Source: Pyrococcus kukulkanii (GTDB lineage Archaea > Methanobacteriota_B > Thermococci > Thermococcales > Thermococcaceae). From it: DNA of 64,000 nucleotides. Below are positions 1 to 64,000 of the stretch, in pieces; position 1 is the first letter of the stretch; every line of letters begins with the position of its first letter. The stretch covers positions 1,054,001-1,118,000 of the forward strand of contig NZ_CP010835.1 of NCBI RefSeq assembly GCF_001577775.1, given 5' to 3'. The translations under genes were made by a program, and so were the position numbers. The notes under the pieces were generated by a model that saw only the letters and a program-made list of their open reading frames with translations, searched no databases and was not told the DNA's origin.

Positions 1-882
1 GGTCAAGTAAGGTACAACTGGGTCATTCTGAACGTCACTTACGATGAAGATATGTTGGAAAGGCTTGGAATAAAAGAAAGCGACCTAACTATAACGTACT
101 GGAATGGTTCGGAGTGGATTGATTTGAAGAAGCATGTTGGAGAAACAATCCCAGATAACTCTCCATACTCTAACATAACGATATATGGCTTTGGAATAGA
201 TACAGAACACAACTATGTCTGGGCAAACGTCAGCCACTTAAGCCTATACTCAGTGGCCTTCAAGCTCCCAGACTTAAAAGTTGAAGACGTCTCTGGACCT
301 AGTGAAGTTCCAGTAAATTCAACAGCATACATCTACGTGACCATAAAGAACGATGGAGGGGCAGTTGATAAGAGCTTTAACGTCTCACTATATGTCAATG
401 GAAGTCTTTATGAGGCAAAGATTATTGAAGGCCTTGGGAGTGGAGAAGAAACAACTGTAATGTTTAAACTTAGAGTTGAAACTTTAGGTGACAAAATACT
501 TAAGGTCGTTGTAGATGATGGTGATAGAGTGTATGAAAGCAATGAAGACAACAATGAGATGGAGACCTTCATAACTGTCGTGCAACAAGCAACTACTAAG
601 ACAACATTTGACAGGAAAACGGCAATATTGGCGTTAATTTACTACTATTGGGTAAACAACATGTTTGAAGAGTTCGAGAAGCTGTACAAGGAGGCCATTA
701 AAGCTAATGTTTCAGAAGACATTATAGAAGTGGCACTTAAATATAGAGATGAAGCATTTAAGTACTATGAAAAAGCCATAAAGGCTGGAAAATTCAACTA
801 CTGGACAATGGTTAACTTAAGACATGCTTACATCAAAATAGAGAAGGCTATAGAGATTTTAGAGAAGGCAAAAGGACATTAG
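1..882 (+). CDS. C-terminal part of a CARDB-domain surface protein (5' end outside window)
   Basis: The frame is open from the first base of the window, so the gene starts upstream; the ATG at 52 is internal. The visible part begins with a beta-rich segment (about residues 1-80 of the fragment), followed by a CARDB-like immunoglobulin fold (motifs LPDLKVEDV, NDGG, and ESNEDNNE near its end). It closes with a helical tail of about 100 residues containing repeated KYYEKAIKA/LEKAKG-type helices. CARDB domains are typical of archaeal extracellular proteins, and several Asn-X-Ser/Thr sites fit a surface location. No C-terminal membrane anchor is visible, so attachment, if any, lies in the missing N-terminal part. 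Function unknown. Confidence 0.7.
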   Translation, partial: GQVRYNWVILNVTYDEDMLERLGIKESDLTITYWNGSEWIDLKKHVGETIPDNSPYSNITIYGFGIDTEHNYVWANVSHLSLYSVAFKLPDLKVEDVSGPSEVPVNSTAYIYVTIKNDGGAVDKSFNVSLYVNGSLYEAKIIEGLGSGEETTVMFKLRVETLGDKILKVVVDDGDRVYESNEDNNEMETFITVVQQATTKTTFDRKTAILALIYYYWVNNMFEEFEKLYKEAIKANVSEDIIEVALKYRDEAFKYYEKAIKAGKFNYWTMVNLRHAYIKIEKAIEILEKAKGH

Positions 883-1598
883 ACCCCCTCCTTATTTACA
901 TTTTAGACACTTCAAATAGTTGAGCGTTTCTTTGAGTCTATACGCTTATAGGCATAATTATCTAAGGGATTCTTGGGAGAGTTTTCGCTCTCTTGCCCTT
1001 AAAGTAGTTAACAATTTAGGCTAGTTGTTAAATTAGGACGCGTTCTAGAGATCTGTCAAAAAAAAGGCCGGAGCAAACTAATAATGAGGAAAGCCAGGCT
1101 TAGATAACCAAACTATTCCTAATGAAAGTAAGAGGCATCGTTAGGAGGACATTAAGGCTTGAGGTGATCCTCATATATGAACGTATGGAGAAATTTCGTC
1201 TATCATCAATATAAAGGGCAATCCTCGAGCCCTTTGAAGTCGGCATGACTACGGTTTCACAACTTTGAAGGAGGTTGAGTAAATTGAGGGAGTTGAGGAG
1301 CTGAAGATAGGGCTAATGATGTTAGGGGCTGAGAAGCTTCATTATGATGAAATTGTGGAAGAGCTGAAAGAGGGTCTGAAGGCTTAGATAGAGAGTAACT
1401 GATAAGACAAAGCCTCTAACAGGTGGGGAGTTAAAGAAGCTCTTATAGGAGAAGATTGCTTTTATAGGCCCTAGAATTAGTCATATGTTGCCTTCTTTTT
1501 TCAGTTTACACAATACGAGTTTTGAGTTAGCACGAGGGAAGAATTGAGTAAGGCTTACAAAGCTGAATCCAGTAGAAAAGGGTAAAAGATTAAGATCT
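883..1598. other. Gap without an intact gene; probably decayed coding DNA
   Basis: About 715 bases without a convincing open gene. On the plus strand, around 1300-1387, a short stretch translates into a plausible helix (EELKIGLMMLGAEKL then EIVEELKEGLKA) flanked by in-frame stops, which suggests the remnant of a small antitoxin-like or regulatory protein. A purine-rich plus-strand bias continues to about 1480. I could not assign a family. Confidence 0.35.
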
Positions 1599-2921
1599 CT
1601 AAGGAATCTCGACCACGTGTCCGTTTCTTGAGATAAATACATCCTTACCGATCATGTATCCCTCTTCCTCGGCAAGCTCAGCGTAGTGGGTGAGCATCCT
1701 AAACTCTCCATGGGCAGGAACTATGTACTCGGGGTTGAGCATCCTGATGAGGTAGCGGTGATCCTCCCTGCTTGCATGCCCCGAAACATGAAGGTTCTTT
1801 ATCATCCTAACTCCCTTCATCCTTAGCTTGGTCTCTAGGGCGTACCTCTGGGCTATATTCAGAGGGTTAGGAATCACTCCAGCTGAGAAAACCACTGTGT
1901 CTCTTTTTCCTATGTCGTAAAGCTCTCCGTTGGCCATTCTAGTTAGGATTGCCCCAGGTTCACCCTGATGCCCGGTAACTATCAGGAGATAATTCTCCCG
2001 CGCCTGGGACACTTCCTTGAGAACCTTGCTTACTGCATTTGGGCTCCGGAGAACCCTCGAGCCCTTCATCTTTATTAACCCGAGCTGCTTCGCTATTCCA
2101 GTGTACTTCGCTAATGACCTTCCAATGAATATCGCCTGCCTCCCCATCTTGTTCGCTATCTCAATTAACTCCTGAAGCCTCGCTATGTGGCTCGCGAAGG
2201 TTGTGGCAATTAACCCATCGGCCTCCAAACCCTCGTAGAGGAAGAAGTCTTCAAGGAGCATCTTGGCTACGGCCTCACTCGGAGTTTTTGTTTCCTCGGC
2301 AACCCTCGTTGATTCGGGAATTAAAACCTTCACCCCCTCCCTTCCAAGCTCCTTTAGCCTTTTATAGTCTGGCCTCTCGCCGTAGGGGTGGTTGTTATCG
2401 AACTTATAATCGCAGGCGTAAACCACTGCCCCTTCGGGAGTGTGGATTACGACTATGGAAGATTGGGGAATTGAGTGGGTTATCTGTACGAACTCTATTG
2501 CGAGGTTCTCGCTTACCTGAACTATTTCACCGTAGTTCGTCTCGTACAGTGGATTAGTGACCTCGAAGTACTCTTCACCCTTTATCTCGCTCTTTGCAAG
2601 CCTTATCGTGTAAGGAGTTCCGTAGATAGGAACATCTGGGTAGTGAGGGGCTAACTTACCAATCGCTCCTATGTGGTCAAGGTGTCCATGAGAGAGAGCT
2701 ATGGCGACCACCTTCTTGTTCCTTATCGGCCTGTCATCTGGAATTGCCCCCAGCTTCCTGAGCTCCTTAGAGCTCATCTTCTGGAATTCAACGTCCTCGT
2801 GGATTAAAACCCTGTCAAGTCTTATCCCCATATCAACAATGACGACTTCTCCATCGTATTCTACCGCCGTCATGTTCTTTCCTACTTCCTCGTATCCTCC
2901 CAGCGTGTATATCTTGATCAT
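1599..2921 (-). CDS. rnj: Archaeal RNase J (metallo-beta-lactamase/beta-CASP ribonuclease)
   Basis: Zinc-dependent 5'-3' exoribonuclease of the beta-CASP family, acting in RNA processing and decay. The 440-residue protein has the metallo-beta-lactamase core with the H78-x-H80-x-D82-H83 metal site (SHGHLDH), a second metal motif around THSIPQS, a beta-CASP insert in the middle, and late motifs SGHASREDHR and PAHGE typical of RNase J. Length and motifs fit archaeal RNase J. An ATG start at 2921 has GGAGG/GGAAGGA-like purines just upstream. It is transcribed divergently from the CDF transporter and appears monocistronic. Confidence 0.9.
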   Translation of the reverse strand: MIKIYTLGGYEEVGKNMTAVEYDGEVVIVDMGIRLDRVLIHEDVEFQKMSSKELRKLGAIPDDRPIRNKKVVAIALSHGHLDHIGAIGKLAPHYPDVPIYGTPYTIRLAKSEIKGEEYFEVTNPLYETNYGEIVQVSENLAIEFVQITHSIPQSSIVVIHTPEGAVVYACDYKFDNNHPYGERPDYKRLKELGREGVKVLIPESTRVAEETKTPSEAVAKMLLEDFFLYEGLEADGLIATTFASHIARLQELIEIANKMGRQAIFIGRSLAKYTGIAKQLGLIKMKGSRVLRSPNAVSKVLKEVSQARENYLLIVTGHQGEPGAILTRMANGELYDIGKRDTVVFSAGVIPNPLNIAQRYALETKLRMKGVRMIKNLHVSGHASREDHRYLIRMLNPEYIVPAHGEFRMLTHYAELAEEEGYMIGKDVFISRNGHVVEIP

Positions 2922-2995
2922 TTCCTTCCTCCTCCATTCTAATGCCCCGAGCCCTTTTGGGCACGGGGCGGAGCTGATCTTAGTTCACGGGTTTA

Positions 2996-3003
2996 GTTTA
3001 AAA
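2996..3003 (+). promoter_or_regulatory. TATA box of the CDF transporter gene
   Basis: A TTTAAAAA element centred near 3000 lies about 27 nt before ATG 3027. This is the usual archaeal distance from TATA to transcript start, so the message probably begins at the start codon and is leaderless. The spacing favours ATG 3027 over the GTG at 3006. Confidence 0.6.
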
Positions 3004-3026
3004 AGGTGTGCATCCACGTCATCACG

Positions 3027-3896
3027 ATGGATCTCGAAAGGAAAATGATGGCATCTGCACTCCTGAACTTCGCTATAACTGGAGCGGAGATAGTTGGGGG
3101 AATATTGTCCGGGAGCTTGGCTCTGCTGAGCGATTCCCTTCACAATTTCAGCGATGCCATGAGTATATTGGCCAGCTACATAGCCCTCAAGATAGGGCAA
3201 AGAAAGAAGAATGAGAAATTTACCTTTGGATACAGAAGGACCGAAATTCTTGTTGCGTTTATAAACTCGAGCGTTTTAGTGGGGGTTTCGCTTTTCCTGA
3301 TCGTCGAAGCCTATGGGAGGTTCTTAGCCCCTAGAACCATTGAGGTTAAAGTTATGCTCCCAGTTGCCACTGTTGGATTGGTTGCAAATGTATTCTCGGT
3401 GTTACTGCTCCACGAGCACAGCCATGAAAGCATGAACATTAGGTCGGCCTACCTTCACCTGCTTAGCGACACCCTTTCCTCAGTAGCTGTCGTCCTTGGA
3501 GGGCTCCTAATGCTGAAGTACAACGTTTCCTGGGTAGACTCACTGGTTACCGTTGGAATAGCCCTCTACATCCTGAGGGAAGCGTATTACATCCTTAAGG
3601 AAAGCGTTGAAGTGCTAATGGAGGCTTCCCCAGGACTAGACTTTGAGGAAATAAAGAGGAGGATAGAAAAGATTCCTGGTGTTAAAAACGCACACCACTT
3701 CCACGCATGGAGAATTGGAGAGGATGAAGTACACTTTGAGTGCCACGTGTCGGTGGAGGACATGCCAATAAGCAGGGGACAGGAGATAATAGATAGAATC
3801 GAAGAAATCCTGAGAGAGTACGGGGTGAAGCACGTAACCGTTCAGCTGGAAGTAGACAGGTGCAAAAATGAGGGAATTATTTGCCCAGCGAATTAG
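3027..3896 (+). CDS. Cation diffusion facilitator (CDF) family metal efflux protein
   Basis: Membrane transporter expected to export Zn2+ or a related divalent metal in exchange for protons. The 289-residue protein has about six membrane helices. Helix 2 carries the metal site motif LLSDSLHNFSD (D and H residues), and helix 5 carries the matching HLLSDTLSS. A cytoplasmic C-terminal ferredoxin-like domain of about 80 residues follows, with HHFHAWRIGEDEVHFECHV, as in CDF proteins. Start: the frame could begin at GTG 3006, but the TATA spacing supports ATG 3027. Substrate metal cannot be read from the sequence alone. A ZIP family importer lies about 1 kb downstream. Confidence 0.88.
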   Translation: MDLERKMMASALLNFAITGAEIVGGILSGSLALLSDSLHNFSDAMSILASYIALKIGQRKKNEKFTFGYRRTEILVAFINSSVLVGVSLFLIVEAYGRFLAPRTIEVKVMLPVATVGLVANVFSVLLLHEHSHESMNIRSAYLHLLSDTLSSVAVVLGGLLMLKYNVSWVDSLVTVGIALYILREAYYILKESVEVLMEASPGLDFEEIKRRIEKIPGVKNAHHFHAWRIGEDEVHFECHVSVEDMPISRGQEIIDRIEEILREYGVKHVTVQLEVDRCKNEGIICPAN

Positions 3897-3915
3897 ATAA
3901 GAAATAGGGAGAAAG

Positions 3916-4785
3916 TTATTCGACAAATTCCTTTGGAATCCGAACCCTTATGGTCTTCTTGGGATCAACAAGCTGGCTTACCTGGACGTCCATTATAAGG
4001 CTGGCAAGCATGTAAGCTTTATCCCAGGACAATCCCCTCTTTTCCATGATGAACTTAACCCCTTGCTCAACAGCCTCTCTCACGGCCTCCTCGAGGTTCT
4101 CATGGGAAACGAGGATATAGTAGGAATCACTAGTTTCAACGACTGGCCATTCTATCCTCCAGTCAATTATGTCAACCCTAACCGTAACCCTTCCACTCAC
4201 CTCGCAGGCGGAAACGCAGACCTCTCCATCGGCCATAACCGCATGGAGATCTCCTAACGCAAGGTAGGCCCCATCCTTGAACACGGGAAAGTACACCGTC
4301 GAGCCCATGGTTATTAGGTTAGTGTCCATGTTGCCGCCGTGCCTCCCAGGGGTCCCCGTTGGAACATCCTCCTCAGATGCAACACCAATAACGCCTACCA
4401 TCGGCCTAACGGGAATTCTAATTCCGTTGAAGTGTACGAAGCCATTTTTAATTTCACAGATCTTTGTTCTCGGCTTCTTAACCTTATCACCAAGAACTCC
4501 AGCCCCTGGGGCCGTAACTATAACTCCCCTGTCGGCGACCTCTATGTCTAGGATTTTCACTTTAAGGGCCATCCCCCTCTTAGCGCCCTCTACGTACACT
4601 GGACCGGTTGCCGGATTTACCCTCGAGAAGTCTATCTTCTCTACTGTATCATCTTCACTCTTTATCTGTCCTCCCAGGGCGTCCAATGTCTCAAACACTA
4701 CTATCTCCCCAGGCTTTACCCTTGCAACTTCCTTTATATCTGGGCCAAAGGAGTATACATGCTTCTCCTTCGGTACGACTATCAT
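3916..4785 (-). CDS. Acetamidase/formamidase family protein
   Basis: Member of the FmdA/AmdA family, zinc amidases that hydrolyse formamide or acetamide to the acid and ammonia. The roughly 289-residue protein shows the family landmarks: VKPGEIVVFETLDALGGQ near the N-terminus, NPATGPVYVEGA, GVIGVA, the metal/substrate region GRHGGNMDTN, and LGDLHAVMADGE. An in-frame ATG at 4797 precedes it, but ATG 4785 has a GGTGGTG ribosome site just upstream and is preferred. It is divergent from the ZIP transporter and shares a symmetric TATA element with it. The physiological amide is unknown. Confidence 0.85.
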   Translation of the reverse strand: MIVVPKEKHVYSFGPDIKEVARVKPGEIVVFETLDALGGQIKSEDDTVEKIDFSRVNPATGPVYVEGAKRGMALKVKILDIEVADRGVIVTAPGAGVLGDKVKKPRTKICEIKNGFVHFNGIRIPVRPMVGVIGVASEEDVPTGTPGRHGGNMDTNLITMGSTVYFPVFKDGAYLALGDLHAVMADGEVCVSACEVSGRVTVRVDIIDWRIEWPVVETSDSYYILVSHENLEEAVREAVEQGVKFIMEKRGLSWDKAYMLASLIMDVQVSQLVDPKKTIRVRIPKEFVE

Positions 4786-4815
4786 GTGCACCACCATTTT
4801 AGGTATGCTAAAGGC

Positions 4816-4821
4816 TTATAA
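4816..4821. promoter_or_regulatory. Shared symmetric TATA element between divergent genes
   Basis: The palindrome TTATAA lies between the divergent acetamidase-like and ZIP genes. Its centre is about 28 nt before the ZIP ATG (4847) and about 22-34 nt before the two candidate acetamidase starts. A single TBP site could therefore serve both directions. Transcript ends are inferred, not observed. Confidence 0.4.
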
Positions 4822-4846
4822 TTCCCTTTTGGAGTTAGGCTTTAGC

Positions 4847-5599
4847 ATGGAAGGACTAAACTTAGCTTTAGCAGGAGGCCTCTTCGTCGCCCTCACGACA
4901 TCCTTAGGAGCCCTCTTAGCTGTATTCGTTAGGAGGATTCCGGCCTGGGGTATAGATTTTAGCCTGTCGTTTGCGGCCGGGATAATGCTCGTCGCGAGCT
5001 TCACCAGCCTGATCCTCCCGGGAATAGAGGAAAGCGGCTTCTTGCGGGTTTCCATTGGTATAATCTTGGGGGTTGGGCTGATATACCTCCTGGATAGGTA
5101 CTTGCCCCACGAGCACCTCACGAAGGGCTACGAAGGTCCTCCAGGCTTAAAGGAGAAGCTCAGGAAGGCTTGGCTTTTGGCCTTAGCGATGATTATCCAC
5201 AACCTTCCCGAGGGACTAGCTGTGGGAATTTCAATAGCCTTTAGCTCCAAAGACGGATTAATAACTGCCCTTGCTATAGGAATTCAGGACTTCCCAGAAG
5301 GAACGGCAGTATCTCTACCTCTAGCGGCAGTCCAGGGAAAGAGGCTTAAGCCTATTCTCCTCGGAGTCGTCAGCGGAGTAGCGGAGATGATAATGGTCAT
5401 CCTGGGCTACGTCTTCTTCTCGTACTTCTCCGGTTTCCTGGGATATGGAATGGGGATCGCGGGAGGAGCAATGCTCTACGTCACCGTTAAGGAACTCATA
5501 CCGGAAATTTATAAGGGGGAGACCAGCGAAACCATAGTGACCCTCGGCTTCCTCACCGGGTTCTACATAATGCTCTTCCTTGATTCAACCCTGGGGTGA
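4847..5599 (+). CDS. ZIP family divalent metal transporter
   Basis: Membrane importer of Zn2+ or similar metals. The 250-residue protein has about eight membrane helices. The paired metal-site motifs are clear: MIIHNLPEGLAVG in helix 4 and GIQDFPEGTAVSLPL in helix 5, the ZIP signature with H/N/P/E residues. A His/Glu-rich loop (LPHEHL) precedes helix 4. The open frame extends far upstream, but that part is antisense to the acetamidase gene and is not ZIP-like. ATG 4847 follows the TATA element by about 28 nt, consistent with a leaderless message. Taw3 follows after 4 nt and may be co-transcribed. Confidence 0.88.
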   Translation: MEGLNLALAGGLFVALTTSLGALLAVFVRRIPAWGIDFSLSFAAGIMLVASFTSLILPGIEESGFLRVSIGIILGVGLIYLLDRYLPHEHLTKGYEGPPGLKEKLRKAWLLALAMIIHNLPEGLAVGISIAFSSKDGLITALAIGIQDFPEGTAVSLPLAAVQGKRLKPILLGVVSGVAEMIMVILGYVFFSYFSGFLGYGMGIAGGAMLYVTVKELIPEIYKGETSETIVTLGFLTGFYIMLFLDSTLG

Positions 5600-5603
5600 G
5601 AGC

Positions 5604-6179
5604 ATGAAGTTTACCGAGAACTTTGAGAGGGCCAAGAAGGAGGCACTAATGAGCCTGGAGATAGCCCTGAGGAGGGGAGAGGTTGACGAAGACATAATCC
5701 CCCTACTCAAGAAAATTAACTCCATGGAGAACTACTTCACGACGAGCTCGTGCTCCGGGAGAATTTCGGTCATGGAGATGCCGCACTTCGGGGACAAGGT
5801 GAACGCCAAGTGGCTCGGGAAGTGGCACAGGGAAGTTGAGTTTGAGGAGGTTATGGAAGCTATAAAGAAGCACAGGGAGGGACAGCTCTGGCTTTTGGTT
5901 AGAAGCCCCATCCTTCACGTCGGGGCCAGAACTCTTGAAGATGCAGTTAAACTTGTCAACTTAGCGGTATCGTGCGGCTTCAAGTACTCTAACATAAAGA
6001 GCATAAGCGACAGGAAGTTGATAGTTGAGATAAGGTCGACGGAGAGGCTCGATGCCTTCCTGGGTGAGAACGGGGAGTTGCTCGTCAGCGAGGACTACAT
6101 AAGAAAGCTGGTAGAGGTAGCGAATGCCCAGCTTAAGAGGTTTAAGGATAAGTTGAGGAAGCTTGAGAAAAACTTATAA
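5604..6179 (+). CDS. taw3: Taw3/TYW3, wyosine-derivative tRNA methyltransferase
   Basis: SAM-dependent N4-methyltransferase of the wyosine pathway, which modifies G37 of tRNA-Phe. The 191-residue protein carries TYW3 hallmarks: NSMENYFTTSSCSGRISV near residue 50, then GQLWLLVRSPILHVG, and GFKYSNIKSI with EIRSTERLDA later on. ATG 5604 is chosen because GGGGTGAG sits at the right distance, although the frame is open a little further upstream. It lies 4 nt after the ZIP gene and 115 nt before ileS. Confidence 0.9.
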   Translation: MKFTENFERAKKEALMSLEIALRRGEVDEDIIPLLKKINSMENYFTTSSCSGRISVMEMPHFGDKVNAKWLGKWHREVEFEEVMEAIKKHREGQLWLLVRSPILHVGARTLEDAVKLVNLAVSCGFKYSNIKSISDRKLIVEIRSTERLDAFLGENGELLVSEDYIRKLVEVANAQLKRFKDKLRKLEKNL

Positions 6180-6209
6180 GCTCTCCACCCAACTTTGGCC
6201 GATGCTAAT

Positions 6210-6247
6210 GAGGGGGGATTTATTTATCTGCTGAAATAAAATCCCTC
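6210..6247 (+). promoter_or_regulatory. Inverted repeat in the ileS leader/promoter region
   Basis: Arms GGGATTTATTT (ending at 6225) and AAATAAAATCCC (6234-6245), extended by GAG/CTC on the outside, can pair over about 13 bp with one bulged A and an 8-nt loop. It lies between taw3 and ileS, about 50 nt before ATG 6295. It could be a taw3 terminator-like hairpin, an operator around an AT-rich promoter, or a leader element. Confidence 0.4.
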
Positions 6248-6294
6248 ACCTTTTCTTGCCTAGTTCTTACTATAACCCCTAGGAGGGTTCTGAA

Positions 6295-9200
6295 ATGATA
6301 AAGGAGCCAGAGGTTAGAGAATACAATCCAGGCCAGCTTGAGGAGAAAATTGAGAAATTCTGGAAAGAGAATGATATATACAACAAGGTGAAAAAGCTCA
6401 GGGAAAATGGGCCGAAGTACTACTTCCTTGATGGTCCACCCTACGTTAGCGGAGCAATCCACCTTGGAACCGCTTGGAACAAGATAATCAAGGACATGAT
6501 AATCCGTTTTAGAACTATGCAGGGCTATAACGTCTGGAGGCAGCCTGGCTACGACATGCATGGCCTCCCAATAGAGGTTAAAGTTGAGCAGGCCCTCGGC
6601 CTCAAGACGAAAAAGGACATAGAGGAGAAGATAGGCGTTGAGAACTTCATACAGAAGTGTAAGGAGTTCGCGCTCAACAACCTCAGGATAATGACCGAGC
6701 AGTTCAAGATGCTCGGCGTTTGGATGGACTGGGACAACCCGTACATGACGATAAAGAACGAGTACATTGAATCAGCCTGGTTCACGCTCAAGAGGGCCTG
6801 GGAGAAGGGGTTGCTGGAGAAGGACAAGAGGGTTCTCCACTGGTGCCCGAGGTGTGAAACTGCCCTAGCCGAGCACGAAGTTAGGGGAGAGTACAAGCTC
6901 AGGAGGGATCCAAGCATATACGTTAAGTTCCCGGTTGAGGGCAGGGAAAACGAGTACCTCCTAATCTGGACAACAACCCCGTGGACTTTGCCCGCAAACC
7001 TTGCGGTTTCCGCTCACCCAGAATATGACTACGTTAAGGTCAAGGTCGAGTGGGAAGGGAGAGAAGAGTACTGGATACTCGCCAAGGCCCTCGTTGATAA
7101 GGTTCTCGGGGAGATTGGGGTTAAGGGAGAGATCGTTGAGGAGTTCAAGGGTAAAGACCTAGAGGGATTGAGGTACGTTCACATCCTAATGGATGAGTAT
7201 CCGAGGCAGAAGGAATTTAGAGAAAAATATGAGTGGGCCCACAGAGTCATCCTAGCTAATTTCGTGACGCTTGAAGAAGGTACTGGATTGGTGCACACCG
7301 CCCCAGGACACGGTGAGGAAGACTTTGAAGTTGGACAGAAGTACGGTTTACCTGTCTACAGCCCGCTTGACGACCAAGGAAAGTACACGGAGGGCAAATG
7401 GAAGGGGATCTACGTTAAAGAGGCTGACCCTCAGATAATAGAGCACCTCAAGGAGAAAGGCTACCTCCTCAAGGCTGGCGAAATAGAGCACAAGTACCCG
7501 CACTGCTGGCGCTGTAAGACACCCCTCATATTCAGGGCTACGGACCAGTGGTTCCTTAAGGTCAGCAAGGTCAAGGACAAGATAATCAAGGAGAACGATG
7601 AAAAAGTTACTTGGTATCCGGACTGGGTTAAGATAAGGTTCGACAACGGAGTCAGGGACAGCGGGGACTGGGTTATAAGCAGACAGAGGTACTGGGGCAT
7701 CCCGCTCCCAATATGGCAAGCCGAGGACGGGGAAATTTACGTTGTCGGCTCTTGGAAGGAGTTAGTTGAGCTGGCAGTAGCGATAGAGGTCAACGGCGAG
7801 AGGATTGACCTCCCAGAGAGCTTTGAGGAGAAGCTCAAGGTTATCGAGGAGAAGCTCGGGCCGGAAGACCTCCACAGGCCCTATGTCGATGCCTTCATTA
7901 TAAAGGTCAACGGCAAGGAGATGAGAAGGGTTAAAGATGTAGTTGACGTGTGGTTTGACAGCGGAATAGCCAGCTGGGCTTCCCTGGGCTACCCCAGGAA
8001 CAAGGAAATGTTCGAGAAGCTCTGGCCTGCCGACTTCATAGTTGAAGGAGAGGATCAGGTAACCAAGTGGTTCTACTCACAGCAGGCAGCTTCAGTTATA
8101 GCCTTCGACACCGTGCCCTACTTAAGGGTCGCAATGCACGGCTACGTTTTGGACGAGAAGGGAGATAAGATGAGCAAGAGCCTTGGAAACATAATAAGGC
8201 CCGAGGAAGTAGTTGAGAAGGCCGGAAGGGATACATTTAGGTTCTACATGCTCTGGGCCACCAACCCATGGGAGAACCTCAAGTTCAGCTGGAAGGGAGT
8301 CGAGCAGGTAAGGAGGATGCTCAATATACTCTGGAACGTCTACGTTCTTGCATCAACGTACATGAGCCTAGACAAGTTCAACCCAACTAGAGTGAATCCA
8401 GAGGAACTGCCCTTCAGGGACGAGGACAGGTGGGTACTCTCAAGGGTTAACAACCTAATAGAAAAGGTCGAGAACGGAATAGAGAGCTTCTACCTCACGA
8501 AGGCAACTAGGGCCCTCTACGAGTTCATAGTTGAGGACTTGAGCAGGTGGTACGTCAGGCTGATCAGGAAGAGGATGTGGGTCGAGGGGGATGACCCGGA
8601 CAAGTTGGCCGCCTATTATACGCTCTGGAAGGTCTTTGATGTCCTCCTGAGGTTAATCGCACCGTTCACACCGTACATAGCCGAGGAGATCTACCAGAAC
8701 CTAATAAGGCCTTTCACTGGAGTGGAGAGCGTCCACATGCTCGACTGGCCCAAGCCAGATGAGAGGGCCATAGATAAGGAGCTCGAGAACGAGATGGAGT
8801 ACGTGAGGAGGATAGTCGAGGCGGGCTCAGCTGCGAGGCAGAAGGCTAGGATCAAGCTTAGGTATCCAGTGAGGAGGATAATAGTCGAAACCCAGGATGA
8901 GACGGTAAAGAGGGCAGTTGGAAGGCTGAACAGAATACTGAGGGACCAGCTCAACGCCAAGGAGGTAGTTGTGGATACGGTAAAGAGGGAGATCATCGTG
9001 AAGCCCAACTTCGCAAAGCTTGGGCCCGAATTCAAGAGTGATGCAAAGGTTATAGCGAAGTGGATAAGCGAGCACGGCCTCGAGCTTTACGAGAAGGGCG
9101 AAGTTGACGTTGAGATTGAAGGGAAGGCATTCCACTTAACGAGGGATCACATAATAGTTGAAGAGGAGATTCCAGAGTTCTTCGTGATGGAGGAGTTCGA

Positions 9201-9498
9201 GGGCGGAAGGGTCTACGTGGACAAGACCCTAACCAGGGAACTGCTGTCAGAGGGTCTCGCAAGGGAATTCGTGAGGAGGATACAGGAGATGAGGAAGAGG
9301 CTTGACCTCGACGTGAACGACAGGATACTCGTGACGATAGAAACAACCGAGGAGAACAGGGAGCTACTCGAGGAGCAGCTCGACTACATAAAGAGGGAGA
9401 CGAGGGCTACTGAGGTAATCTTTGGAGAGGCGAAGGGATACGTGGTGGAGTGGACAGAGGTTAACGCGAAGATAGGGATTGAGAAGGTGGAGAGCTGA
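6295..9498 (+). CDS. ileS: Isoleucyl-tRNA synthetase
   Basis: Class I aminoacyl-tRNA synthetase that charges tRNA-Ile, with an editing domain against valine. The 1067-residue length matches the archaeal/eukaryotic type. Motifs: HIGH-type H56-L-G-T in GAIHLGTAWNK; zinc-like HWCPRCETALAEHEV; CP1 editing region with TTTPWTLPAN and GLVHTAPGHGEEDF; a second CWRCKTP; WVISRQRYWG; and K625-M-S-K-S629. A long C-terminal anticodon-binding region follows. ATG 6295 is preceded by GGAGGG at good spacing. Present as an intact single gene. Confidence 0.97.
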   Translation: MIKEPEVREYNPGQLEEKIEKFWKENDIYNKVKKLRENGPKYYFLDGPPYVSGAIHLGTAWNKIIKDMIIRFRTMQGYNVWRQPGYDMHGLPIEVKVEQALGLKTKKDIEEKIGVENFIQKCKEFALNNLRIMTEQFKMLGVWMDWDNPYMTIKNEYIESAWFTLKRAWEKGLLEKDKRVLHWCPRCETALAEHEVRGEYKLRRDPSIYVKFPVEGRENEYLLIWTTTPWTLPANLAVSAHPEYDYVKVKVEWEGREEYWILAKALVDKVLGEIGVKGEIVEEFKGKDLEGLRYVHILMDEYPRQKEFREKYEWAHRVILANFVTLEEGTGLVHTAPGHGEEDFEVGQKYGLPVYSPLDDQGKYTEGKWKGIYVKEADPQIIEHLKEKGYLLKAGEIEHKYPHCWRCKTPLIFRATDQWFLKVSKVKDKIIKENDEKVTWYPDWVKIRFDNGVRDSGDWVISRQRYWGIPLPIWQAEDGEIYVVGSWKELVELAVAIEVNGERIDLPESFEEKLKVIEEKLGPEDLHRPYVDAFIIKVNGKEMRRVKDVVDVWFDSGIASWASLGYPRNKEMFEKLWPADFIVEGEDQVTKWFYSQQAASVIAFDTVPYLRVAMHGYVLDEKGDKMSKSLGNIIRPEEVVEKAGRDTFRFYMLWATNPWENLKFSWKGVEQVRRMLNILWNVYVLASTYMSLDKFNPTRVNPEELPFRDEDRWVLSRVNNLIEKVENGIESFYLTKATRALYEFIVEDLSRWYVRLIRKRMWVEGDDPDKLAAYYTLWKVFDVLLRLIAPFTPYIAEEIYQNLIRPFTGVESVHMLDWPKPDERAIDKELENEMEYVRRIVEAGSAARQKARIKLRYPVRRIIVETQDETVKRAVGRLNRILRDQLNAKEVVVDTVKREIIVKPNFAKLGPEFKSDAKVIAKWISEHGLELYEKGEVDVEIEGKAFHLTRDHIIVEEEIPEFFVMEEFEGGRVYVDKTLTRELLSEGLAREFVRRIQEMRKRLDLDVNDRILVTIETTEENRELLEEQLDYIKRETRATEVIFGEAKGYVVEWTEVNAKIGIEKVES

Positions 9499-9600
9499 GA
9501 CCCTTTTACTTTCTCATTTAACTTTTAACAGTTTTTATCATTATAACACCAGAAAGCATAGAGTTTCTCTAGTGGTCATGTCATGTGGTGAGTGATAGCC

Positions 9601-11762
9601 ATGGATCTTATCTCCGAGTTTAATAGAAAGCTCGAAAACGCATTTGGATTTACCCTTCACAAGTACCAAGAAGCGGTTGCTAGAGAGCTTATAGATCAGT
9701 TGGAGCGTGGAGAGAGATTCATTACAGTGTCAATGCCAACTGGAAGTGGAAAAACAGTTCTTGAAATGCTGACAGCAGAATATCTGCTCAGCAAAGGATA
9801 CAGAAGGATACTTGTCTTGGAACCAACTCGCTTTCTCTGTGACCAGATGCACTCAAGGTGGAAACAATTAGTTGAAACTGGCAAAGAATATGAAGGAAAC
9901 TGCTGGAGTTTTTTGAAGAATTATAAAGTAGTTATTTCAACCCCTCAAACAGCTCTAAAGTGTGTTTCAAGCCTTCAGGGGGAGTTTGATGCCGTAATAA
10001 TCGATGAGGTTCACCATGCGATTACAGGAAAATACTACAATGAGCTTATTGCAGAGCTAAGACCAAAAATCGTCGTTGGATTCACAGCGTTGTTACCGAG
10101 TAAGAAGGCTTACAGGGCAAGCGTTAGCAAGATTGGAAAAGTTGTTGGAGAGTTAAAGCTGCTCCACTACGATTTTCAAAAGCTTATTAGTATTGACCCT
10201 GAATTTAATCCCCCAGGGCACTTGTTGATATTTTCGACTCAGAACTAGACGAAAGGGAAAGAGGAGTGTATGATTTGCTGTACTTCGGAAGGTTACCGGG
10301 AGAAGTAAGGATAATATATTTTCTCGAGAGAACATTTTCAAGGTATGGGAAAAAGGCATTCTGTGAGAGCTTTTTCAGGGCAATAGAGAAAGGAAAAATT
10401 CCAAAATCCAAATATGCAGATGAAATTAGCGACTTCTGCAGAAGTGAGCAACTTTCCCACAAAGCCCGTGCACTGCTTGATATCTTGACAGTATATAATC
10501 CCAAAGAAACCCCTAAATTAAGGCCAATTATTGTCTTTACCTCTCGAAAGGCCACCGCATATGAGTTCAAAGACGCCATAATTAGGGAGCTTGACGTGCC
10601 ATCTAATAAGGTTGAAGTCCTAACAAGCGACCTTTCGAAAGAACAGAGAAAGGAATTAATCTCTAGGGCCAAAAAGGGTGATGTTTACATAATAATCTCG
10701 ACGCTCGTAGGAGAAGAAGGTGTTGATATTCCCGAGGCAGGGGTTCTTGTGATGACTGACGTTCCTAAGAGCCCACTAAGGTTTTACCAGAGGCTCGGAA
10801 GACTGATTAGAGTTTCGAGCCCAATGAACACAAAGGTTTTCGTAATCACAATGACTCCCAAGACCGAAGAATATCGGGACTTAAGCGAAGCCGTATGGAA
10901 CCTTTACAGGGAAGGTGTTGATGTTAGCTATATACTTCTTAACTTAGAAGAGAAGCTGACTACCCAAAAGCTCCTCGACTATATTAGGGAAACTACCCAG
11001 ATGTTGAACTCAAAATGGGCATCATATATGTTGCTCACGCAGGGAGACAAGCCAAAAGACCCAGTAGAGTACTACTTAAGTGCACTTAAGTCGAATGAGA
11101 AGTTCAAAGAGACAATTAAGCAGAGATTCGGGGAGCTCTCTGATGAGGAATTCGAGAAATGGACGTTCATGGTTACCACCATATTTTTCCTAAGAGCGTG
11201 GAGCGATGACATTAAGAGAGCTATGAAAGAAGTCGAGAAAATATTAAACAAAGGAAAAGTCGTTGGGGATTTTGATAAGCTAATAAAGGATGATAGGCTG
11301 TTTTATTTTTACGACCCTGAAGGGCTTTCCGATATGGTGTTCATGGAGCTTGAACGCCTCCGCAAATACTGCAAGGAAAACCAGAAAACTTTTTGCGAAA
11401 ACGTTTTCTTTAGGTTCGACAGAAAAGGATTTCTTAGACTGTTTACCAACGTATTCCCGATTGAGAACATTGATGACATAATTAAAGAACTAAGGCAAAG
11501 AGTAAGCAAAAAGGAGAGGATCTTTGGTGACATATACGTCTCAATCAGCTACAATCCAAGTAGTAAAGCAATCATAGCAAACGCTCACTTTTCTGTGTTC
11601 GATGGAGAGGTATACCTAAGATTGGAGCCCCAATTCAACTACTACAATTTTAGAGATAATAGTAAGCTGAAAGAAAAGAAGCTTGAGCTAATTAAACTTA
11701 ATGTTAAGGACATCTGTTACAGAGCTATGGAGAAGTACTTTGAGACATATGTGAAGGATTAA
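9601..11762 (+). pseudogene. Superfamily 2 DEAD/DEAH-like helicase, interrupted by a -1 frameshift
   Basis: Two consecutive frames together encode one SF2 helicase of about 720 residues. The first frame (to 10248) holds the Q-like HKYQ, Walker A PTGSGKT, ILVLEPTRFL, DEVHHA (motif II), and VGFTALLPS (motif III). The second frame (about 10212 onward) holds IIVFTSRKATAYEF (motif IV), GEEGVDIPEAG (motif V) and QRLGRLIRVSSP (motif VI), then a unique C-terminal region of about 300 residues. The switch falls in the CCCCC run at 10210-10214; one extra C would restore the frame (NPP then RALVDIFDSELDERERG). The motif pattern resembles Hef/RIG-I-type helicases. It is a real mutation, a sequencing error or a programmed shift. 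ATG 9601 follows GGTGAG. Confidence 0.75.
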
Positions 11763-11920
11763 GAGTCACTCCTCCGCAAGCTTCGGGGAGTCCACTCATT
11801 CATCCATTCCTCAACTTCTTTCAATGTTTTCCTGAATCTCTTAGCTTCTTCCTCGCTCATGCTCCCAAATGCAATCATTAGAACGTCAAAATTGCCTTTT
11901 TTTCTCTTGTCCTGAAGCAC
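11759..11920 (-). pseudogene. Short antitoxin-like C-terminal remnant (53 codons)
   Basis: A GTG-initiated frame with an adjacent AAGGAG encodes about 53 residues rich in charged helix ([23 protein letters not shown]). An in-frame stop lies just upstream of the GTG, so this may be the tail of a longer lost gene. It resembles the C-termini of small antitoxin-like proteins, but I cannot name the family. Its stop codon overlaps the helicase stop on the opposite strand. Confidence 0.35.
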
Positions 11921-11972
11921 GCTCCTTGTTCATCATGTTTTGAATATCAGTCTTTTCCTACTTAACCCTTGC

Positions 11973-12749
11973 TCATCCAAAAATTATTACTCGCACAATC
12001 CCCACCTGAGTAATCACAATTAGAGCCAAAGCCAACGCTGTCAGCTTTCTGCTTTTCCTCAGCCCGTAGAGGCCCACGAGACCAAAGAGAATGTTCAGTC
12101 CAGAAAGTTCAAGGAGTAAGTTCACGATATTGCTACTTCTGCCAAGAGCCATGAGCTCCCCGATGAGGTCATCGCCAGCAGGGTAGCCAGAGCGAAGTGC
12201 AATGATTCTGACCGCAATAAGAACCACCGTATAAAAGATGTTTTGCCTCATTAGCTCAACTAAAAAGCCCCTATTGAGTTCCCTCCCAATAAAAAGCTTA
12301 TACAGGCAATGTGGAAAGGCCATAACCCAGATGACCATTGACACGAGGATAATGAAGAGTGCGAAGATCCTGGCAAATATTGCGATCCCGTTGAGAAGCC
12401 CCTTTAATGGATCTCTCGTCATAACAACAGCTGTAGCCATTAATCCCCAGAATATCAGCGCTTTGCCAATAATGTCAAAGATCTCTTTTGCTATGTAGAG
12501 CCTCCCATGGGTTTTCTCGATTATCTCGGGCAACCTCCTTATATCCTCGCGTGAGTAGCCGTAGCGTTCGAGAACCTTTCCAACGAAGTGAAATGCCACG
12601 AGGAGAAACGGAACAAGAAGGAGAAATGCGACGAAAACGTTCACAACATTAAGACTTTTTCCGATTTGAGAACCAAGGAGCCAGATGGCGAGCCAAAGGG
12701 CAATAATTAAGAGCCAGGGGAGAAGGTAGTTTCTGATGAAGATCCGCAT
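11973..12749 (-). CDS. Multi-pass membrane protein of unknown function
   Basis: The roughly 258-residue protein has about seven hydrophobic helices: two near the N-terminus (LLPWLLIIALWLAIWLL and VNVFVAFLLLVPFLL), then a cytoplasmic-looking charged loop (YSREDIRRLPEIIEKTHGR), and further helices to the C-terminus. No transporter or enzyme motif was recognised. ATG 12749 and an in-frame TTG at 12758 are both possible starts. It is divergent from the broken ATPase gene. Confidence 0.55.
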   Translation of the reverse strand: MRIFIRNYLLPWLLIIALWLAIWLLGSQIGKSLNVVNVFVAFLLLVPFLLVAFHFVGKVLERYGYSREDIRRLPEIIEKTHGRLYIAKEIFDIIGKALIFWGLMATAVVMTRDPLKGLLNGIAIFARIFALFIILVSMVIWVMAFPHCLYKLFIGRELNRGFLVELMRQNIFYTVVLIAVRIIALRSGYPAGDDLIGELMALGRSSNIVNLLLELSGLNILFGLVGLYGLRKSRKLTALALALIVITQVGIVRVIIFG

Positions 12750-12795
12750 GACCCCCAATATCCTGCAAGGTAAATAGCCTTTTCGAACCCTTATA

Positions 12796-12832
12796 ACTTA
12801 TGCCTCCGTAAGTTACTTACGGTGGCATAAGT
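12796..12832. promoter_or_regulatory. 37-bp near-perfect palindrome at the ATPase start
   Basis: Two 18-nt arms (12796-12813 and 12815-12832) are reverse complements with one mismatch around a single central T. The inner core reads CCGTAAGT-T-ACTTACGG. It overlaps the GTG start at 12831 of the ATPase pseudogene and follows TTATAA at 12791-12796. Position and symmetry suggest an operator for a dimeric regulator, possibly autoregulation of this ATPase family. Confidence 0.6.
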
Positions 12833-13866
12833 GCTGTTCGATCTCAGACCTAAGGAGAGAAGAGATGAAATATTTGACAGGGAAAAAGAGTTTGAAGAGC
12901 TTGAGAAAAATATCGAGAGGTATCCTTTAACCCTCATCCTCGGAATAAGGCGAGTAGGCAAGAGCTCCATACTCAGGGCTTACCTTCGTGAAAATCTTGG
13001 GATTCTGATAGACTGCAGAGAGCTCTATGCGGAGAGCGGGCACATAACGAAGGAAGATCCCATAAGGAATATCCAAGGACTACTCCAAAGACTCCTTGCC
13101 AAGTTCAGGATAAAACTAAACATGAGATTCCTTGAGGTAGAACCAAAGGAAGCATCACTGAGAGAAGTTTTCAGGGAGCTGGACAGGCTCGGCGAGGAAA
13201 CAGGTAGGTTTATAATAGCATTCGATGAGGCCCAGTACCTGCGCTTCTACGGCTCACGAAGGGGGAGGGAGCTTTTAGCGTTGTTTGCCCATGCCTATGA
13301 CAGTCTACCAAACCTAAGGATAATCTTCACGGGCTCGGAGGTTGCCTACTCCATGATTTTCTCGGCATAGATGACTACGAAAGTCCCCTCTACGGAAGGG
13401 TTGGAGGGGGAGATATACGTTAGACCATTCGATAAAGAAACCCCGAAAGCCTTCCTAAAAGCCGGGTTCGAAGAAGCAGGCGCTAAAATTCCAGAGGAGA
13501 AGATAGAAAAAGTAGTATCAACTCTTGATGGTATTCCTGCTATTCGGAGTCAAGTACATAGAAACCAAAGACTTTGAGAGGGCAATGAAGGCGACATTCG
13601 ATGTTGCTAGGGGCCTCCTCGTGGGGGAGTTAAGAGAGCTGGAGAGGAGGAGCAGAAGGTACGTTCAAATTTTAAGGGCAATAGCACTCGGGTACAATAG
13701 GTGGAGCCTTATAAGGGATTATCTAACCTTAAAAGGCATGAAAACTCCCGAGCCGAGACTTTATGAGCTGCTCAAGAACCTGAAAAAGATGGGGTGGGTT
13801 GAGGAGGAAAACGGGGAGTACAAGCTGACCGATCCTGTTGCTGGAATTGTCCTTAGAGGATTATAA
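12831..13866 (+). pseudogene. Archaeal ATPase (AAA/STAND-like), broken by several frameshifts
   Basis: Remnant of a roughly 345-residue archaeal ATPase of the DNA-associated type common in Thermococcales. The first part has Walker A LGIRRVGKSS and Walker B IIAFDEAQYL, then sensor FTGSEV. Near 13350 the frame slips: HDFLGIDDYESPLYGRV is readable in another frame up to about 13400. The original frame then resumes (EGEIYVRPFDKE), having met a TAG at 13368-13370 in between. A further deletion near 13535 moves the rest (FGVKYIETKDF, C-terminal winged helix to 13866) to a third frame. At least three lesions make a functional product unlikely. Confidence 0.8.
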
Positions 13867-13884
13867 ATCAGAAGAAGCTAAAGA

Positions 13885-14217
13885 TCAAAGATTTGCCCAA
13901 GGCTCTCTTTGACTTCTATAACCTTTTCTCTCTTGAGTATACCAAAAAGGCTTTTCAAGAACTTTTATCAGGCTTGGTCTTAAGGGTTTCGTTCCAGGAT
14001 AACGCATAACATCGTTATCGGTGATTTTAATGTTGTACTCCATGAAACCACTCCTAATATTAGACGTAATTTGAAGAGCTATAACGGCGTTTGAAATTTT
14101 GTTGAGATTATTATTTGAAGCAATGAGGGCAGGACGAAGTTTTTTGCCAATAAGATCAACGAAGGGGAAATCAAGGAGGACTATCTCCCACTGAAGGAGC
14201 TCATTCCTTTGGTTCAT
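13885..14217 (-). CDS. MazF/PemK-like toxin with frameshifted C-terminus
   Basis: Probable mRNA interferase toxin of the MazF/PemK fold: QWEIVLLDFPFVDLIGKKLRPALI and DNDVMRYPGTKPLRPSLIKV match the family. After LIKVLE the frame appears shifted. The next frame reads KSLFGILKREKVIEVKESLGQIFDL and stop, a more natural MazF end, so one extra base near 13955 probably replaced the last 25 or so residues. The gene overlaps its RHH antitoxin by 17 nt, as usual for toxin-antitoxin operons. Activity of this version is uncertain. Confidence 0.7.
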   Translation of the reverse strand: MNQRNELLQWEIVLLDFPFVDLIGKKLRPALIASNNNLNKISNAVIALQITSNIRSGFMEYNIKITDNDVMRYPGTKPLRPSLIKVLEKPFWYTQERKGYRSQREPWANL

Positions 14218-14470
14218 ATGCTACTCCCTCAATTTCATCCCAGTACTCGTCTGCTTCGCTCTCCCAATCTTCTTTGAGGATTTTTTCAACGCTTTTGAGG
14301 TATCCTATAAGCTCAAAATCCTCTACAACTCTCCTTCGAAGCAGAAAGTCCCTAAGAGCTTCTTTTACTATTTCACTTCGGCTCGAGTAAAGGCCCTCTT
14401 CTATCAGCTTGTCCATTTTCTCCACAAGACCCTTTGGTATCCTCGCTGAAACCTTAACTGTTGTCGCCAT
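14201..14470 (-). CDS. Ribbon-helix-helix (CopG-like) antitoxin
   Basis: The 89-residue protein begins with a ribbon-helix-helix DNA-binding domain (VKVSARIPKGLVEKMDKLIEEG, then SSRSEIVKEALRDFL), followed by an acidic C-terminal tail likely to bind the toxin. It would repress its own operon as a dimer and neutralise the downstream MazF-like protein. ATG 14470 has GAGGGATAG upstream. It is the first gene of the pair. Confidence 0.8.
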   Translation of the reverse strand: MATTVKVSARIPKGLVEKMDKLIEEGLYSSRSEIVKEALRDFLLRRRVVEDFELIGYLKSVEKILKEDWESEADEYWDEIEGVAYEPKE

Positions 14471-14596
14471 TCTATCCCTCTGTTATTCCCACTTGTCGGA
14501 CATAGTTCATAAGAGTTTCTCACAGTGTCAAACTAAACCTATCAAACTTTCCCTCTATAGAGGGAAACTTTTTGAGAATTTTTACCTGCATATTTA

Positions 14597-14638
14597 GAGA
14601 GCCCAACTACCGAGAAGAGAAATGGAAACTGGGCTCTC
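14597..14638. repeat. Inverted repeat in the gap before the 5-TM protein
   Basis: GAGAGCCCA (14597-14605) and TGGGCTCTC (14630-14638) are perfect 9-nt inverted arms around a 24-nt purine-rich loop. The surrounding gap (14471-14807) holds no recognisable gene. The hairpin may be a small RNA element or a relic; no C/D or H/ACA boxes were clear. Confidence 0.35.
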
Positions 14639-14807
14639 CAAAAAGTGATAAGTCCTTCTTAGTCCCCCCCAAGGCCAGCGCCATCTAAACGGGCTTGGAT
14701 CTGTGTGGAAACTTCACTAGGCCGGATATCAATAAAAAGTTAGTTCTGTAAACCAGAATAACTCCCCAGTATAAATACTTCCTCTCCCACATTCTTATGG
14801 TGGGATC

Positions 14808-15317
14808 ATGGAGGAGGTTAGGGAGCTTAAGAACGTCCTTGAGAGGGTGGAGAAGAAGCTCATAGCGAGCTACCACGTGTACACCGCGCTCATATATTCA
14901 GCCTGGCTCCTCGTAATGGGGGGTTACCTACTGCTGAACTATTTAAACTTCCAGTGGTTGGGAGCATACTGGGGCATCTCAATCTTCGGGATAATCCTCT
15001 TGACGATACACGTTCACAACAGGTACTTAAGGGAACGGTCAGGGGAATTCAAACTTGGATACGCTTGGATAATCGCGTGGATCCTAGGAGGAGTTTCCTG
15101 GGGACTTCTCTTTCCGGGACCCCAGGGGCTGGCGTTCATGGTATCCCTAGGGCACATAGGAATGTTCATATCCTTTGGAGACTACCCCTTCCTAATCCCC
15201 GTGCTGACGCTCGTAACGTTCCTGAGACCTGAATGGGCCCTTGTCAACTCACTGATAATCATAACGTACTCGCTGACAGCGCTCGTCAATCTGTACAGGG
15301 TATTCAGGGTGATCTGA
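14808..15317 (+). CDS. Small multi-pass membrane protein paired with a winged-helix regulator
   Basis: The 169-residue protein has a charged N-terminal helix (EEVRELKNVLERVEKKL) and then about five hydrophobic segments (YSAWLLVMGGYLLLNYL, YWGISIFGIILL, YAWIIAWILGGVSWGLL, MVSLGHIGMFISF, LIIITYSLTALVNLY). No enzymatic motif was found. Its stop overlaps the start of the next gene (ATGA), so the two are translationally coupled. A TATA-like TATAAATA lies about 40 nt before the ATG. The pair may be a membrane sensor with its regulator, which is an inference from context. Confidence 0.6.
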   Translation: MEEVRELKNVLERVEKKLIASYHVYTALIYSAWLLVMGGYLLLNYLNFQWLGAYWGISIFGIILLTIHVHNRYLRERSGEFKLGYAWIIAWILGGVSWGLLFPGPQGLAFMVSLGHIGMFISFGDYPFLIPVLTLVTFLRPEWALVNSLIIITYSLTALVNLYRVFRVI

Positions 15318-15610
15318 TGGAGGAACTGAAGAAGCTCGTCAAGAACCACGCCTTGGGAAACCCCGTGAGGTTAGGGGTTATGGTCTTCCTAATTCCGAGG
15401 AGGAAGGCCCTGTTCAAAGATCTCCTCAAGGTCTTAGAAGTGACCCCAGGGAACCTCGACTTCCACCTCAAGATACTCGAAAAGGAAGGATACGTGAGGA
15501 TATACAAGGTCTTCGCCGACAGGCCCAGGACAATCGTGGAGGCAACAGATGAAGGCGTAGCAAAAACCAGGGAGTTCCTCAGAACCCTGATGGCCCTGGT
15601 GTCCAAGTAG
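15317..15610 (+). CDS. Winged helix-turn-helix transcription regulator
   Basis: The 97-residue protein has a winged-helix DNA-binding fold of the ArsR/MarR-like archaeal type: RRKALFKDLLKVLEVTPGNLDFHLKILEKEGYV is the helix-turn-helix with recognition helix, followed by a wing (YKVFADRPRTIVEATDEG) and a terminal helix. The longer frame from 15233 is rejected because ATG 15317 overlaps the stop of the membrane protein and has GGTGA upstream. It probably regulates its own operon. Confidence 0.8.
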   Translation: MEELKKLVKNHALGNPVRLGVMVFLIPRRKALFKDLLKVLEVTPGNLDFHLKILEKEGYVRIYKVFADRPRTIVEATDEGVAKTREFLRTLMALVSK

Positions 15611-15670
15611 GACTATCCCGGTAAAAACGTTTTTTAATCATATCCTCCTACCACCCATAGGTGAGAGAGA

Positions 15671-16009
15671 ATGGCGGAAGACATTGAGGAAATTAGGAGA
15701 AGAAAGCTCATGGAGTTACAGAAAAAATATTTGGAGCAGCAAAAGGCCCAAGAAGAGGAAATAAAACAGCAGGCTTTAATCGAGGCCCAGATACAGGCCA
15801 TCCTTAGGAAAATCCTGACTCCAGAAGCTAGGGAAAGGCTCGCAAGGGTTAAGCTTGTAAGGCCGGAGCTCGCTAGGCAGGTTGAGTTGATTCTTGTTCA
15901 GCTCTATCAGGCGGGCCAGATTACAGAGAAGATAGATGATGCAAAGCTCAAAAGGATCTTGGCCCAGATAGAAGCGAGGACGAGAAGGGAGTTCAGGATT
16001 AAGTGGTAA
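15671..16009 (+). CDS. PDCD5-like DNA-binding protein
   Basis: Archaeal homologue of eukaryotic PDCD5/TFAR19, a small helical protein that binds double-stranded DNA. The 112 residues show the family pattern: a charged N-terminal helix (EIRRRKLMELQKKYLEQQ), the core ILRKILTPEARERLARVKLVRP, and C-terminal LARIEAR-type helix with RREFRIKW. ATG 15671 follows GGTGAGAG. Single-gene unit. Confidence 0.92.
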   Translation: MAEDIEEIRRRKLMELQKKYLEQQKAQEEEIKQQALIEAQIQAILRKILTPEARERLARVKLVRPELARQVELILVQLYQAGQITEKIDDAKLKRILAQIEARTRREFRIKW

Positions 16010-16050
16010 TCTATATATACCCTCTCCCTACTTACTTTTGGTGCTGATTA

Positions 16051-16947
16051 ATGAGAAAAAGTTTTATCGTTGTTGTGTTGGTTTGCACTATAGTTGTAGT
16101 TAAACTGGCTTACTACACCAAGCCTTCCCACCCGGAGTTTCCCAATGCAACAATAACCCCATCAGAGCTCAACTTTTCTCCAGACTCAATAGGAAAACAC
16201 TACTACAGGCAGCTCAGCAAGGCTTTCACGGTGGAGGAAATTGACAATCCATTACCAGATCTCGGGAAGCCTGTCCTGAGCATTAAAGCAAACAACACGG
16301 TTGTAGCAGTGTTTGCATATCCAAACGCCTCGAGCGCAACAAGTGCAATAAACAACGCCATTAAAAAGCTAAAGCTGACAAGGGAGAAGGGAATGATTTA
16401 CGAGGGGCCGGATGGAGAGTACTTGGTTTTCGTCCAGTTCATTGACATGGGGTATTCCCTCTTCGTTGCCAAGGGGCCAAGACGGGAGCTGGAGGCCATA
16501 GAATTCTACACTGCAATAGTTGGACCTTCTCCATGGAAGATACTGCATTTCTTTACCCCACTTGGTTCGGAATGGAGTGAGAGAAAGCTTGAGGAGAAGT
16601 TCTGGCTCGCCAAGAAGGGACTCAAGCTCTCTGGTTATATGGATAGTTTAGAGGGAGCTTACAAGAACGTGAGCGTTGCACTCTTTGTGTACAGGCCCCG
16701 TGAAGCCCAGGAAGTTTACAGCAAGCTTGTAAAGGCATTTAAGGAAAGCGGGTGGAAGGTTGAAGATATTACACTACCCTCGGATTTCGGGAGGAATCCC
16801 GCGGGCCACTTGGTGAACTTCACCCTTCTATCCTGGGGCAACAAAGTGGTCTACATAGAGCTGGCTGGCTTCCCGAGCGGGTATAGGATAGCCATACTCT
16901 ACGGTGATGATGATAAGTGGTTCGATGTTGCCAAGGAACTTTGGTGA
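16051..16947 (+). CDS. Membrane-anchored extracytoplasmic protein of unknown function
   Basis: The 298-residue protein starts with a hydrophobic segment (FIVVVLVCTIVVVKLAYY) that acts as a signal anchor, followed by an exported region with several Asn-X-Ser/Thr sites. The body contains two similar-looking halves with short beta/alpha units (VAVFAYPNASSATSAINNAI and VALFVYRPREAQEVYSKLV), suggesting an internal duplication. No catalytic motif was recognised. A TATA-like TATATATA lies before the ATG (16009-16018). Confidence 0.55.
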   Translation: MRKSFIVVVLVCTIVVVKLAYYTKPSHPEFPNATITPSELNFSPDSIGKHYYRQLSKAFTVEEIDNPLPDLGKPVLSIKANNTVVAVFAYPNASSATSAINNAIKKLKLTREKGMIYEGPDGEYLVFVQFIDMGYSLFVAKGPRRELEAIEFYTAIVGPSPWKILHFFTPLGSEWSERKLEEKFWLAKKGLKLSGYMDSLEGAYKNVSVALFVYRPREAQEVYSKLVKAFKESGWKVEDITLPSDFGRNPAGHLVNFTLLSWGNKVVYIELAGFPSGYRIAILYGDDDKWFDVAKELW

Positions 16948-16979
16948 ACCTTTTTATTCTTCTCCCAAACTTTCCCGTG

Positions 16980-17405
16980 ATGAGAGAGGTAATAAGGTGC
17001 AGGGGGCACCCAAACGTAAAGGCAACTCACCGCTCTACCCTTGAGGTAACGAAGGAGAACTACCTAACGCCGAGGGGAGACTGCATAATATGCATCTCAG
17101 CCGATAAGGCGTTGGCAGATCTTAATCCCAAGATAAAGGAGGCAATAAGGCAGGGGAAGAAAATCAAGATAAGGATAAGAGTTGGTGAGCTGGTGGATGA
17201 GGTTATAGCCCAGGGAGATCCAAGGCTAACTCTTGAAAGTGAAGTTTCAATGGTGATCAGAAAGAGCAACTACGTAGACGGGAGGACGCTCGCGATAAAA
17301 GCGAATAAGGCCGCAAAGGACATAGACAGAAAGCTCATTGAGAGGCTAAAGAACCCAAACACCGAGGCAGTAATTGAGATTATCGTCGAGGAGGAAGGTA
17401 TATAA
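16980..17405 (+). CDS. DUF371 family conserved archaeal protein
   Basis: The 141-residue protein matches the archaeal DUF371 family: IRCRGHPNVKATHRSTLEVTK at the start, then the GDCIICISADKAL motif and RIRVGELVDEVIAQGDPRLTL. The biochemical role is unknown. The frame is open upstream into the end of the preceding gene, but ATG 16980 begins the conserved sequence. The TATA box of the next gene overlaps its stop codon region. Confidence 0.82.
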   Translation: MREVIRCRGHPNVKATHRSTLEVTKENYLTPRGDCIICISADKALADLNPKIKEAIRQGKKIKIRIRVGELVDEVIAQGDPRLTLESEVSMVIRKSNYVDGRTLAIKANKAAKDIDRKLIERLKNPNTEAVIEIIVEEEGI

Positions 17406-17421
17406 ATAATAATTTGAATTA

Positions 17422-17439
17422 TGATAATCATGATTATCA
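17422..17439. promoter_or_regulatory. Perfect 18-bp palindrome over the start of the ATPase/DUF234 gene
   Basis: TGATAATCA followed by TGATTATCA is a perfect dyad covering the start codon at 17430. A TATA element (TATATAAATA, 17398-17407) lies about 26 nt before 17430, so the palindrome would sit on the transcript start. This position suits a repressor, possibly autoregulation. Alternative ATGs (17421, 17430) both fall in or next to it. Confidence 0.5.
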
Positions 17440-18749
17440 AATTTGTCGATAGGGAGGAAGAGCTGAAGGCCTTAAGGGAGAGGCTAAATAGCGAGAGGTT
17501 TGAGCTCATAATAATTTACGGGCGGAGAAGAGTTGGCAAGACAAGACTGACACTCGAGGCTATAAAAGGTACGCCTCACGTCTATTACCTAGCAACCGAA
17601 GGCGGCAATCTAAGGCACTTCAAGGCAACGGCAGAGAAAGTGTTTCCCCACATTAAGTACGTCAAAGAAGACTGGGGGGCGCTTCTTCATGCCCTTAAAG
17701 ACAAGGTTGTAGTGATAGATGAATTTCCAAACCTAATAAAGGAAAATCCTGGAATAATCTCGATATTCCAGAGGGTGATTGATCTAGAGCTTCAAAATTC
17801 CAAGACGAAGCTTGTTCTTTTAGGCTCCTCAGTGAGCATGATCAAAGAGAAAGTGCTGAGCTATAAAAGCCCCCTCTATGGGAGAAGAACTGCATCACTT
17901 AGGCTAAGGCCCCTAAGCTTTTTCTCCCTTCGAGACTTCTTCCCGGAAGCGGACACTAGAGAGCTCGTCGAAGTGTACGGACTGACTGATGGAATTCCGT
18001 ACTATATAGCCCAGGTTAAGTTGCCCTTCTGGGAATGGCTTGATGAGGAGATAAAAAGTCCCCTAACCTTTTTCAGGGATGAAGTTGATTTCCTCCTTAA
18101 ATACGAGTTCTCGGAACCAACAAAGTACAGGAGAATCCTCGAGGCAATAGCCTTTGGGAAAACAACCCTCAAACAGATAAAGGACTTTTCCGGCCTGAAG
18201 CATTCAGATATAACACCGTATTTAAGGAATCTCATCGAGACGAATCTCGTTAAGAGGGAAGTTCCGGTAACGGAAAGGCCGACCTCAAAGAAGGGCAGGT
18301 ATTATCTAGCCGACAACTTCCTCGCGTTCTGGTTCAGGTTCATAGGGCCGAACCTGTCTAGAATAGAGGAGGGGACTTTTAGTGCTGAGGAAATCAAGGA
18401 AAGCTATGATAGCTACTTGGGCCAAGTTTTCGAGAAAGTAGCGAGACAGTTCCTCCTAAGGGTAAACAAACAGGGGAAGTTGCCCTTTAAATTCACGAGG
18501 ATTGGAAAGTGGTGGCATAAGGGGGAAGAGATAGATCTAATAGCTTTAAACGATAAGGAGGGGAAGGCCCTCTTCGTTGAGGTCAAGTGGAGGGATCTGA
18601 ACCTGAGAGAGGTGGAGGGTATAATTATGGATCTCAAAAGAAAGAGCGAGCTTACGGGAATTAAATATGAAAAGCACTTCGGAATCATCGCAAGGAAAAT
18701 AAAAGGAAAAGAAAAGCTTGAGTTTGCTTGGGATCTTGAGGATTTTTAA
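17430..18749 (+). CDS. Archaeal ATPase with C-terminal DUF234 (nuclease-like) domain
   Basis: The 439-residue protein has an N-terminal AAA/STAND ATPase: Walker A YGRRRVGKTR near residue 30, Walker B KVVVIDEFPNL, sensor LLGSS, and the GRR/PLYGR segment. A winged-helix region follows (TLKQIKDFSGLKHSDITPYLRNL), then a DUF234 domain with a PD-(D/E)XK-like core (GEEIDLIAL, then FVEVKWR). Such proteins are abundant and mobile in Thermococcales; the cellular role is unknown, with DNA binding and cleavage inferred. It is intact, unlike the other two ATPases in the window. Confidence 0.85.
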   Translation: MIIKFVDREEELKALRERLNSERFELIIIYGRRRVGKTRLTLEAIKGTPHVYYLATEGGNLRHFKATAEKVFPHIKYVKEDWGALLHALKDKVVVIDEFPNLIKENPGIISIFQRVIDLELQNSKTKLVLLGSSVSMIKEKVLSYKSPLYGRRTASLRLRPLSFFSLRDFFPEADTRELVEVYGLTDGIPYYIAQVKLPFWEWLDEEIKSPLTFFRDEVDFLLKYEFSEPTKYRRILEAIAFGKTTLKQIKDFSGLKHSDITPYLRNLIETNLVKREVPVTERPTSKKGRYYLADNFLAFWFRFIGPNLSRIEEGTFSAEEIKESYDSYLGQVFEKVARQFLLRVNKQGKLPFKFTRIGKWWHKGEEIDLIALNDKEGKALFVEVKWRDLNLREVEGIIMDLKRKSELTGIKYEKHFGIIARKIKGKEKLEFAWDLEDF

Positions 18750-18773
18750 ATCCCGCATATTAAGGGAGTATTG

Positions 18774-18822
18774 ATGATGAGTAGTTGGAAAGCTGATGTG
18801 TGATGAGGGACGCCCAGGCTGA
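18774..18822 (+). ncRNA. C/D box small guide RNA
   Basis: All four boxes are in order: C ATGATGA (18774-18780), D' CTGA (18793-18796), C' GTGATGA (18800-18806), D CTGA (18819-18822). Both guides are 12 nt and the D'-C' spacer is 3 nt, a standard archaeal geometry. By the D+5 rule the guides would direct 2'-O-methylation at a C in CUUUCCAACUAC and a G in CCUGGGCGUCCC; the target RNAs are not identified here. A TATA-like TTTTTAAA at 18742-18749 lies about 27 nt before the RNA start. The mature ends extend a few bases beyond the boxes. Confidence 0.85.
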
Positions 18823-18882
18823 TGAACTATCGCGAGAAATTTTTTATATAAAGCTTGACGATAATAATTGAGGTGCATTATA

Positions 18883-19305
18883 ATGCCAAATACACCTCCG
18901 TATGGATACTATAGCTATGGAAGAAGGATTGGTCAAAGGGAAGGATACAAAGCGGGATACAATAGTGGTTACAGAAGTGGATATAGCAGTGGATATGAAA
19001 AGGGGCTTAATGAGGGATACTCCAAGGGATATCAGGAGGGATACAGCAAAGGGTATACGGAAGGGTACAAGAAACATGAAAGCGAAGTTAAACAAATTAT
19101 AAACACGCAGATAAATAAGTTATTATATGAAGATATTTTAGATGAAAATGTTGTTTTAGAGATATTGGATAAAGTATTTTCAATAGGAGGTGTCTCCGGG
19201 GATAAGTTAACTATTGCATTACATGTCTTAACATTGTTACTAGAAGGGGACATATACGGGGCAAAAGTTCTTCGGGAGGTTGCCCAATTATGGGACATTA
19301 TTTAA
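18883..19305 (+). CDS. Protein with 13 consecutive GX3 repeats and a helical C-terminal domain
   Basis: The 140-residue protein has glycine at every fourth position from residue 13 to 61 (13 glycines), mostly as GYxx. A helical C-terminal domain of about 75 residues follows (NKLLYEDILDENVVLEILDKVF, ending AQLWDII). The array resembles the deca-GX3 motif of eukaryotic Yae1/Lto1 adaptor proteins and the GxxxG repeats of FliH, but homology is not established. ATG 18883 has GAGGTG upstream and TTTATATAAA at 18842-18851. It overlaps the next gene by 16 nt, and both are more AT-rich than their neighbours. Confidence 0.7.
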   Translation: MPNTPPYGYYSYGRRIGQREGYKAGYNSGYRSGYSSGYEKGLNEGYSKGYQEGYSKGYTEGYKKHESEVKQIINTQINKLLYEDILDENVVLEILDKVFSIGGVSGDKLTIALHVLTLLLEGDIYGAKVLREVAQLWDII

Positions 19306-20054
19306 ACATTGAAGTAAATGGTAATGATATATACATAGCTGTAAATTTTGGAGGAGAAACAATAAAAGACGTTATCGGGAATTATGAAGTAGATGATTCT
19401 CTTCCCATTTTGAACATCTTCATTAATGATGGCAAAAAGCGCTGTGTTGTTAGCAACTCAAGAGTACCATGTGGATCGCTCCAGGGCAGTGATGTGCTCT
19501 TTAAAGAAGTAATGTCGAGATTTAAGGTTAACCTCCATAAGCTTAAGCTTACAATACTTTCTCCTGAGCTAATAAGGATAATGTTTGATCAACTACCAAG
19601 TAACGAGAAAACGGCTGCAGTATGGTATGTCACAAAAATAAATGATCTTGTTTACGAAGGGCTCGAAGGTTCTATTAAAAGAGCCATGAGGAATGTCGTG
19701 TCATGGGCCCAGGATGAGTTGTCTCAGATAGAATACAAAAACAATAGGGCATACAACACGTTAGAGGAGTACATTTCCAAGATTGAAAAAGAGGCAAGGT
19801 TTCATGACCATATTGCAACTGTTACTGTAACAGAATTTAAGTTGTCCTCAAAAATATATATTTCAGGTAAAAGAGTTAGGGAATTAAACGTTGACATTAA
19901 GATTACCCTGAAGTCAAAAGGATTGCTATCTAAGTTGCTAAAAAAGAATAAGGTCAAGGAGAAACTTGAGAATAACCTTTTGCCAGACTTAAAAAGAGAA
20001 TTGAAAAGCATAATTGAAGGAGATGTTGACTTAACGTATACTATCCTGGCGTGA
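19290..20054 (+). CDS. Unknown protein, partner of the GX3-repeat protein
   Basis: The 254-residue protein is not recognised. It starts with a beta-rich region of about 80 residues ([20 protein letters not shown]), followed by a helical middle part ([45 protein letters not shown]) and a C-terminal alpha/beta segment ending with a long Lys-rich helix and [10 protein letters not shown]. No membrane segment is present. Overlap with the upstream gene implies coupled translation. The 3' end overlaps the convergent UbiD-like gene by 24 nt. Confidence 0.6.
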
Positions 20055-21317
20055 ACTTACTATTTTGGCTTTCTCAAATTTTTCCTTTCTATCAAGAGGC
20101 TTTGTAGCATCTATGCCCCACTTGGCAGTTAATCCATCTTTGCCGGAGGGATCGAGTGAAGATCCTCTCGCGTCTGGAATTACAACGAGATCCCTGTCGG
20201 GCTGGAATCTTGTTGCTATGGCCCACTCAACCTCCCTGTCGTCGTAAATATTAACGTCCTCATCAACTACCACAACCCTCTTCAGGCTCGGGTGGCCCGT
20301 AAAGGCCGCGAGTATAGCGTTCTTTCCGTCCCCTTCATGTTGCTTCGTGATCGAGACTACGGCGTGGAGCCACATGCATCCTCCCTCTGTGAGCCTAACC
20401 CCATGAACCTTTGGAACAACCCTCTTAACGGCTGAATATATTTGGGGCTCCTTTGGAAGGCCCATGAGCATGTAGTGCTCGTAGCCGCCCGGTAAAAGAA
20501 CGTGAAACACGGGATCATCAACGTGATACATCCTCTCGAAAACGACCACGGGCTGCTTTCTCACTATATCGTAAGTTCCCGTTATATCAACAAAGGGACC
20601 TTCATCAACTAGCTCATCTGTGATCTTGGCCCTAAAGACGAACTCGCTCTCGACAGGAACAGGAATCCCATCAACCTCGACAACCTCCACGGGCCTTCCA
20701 AAGGCCTGAAGGCTTATCGCGGAGGCAATCTTGAGCTCGCTAATACCATAGGCAACGCTCGTTGCTCCTGCCAGTAAAAGATGAACAGGATTTCCAACGA
20801 CTATTCTTACATCAAACTCCTCTCCCATCTCCACCGCATCCTTCCACATAGCGTAGAGGTGCCTTGGAACTAGCCTTATCGCTGCCCTTGTCTCGTCAAG
20901 AACCATCATCCTGTGGAAGGAAACGTTAACGAAGTCCCCACTTTTGGCTATGACCATTGCTGAGGTGAAGTACCTCCCTCCGTCTCTAGGGTAAAACTTC
21001 GGGACTGGAAGTTCAAGCAGATTAACCTCGCTTTTGTTCTTCAGAAAATCGGCCTTATCGACAACTACGTAATCCTTAGGCTCCTCCATAGCCTTAACTA
21101 GCAGCTCAAGCAATCCTCTGTTGTCAGTGTTCAGGAACTTGGCTATCCTCTCCCTTTTAGACCAAACGTTCCCTACAACCTTCCAGCCCTCAACGTCCTT
21201 GAAGAGAACTGGCCTGTCTTTGTACTTGAGGAGGTACTTAGTTATCTCGAGCTCCTTTTTTACCGGCTTATCAACAACGACGAGATCATCAAACCCCTCA
21301 ACTATCTCCCTCAGCAT
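20031..21317 (-). CDS. UbiD family decarboxylase
   Basis: Prenylated-FMN-dependent (de)carboxylase of the UbiD family, about 428 residues. Family features: [26 protein letters not shown], the SFHRMMVLD segment, the [10 protein letters not shown] region, [15 protein letters not shown] with [12 protein letters not shown], and [27 protein letters not shown] near the end. The substrate cannot be told from sequence (aromatic acid or polyprenyl-hydroxybenzoate-like). ATG 21317 is preferred because GGAGG lies about 9 nt upstream; the in-frame ATG at 21326 is too close. It overlaps pus10 by 20 nt. Confidence 0.88.
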
Positions 21318-22470
21318 TCCTATCATCCTCCAGAACTTCTAAAACATCCAAAAGCTCGCACCAAGCTTCCTTCCCCAGGATCTCAGATACTGAAGGCCTA
21401 GTCCTTCCTTTATCACCCGATATCAGCTCCTTTATGTAGAGGCCTCCATCCGTGAGCAACCTTAATCTGAAATGCTTATCATCTATCAGCTCACCCTCGG
21501 CCCTGTAAACCTTCCTAACCCTCACGAGGTCGGCTCTGCTGTTCAACACTCTCCTTGGAGTTCTCTGTCTTATTTCCGCGCCTGTCAGCTCTCTCACTAC
21601 TTTTTCAACCTCCTCCCTACTTATTCCATCCTTTACATAAACTAAAGCTTCGTAGAGCTTCCTGTGCCTCCTCGTAAGTATCTCCTCGGCCTCTTTGGGG
21701 GTTATAAACCTTAGCTCGAGCACCTCGACTTTCCCAGAAGAGTTTATCTCCCTCTCAACATCCTCCAAGTTTACCTTCCTCTTCCTGGGCCTCTTGATCT
21801 CAACGACGAAAGGCCTTCCCTCGCCAAGCATCCTTACATCTACATCTTCCCGCCCAGCCCCTTTAAACACGCACTTTCCGTTGAAGTACTTCCTAAATGC
21901 CCTGCATATTATCGTCGCAACGCTCTCCTTGAATCCTGGGGCTGGTGTTTGGGGGATTCCCCTAACGAGCTTCCTGTACCTTCCAGCAACGTAAACTGGA
22001 TTCACCTGCAGCTCAACCTTTTCGGAGAACGGCTCGACTATTATAACCACATCGGGATTAACTGAGGGCTTCTTTCCAGTCTTTACCGCAAATGTCTTGC
22101 CTAACTCCCTGTTAAACTCCCTGTTTATCGGCTCTCCCGTCTCTATTTTAAATTTTGCCCATATCTCCCTTTCCTTCTCAATGATTTCTTGGGGAAACCT
22201 TGAGCCTATCCTGAAGGTTTCAAACTCATAATCTTTAACAGCCTCAATGCACAAATCGACGAGCTTGGGAATCTTCCTAAAAACCCCCTCGCAGAGGTCG
22301 CACTCCTCTGGTTCTTCGAAGCTTAATCCAGTCTCCATTTCCAGCACTAGCCTTATGGCCCTTCCCCTCTCCTCGTTGCTCCCCTTGCCCAATTTGGCGA
22401 ATAGCCTTCCCAGGCAATGATTGCACAGCCTGTACTCCTCAAGGACTTCCTTGGCCTTCTCGAGTATCAT
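21298..22470 (-). CDS. pus10: tRNA pseudouridine synthase Pus10
   Basis: Archaeal enzyme making pseudouridine 54 and 55 of tRNA. The roughly 390-residue protein has the N-terminal THUMP/zinc part with C16-x-x-C19 and C57-x-x-C60 (CNHC, CDLC), and the catalytic domain with the Asp-containing [13 protein letters not shown] motif, [10 protein letters not shown], and a C-terminal [22 protein letters not shown] 22470 is chosen because TTTAAA about 26 nt upstream implies a leaderless message. The frame is open to TTG 22518, but that start would lie before the TATA box. Co-oriented with the UbiD gene. Confidence 0.93.
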
Positions 22471-22535
22471 CGCTCGAATCTCGGTAGGCAAATTTAAAAG
22501 GGTGTCCACGAAAGCCAATTCTGGAGGGTGAAACT

Positions 22536-23363
22536 ATGCCGAGGAGAGCAAGGGAATACCCCGAAGAGGGAGAGTTCGTCGTTGCAACGGTTAAGAGGGT
22601 TCACAATTACGGTGCATTCCTCGAGCTTGACGAGTATCCCGGCAAGGAGGGCTTCATGCACATAAGTGAAGTGGCCTCAACATGGGTGAAGAACATCAGG
22701 GACTACTTAAGGGAGGGTCAGAAGGTAGTTGCTAAGGTAATTAGGGTAGATCCAAGGAAGGGACACATAGACTTAAGCCTGAGGAGGGTCACCCAGCAGC
22801 AGAGGAAGGCCAAGCTTCAGGAGTACAAGAGGGCTCAGAAAGCCGAGAACCTGTTAAAGATGGCTGCAGAAAAGCTTGGAAAGGACTTTGAGACTGCTTG
22901 GAGGGAAGTATGGGTTCCCCTTGAGGAGGAGTGGGGTGAGGTTTACGCCGCATTTGAGGATGCAGCCAAGGAAGGAATTGACGTTTTAAAGGGTCACGTT
23001 CCCGACGAGTGGTTGCCCGTTCTCAAGGAGATAATAGACAACTACGTTGAGGTTCCAACGGTAACGATAGATGCCGAGTTCGAGATCACCGTTCCAAAGC
23101 CCAACGGAATTGAAATAATAAAGGAGGCGCTAATTAGGGCTAGAGACAGGGTGAACAGGGAGAAGGACATAGAGGTTAAGTTTACTTACCAGGGAGCCCC
23201 AAGGTACAGGATCGACATAACGGCCCCGGACTACTACAAGGCTGAAGAAGTCCTTGAAGACATAGCGGAGGAGATACTTAGGGTAATTAAACAGGCCGGG
23301 GGAGAAGCTACTCTGTTAAGGAAGGAGAAGAGAATCAGGAAGGTCAAGAAGAGGAAGAAGTGA
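22536..23363 (+). CDS. eif2a: Translation initiation factor aIF2, alpha subunit
   Basis: Subunit of the heterotrimer that delivers initiator tRNA. The 275-residue protein starts with an S1 RNA-binding domain (EGEFVVATVKRVHNYGAFLELDEYPGKEGFMHISEV), then a helical domain, and a C-terminal alpha/beta domain (YRIDITAPDYYKAEEVL) with a basic tail. ATG 22536 follows GGAGGGTGA. It is the first gene of the conserved aIF2-alpha/Nop10/PAC2 operon and lies divergently from pus10. Confidence 0.96.
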   Translation: MPRRAREYPEEGEFVVATVKRVHNYGAFLELDEYPGKEGFMHISEVASTWVKNIRDYLREGQKVVAKVIRVDPRKGHIDLSLRRVTQQQRKAKLQEYKRAQKAENLLKMAAEKLGKDFETAWREVWVPLEEEWGEVYAAFEDAAKEGIDVLKGHVPDEWLPVLKEIIDNYVEVPTVTIDAEFEITVPKPNGIEIIKEALIRARDRVNREKDIEVKFTYQGAPRYRIDITAPDYYKAEEVLEDIAEEILRVIKQAGGEATLLRKEKRIRKVKKRKK

Positions 23364-23368
23364 TGGGA

Positions 23369-23551
23369 ATGAGATTCAGGATAAGGAAGTGTCCCAAGTG
23401 CGGGAGGTACACCCTCAAGGAAATATGCCCGGTATGTGGGGAAAAGACTAAAGTAGCACATCCACCAAGGTTCTCCCCTGAAGACCCGTATGGCGAGTAC
23501 AGGAGGAGGCTCAAGAGGGAGCTCCTCGGGATAGGGAGGAAGGAAAAATGA
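23369..23551 (+). CDS. nop10: H/ACA ribonucleoprotein subunit Nop10
   Basis: Small zinc protein of the H/ACA pseudouridylation complex (with Cbf5, Gar1, L7Ae). The 60-residue protein has two zinc-ribbon CxxC motifs (CPKCGRYTL and CPVCGEKT) and the Cbf5-binding HPPRFSPEDPYGEYRRR. ATG 23369 gives the family length; ATGs/GTG at 23360-23363 are in frame but overlap the aIF2-alpha stop. Co-transcribed with its neighbours. Confidence 0.95.
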   Translation: MRFRIRKCPKCGRYTLKEICPVCGEKTKVAHPPRFSPEDPYGEYRRRLKRELLGIGRKEK

Positions 23552-24351
23552 AGGAAACGATAATTGTTGTGCACGAAAGGCCCGACATTTACGACCCGAT
23601 CTTTATAGAGGGCCTTCCTGGGATTGGTTTAGTTGGAAAGCTTGCTGCTGAGCACTTGATTCAGGAGCTGGGGGCGAAGAAGTTTGCCGAGCTTTACTCT
23701 CCTCACTTCATGCACCAAGTGCTGATTAGGAAAGGTTCAATAGTTGAGCTCATGAAGAACGAGTTCTACTACTGGAAGAGCCCTGACGATGAGCACAGAG
23801 ATCTTATAATAATAACGGGAGATACCCAGGTGCCCCCAACTGACAGCTACGGCCACTTTGAAGTAGTCGGGAAGATGCTCGACTTCGTTCAGGAGTTCGG
23901 GACGAGGGAGATAATAACCATGGGGGGCTATCAGGTTCCAGAGTTGCAAGGAGAGCCCAGGGTCTTAGCGGCGGTAACTCATCCAGATCTCGTGGGCTAT
24001 TATCAGGAGAAGCTCAAGGACTGCAACGTTGAGGTGATATGGAGAGAAGACGAGGGAGGAGCTATAGTCGGTGCAGCGGGCCTTCTTTTGGGAATAGGAA
24101 AACTGAGGGGAATGTTCGGGATAAGTCTCCTGGGGGAGAGCTTGGGTTACATAGTTGACGCCAAGGCCGCAAAGGCAGTCCTGTCCGCTGTGGCTAAGAT
24201 ACTCAACCTCGAGATAGATATGACGGCCTTGGACGAGAGGGCCAAGGAGACTGAAGAAATCTTAAGGAAGGTAGAAGAGATGCAGAGGGCAATGATGGAG
24301 CAGCAGCTTCCAAGGCCAAGCCACGAGGAGGAAGATAGGGGCTACCTCTGA
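23548..24351 (+). CDS. PAC2 family protein (proteasome-assembly-chaperone type)
   Basis: The 267-residue protein belongs to the PAC2 family, which includes archaeal PbaA/PbaB proteasome assembly chaperones: DPIFIEGLPGIGLVGKLAAEHLI at the N-terminus, LIIITGDTQVPP, and ITMGGYQVPELQGEPRV, plus a C-terminal helix. It overlaps nop10 by 4 nt (ATGA), the usual archaeal gene order. Whether it is the PbaB chaperone itself or a paralogue cannot be settled by eye. Confidence 0.85.
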   Translation: MKETIIVVHERPDIYDPIFIEGLPGIGLVGKLAAEHLIQELGAKKFAELYSPHFMHQVLIRKGSIVELMKNEFYYWKSPDDEHRDLIIITGDTQVPPTDSYGHFEVVGKMLDFVQEFGTREIITMGGYQVPELQGEPRVLAAVTHPDLVGYYQEKLKDCNVEVIWREDEGGAIVGAAGLLLGIGKLRGMFGISLLGESLGYIVDAKAAKAVLSAVAKILNLEIDMTALDERAKETEEILRKVEEMQRAMMEQQLPRPSHEEEDRGYL

Positions 24352-25656
24352 TCTTCTTCTATTAATTTTAAGCTTAATAACCACTTCCACAGCGGAATGA
24401 ACTCTACCTTCTTTCTCCCATAAACTTCAACTGCCTCATAGTCCCACGTGATGACCTTGAGGTTGTTGCATCTCAGCTCTTTTGAGGCCCTCAACAATGC
24501 CTCGACTTCTCTCTTTTTGACATCTGGTTCATCAACACTATAGGACACTTGGATCAGCTCTTTAACCCTGAATCCCAGGGAAATTACAAAGTCAACTTCC
24601 CCTTTGGAGTCCATCCAGTAGCTCACGCTCAATCTTGGTTCGCGGTAGTGCTTTCTCCTTAATAACTCGATAGCTACCATGTTCTCAATCCTGTAACCAA
24701 TATTCCCTATTCCAAAAACTGATGCAAAGCCGACATCAGCAATGTAAAGCTTAGGGATGCTTCTAATGGACTCAATCTCGCTGAAGTGAAACCTCCTCAC
24801 TGGAAACACGAAGCCTATGTCCTCAAGATATGAGAAGTACTCATAAACCTTGCTTTTGCTTAGATTTAGGCCGAGTGAAGACAGCATTCCATGGAGCTTT
24901 CTTATGGAGAGCCTTCTCGCAAAGTTTTTTGTTATAATGCGTATGAGGCCTTTCATTGCCCCAGTTTTTTCTATCCCATACCTCTCGATTAAGTCTTTGT
25001 ACATTATCAGATCGAGGTACTCTTGGAGGATTCTTATCTTGAGGAGCGGAGGGACATCAATAAGCTCAGGGAATCCTCCGTATTTAATGTACTCTTCGAG
25101 ATATCGTCTAATTAATCCCCGCTCCCGCTCTATCAACGGTTTATTTATTTGCACACCTTTGAAATGCAAAAATTCGGCGAATGACAACGGGAAGAGTTCA
25201 AAGCTGAGGCTACGTCCCCTCAGTGCCGTTGCTATTTCCCTTGATAAGAGCTTTGAAGATGAACCCGTGATAAAGATGTGTGCACTTTTTCTCTCAATGA
25301 GGCGTCTTACAAAGAGCTCCCATCCTTTAACAACTTGAACTTCGTCTAGGAAAAGGTACATCTTTTTGGCATTGGAATTGTGCTTGTAGTACAGCTCCAC
25401 GATCCTCCCAAGATCTTGAGCCTTTAATCCGGCCAGCCTTTCATCCTCAAAGTTGATGTAGAACAGCCTTTCTACTTGGTATTCCCTTTCTAATCAGCTC
25501 AAGCATTGTCTGGTATAGGAGGTATGTTTTACCAGATCTTCTAAGACCGTAAACGATCATCGCTCTTTCAAGGTTAGTTGGAAGTTTAAGCTCCCTCTCT
25601 TTAACCTCGGGAATGCCGAGCTTGTGGAACTCGATGATGACTTCTTCAATGTCCAT
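24342..25656 (-). pseudogene. AAA ATPase with DUF4143 domain, split by a frameshift
   Basis: Two frames encode one ATPase of about 435 residues. The first (from 25656 to about 25480) holds Walker A GLRRSGKTYLLY. After IPSR the reading moves to another frame: ERLFYINFEDERLAGLKAQDLGRIVELYYKH, then Walker B MYLFLDEVQVV, sensor FITGSSSKLL, GRSLSFELFPLSF, and a C-terminal DUF4143-type region with DSKGEVDFVISL. One base inserted or lost near 25485 explains the break. ATG 25656 has GGTGA upstream. The later half could still be translated from GTG 25400 but would lack the P-loop. Confidence 0.78.
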
Positions 25657-25683
25657 GTGTTCACCAATTTGTCCTATTGTGGT

Positions 25684-25710
25684 ATGACATATTTTAAGAT
25701 TTTGTGTCAT
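25684..25710. promoter_or_regulatory. ATGACA/TGTCAT inverted repeat flanking the ATPase promoter
   Basis: ATGACA (25684-25689) and TGTCAT (25705-25710) flank an AT-rich 15-nt stretch containing TTTTAAGATT, which can serve as a TATA box for the minus-strand ATPase start at 25656. Similar TGACAT/ATGTCA hexamers recur at 25748 and 25815. The arrangement suggests regulator binding around the promoter. Confidence 0.4.
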
Positions 25711-25754
25711 TTGGGTGGTAAATATTGGGGTTCGGCCATAAATAGTGTGACATC

Positions 25755-25788
25755 CACAACCTCCCCTAACTAGTTAAGGGGAGTTGTG
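25755..25788. repeat. 34-bp imperfect palindrome upstream of the ATPase
   Basis: CACAAC at 25755 and GTTGTG at 25783 bound a dyad centred on ACTAGT, with CTCCCC and GGGGAG inside, pairing at about 14 of 17 positions per arm. It lies in a gap between the ATPase promoter and a decayed gene. It could be an operator, a terminator hairpin or the end of a lost element. Confidence 0.45.
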
Positions 25789-25841
25789 CAATCATGAGTG
25801 ACGCTATGGTAAAGTTATGTCATTACAACAATAAGGAATAA

Positions 25842-26746
25842 TCAAGGAGCCATTGCAAGCCTCCTGAGTTCCTCGATATATCTTTCTTCCCCCCGCTTTC
25901 CTGGGAACACGTCTTCAATAACTATATACCCGAGCTTTTCCAACTCATTTCTGTACTTGTTCTTGCCGATGGAGGCAACTACAAGCTTGAGGTTGTTGTT
26001 CATAAATAGCTCGGCATATTCTTTTAATTGCAGATAATCTGCTTTCGTTACCCCTATATTAAAATGGTAAGTTCGGGAGGATTCTTAAGCAGTTACTCCC
26101 GGTTTTCATATTTGCCCTTAAAAATCAGAATGTCAGGCTTTACATGGGTTTGCTTGTTCTTGGCTGAGGATTTTGCAATTTCTTTCATGGCTGACTTTTG
26201 GATTTCTTGGCAATTTAATCCCAAGAATCCTCTCTGCTTTTGTATATTCGCCTCGAATTATACAGTAAAGGGCCTCCCTTACAGATTTACGAGAATATCC
26301 CCACGTTATAACTGTCCAGTCATCAACTGGATACTGATACCAAACAGTGAATGTTGAAGCCCTCGTTCTAATGATGCATGTTGGTTCTTCTTTGTTCGTT
26401 ACTCTAATAGCATCAGTGGGTAAAGATTGTCCATGAGGTAGTGCATTTATAGTCAGTAGAAGAACATAGAGCTCATGAGAGAATCTAATTTTTTCGTCAA
26501 GGGTCCGATTCTCCCTTTTGACGTTGGAAGTGCAAGGGATACAAACTTGGCAAACTCTGGATTTTTCATAAACTTCACTCTCTCTTGCCCTATATACATC
26601 AACTTTTACATTAAGCTAAGTTGCCAGTTCTTTTACTCGGTTAATTAGAGGGATCACAGTCCTCATGTAATAGTCCAAATACTCCATCTCTTCTCCGAAT
26701 AAGTAGAATTTGTAATTCCTAATCTCGGCTCTTGTTAGGTGCTTCA
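25842..26746 (-). pseudogene. Decayed gene of unknown family, possibly nuclease-related
   Basis: Starting from ATG 26746, the minus strand encodes a recognisable but broken protein of about 300 codons: HLTRAEIRNYKFYLFGEEME, stop, then VYRARESEVYEKSRVCQVC, a Trp-rich part (FTVWYQYPVDDWTVI), and in another frame KEIAKSSAKNKQTHVKPDILIFKG, finally ITKADYLQLKEYAELFMNNN and a tail RYIEELRRLAMAP. At least four frameshifts or stops occur. KPDILIFKG is compatible with a PD-(D/E)XK-like core, but the family is not identified. It was coupled by ATGA to the small gene upstream. Confidence 0.6.
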
Positions 26747-26940
26747 TCTCAATTTATTTTGTTTGACTTTATATTCCCTCAATTTTAGCCGACCATCCTC
26801 ATCAAACTTGAACGATTCTCGGGCTTGAACAGTAACCTAAGCGGAACGAGCATGTTATCCCTAACTAGATACACATAAGTGGCCCGCCTAGTTCCTCTAC
26901 CCTTCTCTATTGTTCTCAGGGTATTCCCATTAATCTCCAT
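26743..26940 (-). pseudogene. Small decayed gene coupled to the nuclease-like relic
   Basis: ATG 26940 with GGTGA upstream starts a roughly 65-codon frame (MEINGNTLRTIEKGRGTRRATYVY in two pieces: MEINGNTLRT, GTRRATYVYLVRDNM). A one-base shift near LFKPE moves the end to FKFDEDGRLKLREYKVKQ. The final TGA overlaps the next ATG. It forms a two-gene unit with the downstream relic, both inactivated. Family not recognised. Confidence 0.5.
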
Positions 26941-26956
26941 TTTGAATTCACCAAAA

Positions 26957-27289
26957 TTACTCCTCTAGAGGTTCAATCTCTATCGCCACTACTCCATACT
27001 TCTTCTCCCTCTCCTCATCATAGAACTGCCTGTATACTTGAACACCCTCCTCAATGCTCTCGACCCCAGGAAGAACGTTCTCCAACCCTTCTTTCTCAAG
27101 CATCTCCCTGAAGGACTTGTAGACCCTTATCGCCTTAACTCTAACCTTCAGCCTTCCTCCTTCAAAGGAGATTATATCCCCAGGCCTTATCTGCCTCCTC
27201 TTCTCGTCGTAAAGCCTCCCCTCAATTTTCTTCTTCCCGGCCTTTATGAGCTCGAGGTATTCCTCCTGAAGCCCCATCTCCCACTCCAT
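26957..27289 (-). CDS. ASCH domain protein
   Basis: The roughly 110-residue protein is an ASCH (PUA-like) domain: GLQEEYLELIKAGKKKIEGRLYDEKRRQIRPGDII is the signature with G-x-K-x-x-E-x-R, then FEGGRLKVRVKAIRVYKSFREML. ASCH proteins are thought to bind RNA or act on modified nucleosides; the role here is unknown. ATG 27289 has GGAGGTG at good spacing; the GTG at 27298 lies inside that site. Confidence 0.8.
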   Translation of the reverse strand: MEWEMGLQEEYLELIKAGKKKIEGRLYDEKRRQIRPGDIISFEGGRLKVRVKAIRVYKSFREMLEKEGLENVLPGVESIEEGVQVYRQFYDEEREKKYGVVAIEIEPLEE

Positions 27290-27503
27290 TTTAACCACCT
27301 CCTTGCCTCAAGTTTGGCTCCATGTTTTTAAGAACCTTTTAGTATAATTTTGTTTTCTTGTGTTTAACTTTGATTAGTAAAATTGTCATAACTATTAATA
27401 TTTTGATGTATTATTTAAACTGCGTACTACTTATACGGCATAAATTTTATAATATATTATAACCTAGCATATAATAAAAATATCTCTATAGGGGGTGTTA
27501 TGC

Positions 27504-28340
27504 TTGAGAAAGATTTTGAGTTTAATTATCGGAATATTAATCCTAGGCCTAACGAGTGGAGTTAGTAGTGCTGCAGAACCAGAAACAAAAGCTGCTCCGT
27601 CATCTCCCTACTATTGGAATGGGCACTTTGTAGGTAAAGTGGGCATTGCCTCAACCTATCTGCCTAAGGCAGTTGCGGTAAATGAAGACGACACTGTGAC
27701 ACTCCCACAAGTCTTCTTCCTTAGGGTGAAACTCGGAGATAGTTGGAAGTATAGGTGGAACCACTATTATTTCCCCACAAGCTCTGGGCACTGGATCTCA
27801 ATCGAGATTATTAAACCTAGTCCTAATACTTATGTGGGAATCGTGGGAGGCAAAGATGGTATCTTTATTGTAGATTCAGGACATAATACGGCAGGTCTAG
27901 AGGACAAATACAAAGGGTTTTTCAAGAAAGCCATAGATCTTCTAGCCGATATTCTCGGCCTCCCGAGCTTTAGTGATATCATATCTAGTTTAGAAGAGAG
28001 TGAAAGAGGTAGCTACACAATCCAGATTTCTTGGAATGATCAAAAATCGTTCTTTGACGTTAAGAAAATAACAATCAAATTCTATGGAACATCTACATTT
28101 AGAGGTACAGATTATGGAGCGGGGCTAACTTGGATAATAACAAATCCTAAGGAAGGCGACTATAAATTTAAGGTAAGTGGAGGAGCAACTTTGTATGTGA
28201 CCAAGTATTCTCATAATAGCATTCCCACTCCTATTATACTAGGAAGGAATCACGTGATTCCATATTCAGTTCTTGGGGAAACAACGAGAAGTGCAAGTAT
28301 TACTGTAAAAACGAGAATTTATTATAGCCAGAGCTACTGA
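27504..28340 (+). CDS. Secreted beta-rich protein of unknown function
   Basis: The roughly 278-residue protein has a clear signal peptide (LSLIIGILILGLTSGVSSAAE) and a beta-rich exported body with SSPYYWNGHFVGKVGIAS, a long Ser/Gly/Tyr-rich region and RSASITVKTRIYYSQSY at the end. No cysteine or enzyme motif is seen in the mature part. The start is a TTG at 27504 (GGGGGTG upstream) or GTG 27495; the ATG at 27500 is out of frame. AT-rich promoter region upstream (27380-27480). It is followed closely by another membrane-anchored gene. Confidence 0.6.
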   Translation: MRKILSLIIGILILGLTSGVSSAAEPETKAAPSSPYYWNGHFVGKVGIASTYLPKAVAVNEDDTVTLPQVFFLRVKLGDSWKYRWNHYYFPTSSGHWISIEIIKPSPNTYVGIVGGKDGIFIVDSGHNTAGLEDKYKGFFKKAIDLLADILGLPSFSDIISSLEESERGSYTIQISWNDQKSFFDVKKITIKFYGTSTFRGTDYGAGLTWIITNPKEGDYKFKVSGGATLYVTKYSHNSIPTPIILGRNHVIPYSVLGETTRSASITVKTRIYYSQSY

Positions 28341-28353
28341 GGGGTTGATAGGA

Positions 28354-29658
28354 GTGAAAAATTTGAAAACCCCCCTAATCATTATTTTTCTTTTTATTTC
28401 TATCTTTGTAGCATGTTTGAAATACTCGCAATATGAGACGATAAAACAAAAGGAGATAGAGCTCAACAAAACCCTAGAGTTAATAGAGTCTGATCTTCAG
28501 GCTTATAAGTTGGAGTATAACCGCACTTACAGAGATTACCTTAATCAAAAATTGAGCAGAGAAGATATTGAAAATGCCATTAAAAGGGTGTTATTTCTTA
28601 AAAATAGGCTCATTGAATTAAACGCTTCGAAGGAAGATATAAAAAGTGTTGATAACTGCATCAAGGATGTATATGCCCTTCAAGAGGAGAGCAAATTTTA
28701 CACTGCTCTAAAGCAGAGTAGAAGTTGTGCCATTACCGCTTCAGATTCACTTGGCTCAATCCTTGCGGTTTCGAATCGTACAAAATTAATAGAGTATGCC
28801 CAGGAAGAGCTTCGAAACCTTACCCTCATGAAAAATGAAGTCGAGGAAGAGTGGAAAAAGATATTGGAGAGGGGAGTTAATTTTACCGATTACATGGTGG
28901 TTGGCCTCATAGTAGAAGAAGACATTCTCAAAGCAGAAATCTTCATGAACGATTCATGTAATTTCCTGAAAAGACTTCAAAAAATGCCAAACCCTCAAAC
29001 TCCAGAAGAAATCGAAAACATCACTATATTAGGGGGTTGGGTAGGAGGTTACTTGGAATTTGCCAGAAGTTTCTTGGAAGATGCACGAGTGCTAATGACT
29101 CGTGTTAACTCCGGTAATTTCAGTCCAAATGAATTGGAGGAGGATGTATATGCACTCAGGGACTACCTCTTAAGTATTGACGTTCCATGTAATTCCACGA
29201 AATTCATGGCTGCAGTGGCATGCGACTGGAAAGAGTATAATAAAAAATTGGGACTTATGGGGGCAGAGAGAGGGTATTATTCTGCGGCAATTTATTATCT
29301 CCTATACGCAATTGCAATAAATGAACATATAAGTGAATTTAAAGCTCTAGATCTAGCCTTTAACAGTACGAAAACCCCCGCAGATAGAGTGAAGATAGTC
29401 CTTAATTTGAGACATGAGGCTCTGGCTTTGCTAAATAGTTGCCCTCAAGACCCGATAACGTCCTTATACGTGAGTGATGCAGTGGGATGGTATTTCAAGC
29501 AGGGAGATATAATCTTGGAACATATGTTAGAATTCCGGAGAGAGGATACAACGCCTCAGCCAATATATAGCTACGAGATGGCGAAAATCATCGCTAAGAA
29601 GATGTGTCGCGCTTCCATACTGTATCGCATGAACAACTCCAGGAATTCTTGCTCTTAA
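28354..29658 (+). CDS. Membrane-anchored helical extracytoplasmic protein, partner of the secreted protein
   Basis: The roughly 434-residue protein has an N-terminal membrane segment (TPLIIIFLFISIFVACL), then an all-helical exported body with heptad-like stretches (KEIELNKTLELIESDLQAYK) and about eight cysteines in pairs (SCNFLK, CAITASDS, SRNSCS), suggesting disulphides. Many Asn-X-Ser/Thr sites fit export. The start is GTG 28354 (GAGGGG upstream) or TTG 28345. Only about 13 nt separate it from the secreted-protein gene, so they probably form an operon. Family unknown. Confidence 0.6.
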   Translation: MKNLKTPLIIIFLFISIFVACLKYSQYETIKQKEIELNKTLELIESDLQAYKLEYNRTYRDYLNQKLSREDIENAIKRVLFLKNRLIELNASKEDIKSVDNCIKDVYALQEESKFYTALKQSRSCAITASDSLGSILAVSNRTKLIEYAQEELRNLTLMKNEVEEEWKKILERGVNFTDYMVVGLIVEEDILKAEIFMNDSCNFLKRLQKMPNPQTPEEIENITILGGWVGGYLEFARSFLEDARVLMTRVNSGNFSPNELEEDVYALRDYLLSIDVPCNSTKFMAAVACDWKEYNKKLGLMGAERGYYSAAIYYLLYAIAINEHISEFKALDLAFNSTKTPADRVKIVLNLRHEALALLNSCPQDPITSLYVSDAVGWYFKQGDIILEHMLEFRREDTTPQPIYSYEMAKIIAKKMCRASILYRMNNSRNSCS

Positions 29659-29746
29659 TTGACTTGTTGGAATGTAACCGACCTGCAAGCTAATGAAGAA
29701 GTTGGAAGTATAACACTTTGAGGAAAGGCTTGGTGTCCTAAATCTT

Positions 29747-29880
29747 TCACTTTTTGAGGTACAGCCTTCTTATGTTCTTGAGGGATCTTTCTTGGGCCTC
29801 ACCTTAGCTTAAGCATCCTAAGGGCTTTGAAGTATCCTCCCCCTGGCTGAGGTTCTAGAATCACGCTAAACTTCTTTCAC
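29747..29880 (-). pseudogene. HicB-like antitoxin relic
   Basis: The minus strand reads KKFSVILEPQPGGGY in one frame and, after a shift, SKPLGCLS-stop-GEAQERSLKNIRRLYL in another. This matches the HicB N-terminal pattern (VILEP...GGY, LPGCVSQGE, ALKNIKE), with a CAA to TAA change at the SQGE glutamine. At least two lesions. No HicA-like toxin was found next to it. Confidence 0.55.
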
Positions 29881-29892
29881 TCTACAAAAAGT

Positions 29893-30768
29893 TCAACGAT
29901 CCTCATTTCCTTCACCCAAATACCTCATAATCCCCTTAATTGAATTCACTATCCCTTGCATCTCCCTAAACTTTATGTCCTCTTCAAGCTTCTCATAGGG
30001 CTTTAGGAGCTTATCTTCCTCTAAGAGTTCTTTGATTATCAGATCAATATCTTTTCCCATGTTCCTCCTCACTACGTCAACCCACAGCTCCACCTGTTCC
30101 CTGTGCCTTTCCAGTATCTTTGGATCTTCCAGCATTCCAAAGTGAGCGAAGCATATCCTCTTACTCCCCAGGGAAATCATCTTTTCAAGGGATTCAACGT
30201 AAAGTTCTTTGATGAACCTCGGAGGAGTCGCTGGCCTCAAGTACACCTCGCCATCAGCATCCAAGTACACTCCCGCTGAATCTCCAGTAAAGAGGTAGTC
30301 GCCAAAGAGGTAGCTCTGGTGATGCGAGGCATGTCCGGGAGTCTCAATAACTTCAATCCCCTCAGGCGGTTTCGCGATGCTCTCTTCTGGAATTGGAAGA
30401 GGTCTTCCATACGCTAAGGCCACTTCACCGAGAACCTTCCTGCTTGCCTCCCACAGCTTCTCAGGATTAATTAAATGCTTGACTCCCCTCTCGTGGACGA
30501 CGACTTTAGCCTTAGGGTACAGCCTAAGGAAGTGGCCTATCCCTCCCGCGTGGTCAAGGTGGATGTGAGTAAGCAGAACGTACTCCACCTTAATCCCCAG
30601 GGAATCTAGGGCACGCTTGAGGGTTTTCACCGTCGATGCTGGGCCAACGTCAACTATCACGTTGAGATCTTTTATTACCCAGGAGCCAATGAACTTTCTG
30701 TACCCCTTTAACTCAAGGGGAAGTTCAATCAAGTACAGATCACCATACTCGAGTATCACTTCCCTCAC
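29893..30768 (-). CDS. Metallo-beta-lactamase fold hydrolase
   Basis: The 291-residue protein has the zinc-binding THIHLDHAGG motif (H-x-H-x-D-H), the following second histidine in TPGHASHHQS, the FTGDSAG aspartate and FAHFG histidine, as in glyoxalase II/MBL-fold hydrolases, followed by a helical C-terminal region. Substrate unknown. ATG 30768; it lies divergently from panB with about 45 nt to the small uORF. Confidence 0.85.
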   Translation of the reverse strand: MREVILEYGDLYLIELPLELKGYRKFIGSWVIKDLNVIVDVGPASTVKTLKRALDSLGIKVEYVLLTHIHLDHAGGIGHFLRLYPKAKVVVHERGVKHLINPEKLWEASRKVLGEVALAYGRPLPIPEESIAKPPEGIEVIETPGHASHHQSYLFGDYLFTGDSAGVYLDADGEVYLRPATPPRFIKELYVESLEKMISLGSKRICFAHFGMLEDPKILERHREQVELWVDVVRRNMGKDIDLIIKELLEEDKLLKPYEKLEEDIKFREMQGIVNSIKGIMRYLGEGNEDR

Positions 30769-30814
30769 CGTTACCGTTAATAAAAGAAGCGCACTATTAA
30801 GTTATGGTGGGACT

Positions 30815-30862
30815 ATGAGTCCTTTTCTTAAAGTTGTAAAATCAGCGGAGGAGGTAGTATGA
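30815..30862 (+). other. Possible 15-codon upstream ORF coupled to panB
   Basis: ATG 30815 (GGTGG upstream) opens a 15-residue frame ending [15 protein letters not shown], whose TGA overlaps the panB ATG as ATGA. Its end carries the GGAGGAGG ribosome site of panB. It may be a coupled leader peptide or a chance frame. Confidence 0.3.
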
Positions 30863-31656
30863 GGGAAGTAACACCTAAGAAGATTATGGAGATGAAGGGC
30901 AGGGAAAAGATAACTATGATTACGGCTTACGACTATCCCTCGGCACTCTTGGCAGATAAGGCCGGCTTCGATATCGTGTTCGTAGGAGATTCCCTTGGGA
31001 TGGTTGTTTACGGTGATGAGAACACCCTAAACGTGACGATGGAGCAAATGGTCTTTCACACTAGGGCTGTAGCAAAGGCCGTAAAGAGGGCCCTTGTTTT
31101 AGCAGATATGCCCTTCGGAAGCTACGAGGTCAGCGTTGAAGAGGGAGTTAAGAACGCGATAAAGTTGATTCAGGCCGGAGCAGATGCCGTGAAGATCGAG
31201 GGCGGGGCTGATCATGAAAAGCTGGTGAGGAAGCTCGTTAGGATGGGAATTCCCGTCATGGGGCATACAGGTTTAACACCGCAGAGGTACCTCAGGCTTG
31301 GAGGCTACAGGATAATGGGTGGCACTGATGAAGAGGTTGAGGAGATAATAAGGGATGCAAAGGCTTTGGAGAGGGCAGGGGCCTTCGCGGTAGTTCTGGA
31401 GTTCGTTTATGCGGATGTTGCTAAGATGGTTACTGAAGAGGTTTCAATACCGACAATTGGCATTGGAGCTGGTCCCTGGGTTGACGGGCAGGTCTTGGTG
31501 TGGCATGACGTCCTCGGCTTAATAGACTTCTCACCGCCGTTCGCGAAGAGATATGCAAACTTAAAGGAGGAGATACTCAAGGCGATAAGCGAGTTCAGGA
31601 GGGAAGTTAAGGAGGGTAAGTTCCCAGGGAAGGAGCACTATTGGACGAGGGGATGA
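30859..31656 (+). CDS. panB: 3-methyl-2-oxobutanoate hydroxymethyltransferase (PanB)
   Basis: Makes ketopantoate from alpha-ketoisovalerate with methylene-tetrahydropterin, the first step of the pantoate branch of coenzyme A synthesis. The 265-residue protein has classic PanB motifs: [55 protein letters not shown] and IGIGAG near the end. ATG 30859 follows GGAGGAGG at ideal distance. Convergent with the PIN toxin gene. Confidence 0.97.
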
Positions 31657-31657
31657 A

Positions 31658-31987
31658 TTAGGAGATGAATTTAAGTTTTAGGTCAGAAACTTCTGCGATA
31701 TCTAAGAAGTCACTATCCCTTGTTACTAACTCTTCCCCGTTGTTAATGCAGATTGATGCTATTACTAAATCAGCAAATGGCTTTGGTTTCCCAATCTTTA
31801 GGAGTGATATCTGGATATTATGAGCGAGCAAAATATCTTCAAACGTGGGAAACAAGATATTTCCATAGAATCTTTTGTATCTGACAATCGCAGGATATTC
31901 GACAAAGGTAACACCTGTTATATTTTCATTGATCTCCTGCCTATTTTTCACTCTTTCAATGACAATATTCGTATCTAATACAACCAT
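31658..31987 (-). CDS. PIN domain toxin (VapC-like)
   Basis: Probable VapC ribonuclease toxin. The 109 residues show the PIN pattern: VVLDTNIVIE at the N-terminus (first Asp), an E in TGVTFVEYP, and the late acidic pair in PFADLVIAS and LVTRDSDF. It overlaps the antitoxin gene by 13 nt. Expected to cleave RNA in a Mg2+-dependent way and to be held inactive by its partner. Confidence 0.85.
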   Translation of the reverse strand: MVVLDTNIVIERVKNRQEINENITGVTFVEYPAIVRYKRFYGNILFPTFEDILLAHNIQISLLKIGKPKPFADLVIASICINNGEELVTRDSDFLDIAEVSDLKLKFIS

Positions 31988-32193
31988 TTAATCCTCTCCT
32001 TCTCCTTATTCCTCACATAAAAATCGTGTGATATTTCATCCTCTAACTCATCTTCTGTTATCCCAAGCATCTCCCTTAGTTTATCTATTGACATAACCTT
32101 TGGTGAAATCTCAGCTAATGCCCTGTTTATTGCCTCCTTTAACTTTTTTTCATCTACCCAATCTGGGACTTCTATGGTGATAACCTTGCTCAA
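31975..32193 (-). CDS. VapB-like antitoxin of the PIN toxin
   Basis: The roughly 72-residue protein starts SKVITIEVPDWVDEKKLKEAI, a short beta strand and helix found in archaeal antitoxins of this group, and continues with an acidic helical part (LGITEDELEDEIS) for toxin binding. The start is ambiguous because three TTG/GTG codons are in frame; TTG 32193 has GGGGGTG at a good distance. Overlap with vapC-like gene supports the pairing. Confidence 0.75.
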   Translation of the reverse strand: MSKVITIEVPDWVDEKKLKEAINRALAEISPKVMSIDKLREMLGITEDELEDEISHDFYVRNKEKERIKWLY

Positions 32194-32208
32194 CAATGAC
32201 ACCCCCAA

Positions 32209-32843
32209 GTGAAGTTATTGGACAATTCCGGTTTATACCTTTTTAGGCATTGATATCTCTTTTGCACTAAAGGATAATTTTTAGATGAACATTTACTCCA
32301 TACACGTTGATGTTCATGATTTGGGATCCATAACCTTTGTAGCATCCTCCATATTTTGTTGGAATATAAGCGCTTAAGATATGGCTAAAAGGCCCTTGGA
32401 TAAAATATCGAATTTCTATGGGCCTTCTTTTGCCTTCATTCTTTCTGAAGGAATTTAACCTGGGAGCATGCGTCTATTTAAAGACCTTGAATATAGAAAA
32501 TCTCCTGGGATCTGGACAGTTTCTGCAGAAAACAATTTAAAACCTTAGTGTCTAAACATTTGTTTACCTTGTTTGTGGATAGCAATTGAGATAATTCTTC
32601 AATGAAAAGCATTTGAGTTTGCCCTTTTTATGATCTTTGAATGCAATATGTACAACTTCTCATGCAACAAATATCTCGGGATCTTGTATGAATTGGGAAG
32701 CACAGAATTCCTCTTCTTTCTTCTTTCCCTTATTAAATTTTCTCCTGTATGTGCACAGGCTCCTAAAAAAGCATAGTATCCCAGCACACCTGATTCAAAG
32801 CGTCCCCTTCCAGGCTTAATCTTAAATTTTATGTCCCTTTTAA
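32209..32843. other. Gap with decayed minus-strand coding DNA
   Basis: About 630 bases without an intact gene. From about 32480 down to 32267 the minus strand is open and reads like a protein C-terminus (KRRPIEIRYFIQGPF, AYIPTKYGGCYKGYG, INVYGVNVHLKIIL). Further upstream (32600-32830) another minus-strand frame (GVPFKRDIKFKIKPGRGRFESG) may be its broken N-terminal part. Family not recognised. Confidence 0.35.
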
Positions 32844-33152
32844 ATGGAACCCCGGCTAACGCCCAGTAAATGCTACTGCTGTAGATATACTGCTGTAGAT
32901 ACTCCAAAGGCCATTGGAGTATCTTCTGAAGAGCTTATTGAGTACTATGAGTGGAAGGCCAACCTTGAGAAGCTTGAGAAGACAGGAATGAAGAAAATGA
33001 CGAGGGAAGAAGCTATTAAATTCCTGCAGTCTCAAAAAGGGAAAAGGGAAATAAGCGAGGAAGAAGCAATCGAACTATACTATGAGGTTAAGGAGGAAAT
33101 CAAGAAATGGAGGCTAATAGAAAAGAGGCTAAAGGAGCTAGGCCTCGAGTAG
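32844..33152 (+). CDS. Antitoxin-like protein upstream of a PIN toxin
   Basis: The conserved part begins around IGVSSEELIEYYEWKANLEKLEK and continues as charged helices (MTREEAIKFLQSQ, SEEEAIELYYEVKEEIKKWRLIEKRLKEL). ATG 32844 is the only start codon of the full frame, but the first 25 residues (TPSKCYCCRYTAVD) derive from a 14-bp tandem duplication and look unnatural, so the true start may have been lost or be non-canonical. It overlaps the PIN gene by 46 nt. Confidence 0.55.
   Translation: MEPRLTPSKCYCCRYTAVDTPKAIGVSSEELIEYYEWKANLEKLEKTGMKKMTREEAIKFLQSQKGKREISEEEAIELYYEVKEEIKKWRLIEKRLKELGLE
32874..32901 (+). repeat. 14-bp perfect tandem duplication
   Basis: TACTGCTGTAGATA occurs twice in a row (32874-32887 and 32888-32901) just before the antitoxin-like coding part. 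It probably arose by slippage and displaces the original start region. Confidence 0.8.
32898..32923. promoter_or_regulatory. 26-bp palindrome at the antitoxin start region
   Basis: GATACTCCAA and TTGGAGTATC form perfect 10-nt arms around AGGCCA, giving near-complete dyad symmetry at 32898-32923. It may be the operator of the antitoxin-toxin operon. It overlaps the end of the tandem duplication. Confidence 0.5.
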
Positions 33153-33600
33153 TCATTAACACTTCTGTACTTTTCTCAGGCGCAATCTCAACTAAGGGTT
33201 ATGCCTTTGAGGTATTGGAGCTCTTGGCAGAGGGTCACATCGTGAACTATGTTTCGGAGTGGGTTCTCAGAGAATATCAGGGGAAACTAACTTCGAAGAA
33301 GGCTCTCAAGTACTTATCCCCTGAAGAAGCTGAGGGGATATCAATCTCATAAGAAGCCACTCCAAGATAGTTCCAATAAAGCACTCCTTCCAAAATTCAA
33401 GGCCCCTCCTTGAGAAGGTTAGTGAGTTCGAGGATATTCCATTCCTTGATGTTGTGTATAACGCAAAAGTCGAGTTCCTGATAACCTACGACAGGAAGCG
33501 CCTTCTGAAGATCAGGGGCAAAAACAAGGGATTCAAGCTCAATGACCACGAGTTCTACATCCTGACACCCCAGGAATTTATTGCAATGTATAGACAGTGA
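33107..33600 (+). pseudogene. PIN domain toxin (COG1569-like), frameshifted
   Basis: The N-terminal part reads ARPRVVINTSVLFSGAIST (PIN start), then LELLAEGHIVNYVSEWVLREYQGKL. The frame ends at a stop at 33350, but from about 33335 another frame continues without a break: DINLIRSHSKIVPIK, DIPFLDVVYNAKVEFLITYDRKRLL, and HEFYILTPQEFIAMYRQ to the TGA at 33598. One base change near 33335 would rejoin them into a roughly 164-residue PIN protein. As read, the catalytic C-terminal acidic residues are lost. Confidence 0.75.
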
Positions 33601-33602
33601 AT

Positions 33603-34406
33603 TCACTCCCCGCTAAGCCCTAAAGTTCCAAAGATTATAAGTGCAAACCCAGAGAGATGCCATAAAGTTACGGGCTCGCCCATGAGGAGTGCAACGGCAA
33701 TGGCAACGGCTGGAGCTGGAGTTATTATTGCCGTCGCGAGGGATAAATCAATTCTCCCTATTGAAGCGTACCATATCAGCTGGCCAAACGCTATTATGAA
33801 GCCCTCCGCTACCGAATAGGGAGTGAACTCTAAACCGGTAGTCACGGCAAGGGGGAGCAGGTAAAGTGAGCCAAAAGAGTTCCTAAGGAAGGCTATCGTC
33901 TGAGGATTTGCTTTAGTTTTCTTCGCAATGACGTGCCCGATCTGCCAGAACAGTGGAACGAGCAGGAGAAGGAAATCTCCAACGCGCACTTCTAGACCTT
34001 TACCCTGGGTTATAACCATGGCAACTCCTGAAAGCACCAAGAGAGAATAGAAAGCTCTCCTTCCCGTAATCTTCTCTCTCAAAAATATTGAGGCGAGGAT
34101 AAAGGAGAAGAGAACTTCAGCTCTAGTTATTAATGCAGCATTTACCGCCGTGGAGAGCCTCGCTCCAATTGAGTACGAAATGTAGGCAAGGAAGGTTCCA
34201 AAGAAGCCTATTAGCGCCCCTCTCTTCCACGTAGCTTTTGCCTCTTGCAGGTTAACGGTTGGAATAAGGATCAGGGAGGCAATAAAAGCAGAGAAAAAGG
34301 CAAAGCTTATGGGGTTGGTGGGATTGGCTTTTATAACCACTGGCTCAAGACCATAAAGTAACATTCCACTGAGCGCGAGTAGGACTCCTTCACTCTTCCT
34401 TCTCAT
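33603..34406 (-). CDS. EamA/DMT family transporter
   Basis: Membrane protein with about ten helices in two repeated EamA halves: GVLLALSGMLLYGLEPVVIK with the first repeat, and VGDFLLLLVPLFWQIGHVIAKK opening the second. 267 residues is normal for the drug/metabolite transporter family. Substrate unknown. It overlaps the Mrp gene by 17 nt and is probably translated from the same message. Confidence 0.88.
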   Translation of the reverse strand: MRRKSEGVLLALSGMLLYGLEPVVIKANPTNPISFAFFSAFIASLILIPTVNLQEAKATWKRGALIGFFGTFLAYISYSIGARLSTAVNAALITRAEVLFSFILASIFLREKITGRRAFYSLLVLSGVAMVITQGKGLEVRVGDFLLLLVPLFWQIGHVIAKKTKANPQTIAFLRNSFGSLYLLPLAVTTGLEFTPYSVAEGFIIAFGQLIWYASIGRIDLSLATAIITPAPAVAIAVALLMGEPVTLWHLSGFALIIFGTLGLSGE

Positions 34407-35277
34407 CTCCTTTCATTTCCTTCAACTTGTTTACAAGCTTTTCCGCTATCTCCATAAAGGCCTTCGCAGCTGGGGAGTCACCGTACAGAACTATCGGAAT
34501 GCCGAGGTCGCTTGCTTCCCTTGCCTTGAGGTCTATTGGGATCTTGCCCAGGAAGTCAACGCCTTCCTTCTCCGCGAGCTTTTCTCCTCCCCCCTCCCCG
34601 AAGATGTCTATCTTGTTTCCACAGTGCGGGCAGATCAAATAGCTCATATTCTCCACTACCGCTATATAAGGAACTTCCATCTTCTTCATCATGTTCACCG
34701 CTTTTCCTGTATCGAGCAGGGCGACTTCCTGGGGGGTGGTAACGATTATGGCGGCATCGAGCTGGATCGACTGAACTACGGTTAGGATTTCATCTCCAGT
34801 CCCTGGGGGGAAGTCGATTATCATGAAGTCAAGCTCGCCCCACTTCACGTCCCCTAAGAGTTGCTTTATTGCCTTTGTAACAAGGGCGCCCCTCCAGATT
34901 ATTGGCTGATCCTCGGGAACCATCATCCCCATGCTCATTACCTTTATTGGAGTAACCTGGCCCATGAAGTCCGCCATTGGAGGTATCATCTCGAAGTGGC
35001 CATCGTCGAACTTCTCAGCAAAAACTTCGGCCTTGTCAACGCCGAGCATTTTGGCAACGTTTGGGCCATGTATGTCTGCATCGAGAATTCCGACGAAGTA
35101 TCCCATCTTGGCTAAAGCCGCAGTCAAGTTAACGGCAACGGTACTCTTCCCTACTCCGCCCTTTCCGCTCAAAACCGCGATCTTGTACTTCCACTTCTTC
35201 TCTTTCTCCTTTATCCTCTGCGTTAGGGGATCAACGCCAAGCCCGGGCAAGTTTAGGGTTGGAGCCTTAATCGTCAT
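34390..35277 (-). CDS. Mrp/NBP35 family P-loop ATPase (Fe-S carrier)
   Basis: Iron-sulfur cluster carrier ATPase of the Mrp/ApbC/NBP35 family. The 295-residue protein has the deviant Walker A VLSGKGGVGKSTVAVNL near residue 36, DADIHGPNVAKMLG (switch), FPPGTGDE, and the C-terminal cluster site ICPHC (C-P-x-C). ATG 35277 after GGTGGAAT. The first gene of a two-gene unit with the EamA transporter. Confidence 0.93.
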   Translation of the reverse strand: MTIKAPTLNLPGLGVDPLTQRIKEKEKKWKYKIAVLSGKGGVGKSTVAVNLTAALAKMGYFVGILDADIHGPNVAKMLGVDKAEVFAEKFDDGHFEMIPPMADFMGQVTPIKVMSMGMMVPEDQPIIWRGALVTKAIKQLLGDVKWGELDFMIIDFPPGTGDEILTVVQSIQLDAAIIVTTPQEVALLDTGKAVNMMKKMEVPYIAVVENMSYLICPHCGNKIDIFGEGGGEKLAEKEGVDFLGKIPIDLKAREASDLGIPIVLYGDSPAAKAFMEIAEKLVNKLKEMKGDEKEE

Positions 35278-35391
35278 TCCATTCCACCCGTCATGAGTTG
35301 TTAGGTCGGGTTAAAAACCTTTGCCCTTTTGTGTAGCTTTTGGATCAAAAGTGTATAACCGAAACTTATTTGTTTCATTATTTATCGGCTT

Positions 35392-35565
35392 ATGATGGAT
35401 AACGCGTCGGATCCTCTTAGAAGAAAAATCGAAGAATATTATGGAATTTTTAAGGGAGAATATCTTAGCCCTGAAGAGATTGATGGACTAATTAGAGAAG
35501 AAACAGAGAAGCTTTTAAGGAATAAGTTGAATAAAATTCTTCTTCAAAATGAACAAGGGGCTTAG
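35392..35565 (+). CDS. Small charged protein (57 codons)
   Basis: ATG 35392 (or 35395) opens a 57-residue frame with convincing composition: DPLRRKIEEYYGIFKGEYLS, then PEEIDGLIREETEKLLRNKL. It lies in a 330-base gap between divergent neighbours, with TTATTTAT about 12-20 nt upstream as a possible promoter. No family was recognised; it resembles small helical antitoxin-like proteins only in general character. Confidence 0.5.
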   Translation: MMDNASDPLRRKIEEYYGIFKGEYLSPEEIDGLIREETEKLLRNKLNKILLQNEQGA

Positions 35566-35613
35566 AATTTTCTAACTAGGAGAGCAGAAGTGCGAGAAGC
35601 TTGATTTTGAACG

Positions 35614-36141
35614 TTAGATATACTCGAAATCCCTCGTCATTAGATCCTCGAGCAACTCCTTAACCCAGGGCCTCCTCGTTCTGAGGGATAAGTGTATTAT
35701 GCCCTCGACGTGAACCCCATACTTCTCCTTGAGCTCCTCCTTGGTCACAGGCTCCTTAAAGAGGAAGGGCCTCTCTATCGTGAAGGCGTAGCCGAACTCG
35801 TTTATATACCCCTTAAGCCACCTCTTCCCCTCGCTCTCGCCGTGAACGAATGTTAACCCGCTTGTATCCTTCGTGAGCTCCCACAGGGTCTCAAAATCAG
35901 CCTTTATGACTTCACCGACCTCAAATCCTCCAGCTATGGTTCCCCTCTTCGTGAGGGTTTGTTCTTCGGTCAGGCCCAGCCTTCGGAGGGTCTTCTTCAG
36001 CGTGTACAAGTCTCCCCTCGCTATGTAGAGGAAGACGATATCACCTTCCTCGAAGATCCTACTCCTCCTTATTTCATGCCATTTTAATCCTCTAAATATC
36101 AGCTCGCCGTAGACCTGATGGAGCGCAATTACGTGTTGCAT
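35614..36141 (-). CDS. ASCH/PUA-like domain protein
   Basis: The 175-residue protein starts with an ASCH-like sequence (ALHQVYGELIFRGLKWHEIRRSRIFEEGDIVFLYIARG), with the conserved turn before E-x-R. A middle part with GGFEVGEVIKADFETLWELT and a C-terminal helical end follow. Probably an RNA or nucleotide-modification binding protein; exact role unknown. ATG 36141 has GCAACACG-type context and no strong ribosome site, so it may be leaderless. Confidence 0.65.
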   Translation of the reverse strand: MQHVIALHQVYGELIFRGLKWHEIRRSRIFEEGDIVFLYIARGDLYTLKKTLRRLGLTEEQTLTKRGTIAGGFEVGEVIKADFETLWELTKDTSGLTFVHGESEGKRWLKGYINEFGYAFTIERPFLFKEPVTKEELKEKYGVHVEGIIHLSLRTRRPWVKELLEDLMTRDFEYI

Positions 36142-36192
36142 GGTCTTCGATAGTGAGAAGGATTAAAAATGTTATCTGCCTAGGAACTCTGT

Positions 36193-36579
36193 ATGAGGGA
36201 AGAAGCGAGGTTGCTCTGGGAGCAGGCACTGGAGGATCTAAAAACTGCTGAGGTTTTAATAGAGGCTGGAAGGTACTATGCTAGTGTATTCTTTTCCCAG
36301 CAGGCCGCTGAAAAAGCCCTTAAGGCCCTGTACATCGAGGTCAAAAAAGAACTTCCCCCGAAAACTCATAGCTTAATTAGGTTATCCCAAGAATTAAACA
36401 TTAAAGATGAGGAAATCCTCGATGCAGTTCTTGACCTCAATCCCGAATACACCGTTACGAGGTATCCTGATGCTGCAAACGAAGTTCCAGCGAGAATATA
36501 CAACAGGAGATCCGCAGTAGAGCACTTTGAAAAAGCTAAGAAGGTGATGGAGTTTTGCAGGAAAAGATTGAAAGTTTAG
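36193..36579 (+). CDS. HEPN domain protein
   Basis: The 128-residue four-helix HEPN protein (EEARLLWEQALEDLKTAEVLIEAGRYYASVFFSQQAAEKALKALY in two pieces) precedes an MNT nucleotidyltransferase, the classical pairing. The ribonuclease motif R-x4-6-H of HepT toxins is not evident; instead the sequence TRYPDAANEVPARIYNRRSA occurs, as in the non-RNase HEPN subgroup. It overlaps the MNT gene by 25 nt. Confidence 0.85.
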   Translation: MREEARLLWEQALEDLKTAEVLIEAGRYYASVFFSQQAAEKALKALYIEVKKELPPKTHSLIRLSQELNIKDEEILDAVLDLNPEYTVTRYPDAANEVPARIYNRRSAVEHFEKAKKVMEFCRKRLKV

Positions 36580-36863
36580 TTAAAATCATAAAGAAGGCCT
36601 ATCCAGATGCTACTGTTATTCTCTTTGGCTCTAGAGCTAGGGGAGACTTTCTAAAGGATAGTGACTACGATTTGATAGTGGTTTCCAAAGCATTTGAAGG
36701 AAAGCAGTTCACGGACAGATCTACTGAAGTCCTGAAGTTGTTGTTTAAAGAGGGCATAGTTGGAGATTTTGAAATCCTCTGCTATACTCCCAAAGAGTTT
36801 GAAAGGAAGAAGAGAATGATAGGGATAGTTAGGGAAGCCCTAAAAGAGGGAATTATTCTTTGA
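36555..36863 (+). CDS. MNT-type nucleotidyltransferase
   Basis: The 102-residue minimal nucleotidyltransferase has the active-site signature VILFGSRARGDFLKDSDYDLIVV (GSxAxG...DxD) and a third acidic residue in VGDFEILC. In HEPN-MNT pairs it acts as antitoxin, in characterised cases by AMPylating the HEPN protein. TTG 36555 is the start of the open frame; translation is coupled to the HEPN gene. Its 3' end overlaps the convergent 91-codon gene by 11 nt. Confidence 0.85.
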   Translation: MQEKIESLVKIIKKAYPDATVILFGSRARGDFLKDSDYDLIVVSKAFEGKQFTDRSTEVLKLLFKEGIVGDFEILCYTPKEFERKKRMIGIVREALKEGIIL

Positions 36864-37128
36864 ATTGGAGAACGATCCAATGCCTATCTGCCTTTATCTT
36901 CATGGAAACTTTGTTCTTTCCCTCGACTATCCTGCTACAGTAGGGCTTCAGCTCTTCTATGACATCTCTATTTTTCCTTACAAAGGTTATCCTCAAGGGA
37001 AGCTCCTTTATTAAGAGGGCATTGCCCTTTAGGGGGTAGAATTCACGCCAAGGGCCAACTAACCTGAAGTTGTGCTTTGCAAGTATCCTTATAACTTCCA
37101 TTGGGATTATTTGGTGGAGCTTTAGCAT
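36853..37128 (-). CDS. Small uncharacterised protein, downstream of an endonuclease relic
   Basis: The 91-residue basic alpha/beta protein (LHQIIPMEVIRILAKHNF, REFYPLKGNALLIKELPLRITFVRK, KADRHWIVLQFKE) is not recognised. ATG 37128 lies 10 nt after the stop of the DUF559-like relic and was probably its operon partner. It looks intact. No membrane segment. Confidence 0.5.
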   Translation of the reverse strand: MLKLHQIIPMEVIRILAKHNFRLVGPWREFYPLKGNALLIKELPLRITFVRKNRDVIEELKPYCSRIVEGKNKVSMKIKADRHWIVLQFKE

Positions 37129-37138
37129 CCTGAGCGCC

Positions 37139-37765
37139 CTATTGTGATTCTGAAAATTCCTCTAATCCCTCTTGTCTACTCTCGATGACTCTCTTAATTA
37201 TTTCTTTTATCCGTCCCCTCATTGTTGCACTTAAAATGTTCTCATTTATCCATAGTATTACCCAACCTTGATTATTCAATACTTCGTTCTTTTTGATATC
37301 CTTTTCCAATGGTGGATAGTATACATCTTCTGGAGCATATCCAACTGGTCTAAGAGGTCCCCTTTACCCACTTGGGAGTATGCCAGTATGTGGCTCCATA
37401 TAGCTAGTTTAATACTAGGAAACGCAAAATCGAGATAGTACCCTGATATAGAGTATTGCCTGAAATAATCAACACCCCCCGTAGCCAAGGCTCTTTAAGA
37501 TGTTATCAATAGCCTTCTCAAGATTTGTATCGGAAAACTAGATGGGGTATCTTTTTTCAAATATAGCTTAAAATAGCTTATAATATCCTAGGAGTGCCCC
37601 TATTGTAGTCCAGCTCCAAACAAGGCCTATCGGAGGTTTACAATAACTAATGATATACTCCAGCTCCTCCCTGGTAACTATAAGCCTCGATCTCCCGAAC
37701 AATGCTTTCATCATGTAGTATTCGGACCTACTCATAGTATGAGGGGATATTGTGAAAAGCTTCAA
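37139..37765 (-). pseudogene. DUF559/Vsr-like endonuclease relic
   Basis: Fragments of one protein lie in different frames: SEYYMMKALFGRSRLIVTRE at the start (37765), then NLEKAIDNILKSLG, GVDYFRQYSISGYYLDFAFPSIKLAIW (the core of Vsr/DUF559 nucleases), and near the end VILWINENILSATMRGRIKEIIKRVIESRQEG before the TAG at 37139. Several stops and shifts separate them. It was probably a PD-(D/E)XK-type endonuclease. Confidence 0.65.
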
Positions 37766-37863
37766 TATTACCCACCCATAACGTAATTTTGTGTATTTGC
37801 TTTTAAAACTTTATCAAAAAATAAAGGAACAGTTTTTAAGGACTATCGCCTAAAATTTCTTCG

Positions 37864-38619
37864 ATGATAGTCGAGGTTGCGGGAGTTTTGGCTTCCTCCA
37901 AGAATGTAATAGCCTTCACGGGTGCCGGGATTAGCGCCGAGAGCGGGGTTCCAACTTTTAGAGGTAAGGATGGACTGTGGAAGAAGTACAGGCCAGAGGA
38001 GCTTGCAACGCCTGAGGCCTTTGCTAGGGATCCGAAGCTCGTGTGGGAGTTTTACAAGTGGAGAATTCGGAAGATCCTTCAGGCAAAGCCAAATCCAGCC
38101 CACTACGCCCTCGTTGAACTCGAGAGGATGGGAATATTAAAAGCCGTGATAACCCAGAACGTCGATGACCTTCACAGGGAGGCCGGAACCAACAACTTGA
38201 TCGAACTCCACGGCAACATCTTCAGGGTTAAGTGCACCTCCTGCGACTACAGAGAGTACCTCAAGGAAACCGGCAGGGTAAATGAAATCCTCAGTCAGGA
38301 GCTCCCTAGGTGTCCCAAGTGCAACTCGCTGTTAAGGCCTGATGTAGTCTGGTTCGGTGAACCATTACCAGAGGGAGCCCTGAGGAAGGCCTTCAGGCTT
38401 GCTGAGACCGCCGATGCTGTGATAGTTGTTGGGACTAGCGGCGTTGTCTACCCCGCAGCCTACATACCCTTCATAGTGAAGGAGAATGGCGGAACGGTTA
38501 TAGAGGTGAACGTTCAGGAGTCAGGTATAACTCCGATAGCGGACTTCTTCTGCAGGGGCAAGGCTGGGGAAGTACTTCCAAGGATCGTGGAAGAGGTCAG
38601 GAGGCTCCTCAATGAGTAG
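37864..38619 (+). CDS. cobB: Sir2-type NAD-dependent protein deacylase
   Basis: Sirtuin that removes acetyl or other acyl groups from lysines using NAD+. The 251-residue protein shows all motifs: [28 protein letters not shown], catalytic H116 in ELHGNIF, zinc cysteines C124/C127 and C150/C153, and [15 protein letters not shown] 37864 lies about 27 nt after TTTTTAAG, so the message is probably leaderless. It overlaps mnhE by 8 nt; archaeal homologues deacylate Alba and other proteins. Confidence 0.96.
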
Positions 38620-39217
38620 GGTTCATTTGTACCTCAGGAAGAGGCTCGAAGAGATAAGGGACAGGTACATTTACGAAATCTACGAGAGACAAAAACTCCC
38701 ACCCTGGGAGAGGTTTCTACTTACTTGGATAGTCCTCTTCGCCTTCTGGCTCAGCATTACAGGTGACATTACGCTCCGAGGATTTTCCCTGGGCCTTCCG
38801 ACAACAGGAATAATAGCATTCTACATGAGGGATCTCCTCACCGACGATATAAGACACTCGAAGCATCTAGTCTGGAAGATCCTGTACTTCGCTTTCCTCT
38901 ACCTGCCTCAGTACTTAATAATTATGGCCTTCAGGCTCCTCGAGAGCAACATAAAGGTTGCGAAGCATGCCATATTGATGGACATAAACCCAGGGATAGT
39001 AAGGATTAAAACAGGTCTACACTCCAACACTGGGGTAACGATCCTCGCCAACTCCATTACGCTGACCCCAGGAACTTTAACCCTGGATGTCGTGAAGAAG
39101 CTCGATGGGACATATCTTTACGTTCACTGGATAGATGTTGAAACCCTAAACGTTGAGAAGGCTGGAGAGATCATCAAGGGGGACATTGAGGAATGGCTAA
39201 AGAAAGTATTTTGGTAG
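38612..39217 (+). CDS. mnhE: Na+/H+ antiporter subunit E (MnhE/MrpE)
   Basis: First gene of a multisubunit Mrp-type cation/proton antiporter operon. The 201-residue protein has a long N-terminal cytoplasmic helix, about three membrane helices ([46 protein letters not shown]), and the cytoplasmic ferredoxin-like ending with [14 protein letters not shown], the MrpE signature. Overlaps cobB and mnhF. Confidence 0.9.
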
Positions 39218-39465
39218 CTGGCATTGGGGTGCTATTGTTTACGGCACTGATGGCCATGTACAGGGTTATCGCTGGGCCAACCCTGGCCGATCGAATAGTT
39301 GGACTTAACACGGTAACGACCAAGGTAGTTGGAATTATAGCAATACTCGCTGTGCTCTGGAGGGAGTGGTATCTGATAGACGCCGCAATAGTCCTACTGA
39401 TGGTCAACTCTGTTAGTGGTCTTATACTGGCCAAGTACATGGAGAGGAGGGGGAGGAATGCTTGA
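39193..39465 (+). CDS. mnhF: Na+/H+ antiporter subunit F (MnhF/MrpF)
   Basis: 90 residues with three membrane helices. AMYRVIAGPTLADRIVGLNTV is the MrpF signature, followed by IDAAIVLLMVNSVSGLILAKYME. The start overlaps mnhE by 25 nt; the 3' end overlaps mnhG by 8 nt. Part of the same membrane complex. Confidence 0.9.
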   Translation: MAKESILVAGIGVLLFTALMAMYRVIAGPTLADRIVGLNTVTTKVVGIIAILAVLWREWYLIDAAIVLLMVNSVSGLILAKYMERRGRNA

Positions 39466-39772
39466 AATAATTCCATTATTATTCGGTTATTCAATTATGT
39501 TCTTCGGCTCGCTTGGTGTGATAAGGTTTCCTGACGTGTACACTAGGTTGCATGCCGCAACTAAGTGCGACACTGGTGGTATAATGGGGATAGTTCTCGG
39601 ATTAATAATGATCATGGACGGCCCGTTCGTTGTTAAGGTTAAGCTCCTCTTCCTCTTGGTTCTTATAGCCCTGATAAACCCGATGGTAAGCCACGCGATC
39701 GCTAGGGGGGCTTATAAGATGGGTGTAAAGCCGGAGGTAAAGGTGGATATGTATGCTTGGGACAATCCTTAG
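39458..39772 (+). CDS. mnhG: Na+/H+ antiporter subunit G (MnhG/MrpG)
   Basis: The roughly 104-residue, three-helix subunit has GSLGVIRFPDVYTRLHAATKCDTGG, the MrpG signature, and VSHAIARGAY near the end. ATG 39458 with GGAGG is preferred over the longer frame from 39416, which would run back through mnhF. Overlaps the next gene by 20 nt. Confidence 0.9.
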   Translation: MLEIIPLLFGYSIMFFGSLGVIRFPDVYTRLHAATKCDTGGIMGIVLGLIMIMDGPFVVKVKLLFLLVLIALINPMVSHAIARGAYKMGVKPEVKVDMYAWDNP

Positions 39773-40211
39773 CTTAATCATTATAGGGCTTGCCCTCGTT
39801 GTCGTCCTGCACAGGGACTTCCTCGCCTCCCTGATAACATACGGGCTTGTAAGCTTAGCCTTTATTCTCCTCCTTCTTCTGCTTAAGGCCCCGGACGTTG
39901 CCTTATCGGCTATAGTTGTTGGAGCTTTGGTTACAGGGTTATTCATCTTCGCTTATGAGAGCACAAGAGAGAACAGAAAAGTTGAAGTGTGGAAGGGTAT
40001 TTTCGTTCTCCCCCTCTTGCTCGTGTTCCTAAGATATAATATTGAGGCAAGAACTTTTACGTACGATGCCTATATCTCACACTGGTCAATGGGAAACCTC
40101 GTTACGGAGATCTTGGCTGGGTGGAGGCTTTACGACAGTATAGGGGAAGCCATGATACTCTTCTCGGCGGCGTTAGGATTCAGCTTAATCCTTAGGAGGG
40201 ACAGGAAATGA
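39753..40211 (+). CDS. Mrp/Mbh-type subunit with DUF4040 and MbhE-like parts (C-terminal MrpA equivalent)
   Basis: The 152-residue membrane protein has two parts. The N-terminal 75 residues (LASLITYGLVSLAFILLLLLLKAPDVALSAIVVGALVTGLF) match the DUF4040/MbhD part found at the C-terminus of MrpA. The rest (GNLVTEILAGWRLYDSIGEAMILFSAALGFSL) resembles MbhE. No full-length MrpA with the large antiporter domain is present in this operon. Such a split is typical of Thermococcales Mrp and Mbh clusters. Confidence 0.75.
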   Translation: MLGTILSLIIIGLALVVVLHRDFLASLITYGLVSLAFILLLLLLKAPDVALSAIVVGALVTGLFIFAYESTRENRKVEVWKGIFVLPLLLVFLRYNIEARTFTYDAYISHWSMGNLVTEILAGWRLYDSIGEAMILFSAALGFSLILRRDRK

Positions 40212-40591
40212 AGATGAGCATAGTCGCGAGAACCACGACAAAGCTTGTGAGCCCCTTTCTCGTCACATATGCAGCTTACCTCATGCTATACTCCTCCCAG
40301 TCCCCAGGGGGAGGATTTCAGGCGGGAGTAATCCTTGGGGTGGCAATAATCCTTCTCATAACATCCCATGGGTATAAGAGAGTTAGGAAGAAGTTCAAGA
40401 AGAAGCTCGTAAGCTCCATGGAAGGTGTATCGGGTATAATTCTCATACTCCTCTTGCTGTTAACCGCTCTGCTGTACTTACCCCCGCTGGAGGAAACTGT
40501 AATTCCCTTCAACGTTTTCGTTGGGATTAAGGTTGGGGCAGCCTTTACCCTGATATTCTACACGATAACGGCCTTCATGGAGAGGGATTAA
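40208..40591 (+). CDS. mnhB: Na+/H+ antiporter subunit B (MnhB/MrpB)
   Basis: 127 residues, about four membrane helices. The signature is VSPFLVTYAAYLMLYSSQSPGGGFQAGVILGVAII, followed by FNVFVGIKVGAAFTLIFYTITAF. Starts 4 nt inside the preceding gene (ATGA). Part of the Mrp complex. Confidence 0.9.
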   Translation: MKMSIVARTTTKLVSPFLVTYAAYLMLYSSQSPGGGFQAGVILGVAIILLITSHGYKRVRKKFKKKLVSSMEGVSGIILILLLLLTALLYLPPLEETVIPFNVFVGIKVGAAFTLIFYTITAFMERD

Positions 40592-40592
40592 G

Positions 40593-40862
40593 ATGATAGG
40601 ATTGATAATCACGATAATAGGGCTCTTCGGGATAATAGTAAATCAGTCAAAGCTTAAGCAGTTGCTATCTCTGAACGTCATGGCCCTGGGAGTCGTTCTG
40701 TTCCTCATCGAAGAAGGGGCAAAGGTGGGGAGTGCTCCACCGCTGAAGGGAGGTAACCCCGTAGATCCAATCCCTGCAGTTTTAATGCTTACAACACTTG
40801 TAGTCGACGTTGCCGTCACTGGCTTAGCCCTGGCCCTAATAATGGGAGGGAAAGGGAAGTGA
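40593..40862 (+). CDS. mnhC: Na+/H+ antiporter subunit C (MnhC/MrpC, NuoK-like)
   Basis: 89 residues, three membrane helices, related to NuoK. Typical parts: LLSLNVMALGVVLFLIEEGA and DPIPAVLMLTTLVVDVAVTGLALALIM. ATG 40593; overlaps mnhD by 4 nt. Confidence 0.9.
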   Translation: MIGLIITIIGLFGIIVNQSKLKQLLSLNVMALGVVLFLIEEGAKVGSAPPLKGGNPVDPIPAVLMLTTLVVDVAVTGLALALIMGGKGK

Positions 40863-42336
40863 ATGCCGTTATAATGGTGATCGTGCCCCTAATTTCAGCG
40901 ATCCTAATATACCTCGTGGGAGCCCTTAGGATAGAGGGCACGATAAGGGCGAAGTTCAGGCTACCCCTAAGCCTTGAGGTTAAGATCCTCTACATCCTCG
41001 GTACCTTCGCCCCAATGCTCCTACTCCCCTTCGTTTCTTCAGGAGTTGTGGGAGGATACCCCAGGGTGATGGGAATAGAGGTCGGAATTGACAGGATTTC
41101 ATTGCTATTCCTCCTGGGGGAGTTCGTGGCTTTCGGATCTGCCTCACTGTACGTGCTTCCCAGGATAACCGACTGGAAAGAGCTATCCCTACTTTTACTT
41201 GTTCACTCGGGACTAATTGGTGCATTCATCTCGAAGGACTTCTTCAACTACTACGTTTCATGGAGCTCTCTGCAATCTCATCATTTGCCCTGATAGCGAG
41301 CTCTAAGGAGGAGGGAAGCAAGGAAGCTGCATTTAAGTACTTAATGTTATCTATGACTTCCTCCTATCTGCTTATTTTAGCGCTTGGCATGATATACTTC
41401 CAGACGGGTTACCTAAACGTGAACCTCGCCAGAGATCTAAAGGATGATCTGCCCGTTAAAATTGCTTCAGTGGCTTTGATGCTTAAAGCGGGAGTATTTC
41501 CCCTCCACATCTGGCTTCCAGATGCCCACTCTAAGGCAAAAACTCACGTTAGCGCAATACTCTCGGGCATAGCCGTTAAGGCACCAGTATATGGTCTAAT
41601 CCTCCTCTCAAACCTCTCCACCCTCGACTTCCTAAAGCCTTTCGCCTTAGCTTCAATGATCTTCGGAGTGGTCTTAGCATTAATGCAGAAGAACGTGAAG
41701 AGATTATTGGCTTACCACACGGTCAGCCAGATGGGCTACGTCCTCCTAGGGGCCACGATAAGCCCAATGGCTGCAGCCCTCTACTCCTTCGCCCATGCCA
41801 CGTTTAAGTCGGGCCTTTTTCTCTCTTTGGGTTCACTGGTTGATGTTAGAAGGAGAAAGGAGTTGGAGTTCTTGGGAGCTCGAGATATGCCAATTCTGCT
41901 AGCGATAGTCCTAAGCTTAAGCCTTGCAATAGCTGGCTTTGGTTTGACGATTGGTGGGGTTGCCAAGTCTGCACTTACCGATGCAAAGCTCTTCGTTTAT
42001 CTCGCCTCAGTCGGCACCGCGATGTCCTTTACGAAGGTCAACTATTACCTGTGGAGGGGACATGGAGTTGAGCCTAGCATGAGAACTGTAATACCGGGAG
42101 CGATTCCAGCAATCGTTGTCTTTTTGGCCGGAATAATTTTGGGAGGAAAAATCAGTATCTCTGACTCCGTGATAATCTTGGGGATAATAATGTTCTTCAC
42201 GTTAAGAACCAAGATACCTAGAAGGGACTTCCTGATTAATATTGGAATAAGTGAAGGAGTAATCCTAATCTCCCTTCTCACAGCTCTTCTATCTTTTTCC
42301 TTGCTATCTTCTTTGAGCCTATTCGGAGGCTCTTAA
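40859..42336 (+). pseudogene. mnhD: Na+/H+ antiporter subunit D (MnhD/MrpD), interrupted by a one-base deletion
   Basis: Proton-translocating subunit related to NuoL/M/N. Two frames form one protein of about 490 residues: the first runs to DFFNYYV and then ends at a TGA at 41291; the second reads FMELSAISSFALIASS and continues with LMLKAGVFPLHIWLPDAHSKAKTHVSAILSGI and LLAYHTVSQMGYVLLG, the antiporter core. One T missing from GTTTC near 41257 explains the shift. The second part alone starts at ATG 41260 and would lack the first helices. Either a sequencing error or loss of function of the whole complex. Confidence 0.85.
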
Positions 42337-42469
42337 AGAAGTTTATATGCTCCTCGGGAAGGAAGTTATCGAGCTTAGTTGCCTTGAGCCTCTTCTTTTT
42401 CTTTCCATCGTTCTTAGGCCTGCTCACCTTGACCCCAGGATTTATGAAATCATCGATCTTCCTGTCCAT
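42278..42469 (-). CDS. Small basic conserved-looking protein
   Basis: The 63-residue protein ([20 protein letters not shown], a Lys-rich stretch, then [23 protein letters not shown]) has natural composition and a good start at ATG 42469 with GGGAGT upstream. It overlaps the 3' end of mnhD by 59 nt on the opposite strand, which raises some doubt. The high Lys content suggests nucleic-acid contact. Family not recognised. Confidence 0.55.
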
Positions 42470-42516
42470 GAGCAACTCCCATTTCCTATTGAAAGAAAAA
42501 TTTAAAGGAATTTCGA

Positions 42517-43779
42517 CTACTTTGGCTTAAGATAGCCCCACTTCTCCAAGGCCTTCTTCAGTTCAGGACTTGATTTTGCCTTCTCTTCAAGGTCTATTCC
42601 GTCAACTGCAGCCTCAATAGCATCTCTCAATGCTTTAGCTCCGGCCTTTGGCCCATCCGGGTGACCCATGACGCCGCCTCCGGCCTGAATAACAAGATCT
42701 TTCCCGAACAGCCTTATCAGCTCGGGCATCAAGCCAGGGTGAAGGCCACCGCTTGCCACTGGGAACACTGGCCTTATGTGCTCCCACTTGCTCAAGAGGA
42801 AGTCGTTAATTCTCTTTATTTCCTCATAATTTCCGGCCATCTTTCCTACAGCGGTTCCGGTGTGGATCTGGTCAACCCCTATCATCCTTGCGGCCTTAGC
42901 CAAAGCAAACATGGTTATGCCGTGCTTGGGATTCCTAGTGAATGCTGCGTGCATTGCCCTATGAGCATGGATTGCCAATCCCAAGTCTTCGGTGACTTCC
43001 CTCATGTACTGAAGTGCACTCCATCCCGCAACGACTATATCAATCATCACGTACTGTCCGCCTTCATTGGCGACTAATTCGGCCCTCTTCTCCATTACAT
43101 CTACTGGGCCGGTGATGTTGATCAGATACTCCTTTGTCTCCCCGGTCTCTGCCTCAACCCTGTCCCTCACCCTGTAGAGCTTCCTCACCCTCTCTTCGAA
43201 CCTGTTGAATGGAAAGCTTGTGAAGTTCTCGTCATCCTTAAGCAGGTCAATACCCCCGCTCCAGAGCTCGTAAGCAATCTCAGCATATTCCTCAACGCTC
43301 CACCCCATCTTTGGCTTTGGAACCGTTGCGGTTAGGGGCCTGTCCTTGATTCCCATGAATTCCCTAATTCCCTTAACTCCGTACTGAGGCCCTCTGAAGT
43401 GCCTCAGATACTCATACGGGGGATGGAAGTCGAGCAATCTCAGGTTCTTCAGGGCCTTCATCCCGAACACGTTACCGGCTATAGCGCTGAAGAGCTGGAC
43501 TAAGCTTCCCTCCTCGAACAAGGTTAGGGGATAAGCTATCTTCGCGATATAACCTTCACCGCTTTTCTCTAAATAGAACACCTTTGCCATACTCTTCTTT
43601 GCCATCTCCGGAAGCTTCCAGAGAGTCGTCCACGTTCCAATGGAGCTTTCGCTCGCTATCCTTCCAGCAGCTTCTTCAGGAGAAACGCCGTTCGGCTCAA
43701 AGTAGTACTCAACTATAAGCTCGTCCCTTCCTGGGGTGTAGTTTAGGTCAACAAAATCGAGGTACCACTCAACCTTCAT
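42517..43779 (-). CDS. rbcL: Form III ribulose-1,5-bisphosphate carboxylase large subunit
   Basis: Archaeal RuBisCO that acts in the AMP pathway together with AMP phosphorylase and ribose-1,5-bisphosphate isomerase (not in this window), converting RuBP and CO2 to two 3-phosphoglycerate. The roughly 420-residue protein has catalytic K155 in TVPKPKMG, the carbamylation site GGIDLLK181[13 protein letters not shown] and [10 protein letters not shown], and [23 protein letters not shown] 43779 follows GGTG at good distance; ATG 43791 is also in frame. It follows the SLC41-like gene by about 36 nt and may belong to the same transcript. Confidence 0.95.
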
Positions 43780-43815
43780 GGGGAGCACCATATAGTATTG
43801 CTTTGGCCATGCTAA

Positions 43816-44973
43816 TTAGATTATCGCGACTATGAATAGGGTTGAGATGACATCCGAAAGAGTAGTTATCGTGGGAACGGTAACGTTGTCGGGATCGAGA
43901 CCTATCCTCTCGAAGGCCCTCGTTAGGAAATAGGCGAGTATCATAACTCCCAACGCAACGAGCGGATACAGAGCTATGAACTTTCCATAGATCCCAACTT
44001 TCACTCCCTTAACAATCGAGTACAGGAAAACACCCACGACCATCATGAAGGCCGAGAAGGGATAAGCTATCGCAACGTACAGGAGCATTTCTAGGAGTGT
44101 TTTAACATCAATTAAGCCCTCAATTTCACCGAGATGAACCCTAGTTGAAGTTTTTGAGCCTATTATTGATCCTATGTTTCCAAGGCTCGCAAGGACTACT
44201 GGGTACATTATGCTGAACACAGTTTTTCCTATCTCCTCACTGTACGTTTGCAGTATTGAACCCGTGACGCTTGAGACTACCGCCAACGCTCCTATAACTC
44301 CCAGAATTTCTCTGACCAATGTTAGATCTTCGCGTTCGTATCTAACTCCCCTCCCAATAAGGATTGAGATCAGAATCCCCACAGCAAAGAGAGCAAAGAA
44401 TATCGACATGTCGTGCTCGTACACGTAGAGAAACGTCACTAGGAGGGGTATCGTTATTAAATCTGCGGTGGCCGTGACTATGGGAACAGCTATGGCATCT
44501 GGATCAATCCCCTTCTTGAAGGGAACTATCGTTGCTAGGGCCGTGGTGTAGGCTAGGATGAGGGTGGCAAATATTGTTGAGGCAACAACTATCCCTAGAG
44601 ACGAAAAAACGTTCACCCTAACCTTTAGTGCCCCTATCAGCCACAGCACGAACAGCGGTATCATAGATAAAATTATCGAGATGATAACGTTCTTCCTAAC
44701 GTTTCTATCTTTTATGCTTGGCTCCATTTCACCAAGGTGAAGCATCGTCGTGAATCTCGAGGCTAAAGCGCCGAATATGTTTCCCCTAAGCCCCATCAGC
44801 CCGGGGAGTATAACCAATAGAACCCCATACCTCATGAGGTCGTGAAAGTACCTCCCCATGAAGATGCCCGCAAAGAAGTCTATGAACATGGCAAAGACTA
44901 ACCCAGGGAGCGAAACTAAGGTGACCTCCTTAATTATCTCCCTGATCTCGTACTTACTCACATCACGCAGCAT
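43816..44973 (-). CDS. SLC41/MgtE-like divalent cation transporter
   Basis: The 385-residue membrane protein has two homologous halves, each with the MgtE transmembrane motif: LPGLMGLRGNIFGALASR...HLGE with DPDAIAVPIVTATADL in the first, and ASLGNIGSIIGSKTSTRVHLGE with DPDNVTVPTITTLSDV in the second. This duplicated form without cytoplasmic CBS domains is the SLC41 type, probably Mg2+ or another divalent ion. It overlaps the radical SAM gene by 16 nt. Confidence 0.85.
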   Translation of the reverse strand: MLRDVSKYEIREIIKEVTLVSLPGLVFAMFIDFFAGIFMGRYFHDLMRYGVLLVILPGLMGLRGNIFGALASRFTTMLHLGEMEPSIKDRNVRKNVIISIILSMIPLFVLWLIGALKVRVNVFSSLGIVVASTIFATLILAYTTALATIVPFKKGIDPDAIAVPIVTATADLITIPLLVTFLYVYEHDMSIFFALFAVGILISILIGRGVRYEREDLTLVREILGVIGALAVVSSVTGSILQTYSEEIGKTVFSIMYPVVLASLGNIGSIIGSKTSTRVHLGEIEGLIDVKTLLEMLLYVAIAYPFSAFMMVVGVFLYSIVKGVKVGIYGKFIALYPLVALGVMILAYFLTRAFERIGLDPDNVTVPTITTLSDVISTLFIVAII

Positions 44974-45785
44974 TCGTAGTGCACCTCTACATCCCTAATC
45001 GTCTTGGCCCACTCGATTACTTTTTTTGGGGGGTTCGTTATCCTATCGACGCCAACAAGGATAGCTTTCTTGTCGAATTCCTCTCTCCATCTTCCGAAGG
45101 GCCTCATGCACCCAATGCTTAGCTCACCTTCAAACTTCTCCCTTGCGTACTTAACCACCTCTACTGCAACGTCTACGGGAACCTTCTCCACGTTGGCCAT
45201 CTCAGTTCCTGGGGTTGGAATCAGGACGTCGAGGACGAGAACCTTAATTGGATAGTTTATAAGCATATCTATGGCTTTAAACTCCCAATGAACCCTCCCA
45301 AAGTCCAGTCCGATGGTAATGTGGGGGGCGACTTCTATCCCATTAGAAGTTAGGAGGTCGAGAATGCCAAGGTAGTCTTTGATAGTTTTATCGATCCTGT
45401 AGACCCTCCTAATTACGTCATCATCTCCAACGAAGTCCAAGGAGACAACGTCAACGTACTTAAGCCACTCTAAGTCGGACTCGTCAACAAAGCCAACATG
45501 AGCGTTTATTTTAAGCTTTGTTTTCTCCTTTATCTCTCTTATTTCATCTTTGAATTTGTCTAGGGGAACCTTTAGCCTTTCATCCATTCCTCCACTGAGA
45601 AGACAACCCACGTATCCTTCCCTTTCCATCTCGATGCATCTCTCGACTAAGCTCTTCCTCGTAACCTTCATCATCCCTTCAAGGTAGTGCCTTCCGCAGT
45701 GGGCGCAGTTAAGGTAGCAGTAGTTGCCGGTTACTGATATAGAGGGGAACTTTATTCCTGGGATGTAAACTTTCAGCTTCCTCAT
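44958..45785 (-). CDS. Radical SAM protein of the biotin synthase-like archaeal group
   Basis: The 275-residue protein has the [4Fe-4S]/SAM motif CYLNCAHC (CxxxCxxC) near residue 23, SGGMDE (GGE-like), and a TIM-barrel body. A C-terminal Cys pair (YECCVM) may hold an auxiliary cluster. It resembles the archaeal COG1856 group that includes proteins recently linked to lipoate synthesis in Thermococcales (LipS-type), but that identity is not certain. It overlaps both neighbours, so it is part of a tight operon. Confidence 0.75.
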   Translation of the reverse strand: MRKLKVYIPGIKFPSISVTGNYCYLNCAHCGRHYLEGMMKVTRKSLVERCIEMEREGYVGCLLSGGMDERLKVPLDKFKDEIREIKEKTKLKINAHVGFVDESDLEWLKYVDVVSLDFVGDDDVIRRVYRIDKTIKDYLGILDLLTSNGIEVAPHITIGLDFGRVHWEFKAIDMLINYPIKVLVLDVLIPTPGTEMANVEKVPVDVAVEVVKYAREKFEGELSIGCMRPFGRWREEFDKKAILVGVDRITNPPKKVIEWAKTIRDVEVHYECCVM

Positions 45786-46930
45786 AGGACTTCCCTCAAA
45801 TCCTTAAGGAACTCCTCGATCATCTCCCTGGTTACGTGGGGCATAAAAACTATCCTTATGTATCCCCTGTGAGCGCTTATTCCCCAGCCCTTCTCCTTAA
45901 GCTTCCTCTCAACGCCATGGAGGTTCTTCGTTTTGAAGGAGACTATGTTGAGAACGGGCTCCCTCACGAGCCATGCGTTTGGGGTTTTCTTTATCTCCTC
46001 CGCGAACCATCTTGAAAGCTTCATCACCCTGTCAACTATCTCCATGTACCCCTCAAACCCGAGGTGCTTTATCAGCGCCCATACGGCAAGAACGCTTGCT
46101 CCAGGCCTTGTTCCCGTAATTGTTGCCTGCCAGACTTTCCCTCCAGCCAAGTAAGGAGCTAAAACGCTTATCGCTTTAAGGTACTTCTTTCTCCTGAATA
46201 TTATGCCCCCCGCGGGAATTGGAGCCATTCCCATCTTGTGGGGATCTATAGTGATGCTCTTCACTCCCCTAAGCTTGAAGTCGAAGTCAGGTATTTCGTA
46301 TCCTAAAGCCTTAGCGAAGGGTATTACAAAGCCCCCAAATGCAGCATCAACGTGAAGGGGTATTCCGTAATCCTGGGCCAAATCACTCAAGGCAGGTATG
46401 TCATCTACGACTCCAAGTCCCGTTGTCCCTGCGATGCCCACTATCCCTATGGTATTGTCATTTATCTTCGCCTCCACATCCTTAACGTCCACCGTGTAAT
46501 CCGGCTTTAGCTCTGCCCAGACCAGCTTAACGCCAAGCATCTCCCCCGCTTTTATAAAGGAGAAGTGGGCTGACTTTGGAAGTATAAGCTCTGGTTTTTC
46601 AGTATCCGAGAGGTTGCGGAATGCCCTTACGGCGAGTATGTTGGCCTCGGTTCCACCGGAAACTATGTGTCCATAACCCCTTTCTAAGTGGAGTAAATCT
46701 GAAAGCATTCCTATTACTTCTTCCTCTATCTTCCTAGTCCCAGGATGTAGCCCCGGATCTCCCAGGTTTCTGTCAATGTACCTACAGAAAACTTCAATTG
46801 CAAGTTCGTGGGGCATCGTGCACATCGAGCCAAGTATTCTTCCCGATGAGAATGAGAGATCCCGAGAGGTCACTTCCTCCAATTCTTTAAGGATCGTTTC
46901 CTGGGGTAAACCTTTCTTGGGAAACTTCAA
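45782..46930 (-). CDS. mfnA: PLP-dependent L-aspartate/L-tyrosine decarboxylase (MfnA family)
   Basis: In Thermococcales this family decarboxylates aspartate to beta-alanine for coenzyme A synthesis; in methanogens it makes tyramine. The 382-residue protein has the PLP site SITIDPHKMGMAPIPAGG (catalytic Lys), VSGGTEANI, HVDAAFGGFV, and HLGDPGLHPGTRKIE near the start. ATG 46930. Overlap of 4 nt with neighbours on each side. With PanB in the same window it suggests local supply of both CoA branches. Confidence 0.92.
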   Translation of the reverse strand: MKFPKKGLPQETILKELEEVTSRDLSFSSGRILGSMCTMPHELAIEVFCRYIDRNLGDPGLHPGTRKIEEEVIGMLSDLLHLERGYGHIVSGGTEANILAVRAFRNLSDTEKPELILPKSAHFSFIKAGEMLGVKLVWAELKPDYTVDVKDVEAKINDNTIGIVGIAGTTGLGVVDDIPALSDLAQDYGIPLHVDAAFGGFVIPFAKALGYEIPDFDFKLRGVKSITIDPHKMGMAPIPAGGIIFRRKKYLKAISVLAPYLAGGKVWQATITGTRPGASVLAVWALIKHLGFEGYMEIVDRVMKLSRWFAEEIKKTPNAWLVREPVLNIVSFKTKNLHGVERKLKEKGWGISAHRGYIRIVFMPHVTREMIEEFLKDLREVL

Positions 46931-47538
46931 GCTCTCACCCCCGCTATATAGAGGGCGAGGGCTATTGCAAGCTGGTTTGAGAAGTTGTCATCAGGAGGTA
47001 ACTCGTAAAGCTCAGCTAGGGTTCCAACGAGGGCCCCCAGGAATGCCATTTTAAGTCCTACTAACGGGGTTAAAATCAGTAAACCTGTGAGAAGATAAGC
47101 TAAGCTCCCCTCAACACTCTTCCCGTTCTTAAACCTATGCCTTCCAAAGGGCTTTCCAATTATAGCGGCCATTGCATCTCCAAGGGTTGCAACAGCTATG
47201 CTACCTATCGCGATTTCCCTCGGAAAGAAGTAAACTATTATCAGTGCGGCTACCGTGAAGTATATGTGCGCTCCAATTCCGCTCTTTTCATGTTCTCTGG
47301 TTATGCTGTCGATTTCTCTCTCTATTATTTCAACAACATCGTTTGGCAAACCAAGCCTTCTCTTTATCCTCTCTCTAAGGTCTTCGATCACCCTAAATGG
47401 CTCCAACGCCAAGAATATTATAAGGAAAATTATGACAAAACCCAGGGCAACATCTCGCCCGAAGAGGTAGTAAATTAGAGGAACCGAGAGACCACTCATG
47501 TGAAGGGCCTTTCTCTTTATTTCAACTTTTAAGCTCAT
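46927..47538 (-). CDS. CTP-dependent lipid kinase/cytidylyltransferase-like membrane protein (DGK1/SEC59 type)
   Basis: The 203-residue protein has about six membrane helices and the conserved late motif AIGSIAVATLGDAMAAIIGKPFGRHRFKNGKSVEGSLA, typical of dolichol kinase/diacylglycerol kinase-like and phosphatidate cytidylyltransferase-like enzymes. N-terminal EIKRKALHMSG fits this family as well. Probably acts on a prenyl alcohol or prenyl phosphate. Overlaps the HAD gene by 17 nt and mfnA by 4 nt. Confidence 0.82.
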   Translation of the reverse strand: MSLKVEIKRKALHMSGLSVPLIYYLFGRDVALGFVIIFLIIFLALEPFRVIEDLRERIKRRLGLPNDVVEIIEREIDSITREHEKSGIGAHIYFTVAALIIVYFFPREIAIGSIAVATLGDAMAAIIGKPFGRHRFKNGKSVEGSLAYLLTGLLILTPLVGLKMAFLGALVGTLAELYELPPDDNFSNQLAIALALYIAGVRA

Positions 47539-48208
47539 CCTTTATCACCTCTAGTGCCTCATACAGGCTGTTCACGATGTAATCGGCATGTTTAGCCCTC
47601 CTTCCCTTGAAGTATCCTCTCCTCACTAGGATCGTCGTTGCGTGAATTGCCTTTCCTCCCTTCATGTCTGTATCATCCCTGTCCCCTATAACGAAAACCG
47701 GTTCTTCCTTTGGGAAGGCCTTCCTCGCGAGCATGAAGTTATAGGGCTCGTGCTTACTGTGGCCTGTCTCACCACTTATAATTACCTTGTCGAAATACTC
47801 CATTATCCCAAGAACTTCAAGCTTCCTTCTCTGCCAAGTTGAAGATGAGTCGGTAACTAGAACTATCTTTGCATTCATCTTTTTTAGCTCGTTCAGGAAA
47901 GGAATGACATCGTCGTACAGCCTTAAATTTGCGAAAAAAGTCCTGTCAAACAGCTCCATCATCTCCCTAACCTCTTCCTTATCCACCTTTTCGTAAATCT
48001 TGTCCATTATCTTGTTGAATATCTCTTCAAAATCAAGCACGTGCAACTCTTTTAGTTCTTCAAGCTCCCTATACCTCTTTGTGATAATGTAAGCGAACAT
48101 CCTAAACTTCCTTAACCTAAGCATGGTAGGGATAAGCCTAACTATCGCTATCCTCGCCGCATCCCAGGTGTTGCAGAGGGTATCGTCGAGATCGAGGATT
48201 ACCAGCAT
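47522..48208 (-). CDS. HAD superfamily hydrolase
   Basis: The 228-residue haloacid dehalogenase-like phosphatase has motif I ILDLDDTLCNT at the N-terminus, motif II VLVTDSSS, and motifs III/IV around SKHEPYNF and IGDRDDTDMKGGK, with a helical cap between. Substrate unknown. ATG 48208; first gene of the minus-strand cluster. Confidence 0.88.
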   Translation of the reverse strand: MLVILDLDDTLCNTWDAARIAIVRLIPTMLRLRKFRMFAYIITKRYRELEELKELHVLDFEEIFNKIMDKIYEKVDKEEVREMMELFDRTFFANLRLYDDVIPFLNELKKMNAKIVLVTDSSSTWQRRKLEVLGIMEYFDKVIISGETGHSKHEPYNFMLARKAFPKEEPVFVIGDRDDTDMKGGKAIHATTILVRRGYFKGRRAKHADYIVNSLYEALEVIKDELKS

Positions 48209-48259
48209 CGATAGTTGGAGGGGGATAAAGTATTATAAAGCCTCCCCCAACTTCCTACC

Positions 48260-48508
48260 ATGAGAGGAGAGCTTCTCATCGTTGCCGGAATTGTCCTCAT
48301 AATGATAGGTTTCATGCTCGTGTTCCTGGGCACAATAATCTCGGCATTTTCTCAGCCCCAAGAAGGCAATGTAGAGGCTGGAGGAGTAGTAATGATCGGA
48401 CCAATCCCAATAGTGTTTGGAACAAGGAAAGGGGCTACAATAGCCATGATACTTGCAGTAGTTCTAATGGCCCTGTGGATAATCCTCGCACTGTTGAGGA
48501 GGGCATGA
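48260..48508 (+). CDS. Small DUF131-type membrane protein
   Basis: The 82-residue protein has two membrane helices (LLIVAGIVLIMIGFMLVFLG and IAMILAVVLMALWIILALL) with a central GGVVMIGPIPIVFGT motif, which is the signature of the archaeal TIGR00304/DUF131 family. Function unknown. It is followed after 1 nt by the antiporter gene. Confidence 0.85.
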   Translation: MRGELLIVAGIVLIMIGFMLVFLGTIISAFSQPQEGNVEAGGVVMIGPIPIVFGTRKGATIAMILAVVLMALWIILALLRRA

Positions 48509-48509
48509 G

Positions 48510-49682
48510 ATGAGCTATGTTCTCCACCTCTCTATTCTCCTCGTAGTGGCCAAGCTACTTGAGTGGATATTTGAGAAAAAGGATATACACCCGATAATAG
48601 CGCACATAATCACTGGAATAATCCTCGGCCCTTTCGCCCTTGGTATAGTGGAGCCTACGGAAGACCTTAGGGTTCTCGCGGAGTTTGGACTTATAATGAT
48701 GATGCTCTACATGGGCCTCACAAGCAACTTCTCGGCGATAGCTCAAAACAAGCTCAAGGCGACGGTAGTTGCCTCCCTTGGAGTTGCGTTCTCCTTCATC
48801 TTGGGGTTCTCGACAGTTTACCTGTTTGGGAAAGGCATTACCGCAGCCCTATTCGTAGGAATAACCCTTGGAAACACGGCAATAGAGGTTACGAGTGGCG
48901 TTCTAGTTAGGGAGAGGGTGAAGAGGGAAATATCCTCGGTGTTGATGGGGGCCGCGTTTGCTGACGACATAATAGCTGTTTACCTAATAGGCCTCCTGAC
49001 GGGACTAACTAAGGGGGAGTTCTCCTTAGTTCCGTTCACCGTGCTTACGGTTAAAATCGTTATGTTTATTCTCTCCGTTCTGTTGCTTTCCGAGTTAGTA
49101 TTCAAGAGATCCAAAAGGTTTTACCAGCTAATAAAGGATCTCCACGTGTTCTTTACATTCACAATCGTGCTTACTTTTGCACTAGCAGTCATAGCCGAAA
49201 ATATAGGACTAAACCAGATAATTGGAGCGTATTTAGCTGGATTAACAATAAGCAGGCTTAGGGAAAGGAAAGATCCTTTGATAATAAGCAGGATAAAGCT
49301 TAATGAGTTGATAAACGATCTTGAAATTGTTCTTACAGAGTTCTTCATCCCCTTATTCTTTATATTCGTGGGGTTGATGTTCAACCCGGACATATCAGAG
49401 ATCAGCATTCCCATGATTATCCTGCTATATATCTCCGCAGTCCTCGGGAAGTTAATTGGCTGTGGCTTGGGTATGAAGGTATTTGGAGCATCATGGAGGG
49501 ATTCAATACTAGTTGGGATTGGAATGGGTGGAAGGGGTAGCCTGGAGCTTGCCATACTCAAGTTTGGCCTCGAAAGCGGCCTAATCGATGAGGGGCTGTT
49601 CGCCATGATAGTTATAGTCTCAATGCTTACCGCCCTCACCACCCCAATCCTCTTCAGGCACGCTGTGAGGAAACTTTCTTAA
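48510..49682 (+). CDS. CPA2-type Na+/H+ (or K+/H+) antiporter, Kef/NapA family
   Basis: The 390-residue membrane protein has 12-13 helices. Signature parts: HPIIAHIITGIILGPFALG in helix 2-3, the unwound helix region LGNTAIEVTSGVLVRE, the paired acidic motif AAFADDIIAVYL, and IGMGGRGSLELAIL. No C-terminal NAD-binding domain, so it is a short KefB/NapA-type antiporter. ATG 48510, directly after the DUF131 gene; probably one operon. Confidence 0.9.
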   Translation: MSYVLHLSILLVVAKLLEWIFEKKDIHPIIAHIITGIILGPFALGIVEPTEDLRVLAEFGLIMMMLYMGLTSNFSAIAQNKLKATVVASLGVAFSFILGFSTVYLFGKGITAALFVGITLGNTAIEVTSGVLVRERVKREISSVLMGAAFADDIIAVYLIGLLTGLTKGEFSLVPFTVLTVKIVMFILSVLLLSELVFKRSKRFYQLIKDLHVFFTFTIVLTFALAVIAENIGLNQIIGAYLAGLTISRLRERKDPLIISRIKLNELINDLEIVLTEFFIPLFFIFVGLMFNPDISEISIPMIILLYISAVLGKLIGCGLGMKVFGASWRDSILVGIGMGGRGSLELAILKFGLESGLIDEGLFAMIVIVSMLTALTTPILFRHAVRKLS

Positions 49683-49716
49683 GATCTCAGATGGTAAGAA
49701 ATAGAGGGGTTTCAAT

Positions 49717-51366
49717 ATGATAAGCGAGGGAGATAGAATAGGCATCGTTAAGGGAGAGGCGAGCTTTACAACGTACGAATTTTCCGTTGATCCAAAAGCT
49801 GATATATCCTTTGGCGAGTTCGTGGTCACGAAAAACAGGGTGGGGGAGTGGGTTCTTGGCACGGTTAGGAACATAAAAAATGTTAATTGGCTTCTTTCAA
49901 GCGCGAAAAGCAATTTTAACTCTCTCTTATTAGATGTAGAGGATTATGGGGAGAGTATTCATGAAAATGAAGAAGTTGTTGCCACCGTGAGAATCCTAGG
50001 CAAGGTCAACGGAGGGGAGCTCGCCCCAAACAGAGTTCCAGTAAAAAACGGTGAGAGCGTTTACAAGGCCTCAGATGATATACTCAAACAACTTTACGAG
50101 CCTAATGGAGCTAGCATTGAAGTTGGAACTCTCCTCTTAAGGGAAAACGTCCCTATAAAGCTCGACGTTAATGAGCTAGTTTCGAGGCACTTCGCGGTTC
50201 TTGCGGTAACAGGTGCAGGTAAGAGCAACGCTGTGGCAGTTATGATAAAGGGGCTAGTGGAGGACATAGGAGGAACTGTCGTTGTTCTCGATCCCCACGG
50301 TGATTACGTGAACTTGAAGCTACCAGAAACGGGGAATTCATTAGTGAACATCATAGAGGGGAAGATAAAGGTAGATGAGCTTGACTCAGAAGAATTAGCG
50401 GACTTGCTGGAGGTAAGATCAACGGCCTCAATTCAAAGGGAATTCTTGGCGAGAGCCTGGGAGACTATTCAGCACGAGAACAAGGAGCTTGGTGGTGCTC
50501 TTCTCCTTGAAGAGCTCGAAAAAACGCTAAGGGAGTGGATAACCAAAAGGATGATCAAGTATTGGGATGAAAAGAAGCAGAGGTACGTTACGGAGGAACT
50601 AAAGAGCGACAGGATAGAGACGATAAGGGGAATAATCTTCAGGATAAGGAGGTTCCTGAGGAACTATGGAGCTTTCGTGACGAGCGAGAATTTAGTTGCG
50701 GCAATAAGGCCCGGAATGGTGAATGTAATCGACTTGGGGCCCTTAGATGAGCTACAGATGAAGGTTATAGTGGGGAAATTCCTTCAGGAGGTTTTCGAGG
50801 CTAGGGTTGAATATGAAAAAGCAAGGAAGAACTATATGAGGACAGGAGACAGAGAGTACGAGAGGATAATGGATGAGATAAGGCAGAAGTATCCGGCTTT
50901 AGCTTATCCAATACTGATAATCGTCGAGGAAGCCCATATATTCGCGCCCCAGGGAGAGGAAAATGATGCCGCAAGAATCATGGGAAGGATAGCGAGAGAG
51001 GGAAGGAAATTTGGAGTCGGCCTCGGAGTTGTTTCCCAGAGACCGAGCAAGCTGAATGAAGATATACTTAGTCAGATGAATACTAAGATAATCCTCAGAA
51101 TAGTCAACCCAAGGGATCAGGAGTACGTGCTGAGGGCTAGTGAGCAACTAAGCAAGGACTTAATGGATGACATAGCAGGATTGGGAAAGGGTGAGGCGGT
51201 GATTGTTGGGCAGGCAATTAAGGTTCCCGCGCTCGTTAAGATATACAACTTCAAGGAGCTTGAAGGAAAAGCCGGAAGGGGAGAGTACGGTGGAGAGGAC
51301 ATTGGAGTCGTTGACAGGTGGGCGGAGATGAAGAGTGAGGGGATAGACTACACAGTCGACTTCTGA
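49717..51366 (+). CDS. herA: HerA, bipolar DNA helicase/translocase
   Basis: FtsK/HerA hexameric ATPase that works with NurA, Mre11 and Rad50 in DNA-end resection. The 549-residue protein has an N-terminal HAS-barrel domain, Walker [11 protein letters not shown] near residue 165, DPHGDYV, the central RecA-like core with [12 protein letters not shown] (Walker B), and VSQRPSKLN (sensor/arginine region). ATG 49717 follows AGGGG. First gene of the four-gene resection operon. Confidence 0.96.
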
Positions 51367-51376
51367 GGGTGAAAGC

Positions 51377-52612
51377 ATGAGGTTCGCTCACATTGCTGAT
51401 GTTCACCTTGGATATGAGCAGTTTAACAGGCCTCAGAGGGCAGAAGAATTCGCAAATGCATTTAGGAAGGCCCTAGAGATATGTGTTGAAGAGGATGTTG
51501 ACTTCATACTCATCGCCGGAGATCTCTTTCACTCAAGCAGGCCTTCCCCAGGAACGATAAGAAAGGCCATAGAGCTCCTGCAGATTCCAAGGCGGAATGA
51601 TATCCCAGTATTCGCAATAGAGGGAAACCACGACAGAACCCAGAGGGGCCCTTCAATTCTCCACCTTCTTGAGGATCTCAGTCTGTTAAATGTAGTTGGG
51701 ATAAGGAGTGAGAAAGTAAACAATGGTTATTTGAAGAGCGAGAGGCTTGGAGAGCAGTGGCTCGTTAAGGGGGAGTGCTGTGGCATTGAAATCCATGGGA
51801 TGAAGTACATGAGCCCTGCATGGTTTGAAGCAAATCTAAGCACGTTTAAGAGGATCTTCCAGGGATCAAAGAACGCGATACTAATGCTCCATCAGGGGAT
51901 AAAGGAGATAGCAGAGAGCACATTCTACGGGCAGGGCGGGGAGATAATCCTCTCAGATTTACCTAAAGGATACTCCTACTATGCCCTGGGCCACATCCAC
52001 AAGAGGTACGAAACTACCTATGAGGGCTCCCCAGTTGTTTACCCAGGATCCCTCGAGAGGTGGGACTTTGGGGACTTCGAGAAGAAATACACATGGGACG
52101 GGGTCAAGTTCAAAGAAACCGTAGGATGGGAGAAAGGTTTTTACATAGTCGAGAACTTTAGGCCAAGATTCGTTAGAATAGAGGCAAGACCGTTCATAGA
52201 CGTTCAAATCAAGGGTAGCGATAGTGAGATTAAGAAGGCCGTAAAGCTCGCAGTCCCCCTTATACCCAGGAACGCGTACGTTAGGTTTCACATAAGATGG
52301 AGGAGACCCTTCGACGTTGAGTGGATAAAGGACATCGTGAGAGCTGAATACGTGAAGATACACACCATCCTGGAAGGAAGGGAAGTTATCGAGGAGATAA
52401 AAGGGAAGAGCATAAGCGAGTTCTTTAGCGAGGAGGAGTGGAGGATAATAGAGGCTCTTGGCGAGAAGGACTTTGACGAAGATGAAGTCATTAAGCTTCT
52501 CTCGGGCATCTCAACGGAAAAAGAGAAACGAAAAGAAAAAGAAAAGAAAGAAGTTAAGAAAATTGGCAAACCAAAGAATCCTGGGAACCTGCTCTCTTGG
52601 ATTAAAGGGTGA
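51377..52612 (+). CDS. mre11: Mre11 nuclease
   Basis: Mn2+-dependent 3'-5' exonuclease and endonuclease of the Mre11-Rad50 complex. The 411-residue protein has D8 and H10 (ADVHLG), D49 (AGDLFHSS), N84/H85 (EGNHDR), H172 (LHQG) and H206/H208 (GHIHKR), that is, all metal ligands. The C-terminal part carries the Rad50-binding region and a Lys/Glu-rich linker ending in a hydrophobic tail (GNLLSWIKG). GGTGAAAG precedes ATG 51377. Overlaps the longer Rad50 frame by a few bases. Confidence 0.97.
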
Positions 52613-52617
52613 GAGTC

Positions 52618-55254
52618 ATGAAGATAGAGAGAGTTAAAGTCCAAAACTTCCGCTCACATAGGGAAACTGAGGTTGTCTTCAAAGATGGAATAAACCTGAT
52701 AATAGGCCAAAACGGTTCTGGAAAAAGCTCTCTCCTTGATGCAATTCTCGTTGGATTGTACTGGCCGAAGGCCAGCAAGAAAGGCCTCCAAAAGAAGGAC
52801 TTCACGAGGGTAGGGACGAGGGGAGCGAAGATAGAGATACTCTTCGAGCACGATGGGGTAAAGTACTGGCTGCTGAGGGACATGGCGAGAAACGTTGCCT
52901 ACCTCAAGAGGCTTGAGAATGGGGAGTGGAGGCATGTTACAGAGCCCACCATGGAAAGTGTTGCTAACTTCATGGAAAGGCTAATTCCCCTTGAGATATT
53001 CAGGAACGCTATTTACGTTAGGCAGGGTGAGATAGAGGCTATTCTCGAGAGCGACGAAACTAGAGACAAGGTCGTTAAGAAGATCCTAAATTTAGACAAG
53101 ATAGAAACGGCGTATGAAAACATTAGGGGGCTGATAAAGTACATCAAAAGGAGAATACAGGATAGAGAGGCATTCATAGAGAGAACCAAAACAATAGATT
53201 CCTCAATTGACTCGTTCGAAAAGAGCCTCGTTGAAGTCTTGAAAGAGATAAAGGAGATAGAATCCAAACTGCCAGAGCTGGAGAAGGAAGCTCGCGAGCT
53301 TGGGGAGAGGGAGAAAGAGCTTGACGCACTAAAAGAGGAGATCGTAAGGAGCGAACTGAACCTAGAAAAGCTCAACTCAAAGAGAAGGGGGCTCGAGGAG
53401 AAGATAAAATCATTAGAGAGGAAAATTGAGGAAAGGAACAAGAGAATTAAGGAGCTTGAAGAGGCAACGAAAGCACTTAGGGAACTTGAAGAAAAGGAGA
53501 GAAGATTTCAAGAACTCAAGGAGTTTAGGGAGAGGTACATAAAGGAGAAGTCCCAGGGAGAAAAGGAGCTCGAGAGAATTAGGGGACAGGTAGAGAACAT
53601 TGAAGGAAGGCTAAGGGAGATCAATGAGAAAGAGGAGGAAGTCAAAAAGTTAAGGGAAGAACTAAAGAAGCTTGAACAGGCTAAAGATGGGCTTGAAGAG
53701 GCCGTTAAGGAGTACGAAGAGGCAAGATCAAAGCTACTTCAGCTGAGGCGGCTTAAAGTTAAGCTGAAGGACATAGATCCAAGAGAGATACCAGCCAAAA
53801 TAGAGGAACTCGAAAGGATGAGGGAGAGCATAATTGAGGAGATCAGCGAGCTTAAGTCAAGAAAGGGAGAGCTCCTTCAGAGGAGAAAGGACAGGGAGAA
53901 AGCCATTGAGGAACTGAAAAAGGCGAAAGGAAGGTGTCCAGTCTGCGGGAGAGAGCTTACGGAAGAGCATAGGAGGGAGTTACTCCAGCGGTACTCCCTC
54001 GAAATAAAGGAGATTAAGGAGGATCTCTTAAGCATTTCCAAGAGAGAAGAAGAGCTGAGCAGGGAACTCGAGCGTATTGAAAGGGAGCTAAAGGAGCTCA
54101 GAGGGTTGAAGAGTATTGCTGAAGATCTGATAGCCCTCGAAGAGAGCCTCAAGGAAGTAAATTTAGGGGAACTTGAGGAGAAGAGAAAGGAGTACGAGGA
54201 TATCAAGCAGAGGATAAGTAGCATAAGAGGGAAGCTCTCAGAGCTTGAGAGAGAGCTTAGACTTAAGGAGGCCTTTGAGAGAAAGCTTGAGAGGTTGAAT
54301 AGTGTCAAAGACGAAATAACTTCAAGATTGGAGGCTCTAGAGGTGAACCTAAAATCTCTAGGGTTCTCAGCCTTGGAAGACCTTGAAAGGGAAATTAGAG
54401 GGCTCGAGAAGTTCCATGCAGAGTACATCAGAGCAAAGAAAGCTGAAGAGGATCTTAGGAGAGAATTGGGCCTACTGGAGAGGGATAAGGAAGAACTCGA
54501 TGTTGCATTCGAAGAGCTTGCTGAAGTTGAAGAGGAGATGGAGGAGCTCGAGGAGAAGATAAAGGCCCTTAAAGACAAGTACGATCAAGAGGAACACAGA
54601 AAAGTTAAGAAAGAGCTCCAGAGAAAGAGGGAAGCTATTAGCGCAATGAAGGCAGAGCTTGAACAGCTGAGAAAGAGAGAGGAGGAGACAAAGAGATCCC
54701 TTGAGGAGCTGAAGAAGCAGAAGGAGGAGAGAGAGAAAGCTGAAGAGGAAGTTAAGATGTTGAGGAGCGCCTTAAAGCGTGCCGAGTCCTTAAGGGACAA
54801 GATAAAAATGTACAAAACCGTCGTTAGGGAGGAGGCCCTAAGAAGGATAGGGGAAATTGCGAGCGAGATATTTGCCGAATTCACGGAAGGAAAGTACTCG
54901 CAGGTCGTCGTTAAGGCCGAGGAGAATAAGGTTAAGCTCTTCGTTGTCTACGATGGAAAGGAGATGCCCCTAACGTTTCTCAGCGGTGGGGAGAGGATAG
55001 CCCTGGGCCTAGCCTTCAGGCTTGCGATGTCTATGTACTTAATCGGAAAGATGAGCCTCTTAATCCTCGACGAGCCAACTCCTTACCTCGATGAAGAGAG
55101 GAGAAGGAGGCTCGTAGAGATAATGGAGAGGCACCTCAGGAAGATATCCCAGGTTATAATAGTATCGCACGACGAAGAACTCAGGGATGCGGCCGACTAC
55201 GTCATAAAGCTCAGCTTAGAAAACGGTGTTTCCGTTATCACCGTCATGGGGTGA
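52618..55254 (+). CDS. rad50: Rad50 ATPase
   Basis: SMC-like ATPase partner of Mre11. The 878-residue protein has Walker A IIGQNGSGKSS at 29-38, Q-loop YVRQGEIEAIL, long antiparallel coiled coils, the zinc hook C440-P-V-C443 in the middle, ABC signature LSGGE near 788, and Walker B LLILDEPTPYLDE. ATG 52618 is used because GGTGAGAGTC precedes it; ATG 52609 is in frame. The gene overlaps neither neighbour seriously and is clearly intact. Confidence 0.97.
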   Translation: MKIERVKVQNFRSHRETEVVFKDGINLIIGQNGSGKSSLLDAILVGLYWPKASKKGLQKKDFTRVGTRGAKIEILFEHDGVKYWLLRDMARNVAYLKRLENGEWRHVTEPTMESVANFMERLIPLEIFRNAIYVRQGEIEAILESDETRDKVVKKILNLDKIETAYENIRGLIKYIKRRIQDREAFIERTKTIDSSIDSFEKSLVEVLKEIKEIESKLPELEKEARELGEREKELDALKEEIVRSELNLEKLNSKRRGLEEKIKSLERKIEERNKRIKELEEATKALRELEEKERRFQELKEFRERYIKEKSQGEKELERIRGQVENIEGRLREINEKEEEVKKLREELKKLEQAKDGLEEAVKEYEEARSKLLQLRRLKVKLKDIDPREIPAKIEELERMRESIIEEISELKSRKGELLQRRKDREKAIEELKKAKGRCPVCGRELTEEHRRELLQRYSLEIKEIKEDLLSISKREEELSRELERIERELKELRGLKSIAEDLIALEESLKEVNLGELEEKRKEYEDIKQRISSIRGKLSELERELRLKEAFERKLERLNSVKDEITSRLEALEVNLKSLGFSALEDLEREIRGLEKFHAEYIRAKKAEEDLRRELGLLERDKEELDVAFEELAEVEEEMEELEEKIKALKDKYDQEEHRKVKKELQRKREAISAMKAELEQLRKREEETKRSLEELKKQKEEREKAEEEVKMLRSALKRAESLRDKIKMYKTVVREEALRRIGEIASEIFAEFTEGKYSQVVVKAEENKVKLFVVYDGKEMPLTFLSGGERIALGLAFRLAMSMYLIGKMSLLILDEPTPYLDEERRRRLVEIMERHLRKISQVIIVSHDEELRDAADYVIKLSLENGVSVITVMG

Positions 55255-55259
55255 TGCTG

Positions 55260-56603
55260 ATGCTCCTCACAAACGGCAGGATTGACAGAATTGCCGATAG
55301 CCTCCTCGAGCAACTAGAAAGCACTTTGAAGTCAATAAACAAGGATGAGCTACTCAAGTCTTGGAAAGAGTTACCCTCTCCTATTAAGTCTAAGGTGTAC
55401 GCTATAGATGGAAGCAGAAGCGTTTCAAGGCTAAGTGGAACCGTTATTTATTTCCTCTCATCCTTCGCGGTGGGGACGGGAAAGCAGTACCGACTTGTTT
55501 ATGCCAACGCTATGAGGTACAACTACGGGGTTTCCGATCAGATAATAAGGATGCAGATGGAAACTCTCGAGAACATGCTTGGCTATCTAGCCGGTAAAAA
55601 GCTCGGGAGGGAAGGGCTAGTTCTCATGGACGGGACGCTTACGGGCTCCATAATAAGGCCTCCAGTGTACCCCAAAGATATAGAGAGCATGAGCATACTG
55701 AGATCAATCCTCGAAGAGGATAGGTTTGATGACCTCGTAACCCAGTTCATTAGAGAACTAACTAAGCACTACTCTGAGGTTGAGAAAGAGCTAGAATCCA
55801 GCGGGCACAGCGATTCACCCCTTAAGGCCGATGAGTCCGTGAAGAGGTTTGAGATGGAGTACCTCCAGAAAACGATATTTGGCTATCTGAAGGGAAAGGT
55901 TAGAGTAAAGGTTAGGATGGAGGATATAAAGAGAAAGAGCGTTCCTGTGACGGTTCTGGAGAAGGCCGTTGAAAATGGAAAATCCCTAGAGAAGCTCGTT
56001 GAGGAAATAAAGAAAGGAGAAGTTGAAATATACGTGAGTAGGGAAGATCTGCTTGATGCCCTACACGTCCTTCTCACATACCTTGAGTACCTGTACTCAC
56101 TTGACAGGTTGCTCAGCCTTAGTAAAGTGGCTTACGTTGCCAAGAGCTTCTACACGAGAAACTTAGCTGAGAGGCTCGGGCTTGAGGTTGTTGATACTGC
56201 ACTTCTCGACATAATCATGAGGAACATCTTGGGGAGCGAGAGAGAAGGTTACCTAGATCTCGACCCAATAAGGCCAAAGCACGAAATTCCCGATTACCTC
56301 CTCAAGTACTTCAAGAACATTGAGGGCATACTCTCCAATGGAATAAACATAGCCTACGTGAGGTTCGAGAAGGGGGATGTAATATATATGGTTCAGTCAA
56401 ACAGAAAAATCGAGGAGATCCTGCCAGAGATGCTCTATCACAAGGCTGGAGGCTACTTAAGGCCCTTGCAACTTGCCCATCACGGCGTTAAGATCTCGTA
56501 CAAGGAGGCTAAGGCAAACCTTGCAATACTGATAAACATGCTGAGAGCCAAGGATCCCAATTTGAAGATATTCGTGAAGTATGGAAGGGCCCCACTTGAG
56601 TAG
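55260..56603 (+). CDS. nurA: NurA nuclease
   Basis: 5'-3' nuclease that works with HerA. The roughly 447-residue protein has the first catalytic Asp in KVYAIDGSRSV, a second acidic site in LVLMDGTLTGS, and EVVDTALLD further on, with the RNase H-like C-terminal part ending GGYLRPLQLAHHGVKIS. Several starts (55251, 55254, 55260) are possible; ATG 55260 has GGGGTGA upstream at good spacing. It overlaps or abuts rad50, completing the operon. Confidence 0.93.
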   Translation: MLLTNGRIDRIADSLLEQLESTLKSINKDELLKSWKELPSPIKSKVYAIDGSRSVSRLSGTVIYFLSSFAVGTGKQYRLVYANAMRYNYGVSDQIIRMQMETLENMLGYLAGKKLGREGLVLMDGTLTGSIIRPPVYPKDIESMSILRSILEEDRFDDLVTQFIRELTKHYSEVEKELESSGHSDSPLKADESVKRFEMEYLQKTIFGYLKGKVRVKVRMEDIKRKSVPVTVLEKAVENGKSLEKLVEEIKKGEVEIYVSREDLLDALHVLLTYLEYLYSLDRLLSLSKVAYVAKSFYTRNLAERLGLEVVDTALLDIIMRNILGSEREGYLDLDPIRPKHEIPDYLLKYFKNIEGILSNGINIAYVRFEKGDVIYMVQSNRKIEEILPEMLYHKAGGYLRPLQLAHHGVKISYKEAKANLAILINMLRAKDPNLKIFVKYGRAPLE

Positions 56604-56753
56604 TCGACCTCCCAAGCCGATGAGCACCTAGCACCTTAAAGCAGAGCACAAACTGTTTTGGGCTTAGTAACCACTATAACCAACATTCCCAGGTATCGTA
56701 ATTTAGGAAGTGTTATTTTAAGGATGCAGAGGGGTTCGCACTCTCCGCAAAGC

Positions 56754-56760
56754 TTATATA
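56754..56760 (+). promoter_or_regulatory. TATA box of the tRNA gene
   Basis: TTATATA about 33 nt before the first base of the tRNA, the expected distance for archaeal tRNA promoters. Confidence 0.65.
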
Positions 56761-56789
56761 CCCTCTAGAAAATAGGTGGTTCTGGACGT

Positions 56790-56867
56790 GCGGTGGTAGT
56801 CTAGCCTGGTCTAGGACGCCGGCCTCCCAAGCCGGCGACCCGGGTTCAAATCCCGGCCACCGCACCA
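56790..56867 (+). tRNA. tRNA-Gly (anticodon CCC), CCA encoded
   Basis: The sequence folds into a full cloverleaf: acceptor GCGGTGG/CCACCGC with discriminator A, anticodon stem CCGGC/GCCGG with loop CTCCCAA (anticodon CCC, reading GGG codons), and T arm CCGGG-TTCAAAT-CCCGG. The CCA end is encoded. No intron is seen. A near copy of the anticodon-loop sequence (CCTCCCAAGCCG) also lies at 56608-56619, upstream of the gene. Confidence 0.97.
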
Positions 56868-56959
56868 TAACCATTTCTTGAAGCCTTGTAATAACATCTT
56901 CTTGAGAAGCAGTAGCTCTTGTCTTGTTCTTTTTGAAATCAAAAAGTTAATAAATCGAT

Positions 56960-57087
56960 GCAGGGCCAATATGAATGAGCGGGGCTGCCCCTGAGTGGCC
57001 TCCCTGCCTGAAACTTGTGAGGGCGGGGACTTGCCGTGAGGGGGCTTGGCGAGCGCCGTTTTCCCGCTTTTCGACTCCTCACAACAT
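56960..57087 (+). ncRNA. GC-rich structured RNA candidate downstream of tRNA-Gly
   Basis: A strongly GC-rich island in an AT-rich gap, without a coding frame. Hairpin 1: GCAGG/CCTGC (56960-56964 with 57003-57007), then GCCA/TGGC, then GGGG/CCCC, with ATGAATGA and TGAG in the internal loop, which resembles a kink-turn. Hairpin 2: perfect TTGTGAGG/CCTCACAA (57015-57022 with 57077-57084), then GCGGG/CCCGC, with GTGAGG and GCGAGC around another possible kink-turn. An ACA follows at the 3' end, as in H/ACA RNAs. GC-rich islands in hyperthermophiles often mark such RNAs. Strand is a guess (plus, from TTAATAAAT upstream). Confidence 0.55.
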
Positions 57088-57141
57088 ATGACTTTCTGTC
57101 CTTCTCCTTGTAAAATGTCTCCAAGTTCTTACTTGTGGGGG

Positions 57142-58227
57142 TTAATAGAATAGAAGAAGTTCAGGCGGAATACGAACATCGAACACAAGCGGTAGCCCTT
57201 CGTGAACTGCAGGAGACGAAACAAGGAATGTTAGGAATGCCAGAATAAGGGCATAAACCAAGATCTTCTTCGATTTCTGCTCCTTCAGGGTGTACACGGT
57301 AGCTATCGCAAAGTACGAGACAATCATGTAGCAATAGTGGTTCCAGAATACAACGTACTGGAAGCGCTTTGATAGTATCAACTCGAGAAGCAGTGGTACC
57401 CCAGGCAACACATATCTCAGCTTAAGGAGTGGAATGAGACCGAAAGACAGAAAGATGACTATAATCAACATCAGAGAAAGATATGGATGAGGTACTCCCA
57501 ATGTGTAGTTTGATAGGTGAGGGTATTTTGGTGCAAAGTGCGGAATAACGAAGAATATGCTAAATGCTGGCCAAAGTATAGAAGATGCAAATATTAACTT
57601 CTCCATTAAATCAAACCTCCTTTCTTCCCTCAGGGCTCTAAGAACCATGAGGGATAGGAGTATCAAGAATGAGTCTTCCCTGACGGTAAGCACCAGGAGA
57701 GCGAAAGCAATTGTGAGTTTTAAACTTCCCTTTTCATAGAAATAGGCAAAGATGAATATTAGAGGGAGTGCCAAGGATACTGCATGGAATTCAAACCTGT
57801 TAATACCGTGCAACATCGGATTTATCATGTAAATAATAGAAACGATGAATGCTGATTTTTCATCCAGGATGGAGCGCGAAAATTTGAAAAATGTGAGTAT
57901 TGAAAGTGTTACTGCCAGAGTCTGGATAATTAATAAGGTCTCTATGTATGGGAACAACGCAAAAATCGGGAGAATTAAGAGCAGTATTGGCGAATTGTGC
58001 ACTCCAAAATGACTAGTAGCTCCGAATCTGTTATACTCGTGGTCATTATAGAAAAATCCTCCCCCTTCTATGGTGCTGAGGAAGCTCTGATAAAATATTT
58101 CAGTATCTACACCGTAGTTACCGCGAGTTTCATACAACGCATACGTTCTTTCTATGGAGTATTTGGCAAAGAATGCTGCATAAATTACCATTAAGACCAA
58201 TACTGCGAGAAAGTACTTTGACGGCAC
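57142..58227 (-). CDS. DUF2079 multi-pass membrane protein (glycosyltransferase-like)
   Basis: The 361-residue protein has about ten membrane helices. The N-terminal region VDTEIFYQSFLSTIEGGGFFYNDH and the loop SHFGVHNSPILLLILPIFALFPYIETLLII are DUF2079 features; this family resembles GT-C glycosyltransferases. FEFHAVSLALPLIF and VREDSFLILL are later conserved points. Substrate unknown. GTG 58227 with GGAGAGTG upstream. Confidence 0.75.
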   Translation of the reverse strand: MPSKYFLAVLVLMVIYAAFFAKYSIERTYALYETRGNYGVDTEIFYQSFLSTIEGGGFFYNDHEYNRFGATSHFGVHNSPILLLILPIFALFPYIETLLIIQTLAVTLSILTFFKFSRSILDEKSAFIVSIIYMINPMLHGINRFEFHAVSLALPLIFIFAYFYEKGSLKLTIAFALLVLTVREDSFLILLSLMVLRALREERRFDLMEKLIFASSILWPAFSIFFVIPHFAPKYPHLSNYTLGVPHPYLSLMLIIVIFLSFGLIPLLKLRYVLPGVPLLLELILSKRFQYVVFWNHYCYMIVSYFAIATVYTLKEQKSKKILVYALILAFLTFLVSSPAVHEGLPLVFDVRIPPELLLFY

Positions 58228-58360
58228 AACCCTTCACTCTCCTTGCTAGTTTTGAGCAGTTCCCGGAGGAATGAAGGTAATTTTTAAATAGCCCTAAATG
58301 TGTAGGAACTCCCGTATTCCATGGAAGTTTTTGGCTATAAAGCATTTTTGAGGGAGGAAA

Positions 58361-59587
58361 ATGCCAACAGTTAGAAAGCTTAATGAAGAAGGTTTCGGTG
58401 TTGTCGGAGGCATTTTAATCCCCTATTCTGCCCCAGGAGATGAAATAGAAATAGAGGAAGTTAAGAGAATTAAGAAAAGCAGAGTTGCAACGAAATGGAA
58501 GCTCTTAAGATCATCCCCCCTTCGAGTGGGAGCTAGGTGCAAGGCCTTTGGGAGATGTGGAGGTTGCCTACTCCAGCACATTGACTATAGCTATCAGCTC
58601 GAATTCAAGAAAGAAAAGTTGAGAAAAATCCTGGGGCTTGAAGTGGAGGTAATTCCCTCTCCAAGGATATTTGGGCACAGGAACAGAATAGATCTTGCAG
58701 TAACTGTCGAGGGAATAGGGTTCAGGGAGAGAAGGAAGTGGTGGAGCATAGTGGACATTAAAGAGTGTCCTGTGTTTGGCCCCACATCAAAAAAGGCGAT
58801 CAAGAGACTGAGAGAGTTCATCGAAGAAGAGAAAATAGAGACTTGGAGGATAAGAGAAGATAAGGGATTCCTAAGGTATATGGTTCTTAGAGAGGGGAAG
58901 TTCACGGGGGAAGTAATGGTTAACTTCGTTACCAAGGAAGGCGAACTGCCAGATCCTTCCCCCTACTTCGACTTCGCAACCTCGATATACTGGAGCATAA
59001 ACAGAACGAAGAGCGACGTATCCTATGGAGACGTTGAGAGGTTCTGGGGAAAGAAGTTCATTGCGGAAGAGCTTGACGGTGTTAAATATTTGATCCATCC
59101 AAACTCCTTCTTCCAGACTAACAGCTATCAGGCTGTCAATCTAGTTAAAATGGTAGCTAAGTTCGTTAATGGTGAAAAAGTATTGGACATGTATTCAGGA
59201 GTTGGAACGTTTGGGATATACTTGGCAAAGAAGGGCTTTGAGGTCAAGGGGTTCGATTCTAACGAATTCGCCATAGAAATGGCGAGAGAGAATGCAAACA
59301 TCAACGGTGTTGAGGCGGAATTCTTCGTTGCAACAGATAAAGAGGTTGAGGTCAGGGGCTTTGACACGGTAATAGTCGATCCTCCTAGGGCCGGACTGCA
59401 CCCAAAGCTGATAAAAAGGCTGGACAGGGAAGGCCCTGAAACGCTCATTTATGTCTCATGCAACCCAAAAACATTCTACCAGAATGTTAAACAATTAAAG
59501 AATTACAGAATTGAGGAAATAATTGGGCTTGACATGTTCCCGCACACACCTCACGTGGAGATTGTTTCAAAGCTCTCAAAGATCTAA
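58361..59587 (+). CDS. RumA/TrmA-type m5U RNA methyltransferase
   Basis: SAM-dependent methyltransferase forming 5-methyluridine. The 408-residue protein has an N-terminal OB/TRAM-like part, a [4Fe-4S] cysteine set (CKAFGRCGGCLLQH with another Cys further on), the NSFFQTNSYQ motif, SAM site VLDMYSGVGTFGIYL, DPPRAGLHPK and catalytic YVSCNPKTF. In Pyrococcus such RumA-like enzymes act on tRNA U54 or on 23S rRNA; which one applies cannot be told here. ATG 58361 with GGAGG. It overlaps the thioesterase gene by 12 nt. Confidence 0.9.
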   Translation: MPTVRKLNEEGFGVVGGILIPYSAPGDEIEIEEVKRIKKSRVATKWKLLRSSPLRVGARCKAFGRCGGCLLQHIDYSYQLEFKKEKLRKILGLEVEVIPSPRIFGHRNRIDLAVTVEGIGFRERRKWWSIVDIKECPVFGPTSKKAIKRLREFIEEEKIETWRIREDKGFLRYMVLREGKFTGEVMVNFVTKEGELPDPSPYFDFATSIYWSINRTKSDVSYGDVERFWGKKFIAEELDGVKYLIHPNSFFQTNSYQAVNLVKMVAKFVNGEKVLDMYSGVGTFGIYLAKKGFEVKGFDSNEFAIEMARENANINGVEAEFFVATDKEVEVRGFDTVIVDPPRAGLHPKLIKRLDREGPETLIYVSCNPKTFYQNVKQLKNYRIEEIIGLDMFPHTPHVEIVSKLSKI

Positions 59588-59962
59588 CACGTGCTTCTCC
59601 AAAACGTAGCAGTGGAACTTACCTTCTAATACCACTTCTTCTCCTCTGTAAACCTTCACCTCAACTATCTTCTTCCTTCCGTGATCCTCTACAACTTTCG
59701 CCTTTGCGAGAAGCCTATCGCCAACTTTAACCGGCTTCGTGAACCTAACCTCAGCCTTCCCCAGGACTACCGTAGGTTCATTTACGGCTAACATCGCAGC
59801 GTAGTCAGCTAGGCCGAAGGTAAAGCCCCCGTGCACGAGGCCCCTCTCATCAACCTTCATCTCGTCTATGGTTACAAGCTCGACCTCCGCGTAGTCTTTC
59901 TCAAGCTTGATGGGCTTACCAACTAGCCTCTCCGACGTGAGTTTATGAGTCCTCTGCTCCAT
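59576..59962 (-). CDS. Hotdog-fold thioesterase (PaaI type)
   Basis: The roughly 128-residue protein has the hotdog signature DERGLVHGGFTFGLADYAAMLAV, with the catalytic Asp/Gly region, followed by GKAEVRFTKPVKVGDRLLAKAKV. Probably hydrolyses an acyl-CoA. ATG 59962 is preferred over the in-frame ATG at 59971 because GGTGAGG lies at a better distance. Confidence 0.88.
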   Translation of the reverse strand: MEQRTHKLTSERLVGKPIKLEKDYAEVELVTIDEMKVDERGLVHGGFTFGLADYAAMLAVNEPTVVLGKAEVRFTKPVKVGDRLLAKAKVVEDHGRKKIVEVKVYRGEEVVLEGKFHCYVLEKHVLDL

Positions 59963-60016
59963 AGACCTCACCGATAGAGAAAGCTTTTTTGCCTTAAAAG
60001 AGATTTATCCTTGGGG

Positions 60017-60433
60017 ATGGGATTGGGCAAGTACAGGCCACTCTTAGAGGCCGTGAAGCTTAAGGGGGATGAGGTATTCCAAAGCAAGAGCGAGCTTATT
60101 GGTATATTGACGTTTAAACTCGGAATCATGGGGGTTAGCGAAGCTAAGCAACTAATAAGTGAGGCCATAGAGGAGGGAGTAGTGGAAGAAACCCTGGAAG
60201 GGCTTATCGTTCACACCGACTTAATTGAGGAGGAAGAGGAGAAGAGGGATGTTTTTGGAGAGATGGTGGAATACATAGCCAAACAGTTAGGAGTCACTGA
60301 ACTCGAGGTTCTCGAGGAAGTAGAAAAGTTAAGGGAGAGGTATGGAAACCTCGACAAGAAGATTTTGGCATACCTTTATGGCCTAGAGAAAGGGGTTGAC
60401 ATGAGCAGGTTTAAAGACGAGCTGGAGGGTTGA
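60017..60433 (+). CDS. DUF2240-like archaeal protein
   Basis: The roughly 138-residue protein matches the archaeal DUF2240 family in layout: a winged-helix-like N-terminal half (SELIGILTFKLGIMGVSEAKQLISEAIEEGVVEE) with an acidic linker (DLIEEEEEK), then helical C-terminal part (LGVTELEVLEEVEKLRERYGN). Role unknown, possibly DNA or RNA binding. The start is uncertain (TTG 60011, ATG 60017, TTG 60023). First gene of a three-gene unit. Confidence 0.7.
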   Translation: MGLGKYRPLLEAVKLKGDEVFQSKSELIGILTFKLGIMGVSEAKQLISEAIEEGVVEETLEGLIVHTDLIEEEEEKRDVFGEMVEYIAKQLGVTELEVLEEVEKLRERYGNLDKKILAYLYGLEKGVDMSRFKDELEG

Positions 60434-60436
60434 ATC

Positions 60437-61069
60437 ATGCCGAAAATTAAGCCGTTTGAGGAGCACAGAGATAGGTACGAAAGCTGGTTTGAGAGGAATA
60501 AGCTGGCCTACTTGAGCGAGCTCAATGCCGTAAAGGAAGTTCTCCCTGAAGGGGAATGCGTTGAAGTCGGGGTTGGAACGGGAAGGTTTGCCGCTCCCCT
60601 GGGAATAAAGGTTGGAGTTGAGCCCTCTAAGAAAATGGCAGAGGTAGCGGAGAAGAGGGGAATAAAGGTAATTCCTGGGGTTGCTGAAGATCTGCCGTTT
60701 GAAGATTCCTCCCTCGACTGCATACTCATGGTCACGACGATATGCTTTGTTGATGATCCCGAAAAGACGATAAGGGAGGCCTATAGGGTTCTTAAACCTG
60801 GGGGTTATCTGATCATAGGGTTCGTGGACAGGGAAAGTCCAATAGGAAGGGAATATGAGGAGAAGAAGGACAAAAGCCTCTTCTACAGAGAGGCAAGGTT
60901 CTTCTCAACTAAAGAGCTAATTGAGCTGTTGAAGAAGCAGGGATTTATCGTCGACAGGATTGTTCAGACTTTATTCCATAGACTGGACGAGATAAGGGAG
61001 ATAGAGCCGGTAAAAGAGGGATATGGAGAGGGTAGCTTCGTTGTAATAAGGGCAAGGAAGGTGAGTTAA
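60437..61069 (+). CDS. Class I SAM-dependent methyltransferase
   Basis: The 210-residue protein has motif I CVEVGVGTGRFAAPLGI, motif II VEPSKKM, GVAEDLPFEDSSLDCILMV and a late LKPGGYLIIGF, the usual SAM methyltransferase fold (UbiE-like group). Substrate unknown. It lies 3 nt after the DUF2240 gene and 1 nt before the next. Confidence 0.9.
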   Translation: MPKIKPFEEHRDRYESWFERNKLAYLSELNAVKEVLPEGECVEVGVGTGRFAAPLGIKVGVEPSKKMAEVAEKRGIKVIPGVAEDLPFEDSSLDCILMVTTICFVDDPEKTIREAYRVLKPGGYLIIGFVDRESPIGREYEEKKDKSLFYREARFFSTKELIELLKKQGFIVDRIVQTLFHRLDEIREIEPVKEGYGEGSFVVIRARKVS

Positions 61070-61070
61070 G

Positions 61071-61352
61071 ATGAAGCTAGTTGAAGAAGTAAAATCTCTG
61101 TGCAAGAGGCTAGGAGAAGATAATTTAGTGGAGGCAATAGACAGGTTCATGCTATTAAACCAGGGGCTGGAAAAGACAAGGGGAGAGCACTTCGCTAAGG
61201 CAGGAATCTACGGATTCCTTGAGGGGATTCTTACGACGTTGAGGATTAGGCATGAAGATCACAAAATCGAAGAGCTACTTATAAGAGTTAAAGAGGCCAG
61301 AGAAAAGGAAGAAATTTTCCTTAGAAAGGCAAGACCGCCTATTTCTGAGTAG
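61071..61352 (+). CDS. Small helical protein (DUF3216-like)
   Basis: The 93-residue all-helical protein (KLVEEVKSLCKRLGEDNLVEAIDRFMLLNQGLEKTRGEHFAKAGIYGFLEGILTTLR in pieces) resembles the Thermococcales DUF3216 family. Function unknown. Last gene of the three-gene unit; hflX follows with its own promoter. Confidence 0.65.
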   Translation: MKLVEEVKSLCKRLGEDNLVEAIDRFMLLNQGLEKTRGEHFAKAGIYGFLEGILTTLRIRHEDHKIEELLIRVKEAREKEEIFLRKARPPISE

Positions 61353-61388
61353 AAACCTCTTTAAACCTCTAAACCTTCCTAAATTTTG

Positions 61389-62660
61389 ATGAGAGTCATC
61401 GGCGTGATAAGGAAGTCAAGGCGAGAGAGAGTTAGTAGAGAAGAGTTTGAGGAGCTTTTGAGAAGCGCCGGCTATGAGGTTCTCGCAATAGTTGAGCAGG
61501 TTAGGGATGAGCATCCACGTTACAATATCGGACCGGGTAAGCTTGAAGAGATAAAGAAGCTCATTGAGGAGCTAAAGCCGGACAAAGTAGTGTTCGCTAA
61601 CCGATTAACACCTTCTCAAGCTTACAATCTCTGGAAGGAGCTGAAAATTGACATAATTGACAAGTGGCAGCTCGTTCTTGAGATATTCGAGAAGAGAGCT
61701 CATTCTAAAGAGGCAAAGCTCCAAGTTGAGCTTGCTAACCTCCAGTACGAGCTTCCCCTTGTTAAGGAGGCAATTAGAAGGATAAAGATGGGGGATAGAG
61801 CAGGATTCAAGGGCATGGGTGAGTATCAGGTTCATCAGTACTTCAAGCACATAAGGTACAGGATGGGCAAGATAAGGGAGGAGCTGGAGAAGATAAGGGC
61901 CGAGAGAGAAATCAGAAGAAAGAAGAGGGAAGAGGAGGGATTCGTTCTAGTTGCCTTAGCTGGCTATACAAACGCTGGGAAGTCTACCCTCTTAAACGCC
62001 TTAACGGGGGAGAGCATAGAGGCCAAGAATCAGATGTTCACTACCCTCGATACGACGACGAGGAGGTTCAAGGTCAACGGAAAGATGCTACTCATAACCG
62101 ACACCGTTGGTTTCATCGACAACCTCCCTCCCTTCATCGTTGAGGCGTTTCACTCAACGCTTGAGGAGATAGTCAAGGCCGACATAATAGTCTTAGTCCT
62201 CGATGCAAGTGAGCCATGGCCCGAAATTAGAAGGAAGTTCTTTGCCTCTCTTGACGTTCTCAGGGAGCTTAAAGCGCTAGACAGGCCAATGATAGTAGCG
62301 TTGAACAAGATAGATTTAATTCCAAGGGAAGATACCGAAGAAAAAGCTCTCCTGCTTAGGGAACTAGTAAATGGTAGGGCCAATCTCATAGATGTAGTCA
62401 AAATATCGGCAAAGGAGAAAAGGCTTGAAGAACTTTACAGTGCAATAGAAAAAGCTATAGTACTCTCTCCAAAGTTCCAGGAGTTTGAGATTACCGTTAA
62501 AGATCCAGAGAAAGTTGGGAAAGTCATAGCAATGATACATTCCGTTGGAGAGTTACTTGATGTGGATTACGGGGAGGGGGCAAGGATAAGGGCATACATC
62601 CAGACCGGAATGATAAGGCACCTCACCAAGTTAGGAGTTGAGGTCAAGAGAGTAGCCTGA
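61389..62660 (+). CDS. hflX: GTPase HflX
   Basis: Ribosome-associated GTPase. The 423-residue protein has the N-terminal HflX domain (HPRYNIGPGKLEEIKKLI), the coiled linker (GDRAGFKGMGEYQ), then the G domain: G1 AGYTNAGKSTLLNALTGE, G2 TLDTTTRRF, G3 DTVGFIDNLPP, G4 NKIDLI, and G5 ISAK. ATG 61389 lies about 27 nt after TTTAAA (61360-61365), consistent with a leaderless message. Overlaps pitA convergently by 17 nt. Confidence 0.95.
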   Translation: MRVIGVIRKSRRERVSREEFEELLRSAGYEVLAIVEQVRDEHPRYNIGPGKLEEIKKLIEELKPDKVVFANRLTPSQAYNLWKELKIDIIDKWQLVLEIFEKRAHSKEAKLQVELANLQYELPLVKEAIRRIKMGDRAGFKGMGEYQVHQYFKHIRYRMGKIREELEKIRAEREIRRKKREEEGFVLVALAGYTNAGKSTLLNALTGESIEAKNQMFTTLDTTTRRFKVNGKMLLITDTVGFIDNLPPFIVEAFHSTLEEIVKADIIVLVLDASEPWPEIRRKFFASLDVLRELKALDRPMIVALNKIDLIPREDTEEKALLLRELVNGRANLIDVVKISAKEKRLEELYSAIEKAIVLSPKFQEFEITVKDPEKVGKVIAMIHSVGELLDVDYGEGARIRAYIQTGMIRHLTKLGVEVKRVA

Positions 62661-63597
62661 AGTGAAGGAACAGGAGCGTTAAGGCATAGGCAAAGGCTAC
62701 CCCCAGGATTGGAGCGAGAATCCAGCCGATGGCAATATCAACGACTGTCCCCTTTCTGACTTTTTCACCGGCCCCCAAGCTAACCCCTATTATTCCACCA
62801 ACTATGGCTTGGCCAGAGCTAACAGGTAGTCCAAAGAAGTTGGCTAAGCTTACGGATATTGCGGAACCAAACTGAGCTGAGAAGGCGGTAACTGGATCTA
62901 AGCTCGCTATCTTTTTACCAACGGTGTTCATAACACCATAGCTGAACGTGATCGTACCTAAGGAAAGACTAAGTGCCCCAAAAACTCCAGCGATCCTGGG
63001 ATCGAATAAATCTGTAGCTAAGAGGGGACCGACGGCATTAGCAACTTCATTTGCTCCAAGATTGAATGCCATGTAGGCTCCTCCGGTTATAGCGACCCAT
63101 TTATAAACAATTTCAAGCCTCTTAATGCTCTTTATTCTTCTAAAAACCCTAGAGTACATCCTAAAGAGCAGAAAACTGAAAACTCCAGCCAATATTGGAG
63201 AGGCTATCCAGGCAATGATAATCTTGAGTAGATTTGCCCAGTTAACTGTTAAACCTAAAGCTATGGCAACACCGATGGAACTACCCACTATAGCCTGAGC
63301 GGTAGATACTGGTAATCCTCTAATAGTTGCAAGTGTCATCATCAAACCCGCAGTTAGTAAAACAACAAGGACCATCTCTGGAGTTAGTTGGACTATTCCC
63401 CTTCCAACGGTCTCCATTACTTTATCCCCTTTAAGGTACGCTCCCAGGGTTGTGAAAATTATAACTATCAAGGTAGCCTGCCTAAAGCTTAATACACCAG
63501 ATCCTACTGAAGTTCCCATTACGTTTGCCGAACCGTTTGCACCTATGTTCCATGCAAGATAGAAAGTTACTGCTAACAGTGAAATCACTAACCCCAT
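62644..63597 (-). CDS. pitA: Inorganic phosphate transporter (PiT family)
   Basis: Membrane protein with about ten helices and two repeated PiT motifs: AWNIGANGSANVMGTSVGSG and FNLGANEVANAVGPLL, with GLPVSTAQAIVGSSIG and FFGLPVSSGQAIVGGIIG as their second halves. 317 residues is normal. Imports phosphate driven by Na+ or H+. ATG 63597 with GGTGAAAC; an inverted repeat covers the promoter. Confidence 0.93.
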   Translation of the reverse strand: MGLVISLLAVTFYLAWNIGANGSANVMGTSVGSGVLSFRQATLIVIIFTTLGAYLKGDKVMETVGRGIVQLTPEMVLVVLLTAGLMMTLATIRGLPVSTAQAIVGSSIGVAIALGLTVNWANLLKIIIAWIASPILAGVFSFLLFRMYSRVFRRIKSIKRLEIVYKWVAITGGAYMAFNLGANEVANAVGPLLATDLFDPRIAGVFGALSLSLGTITFSYGVMNTVGKKIASLDPVTAFSAQFGSAISVSLANFFGLPVSSGQAIVGGIIGVSLGAGEKVRKGTVVDIAIGWILAPILGVAFAYALTLLFLHFRLLS

Positions 63598-63612
63598 TAG
63601 TTTCACCTATAT

Positions 63613-63633
63613 ACTCTATATAGTTTATAGAGT
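63613..63633. promoter_or_regulatory. Inverted repeat over the pitA promoter
   Basis: ACTCTATA (63613-63620) and TATAGAGT (63626-63633) are perfect 8-nt arms around TAGTT. The inner TATATAGTTTATA is AT-rich and about 25 nt before ATG 63597, so it may contain the TATA box itself. A regulator binding here would block transcription. Phosphate-responsive control is an inference. Confidence 0.5.
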
Positions 63634-63672
63634 CCAAGTTAAAAAAGGGAAGATAATTAATAAAGTTTAAGG

Positions 63673-63876
63673 TCAGCTTGTATAATCCCCAAGAGTCTTC
63701 GCTTTAACTATTATCTCACTCTTGTAAGAGATTTCAACAAGGCCGTCATTTTCAAGCTGCTTAAGGGTTTGAAGGAGTTTAGGCATAGAAGTTTCAAGTT
63801 CAGAACTCAGCTTCTTTAAGCTTATAGCCTTCTTCTTTGTGGCCAAAACTTTATACACAAACTCCTTGGAATGCAT
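63673..63876 (-). CDS. Small winged-helix DNA-binding protein
   Basis: The 67-residue protein is almost entirely a winged helix: ISLKKLSSELETSMPKLLQTLKQLENDGLVEISYKSEIIVKAK. ATG 63876 has GGTG upstream; a GTG at 63885 is in frame. Lying directly upstream of pitA on the same strand, it is a candidate regulator of pitA or of its own operon. Confidence 0.75.
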   Translation of the reverse strand: MHSKEFVYKVLATKKKAISLKKLSSELETSMPKLLQTLKQLENDGLVEISYKSEIIVKAKTLGDYTS

Positions 63877-63938
63877 GCAGAACACCGAATAATAGTTTGA
63901 AAAGGAGGTTAATTAATATTTTTGGACAACTATGTCCA

Positions 63939-64000
63939 TCATGATTCTGGAACCCCCTCCTTGAACCACCTAGTCATGTTGTTAATGGCGCTGACAGCTT
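63939..64000 (-). CDS. C-terminal end of a gene running off the window
   Basis: The minus strand is open from the window edge to TGA at 63939-63941 and encodes AVSAINNMTRWFKEGVPES as the last residues. Too short to identify. It would be upstream of the winged-helix gene on the same strand. Confidence 0.4.
   Translation of the reverse strand, partial: AVSAINNMTRWFKEGVPES

What the first reader, a model, noticed from the sequence alone, without database searches (positions are those of the whole stretch)
18883..20054. Two-gene unit: 13-fold GX3 repeat protein plus an unknown partner
The first protein has glycine at every fourth residue from 13 to 61, mostly GYxx, followed by a helical domain. 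The second overlaps it by 16 nt and matches nothing I know. GX3 arrays of this kind occur in Yae1/Lto1 (deca-GX3) adaptors and in FliH, where they mediate protein contacts. The unit is more AT-rich than its neighbours and sits next to a C/D sRNA and an archaeal ATPase gene, so it may be a mobile accessory system.
Basis: partly seen in the sequence, partly recalled or inferred. Interest (0 to 1): 0.65.

Follow-up and report, generated by a model that had tools for sequence, protein, structure and literature searches.

The report
Species-specific glycine-repeat gene pair in Pyrococcus
A heat-loving archaeon carries a small inserted two-gene unit, found in no relative examined, that encodes a glycine-repeat protein (probably a self-pairing helix) and an unrecognisable partner; it is a real accessory insertion, but what it does is unknown.

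Summary
Window 18883-19305 encodes a 140-aa protein with 13 glycines spaced exactly four apart (residues 13-61; 10 of 13 units are GYxx). A 254-aa ORF, 19290-20054, overlaps it by 16 nt. The pair is AT-rich (third-position GC 0.34-0.37 against 0.54-0.62 in neighbours) and lies beside the C/D sRNA sR30.

The pair forms a ~1.24-kb insertion with its own promoter-like sequence, set exactly between sR30 and the end of a ubiD-family gene. Three other Pyrococcus genomes show the empty site. A fourth has an unrelated 2.1-kb beta-propeller gene there, so the junction has received accessory DNA at least twice. No integrase or transposase is present. The DUF234 ATPase next door is an older, separate arrival, not a partner.

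The partner has no detectable relative in 396 genomes sampled across archaea, or in the viral, phage, plasmid and genome collections searched. The GX3 array resembles FliH and Yae1_N, but membership in neither is shown. Best reading: a horizontally acquired accessory operon whose GX3 helix self-associates and whose C-terminal domain engages the partner. The complex itself is inferred. "Mobile system" is only partly supported, and pairing cannot be tested by co-occurrence because n = 1.

The parts
18770..18824 (+). C/D box sRNA sR30; left border of the insertion (box D CTGA at 18819-18822)
   Evidence: Rfam RF01134, 52.2 bits, gathering score 38; same sRNA abuts ubiD in G004, G005, G006
18823..20060 (.). 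AT-rich insertion between sR30 and ubiD, absent from all other Pyrococcus held; right border uncertain by a few bases (20057-20060)
   Evidence: blastn of the window against syntenic loci: 18823 joins 20061 within about 0-3 bp in G006 and G005; junction sequences
18840..18877 (+). TATA-like element TTTTTTATATAAAG and Shine-Dalgarno-like GAGGTG upstream of the first gene, inside the insertion
   Evidence: Sequence read directly; consensus only, not tested
18883..19305 (+). GX3 protein, 140 aa: 13-fold GX3 array (residues 13-61) followed by a predicted helical domain (about 65-140); no membrane helix
   Evidence: Yae1_N 26.8 bits, cut-off 27.5; partial FliH matches, best E 7.3e-12 but 45 bits against a cut-off of 180; all-helical low-confidence model; hydropathy
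19290..20054 (+). Partner ORF, 254 aa, no recognised family; 16-nt overlap with the GX3 gene
   Evidence: no relatives; low-confidence mixed alpha/beta model with a long central helix
20031..21326 (-). UbiD-family decarboxylase gene; its normal stop is lost and the frame now runs about 9 codons further, overlapping the last 24 nt of the partner gene
   Evidence: Pfam UbiD_N, UbiD, UbiD_C; C-termini compared: KARL/KAKL-stop in relatives against [13 protein letters not shown] here
17421..18749 (+). Neighbouring ATPase_2/DUF234 gene; not part of the unit
   Evidence: present without the pair in G003 and G006, absent next to sR30 in G005 and G004

Best explanation
A horizontally acquired, species-specific two-gene accessory operon sits in a small insertion hot spot between sR30 and ubiD. 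The GX3 protein forms a glycine-faced helix that pairs with a second copy of itself, as proposed for FliH and Yae1/Lto1. Its C-terminal helical domain holds or delivers the co-translated 254-aa partner, so the two act as one cytosolic complex, probably derived from a virus or plasmid. Shown: the insertion, the array, the overlapping gene order, foreign composition, absence of detectable relatives. Inferred: horizontal origin, helix pairing, the complex with the partner, the viral or plasmid source.
For: Insertion and empty sites. A different gene at the same junction in G003. 16-nt overlap with Shine-Dalgarno-like motifs in front of both ATGs. Run of 13 against a shuffle maximum of 7 in 100,000. 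x1 is Tyr in 10 of 13 units, as FliH repeats favour Tyr/Phe at x1 (over 45%, PMC2674601). x3 of the last seven units alternates K/E (K,E,K,E,K,E,K), which would place opposite charges four residues apart on a helix. The model is mostly helix over the array, at low confidence. Foreign composition. No relatives of the partner. GX3 arrays with polar spacers also occur in viral contigs (L039, L068, L123, L131).
Against: No structure of useful confidence (pLDDT 54 and 45). No co-occurrence evidence for the pairing. A virus or plasmid source is a guess: no hit in phages, plasmids or viral contigs. AT-rich orphan genes can also arise or diverge in place. x3 of the array has Glu/Gln/Ala in only 5 of 13 units against about two thirds in FliH.
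Confidence: 0.42

Rival explanations
1. The GX3 protein is an adaptor for a host NTPase encoded elsewhere, as FliH is for FliI and Yae1/Lto1 for the ABC protein Rli1, and the downstream ORF is only loosely related in function.
For: Both known GX3 adaptor systems serve an ATPase (PMC4523923; PMC2674601). In four Thermococcaceae genomes a membrane protein is encoded directly before a tubulin/FtsZ-like GTPase; three of the four carry a GX3-type tail after the membrane helix.
Against: The adjacent ATPase is not linked. Neither protein has a C-terminal tryptophan like that of Lto1, and the matches to FliH models are mainly to the repeat.
Confidence: 0.2
2. A decayed fragment of a larger virus or plasmid, with the two ORFs being leftover structural or host-takeover genes that no longer have a role in the cell.
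For: AT-rich orphan pair in an insertion without mobility genes; GX3-rich ORFs occur in viral contigs.
Against: Both ORFs are intact, the borders are tight, and promoter-like and Shine-Dalgarno-like motifs are present. No viral or plasmid relative was found.
Confidence: 0.2
3. A two-gene defence or toxin-antitoxin type unit: one protein harmful, the other restraining it through the GX3 helix.
For: Small overlapping operon, foreign composition, insertion hot spot.
Against: No match in PADLOC, no nuclease, NTPase or toxin family recognised. Gene sizes and order alone are weak evidence.
Confidence: 0.1

Closest known systems
FliH (flagellar export) GxxxG repeat segment
   Same: Long soluble GX3 array with Tyr/Phe favoured at x1, predicted helical and thought to mediate dimers (PMC2674601); profile matches over the array
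   Different: Matches are centred on the repeat (45 bits against a cut-off of 180); no FliI or flagellar context, x3 rich in K/S rather than E/Q/A, 13 glycines in a row where m in FliH varies on average between 2 and 10
Yae1 / Lto1 deca-GX3 adaptors (Yae1_N, PF09811)
   Same: GX3 array that scores at the edge of the Pfam cut-off (26.8 against 27.5; 27.8 in frame)
   Different: Described in yeast and human (PMC4523923); no C-terminal Trp, partner is not a GX3 protein, 13 rather than 10 units
GX3-tailed membrane proteins next to tubulin-like (FtsZl1) genes in Thermococcaceae
   Same: GYxx-type array, gene directly followed by a second gene
   Different: Signal-peptide-like start, ectodomain, coiled coil and membrane helix; partner is a ~1,130-aa protein of the tubulin superfamily; no homology detected outside the array
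GX3-rich ORFs in phage and viral contigs
   Same: GYxx-containing arrays of 8-24 units
   Different: Different flanking sequences, no gene like the partner found

Membership tests
FliH | GxxxG repeat segment, AxxxG(xxxG)mxxxA | tested here: met
   13 consecutive GX3 glycines; the flanking Ala at Axxx/xxxA positions are lacking, but PMC2674601 says not all FliH have them
FliH | Conserved C-terminal domain / whole-protein model score | tested here: not met
   Best NCBIfam FliH model 45.3 bits against a cut-off of 180, matched residues 13-72
FliH | Genomic link to FliI or flagellar export genes | tested here: not met
   Neighbours are ATPase_2/DUF234, sR30 and ubiD
Yae1/Lto1 | Yae1_N profile above Pfam cut-off | tested here: inconclusive
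   26.8 against 27.5 bits on the protein; 27.8 in the six-frame search; no other genome of the phylum passes
Yae1/Lto1 | C-terminal Trp (Lto1) | tested here: not met
   GX3 protein ends LWDII (Trp fourth from last); partner ends YTILA
Yae1/Lto1 | Binding of Rli1/ABCE1 and the CIA targeting complex | not testable with these tools
   Needs biochemistry
Mobile genetic element | Own integrase, transposase or replication gene | tested here: not met
   Insert holds only the two ORFs; the partner has no family match
Mobile genetic element | Precise insertion with empty sites in relatives | tested here: met
   Empty sites in G004, G005, G006
Mobile genetic element | Terminal repeats or target duplication | tested here: inconclusive
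   6-bp TGAACT at both ends (18823 and 20052), no terminal inverted repeat of 8 bp or more
Known anti-phage defence systems | Match to a PADLOC model | tested here: not met
   No family at E up to 5

The most novel reading that the evidence does not exclude
The pair is a previously undescribed two-protein system carried between Thermococcales as a cassette, with a GX3 scaffold and a partner of a new fold, acting in virus-host conflict or as an assembly adaptor.
Probability: 0.12. Interest if true: 0.6.

Novelty: new variant of a known kind. Interest (0 to 1): 0.3.

Why it matters
Long glycine-repeat helices were noted as extremely rare outside FliH, and how they pack was left open (PMC2674601). 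A 13-unit soluble array from an organism growing best at 105 C (PMC5313631) would be a stable subject for structure work. The sR30-ubiD junction also gives a small, clean case of repeated accessory-gene insertion beside a C/D sRNA gene. Beyond that, it is one of the roughly 400 species-specific genes without known function in this genome (PMC5313631).

Tried and rejected
Link to the adjacent ATPase: rejected by synteny. FliH or Yae1 membership: not accepted. Foldseek on the partner model: top PDB matches were OsmC and KH-containing proteins at E about 0.1 or worse on a pLDDT-45 model; discarded as meaningless. Pfam weak matches for the partner (Alpha-amy_C_pro E 0.035, KH_DEAH11 E 0.4) and PHROG 10031 (E 0.005): not followed, below any useful threshold. 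Recent tandem duplication of the array DNA: units share 3-9 of 12 bases and the array scores only 48 in TRF, so it is not a fresh DNA repeat expansion.

Full report
Where it is. The window is 1054001-1118000 of a single 1,977,126-bp chromosome. That size is exactly the one reported for Pyrococcus kukulkanii NCB100 (PMC5313631), so the organism is almost certainly that one.

The observation. The first ORF (18883-19305, 140 aa) has glycine at residues 13, 17, 21 ... 61, thirteen in a row at spacing four. Shuffling the same residues 100,000 times never gave more than seven. Ten of the thirteen units are GYxx. The second ORF (19290-20054, 254 aa) starts 16 nt inside the first. A TATA-like element and a GAGGTG motif precede the first ATG and a GGAGGT motif the second (read). 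Third-position GC is 0.34 and 0.37 against 0.54-0.62 for neighbours. The DNA of the array is not a fresh tandem expansion: 12-bp units share 3-9 of 12 bases.

The insertion. Comparing the window with stretches around ubiD in seven other Pyrococcus genomes shows sR30 directly abutting the 3' end of the ubiD-family gene in G004, G005 and G006, with nothing in between. In P. kukulkanii about 1.24 kb lies between them, from just after box D of sR30 (CTGA, 18819-18822) to about 20057-20060. In G003 the same junction holds an unrelated 2.1-kb gene on the other strand, a 677-aa beta-propeller protein. The junction has therefore taken accessory DNA at least twice. In P. kukulkanii the ubiD stop codon is lost and the frame runs about nine codons further. 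A 6-bp direct repeat, TGAACT, lies at both ends (18823 and 20052). It is suggestive only, and there are no inverted terminal repeats and no mobility genes. sR30 itself is placed elsewhere in G001, G002 and G007. The ATPase_2/DUF234 gene on the other side of sR30 is present in G003 and G006 without the pair, and absent beside sR30 in G005 and G004, so it is a separate, older accession.

Relatives. The partner has none: not in 115 genomes of the phylum (a few sub-threshold matches with E 0.02-0.07 only), not in 396 genomes sampled across archaea in 216 genera, not in genome contigs, viral contigs, phages or plasmids, and no PDB sequence. The GX3 protein matches other archaeal proteins only through the array. 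Single-sequence searches miss very distant relatives, and only one genome per species is held, so "no relative" means none at this sensitivity.

What it resembles. Pfam Yae1_N scores 26.8 against a cut-off of 27.5, 27.8 in the six-frame search. The best NCBIfam FliH model matches residues 13-72 with E 7e-12 but reaches only 45 of 180 bits. The FliH repeats described in PMC2674601 favour Tyr/Phe at x1 (over 45%) and Glu/Gln/Ala at x3 (about two thirds). Here x1 fits strongly (10 of 13 Tyr), while x3 fits less (5 of 13). In the last seven units x3 alternates K, E, K, E, K, E, K, which on a helix would put opposite charges four residues apart; with this composition the alternation has a chance of about 1 in 35, so it is a hint only. 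The Lto1 C-terminal tryptophan is missing. The protein uses the same kind of motif; membership in either family is not shown.

How it probably works. The array is predicted helical with low confidence. By analogy with FliH (proposed dimer) and Yae1/Lto1 (mutations of the glycines weaken the complex; PMC4523923), the glycine face likely lets two helices pack closely. The C-terminal helical domain would then be free to bind the co-translated partner. That partner has a predicted strand-rich start, a long central helix and a strand/helix C-terminus, but at pLDDT 45 this is only a sketch. No function can be read from it. I put 0.42 on the pair being an acquired operon whose products form one complex, and less on each rival.

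A side finding. The other GX3 arrays that the genome search found in Thermococcaceae are tails of a membrane protein, after its membrane helix, in G022, G093 and G111. In all three the gene is directly followed by a tubulin/FtsZ-superfamily gene, whose open frame is about 1,125 aa where complete. The one further genome with that gene, G001, also has the membrane protein directly upstream (37% identical to the G093 protein over 223 aa, E 2e-34), with a much shorter glycine tail. The tubulin-like protein resembles the kind described as FtsZl1 in PMC2875224, whose alignment includes P. abyssi; G001 has the size of that genome by my recollection. The GX3-tailed neighbour may be its membrane anchor; this was not pursued further.

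Noticed in passing
L003:568-3116, L004:1-2607, L353:2-2531, L363:1-3804 (genomes G093, G022, G111, G001): A rare two-gene unit in Thermococcaceae (4 of 94 genomes): a membrane protein with a signal-peptide-like start, ectodomain, coiled coil (three of four) and a tail after its membrane helix, GX3-type in three of four, followed directly by a tubulin/FtsZ-like gene of about 1,125 aa. The tail may recruit the GTPase to the membrane.
   Followed up: partly
window 18819-20060 and L013:4284-6380: The sR30-ubiD junction is a small insertion hot spot: two unrelated accessory inserts in two of five Pyrococcus genomes that share the junction, immediately after a C/D sRNA gene.
   Followed up: partly
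window 17421-18749: ATPase_2/DUF234 gene is itself an accessory gene on the other side of sR30: in G005 and G004 the DUF371 gene abuts sR30 directly.
   Followed up: partly
window 13885-14470 (-): Ribbon-helix-helix / PemK-MazF-like toxin-antitoxin pair (Pfam RHH_1, PemK_toxin).
   Followed up: no
window 24342-25400 (-): AAA_14/DUF4143 ATPase ORF starting at GTG and lacking the N-terminal part of the AAA_14 profile (matches profile 54-129 only); possibly truncated or mis-started.
   Followed up: no
L357:1135-1779 (-), genome G331: A 214-aa archaeal protein with an N-terminal hydrophobic stretch, a long GX3 array and a C-terminal domain, adjacent to a gene that looks like an Obg/Drg-type GTPase (not tested); another GX3 protein next to an NTPase gene.
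   Followed up: no
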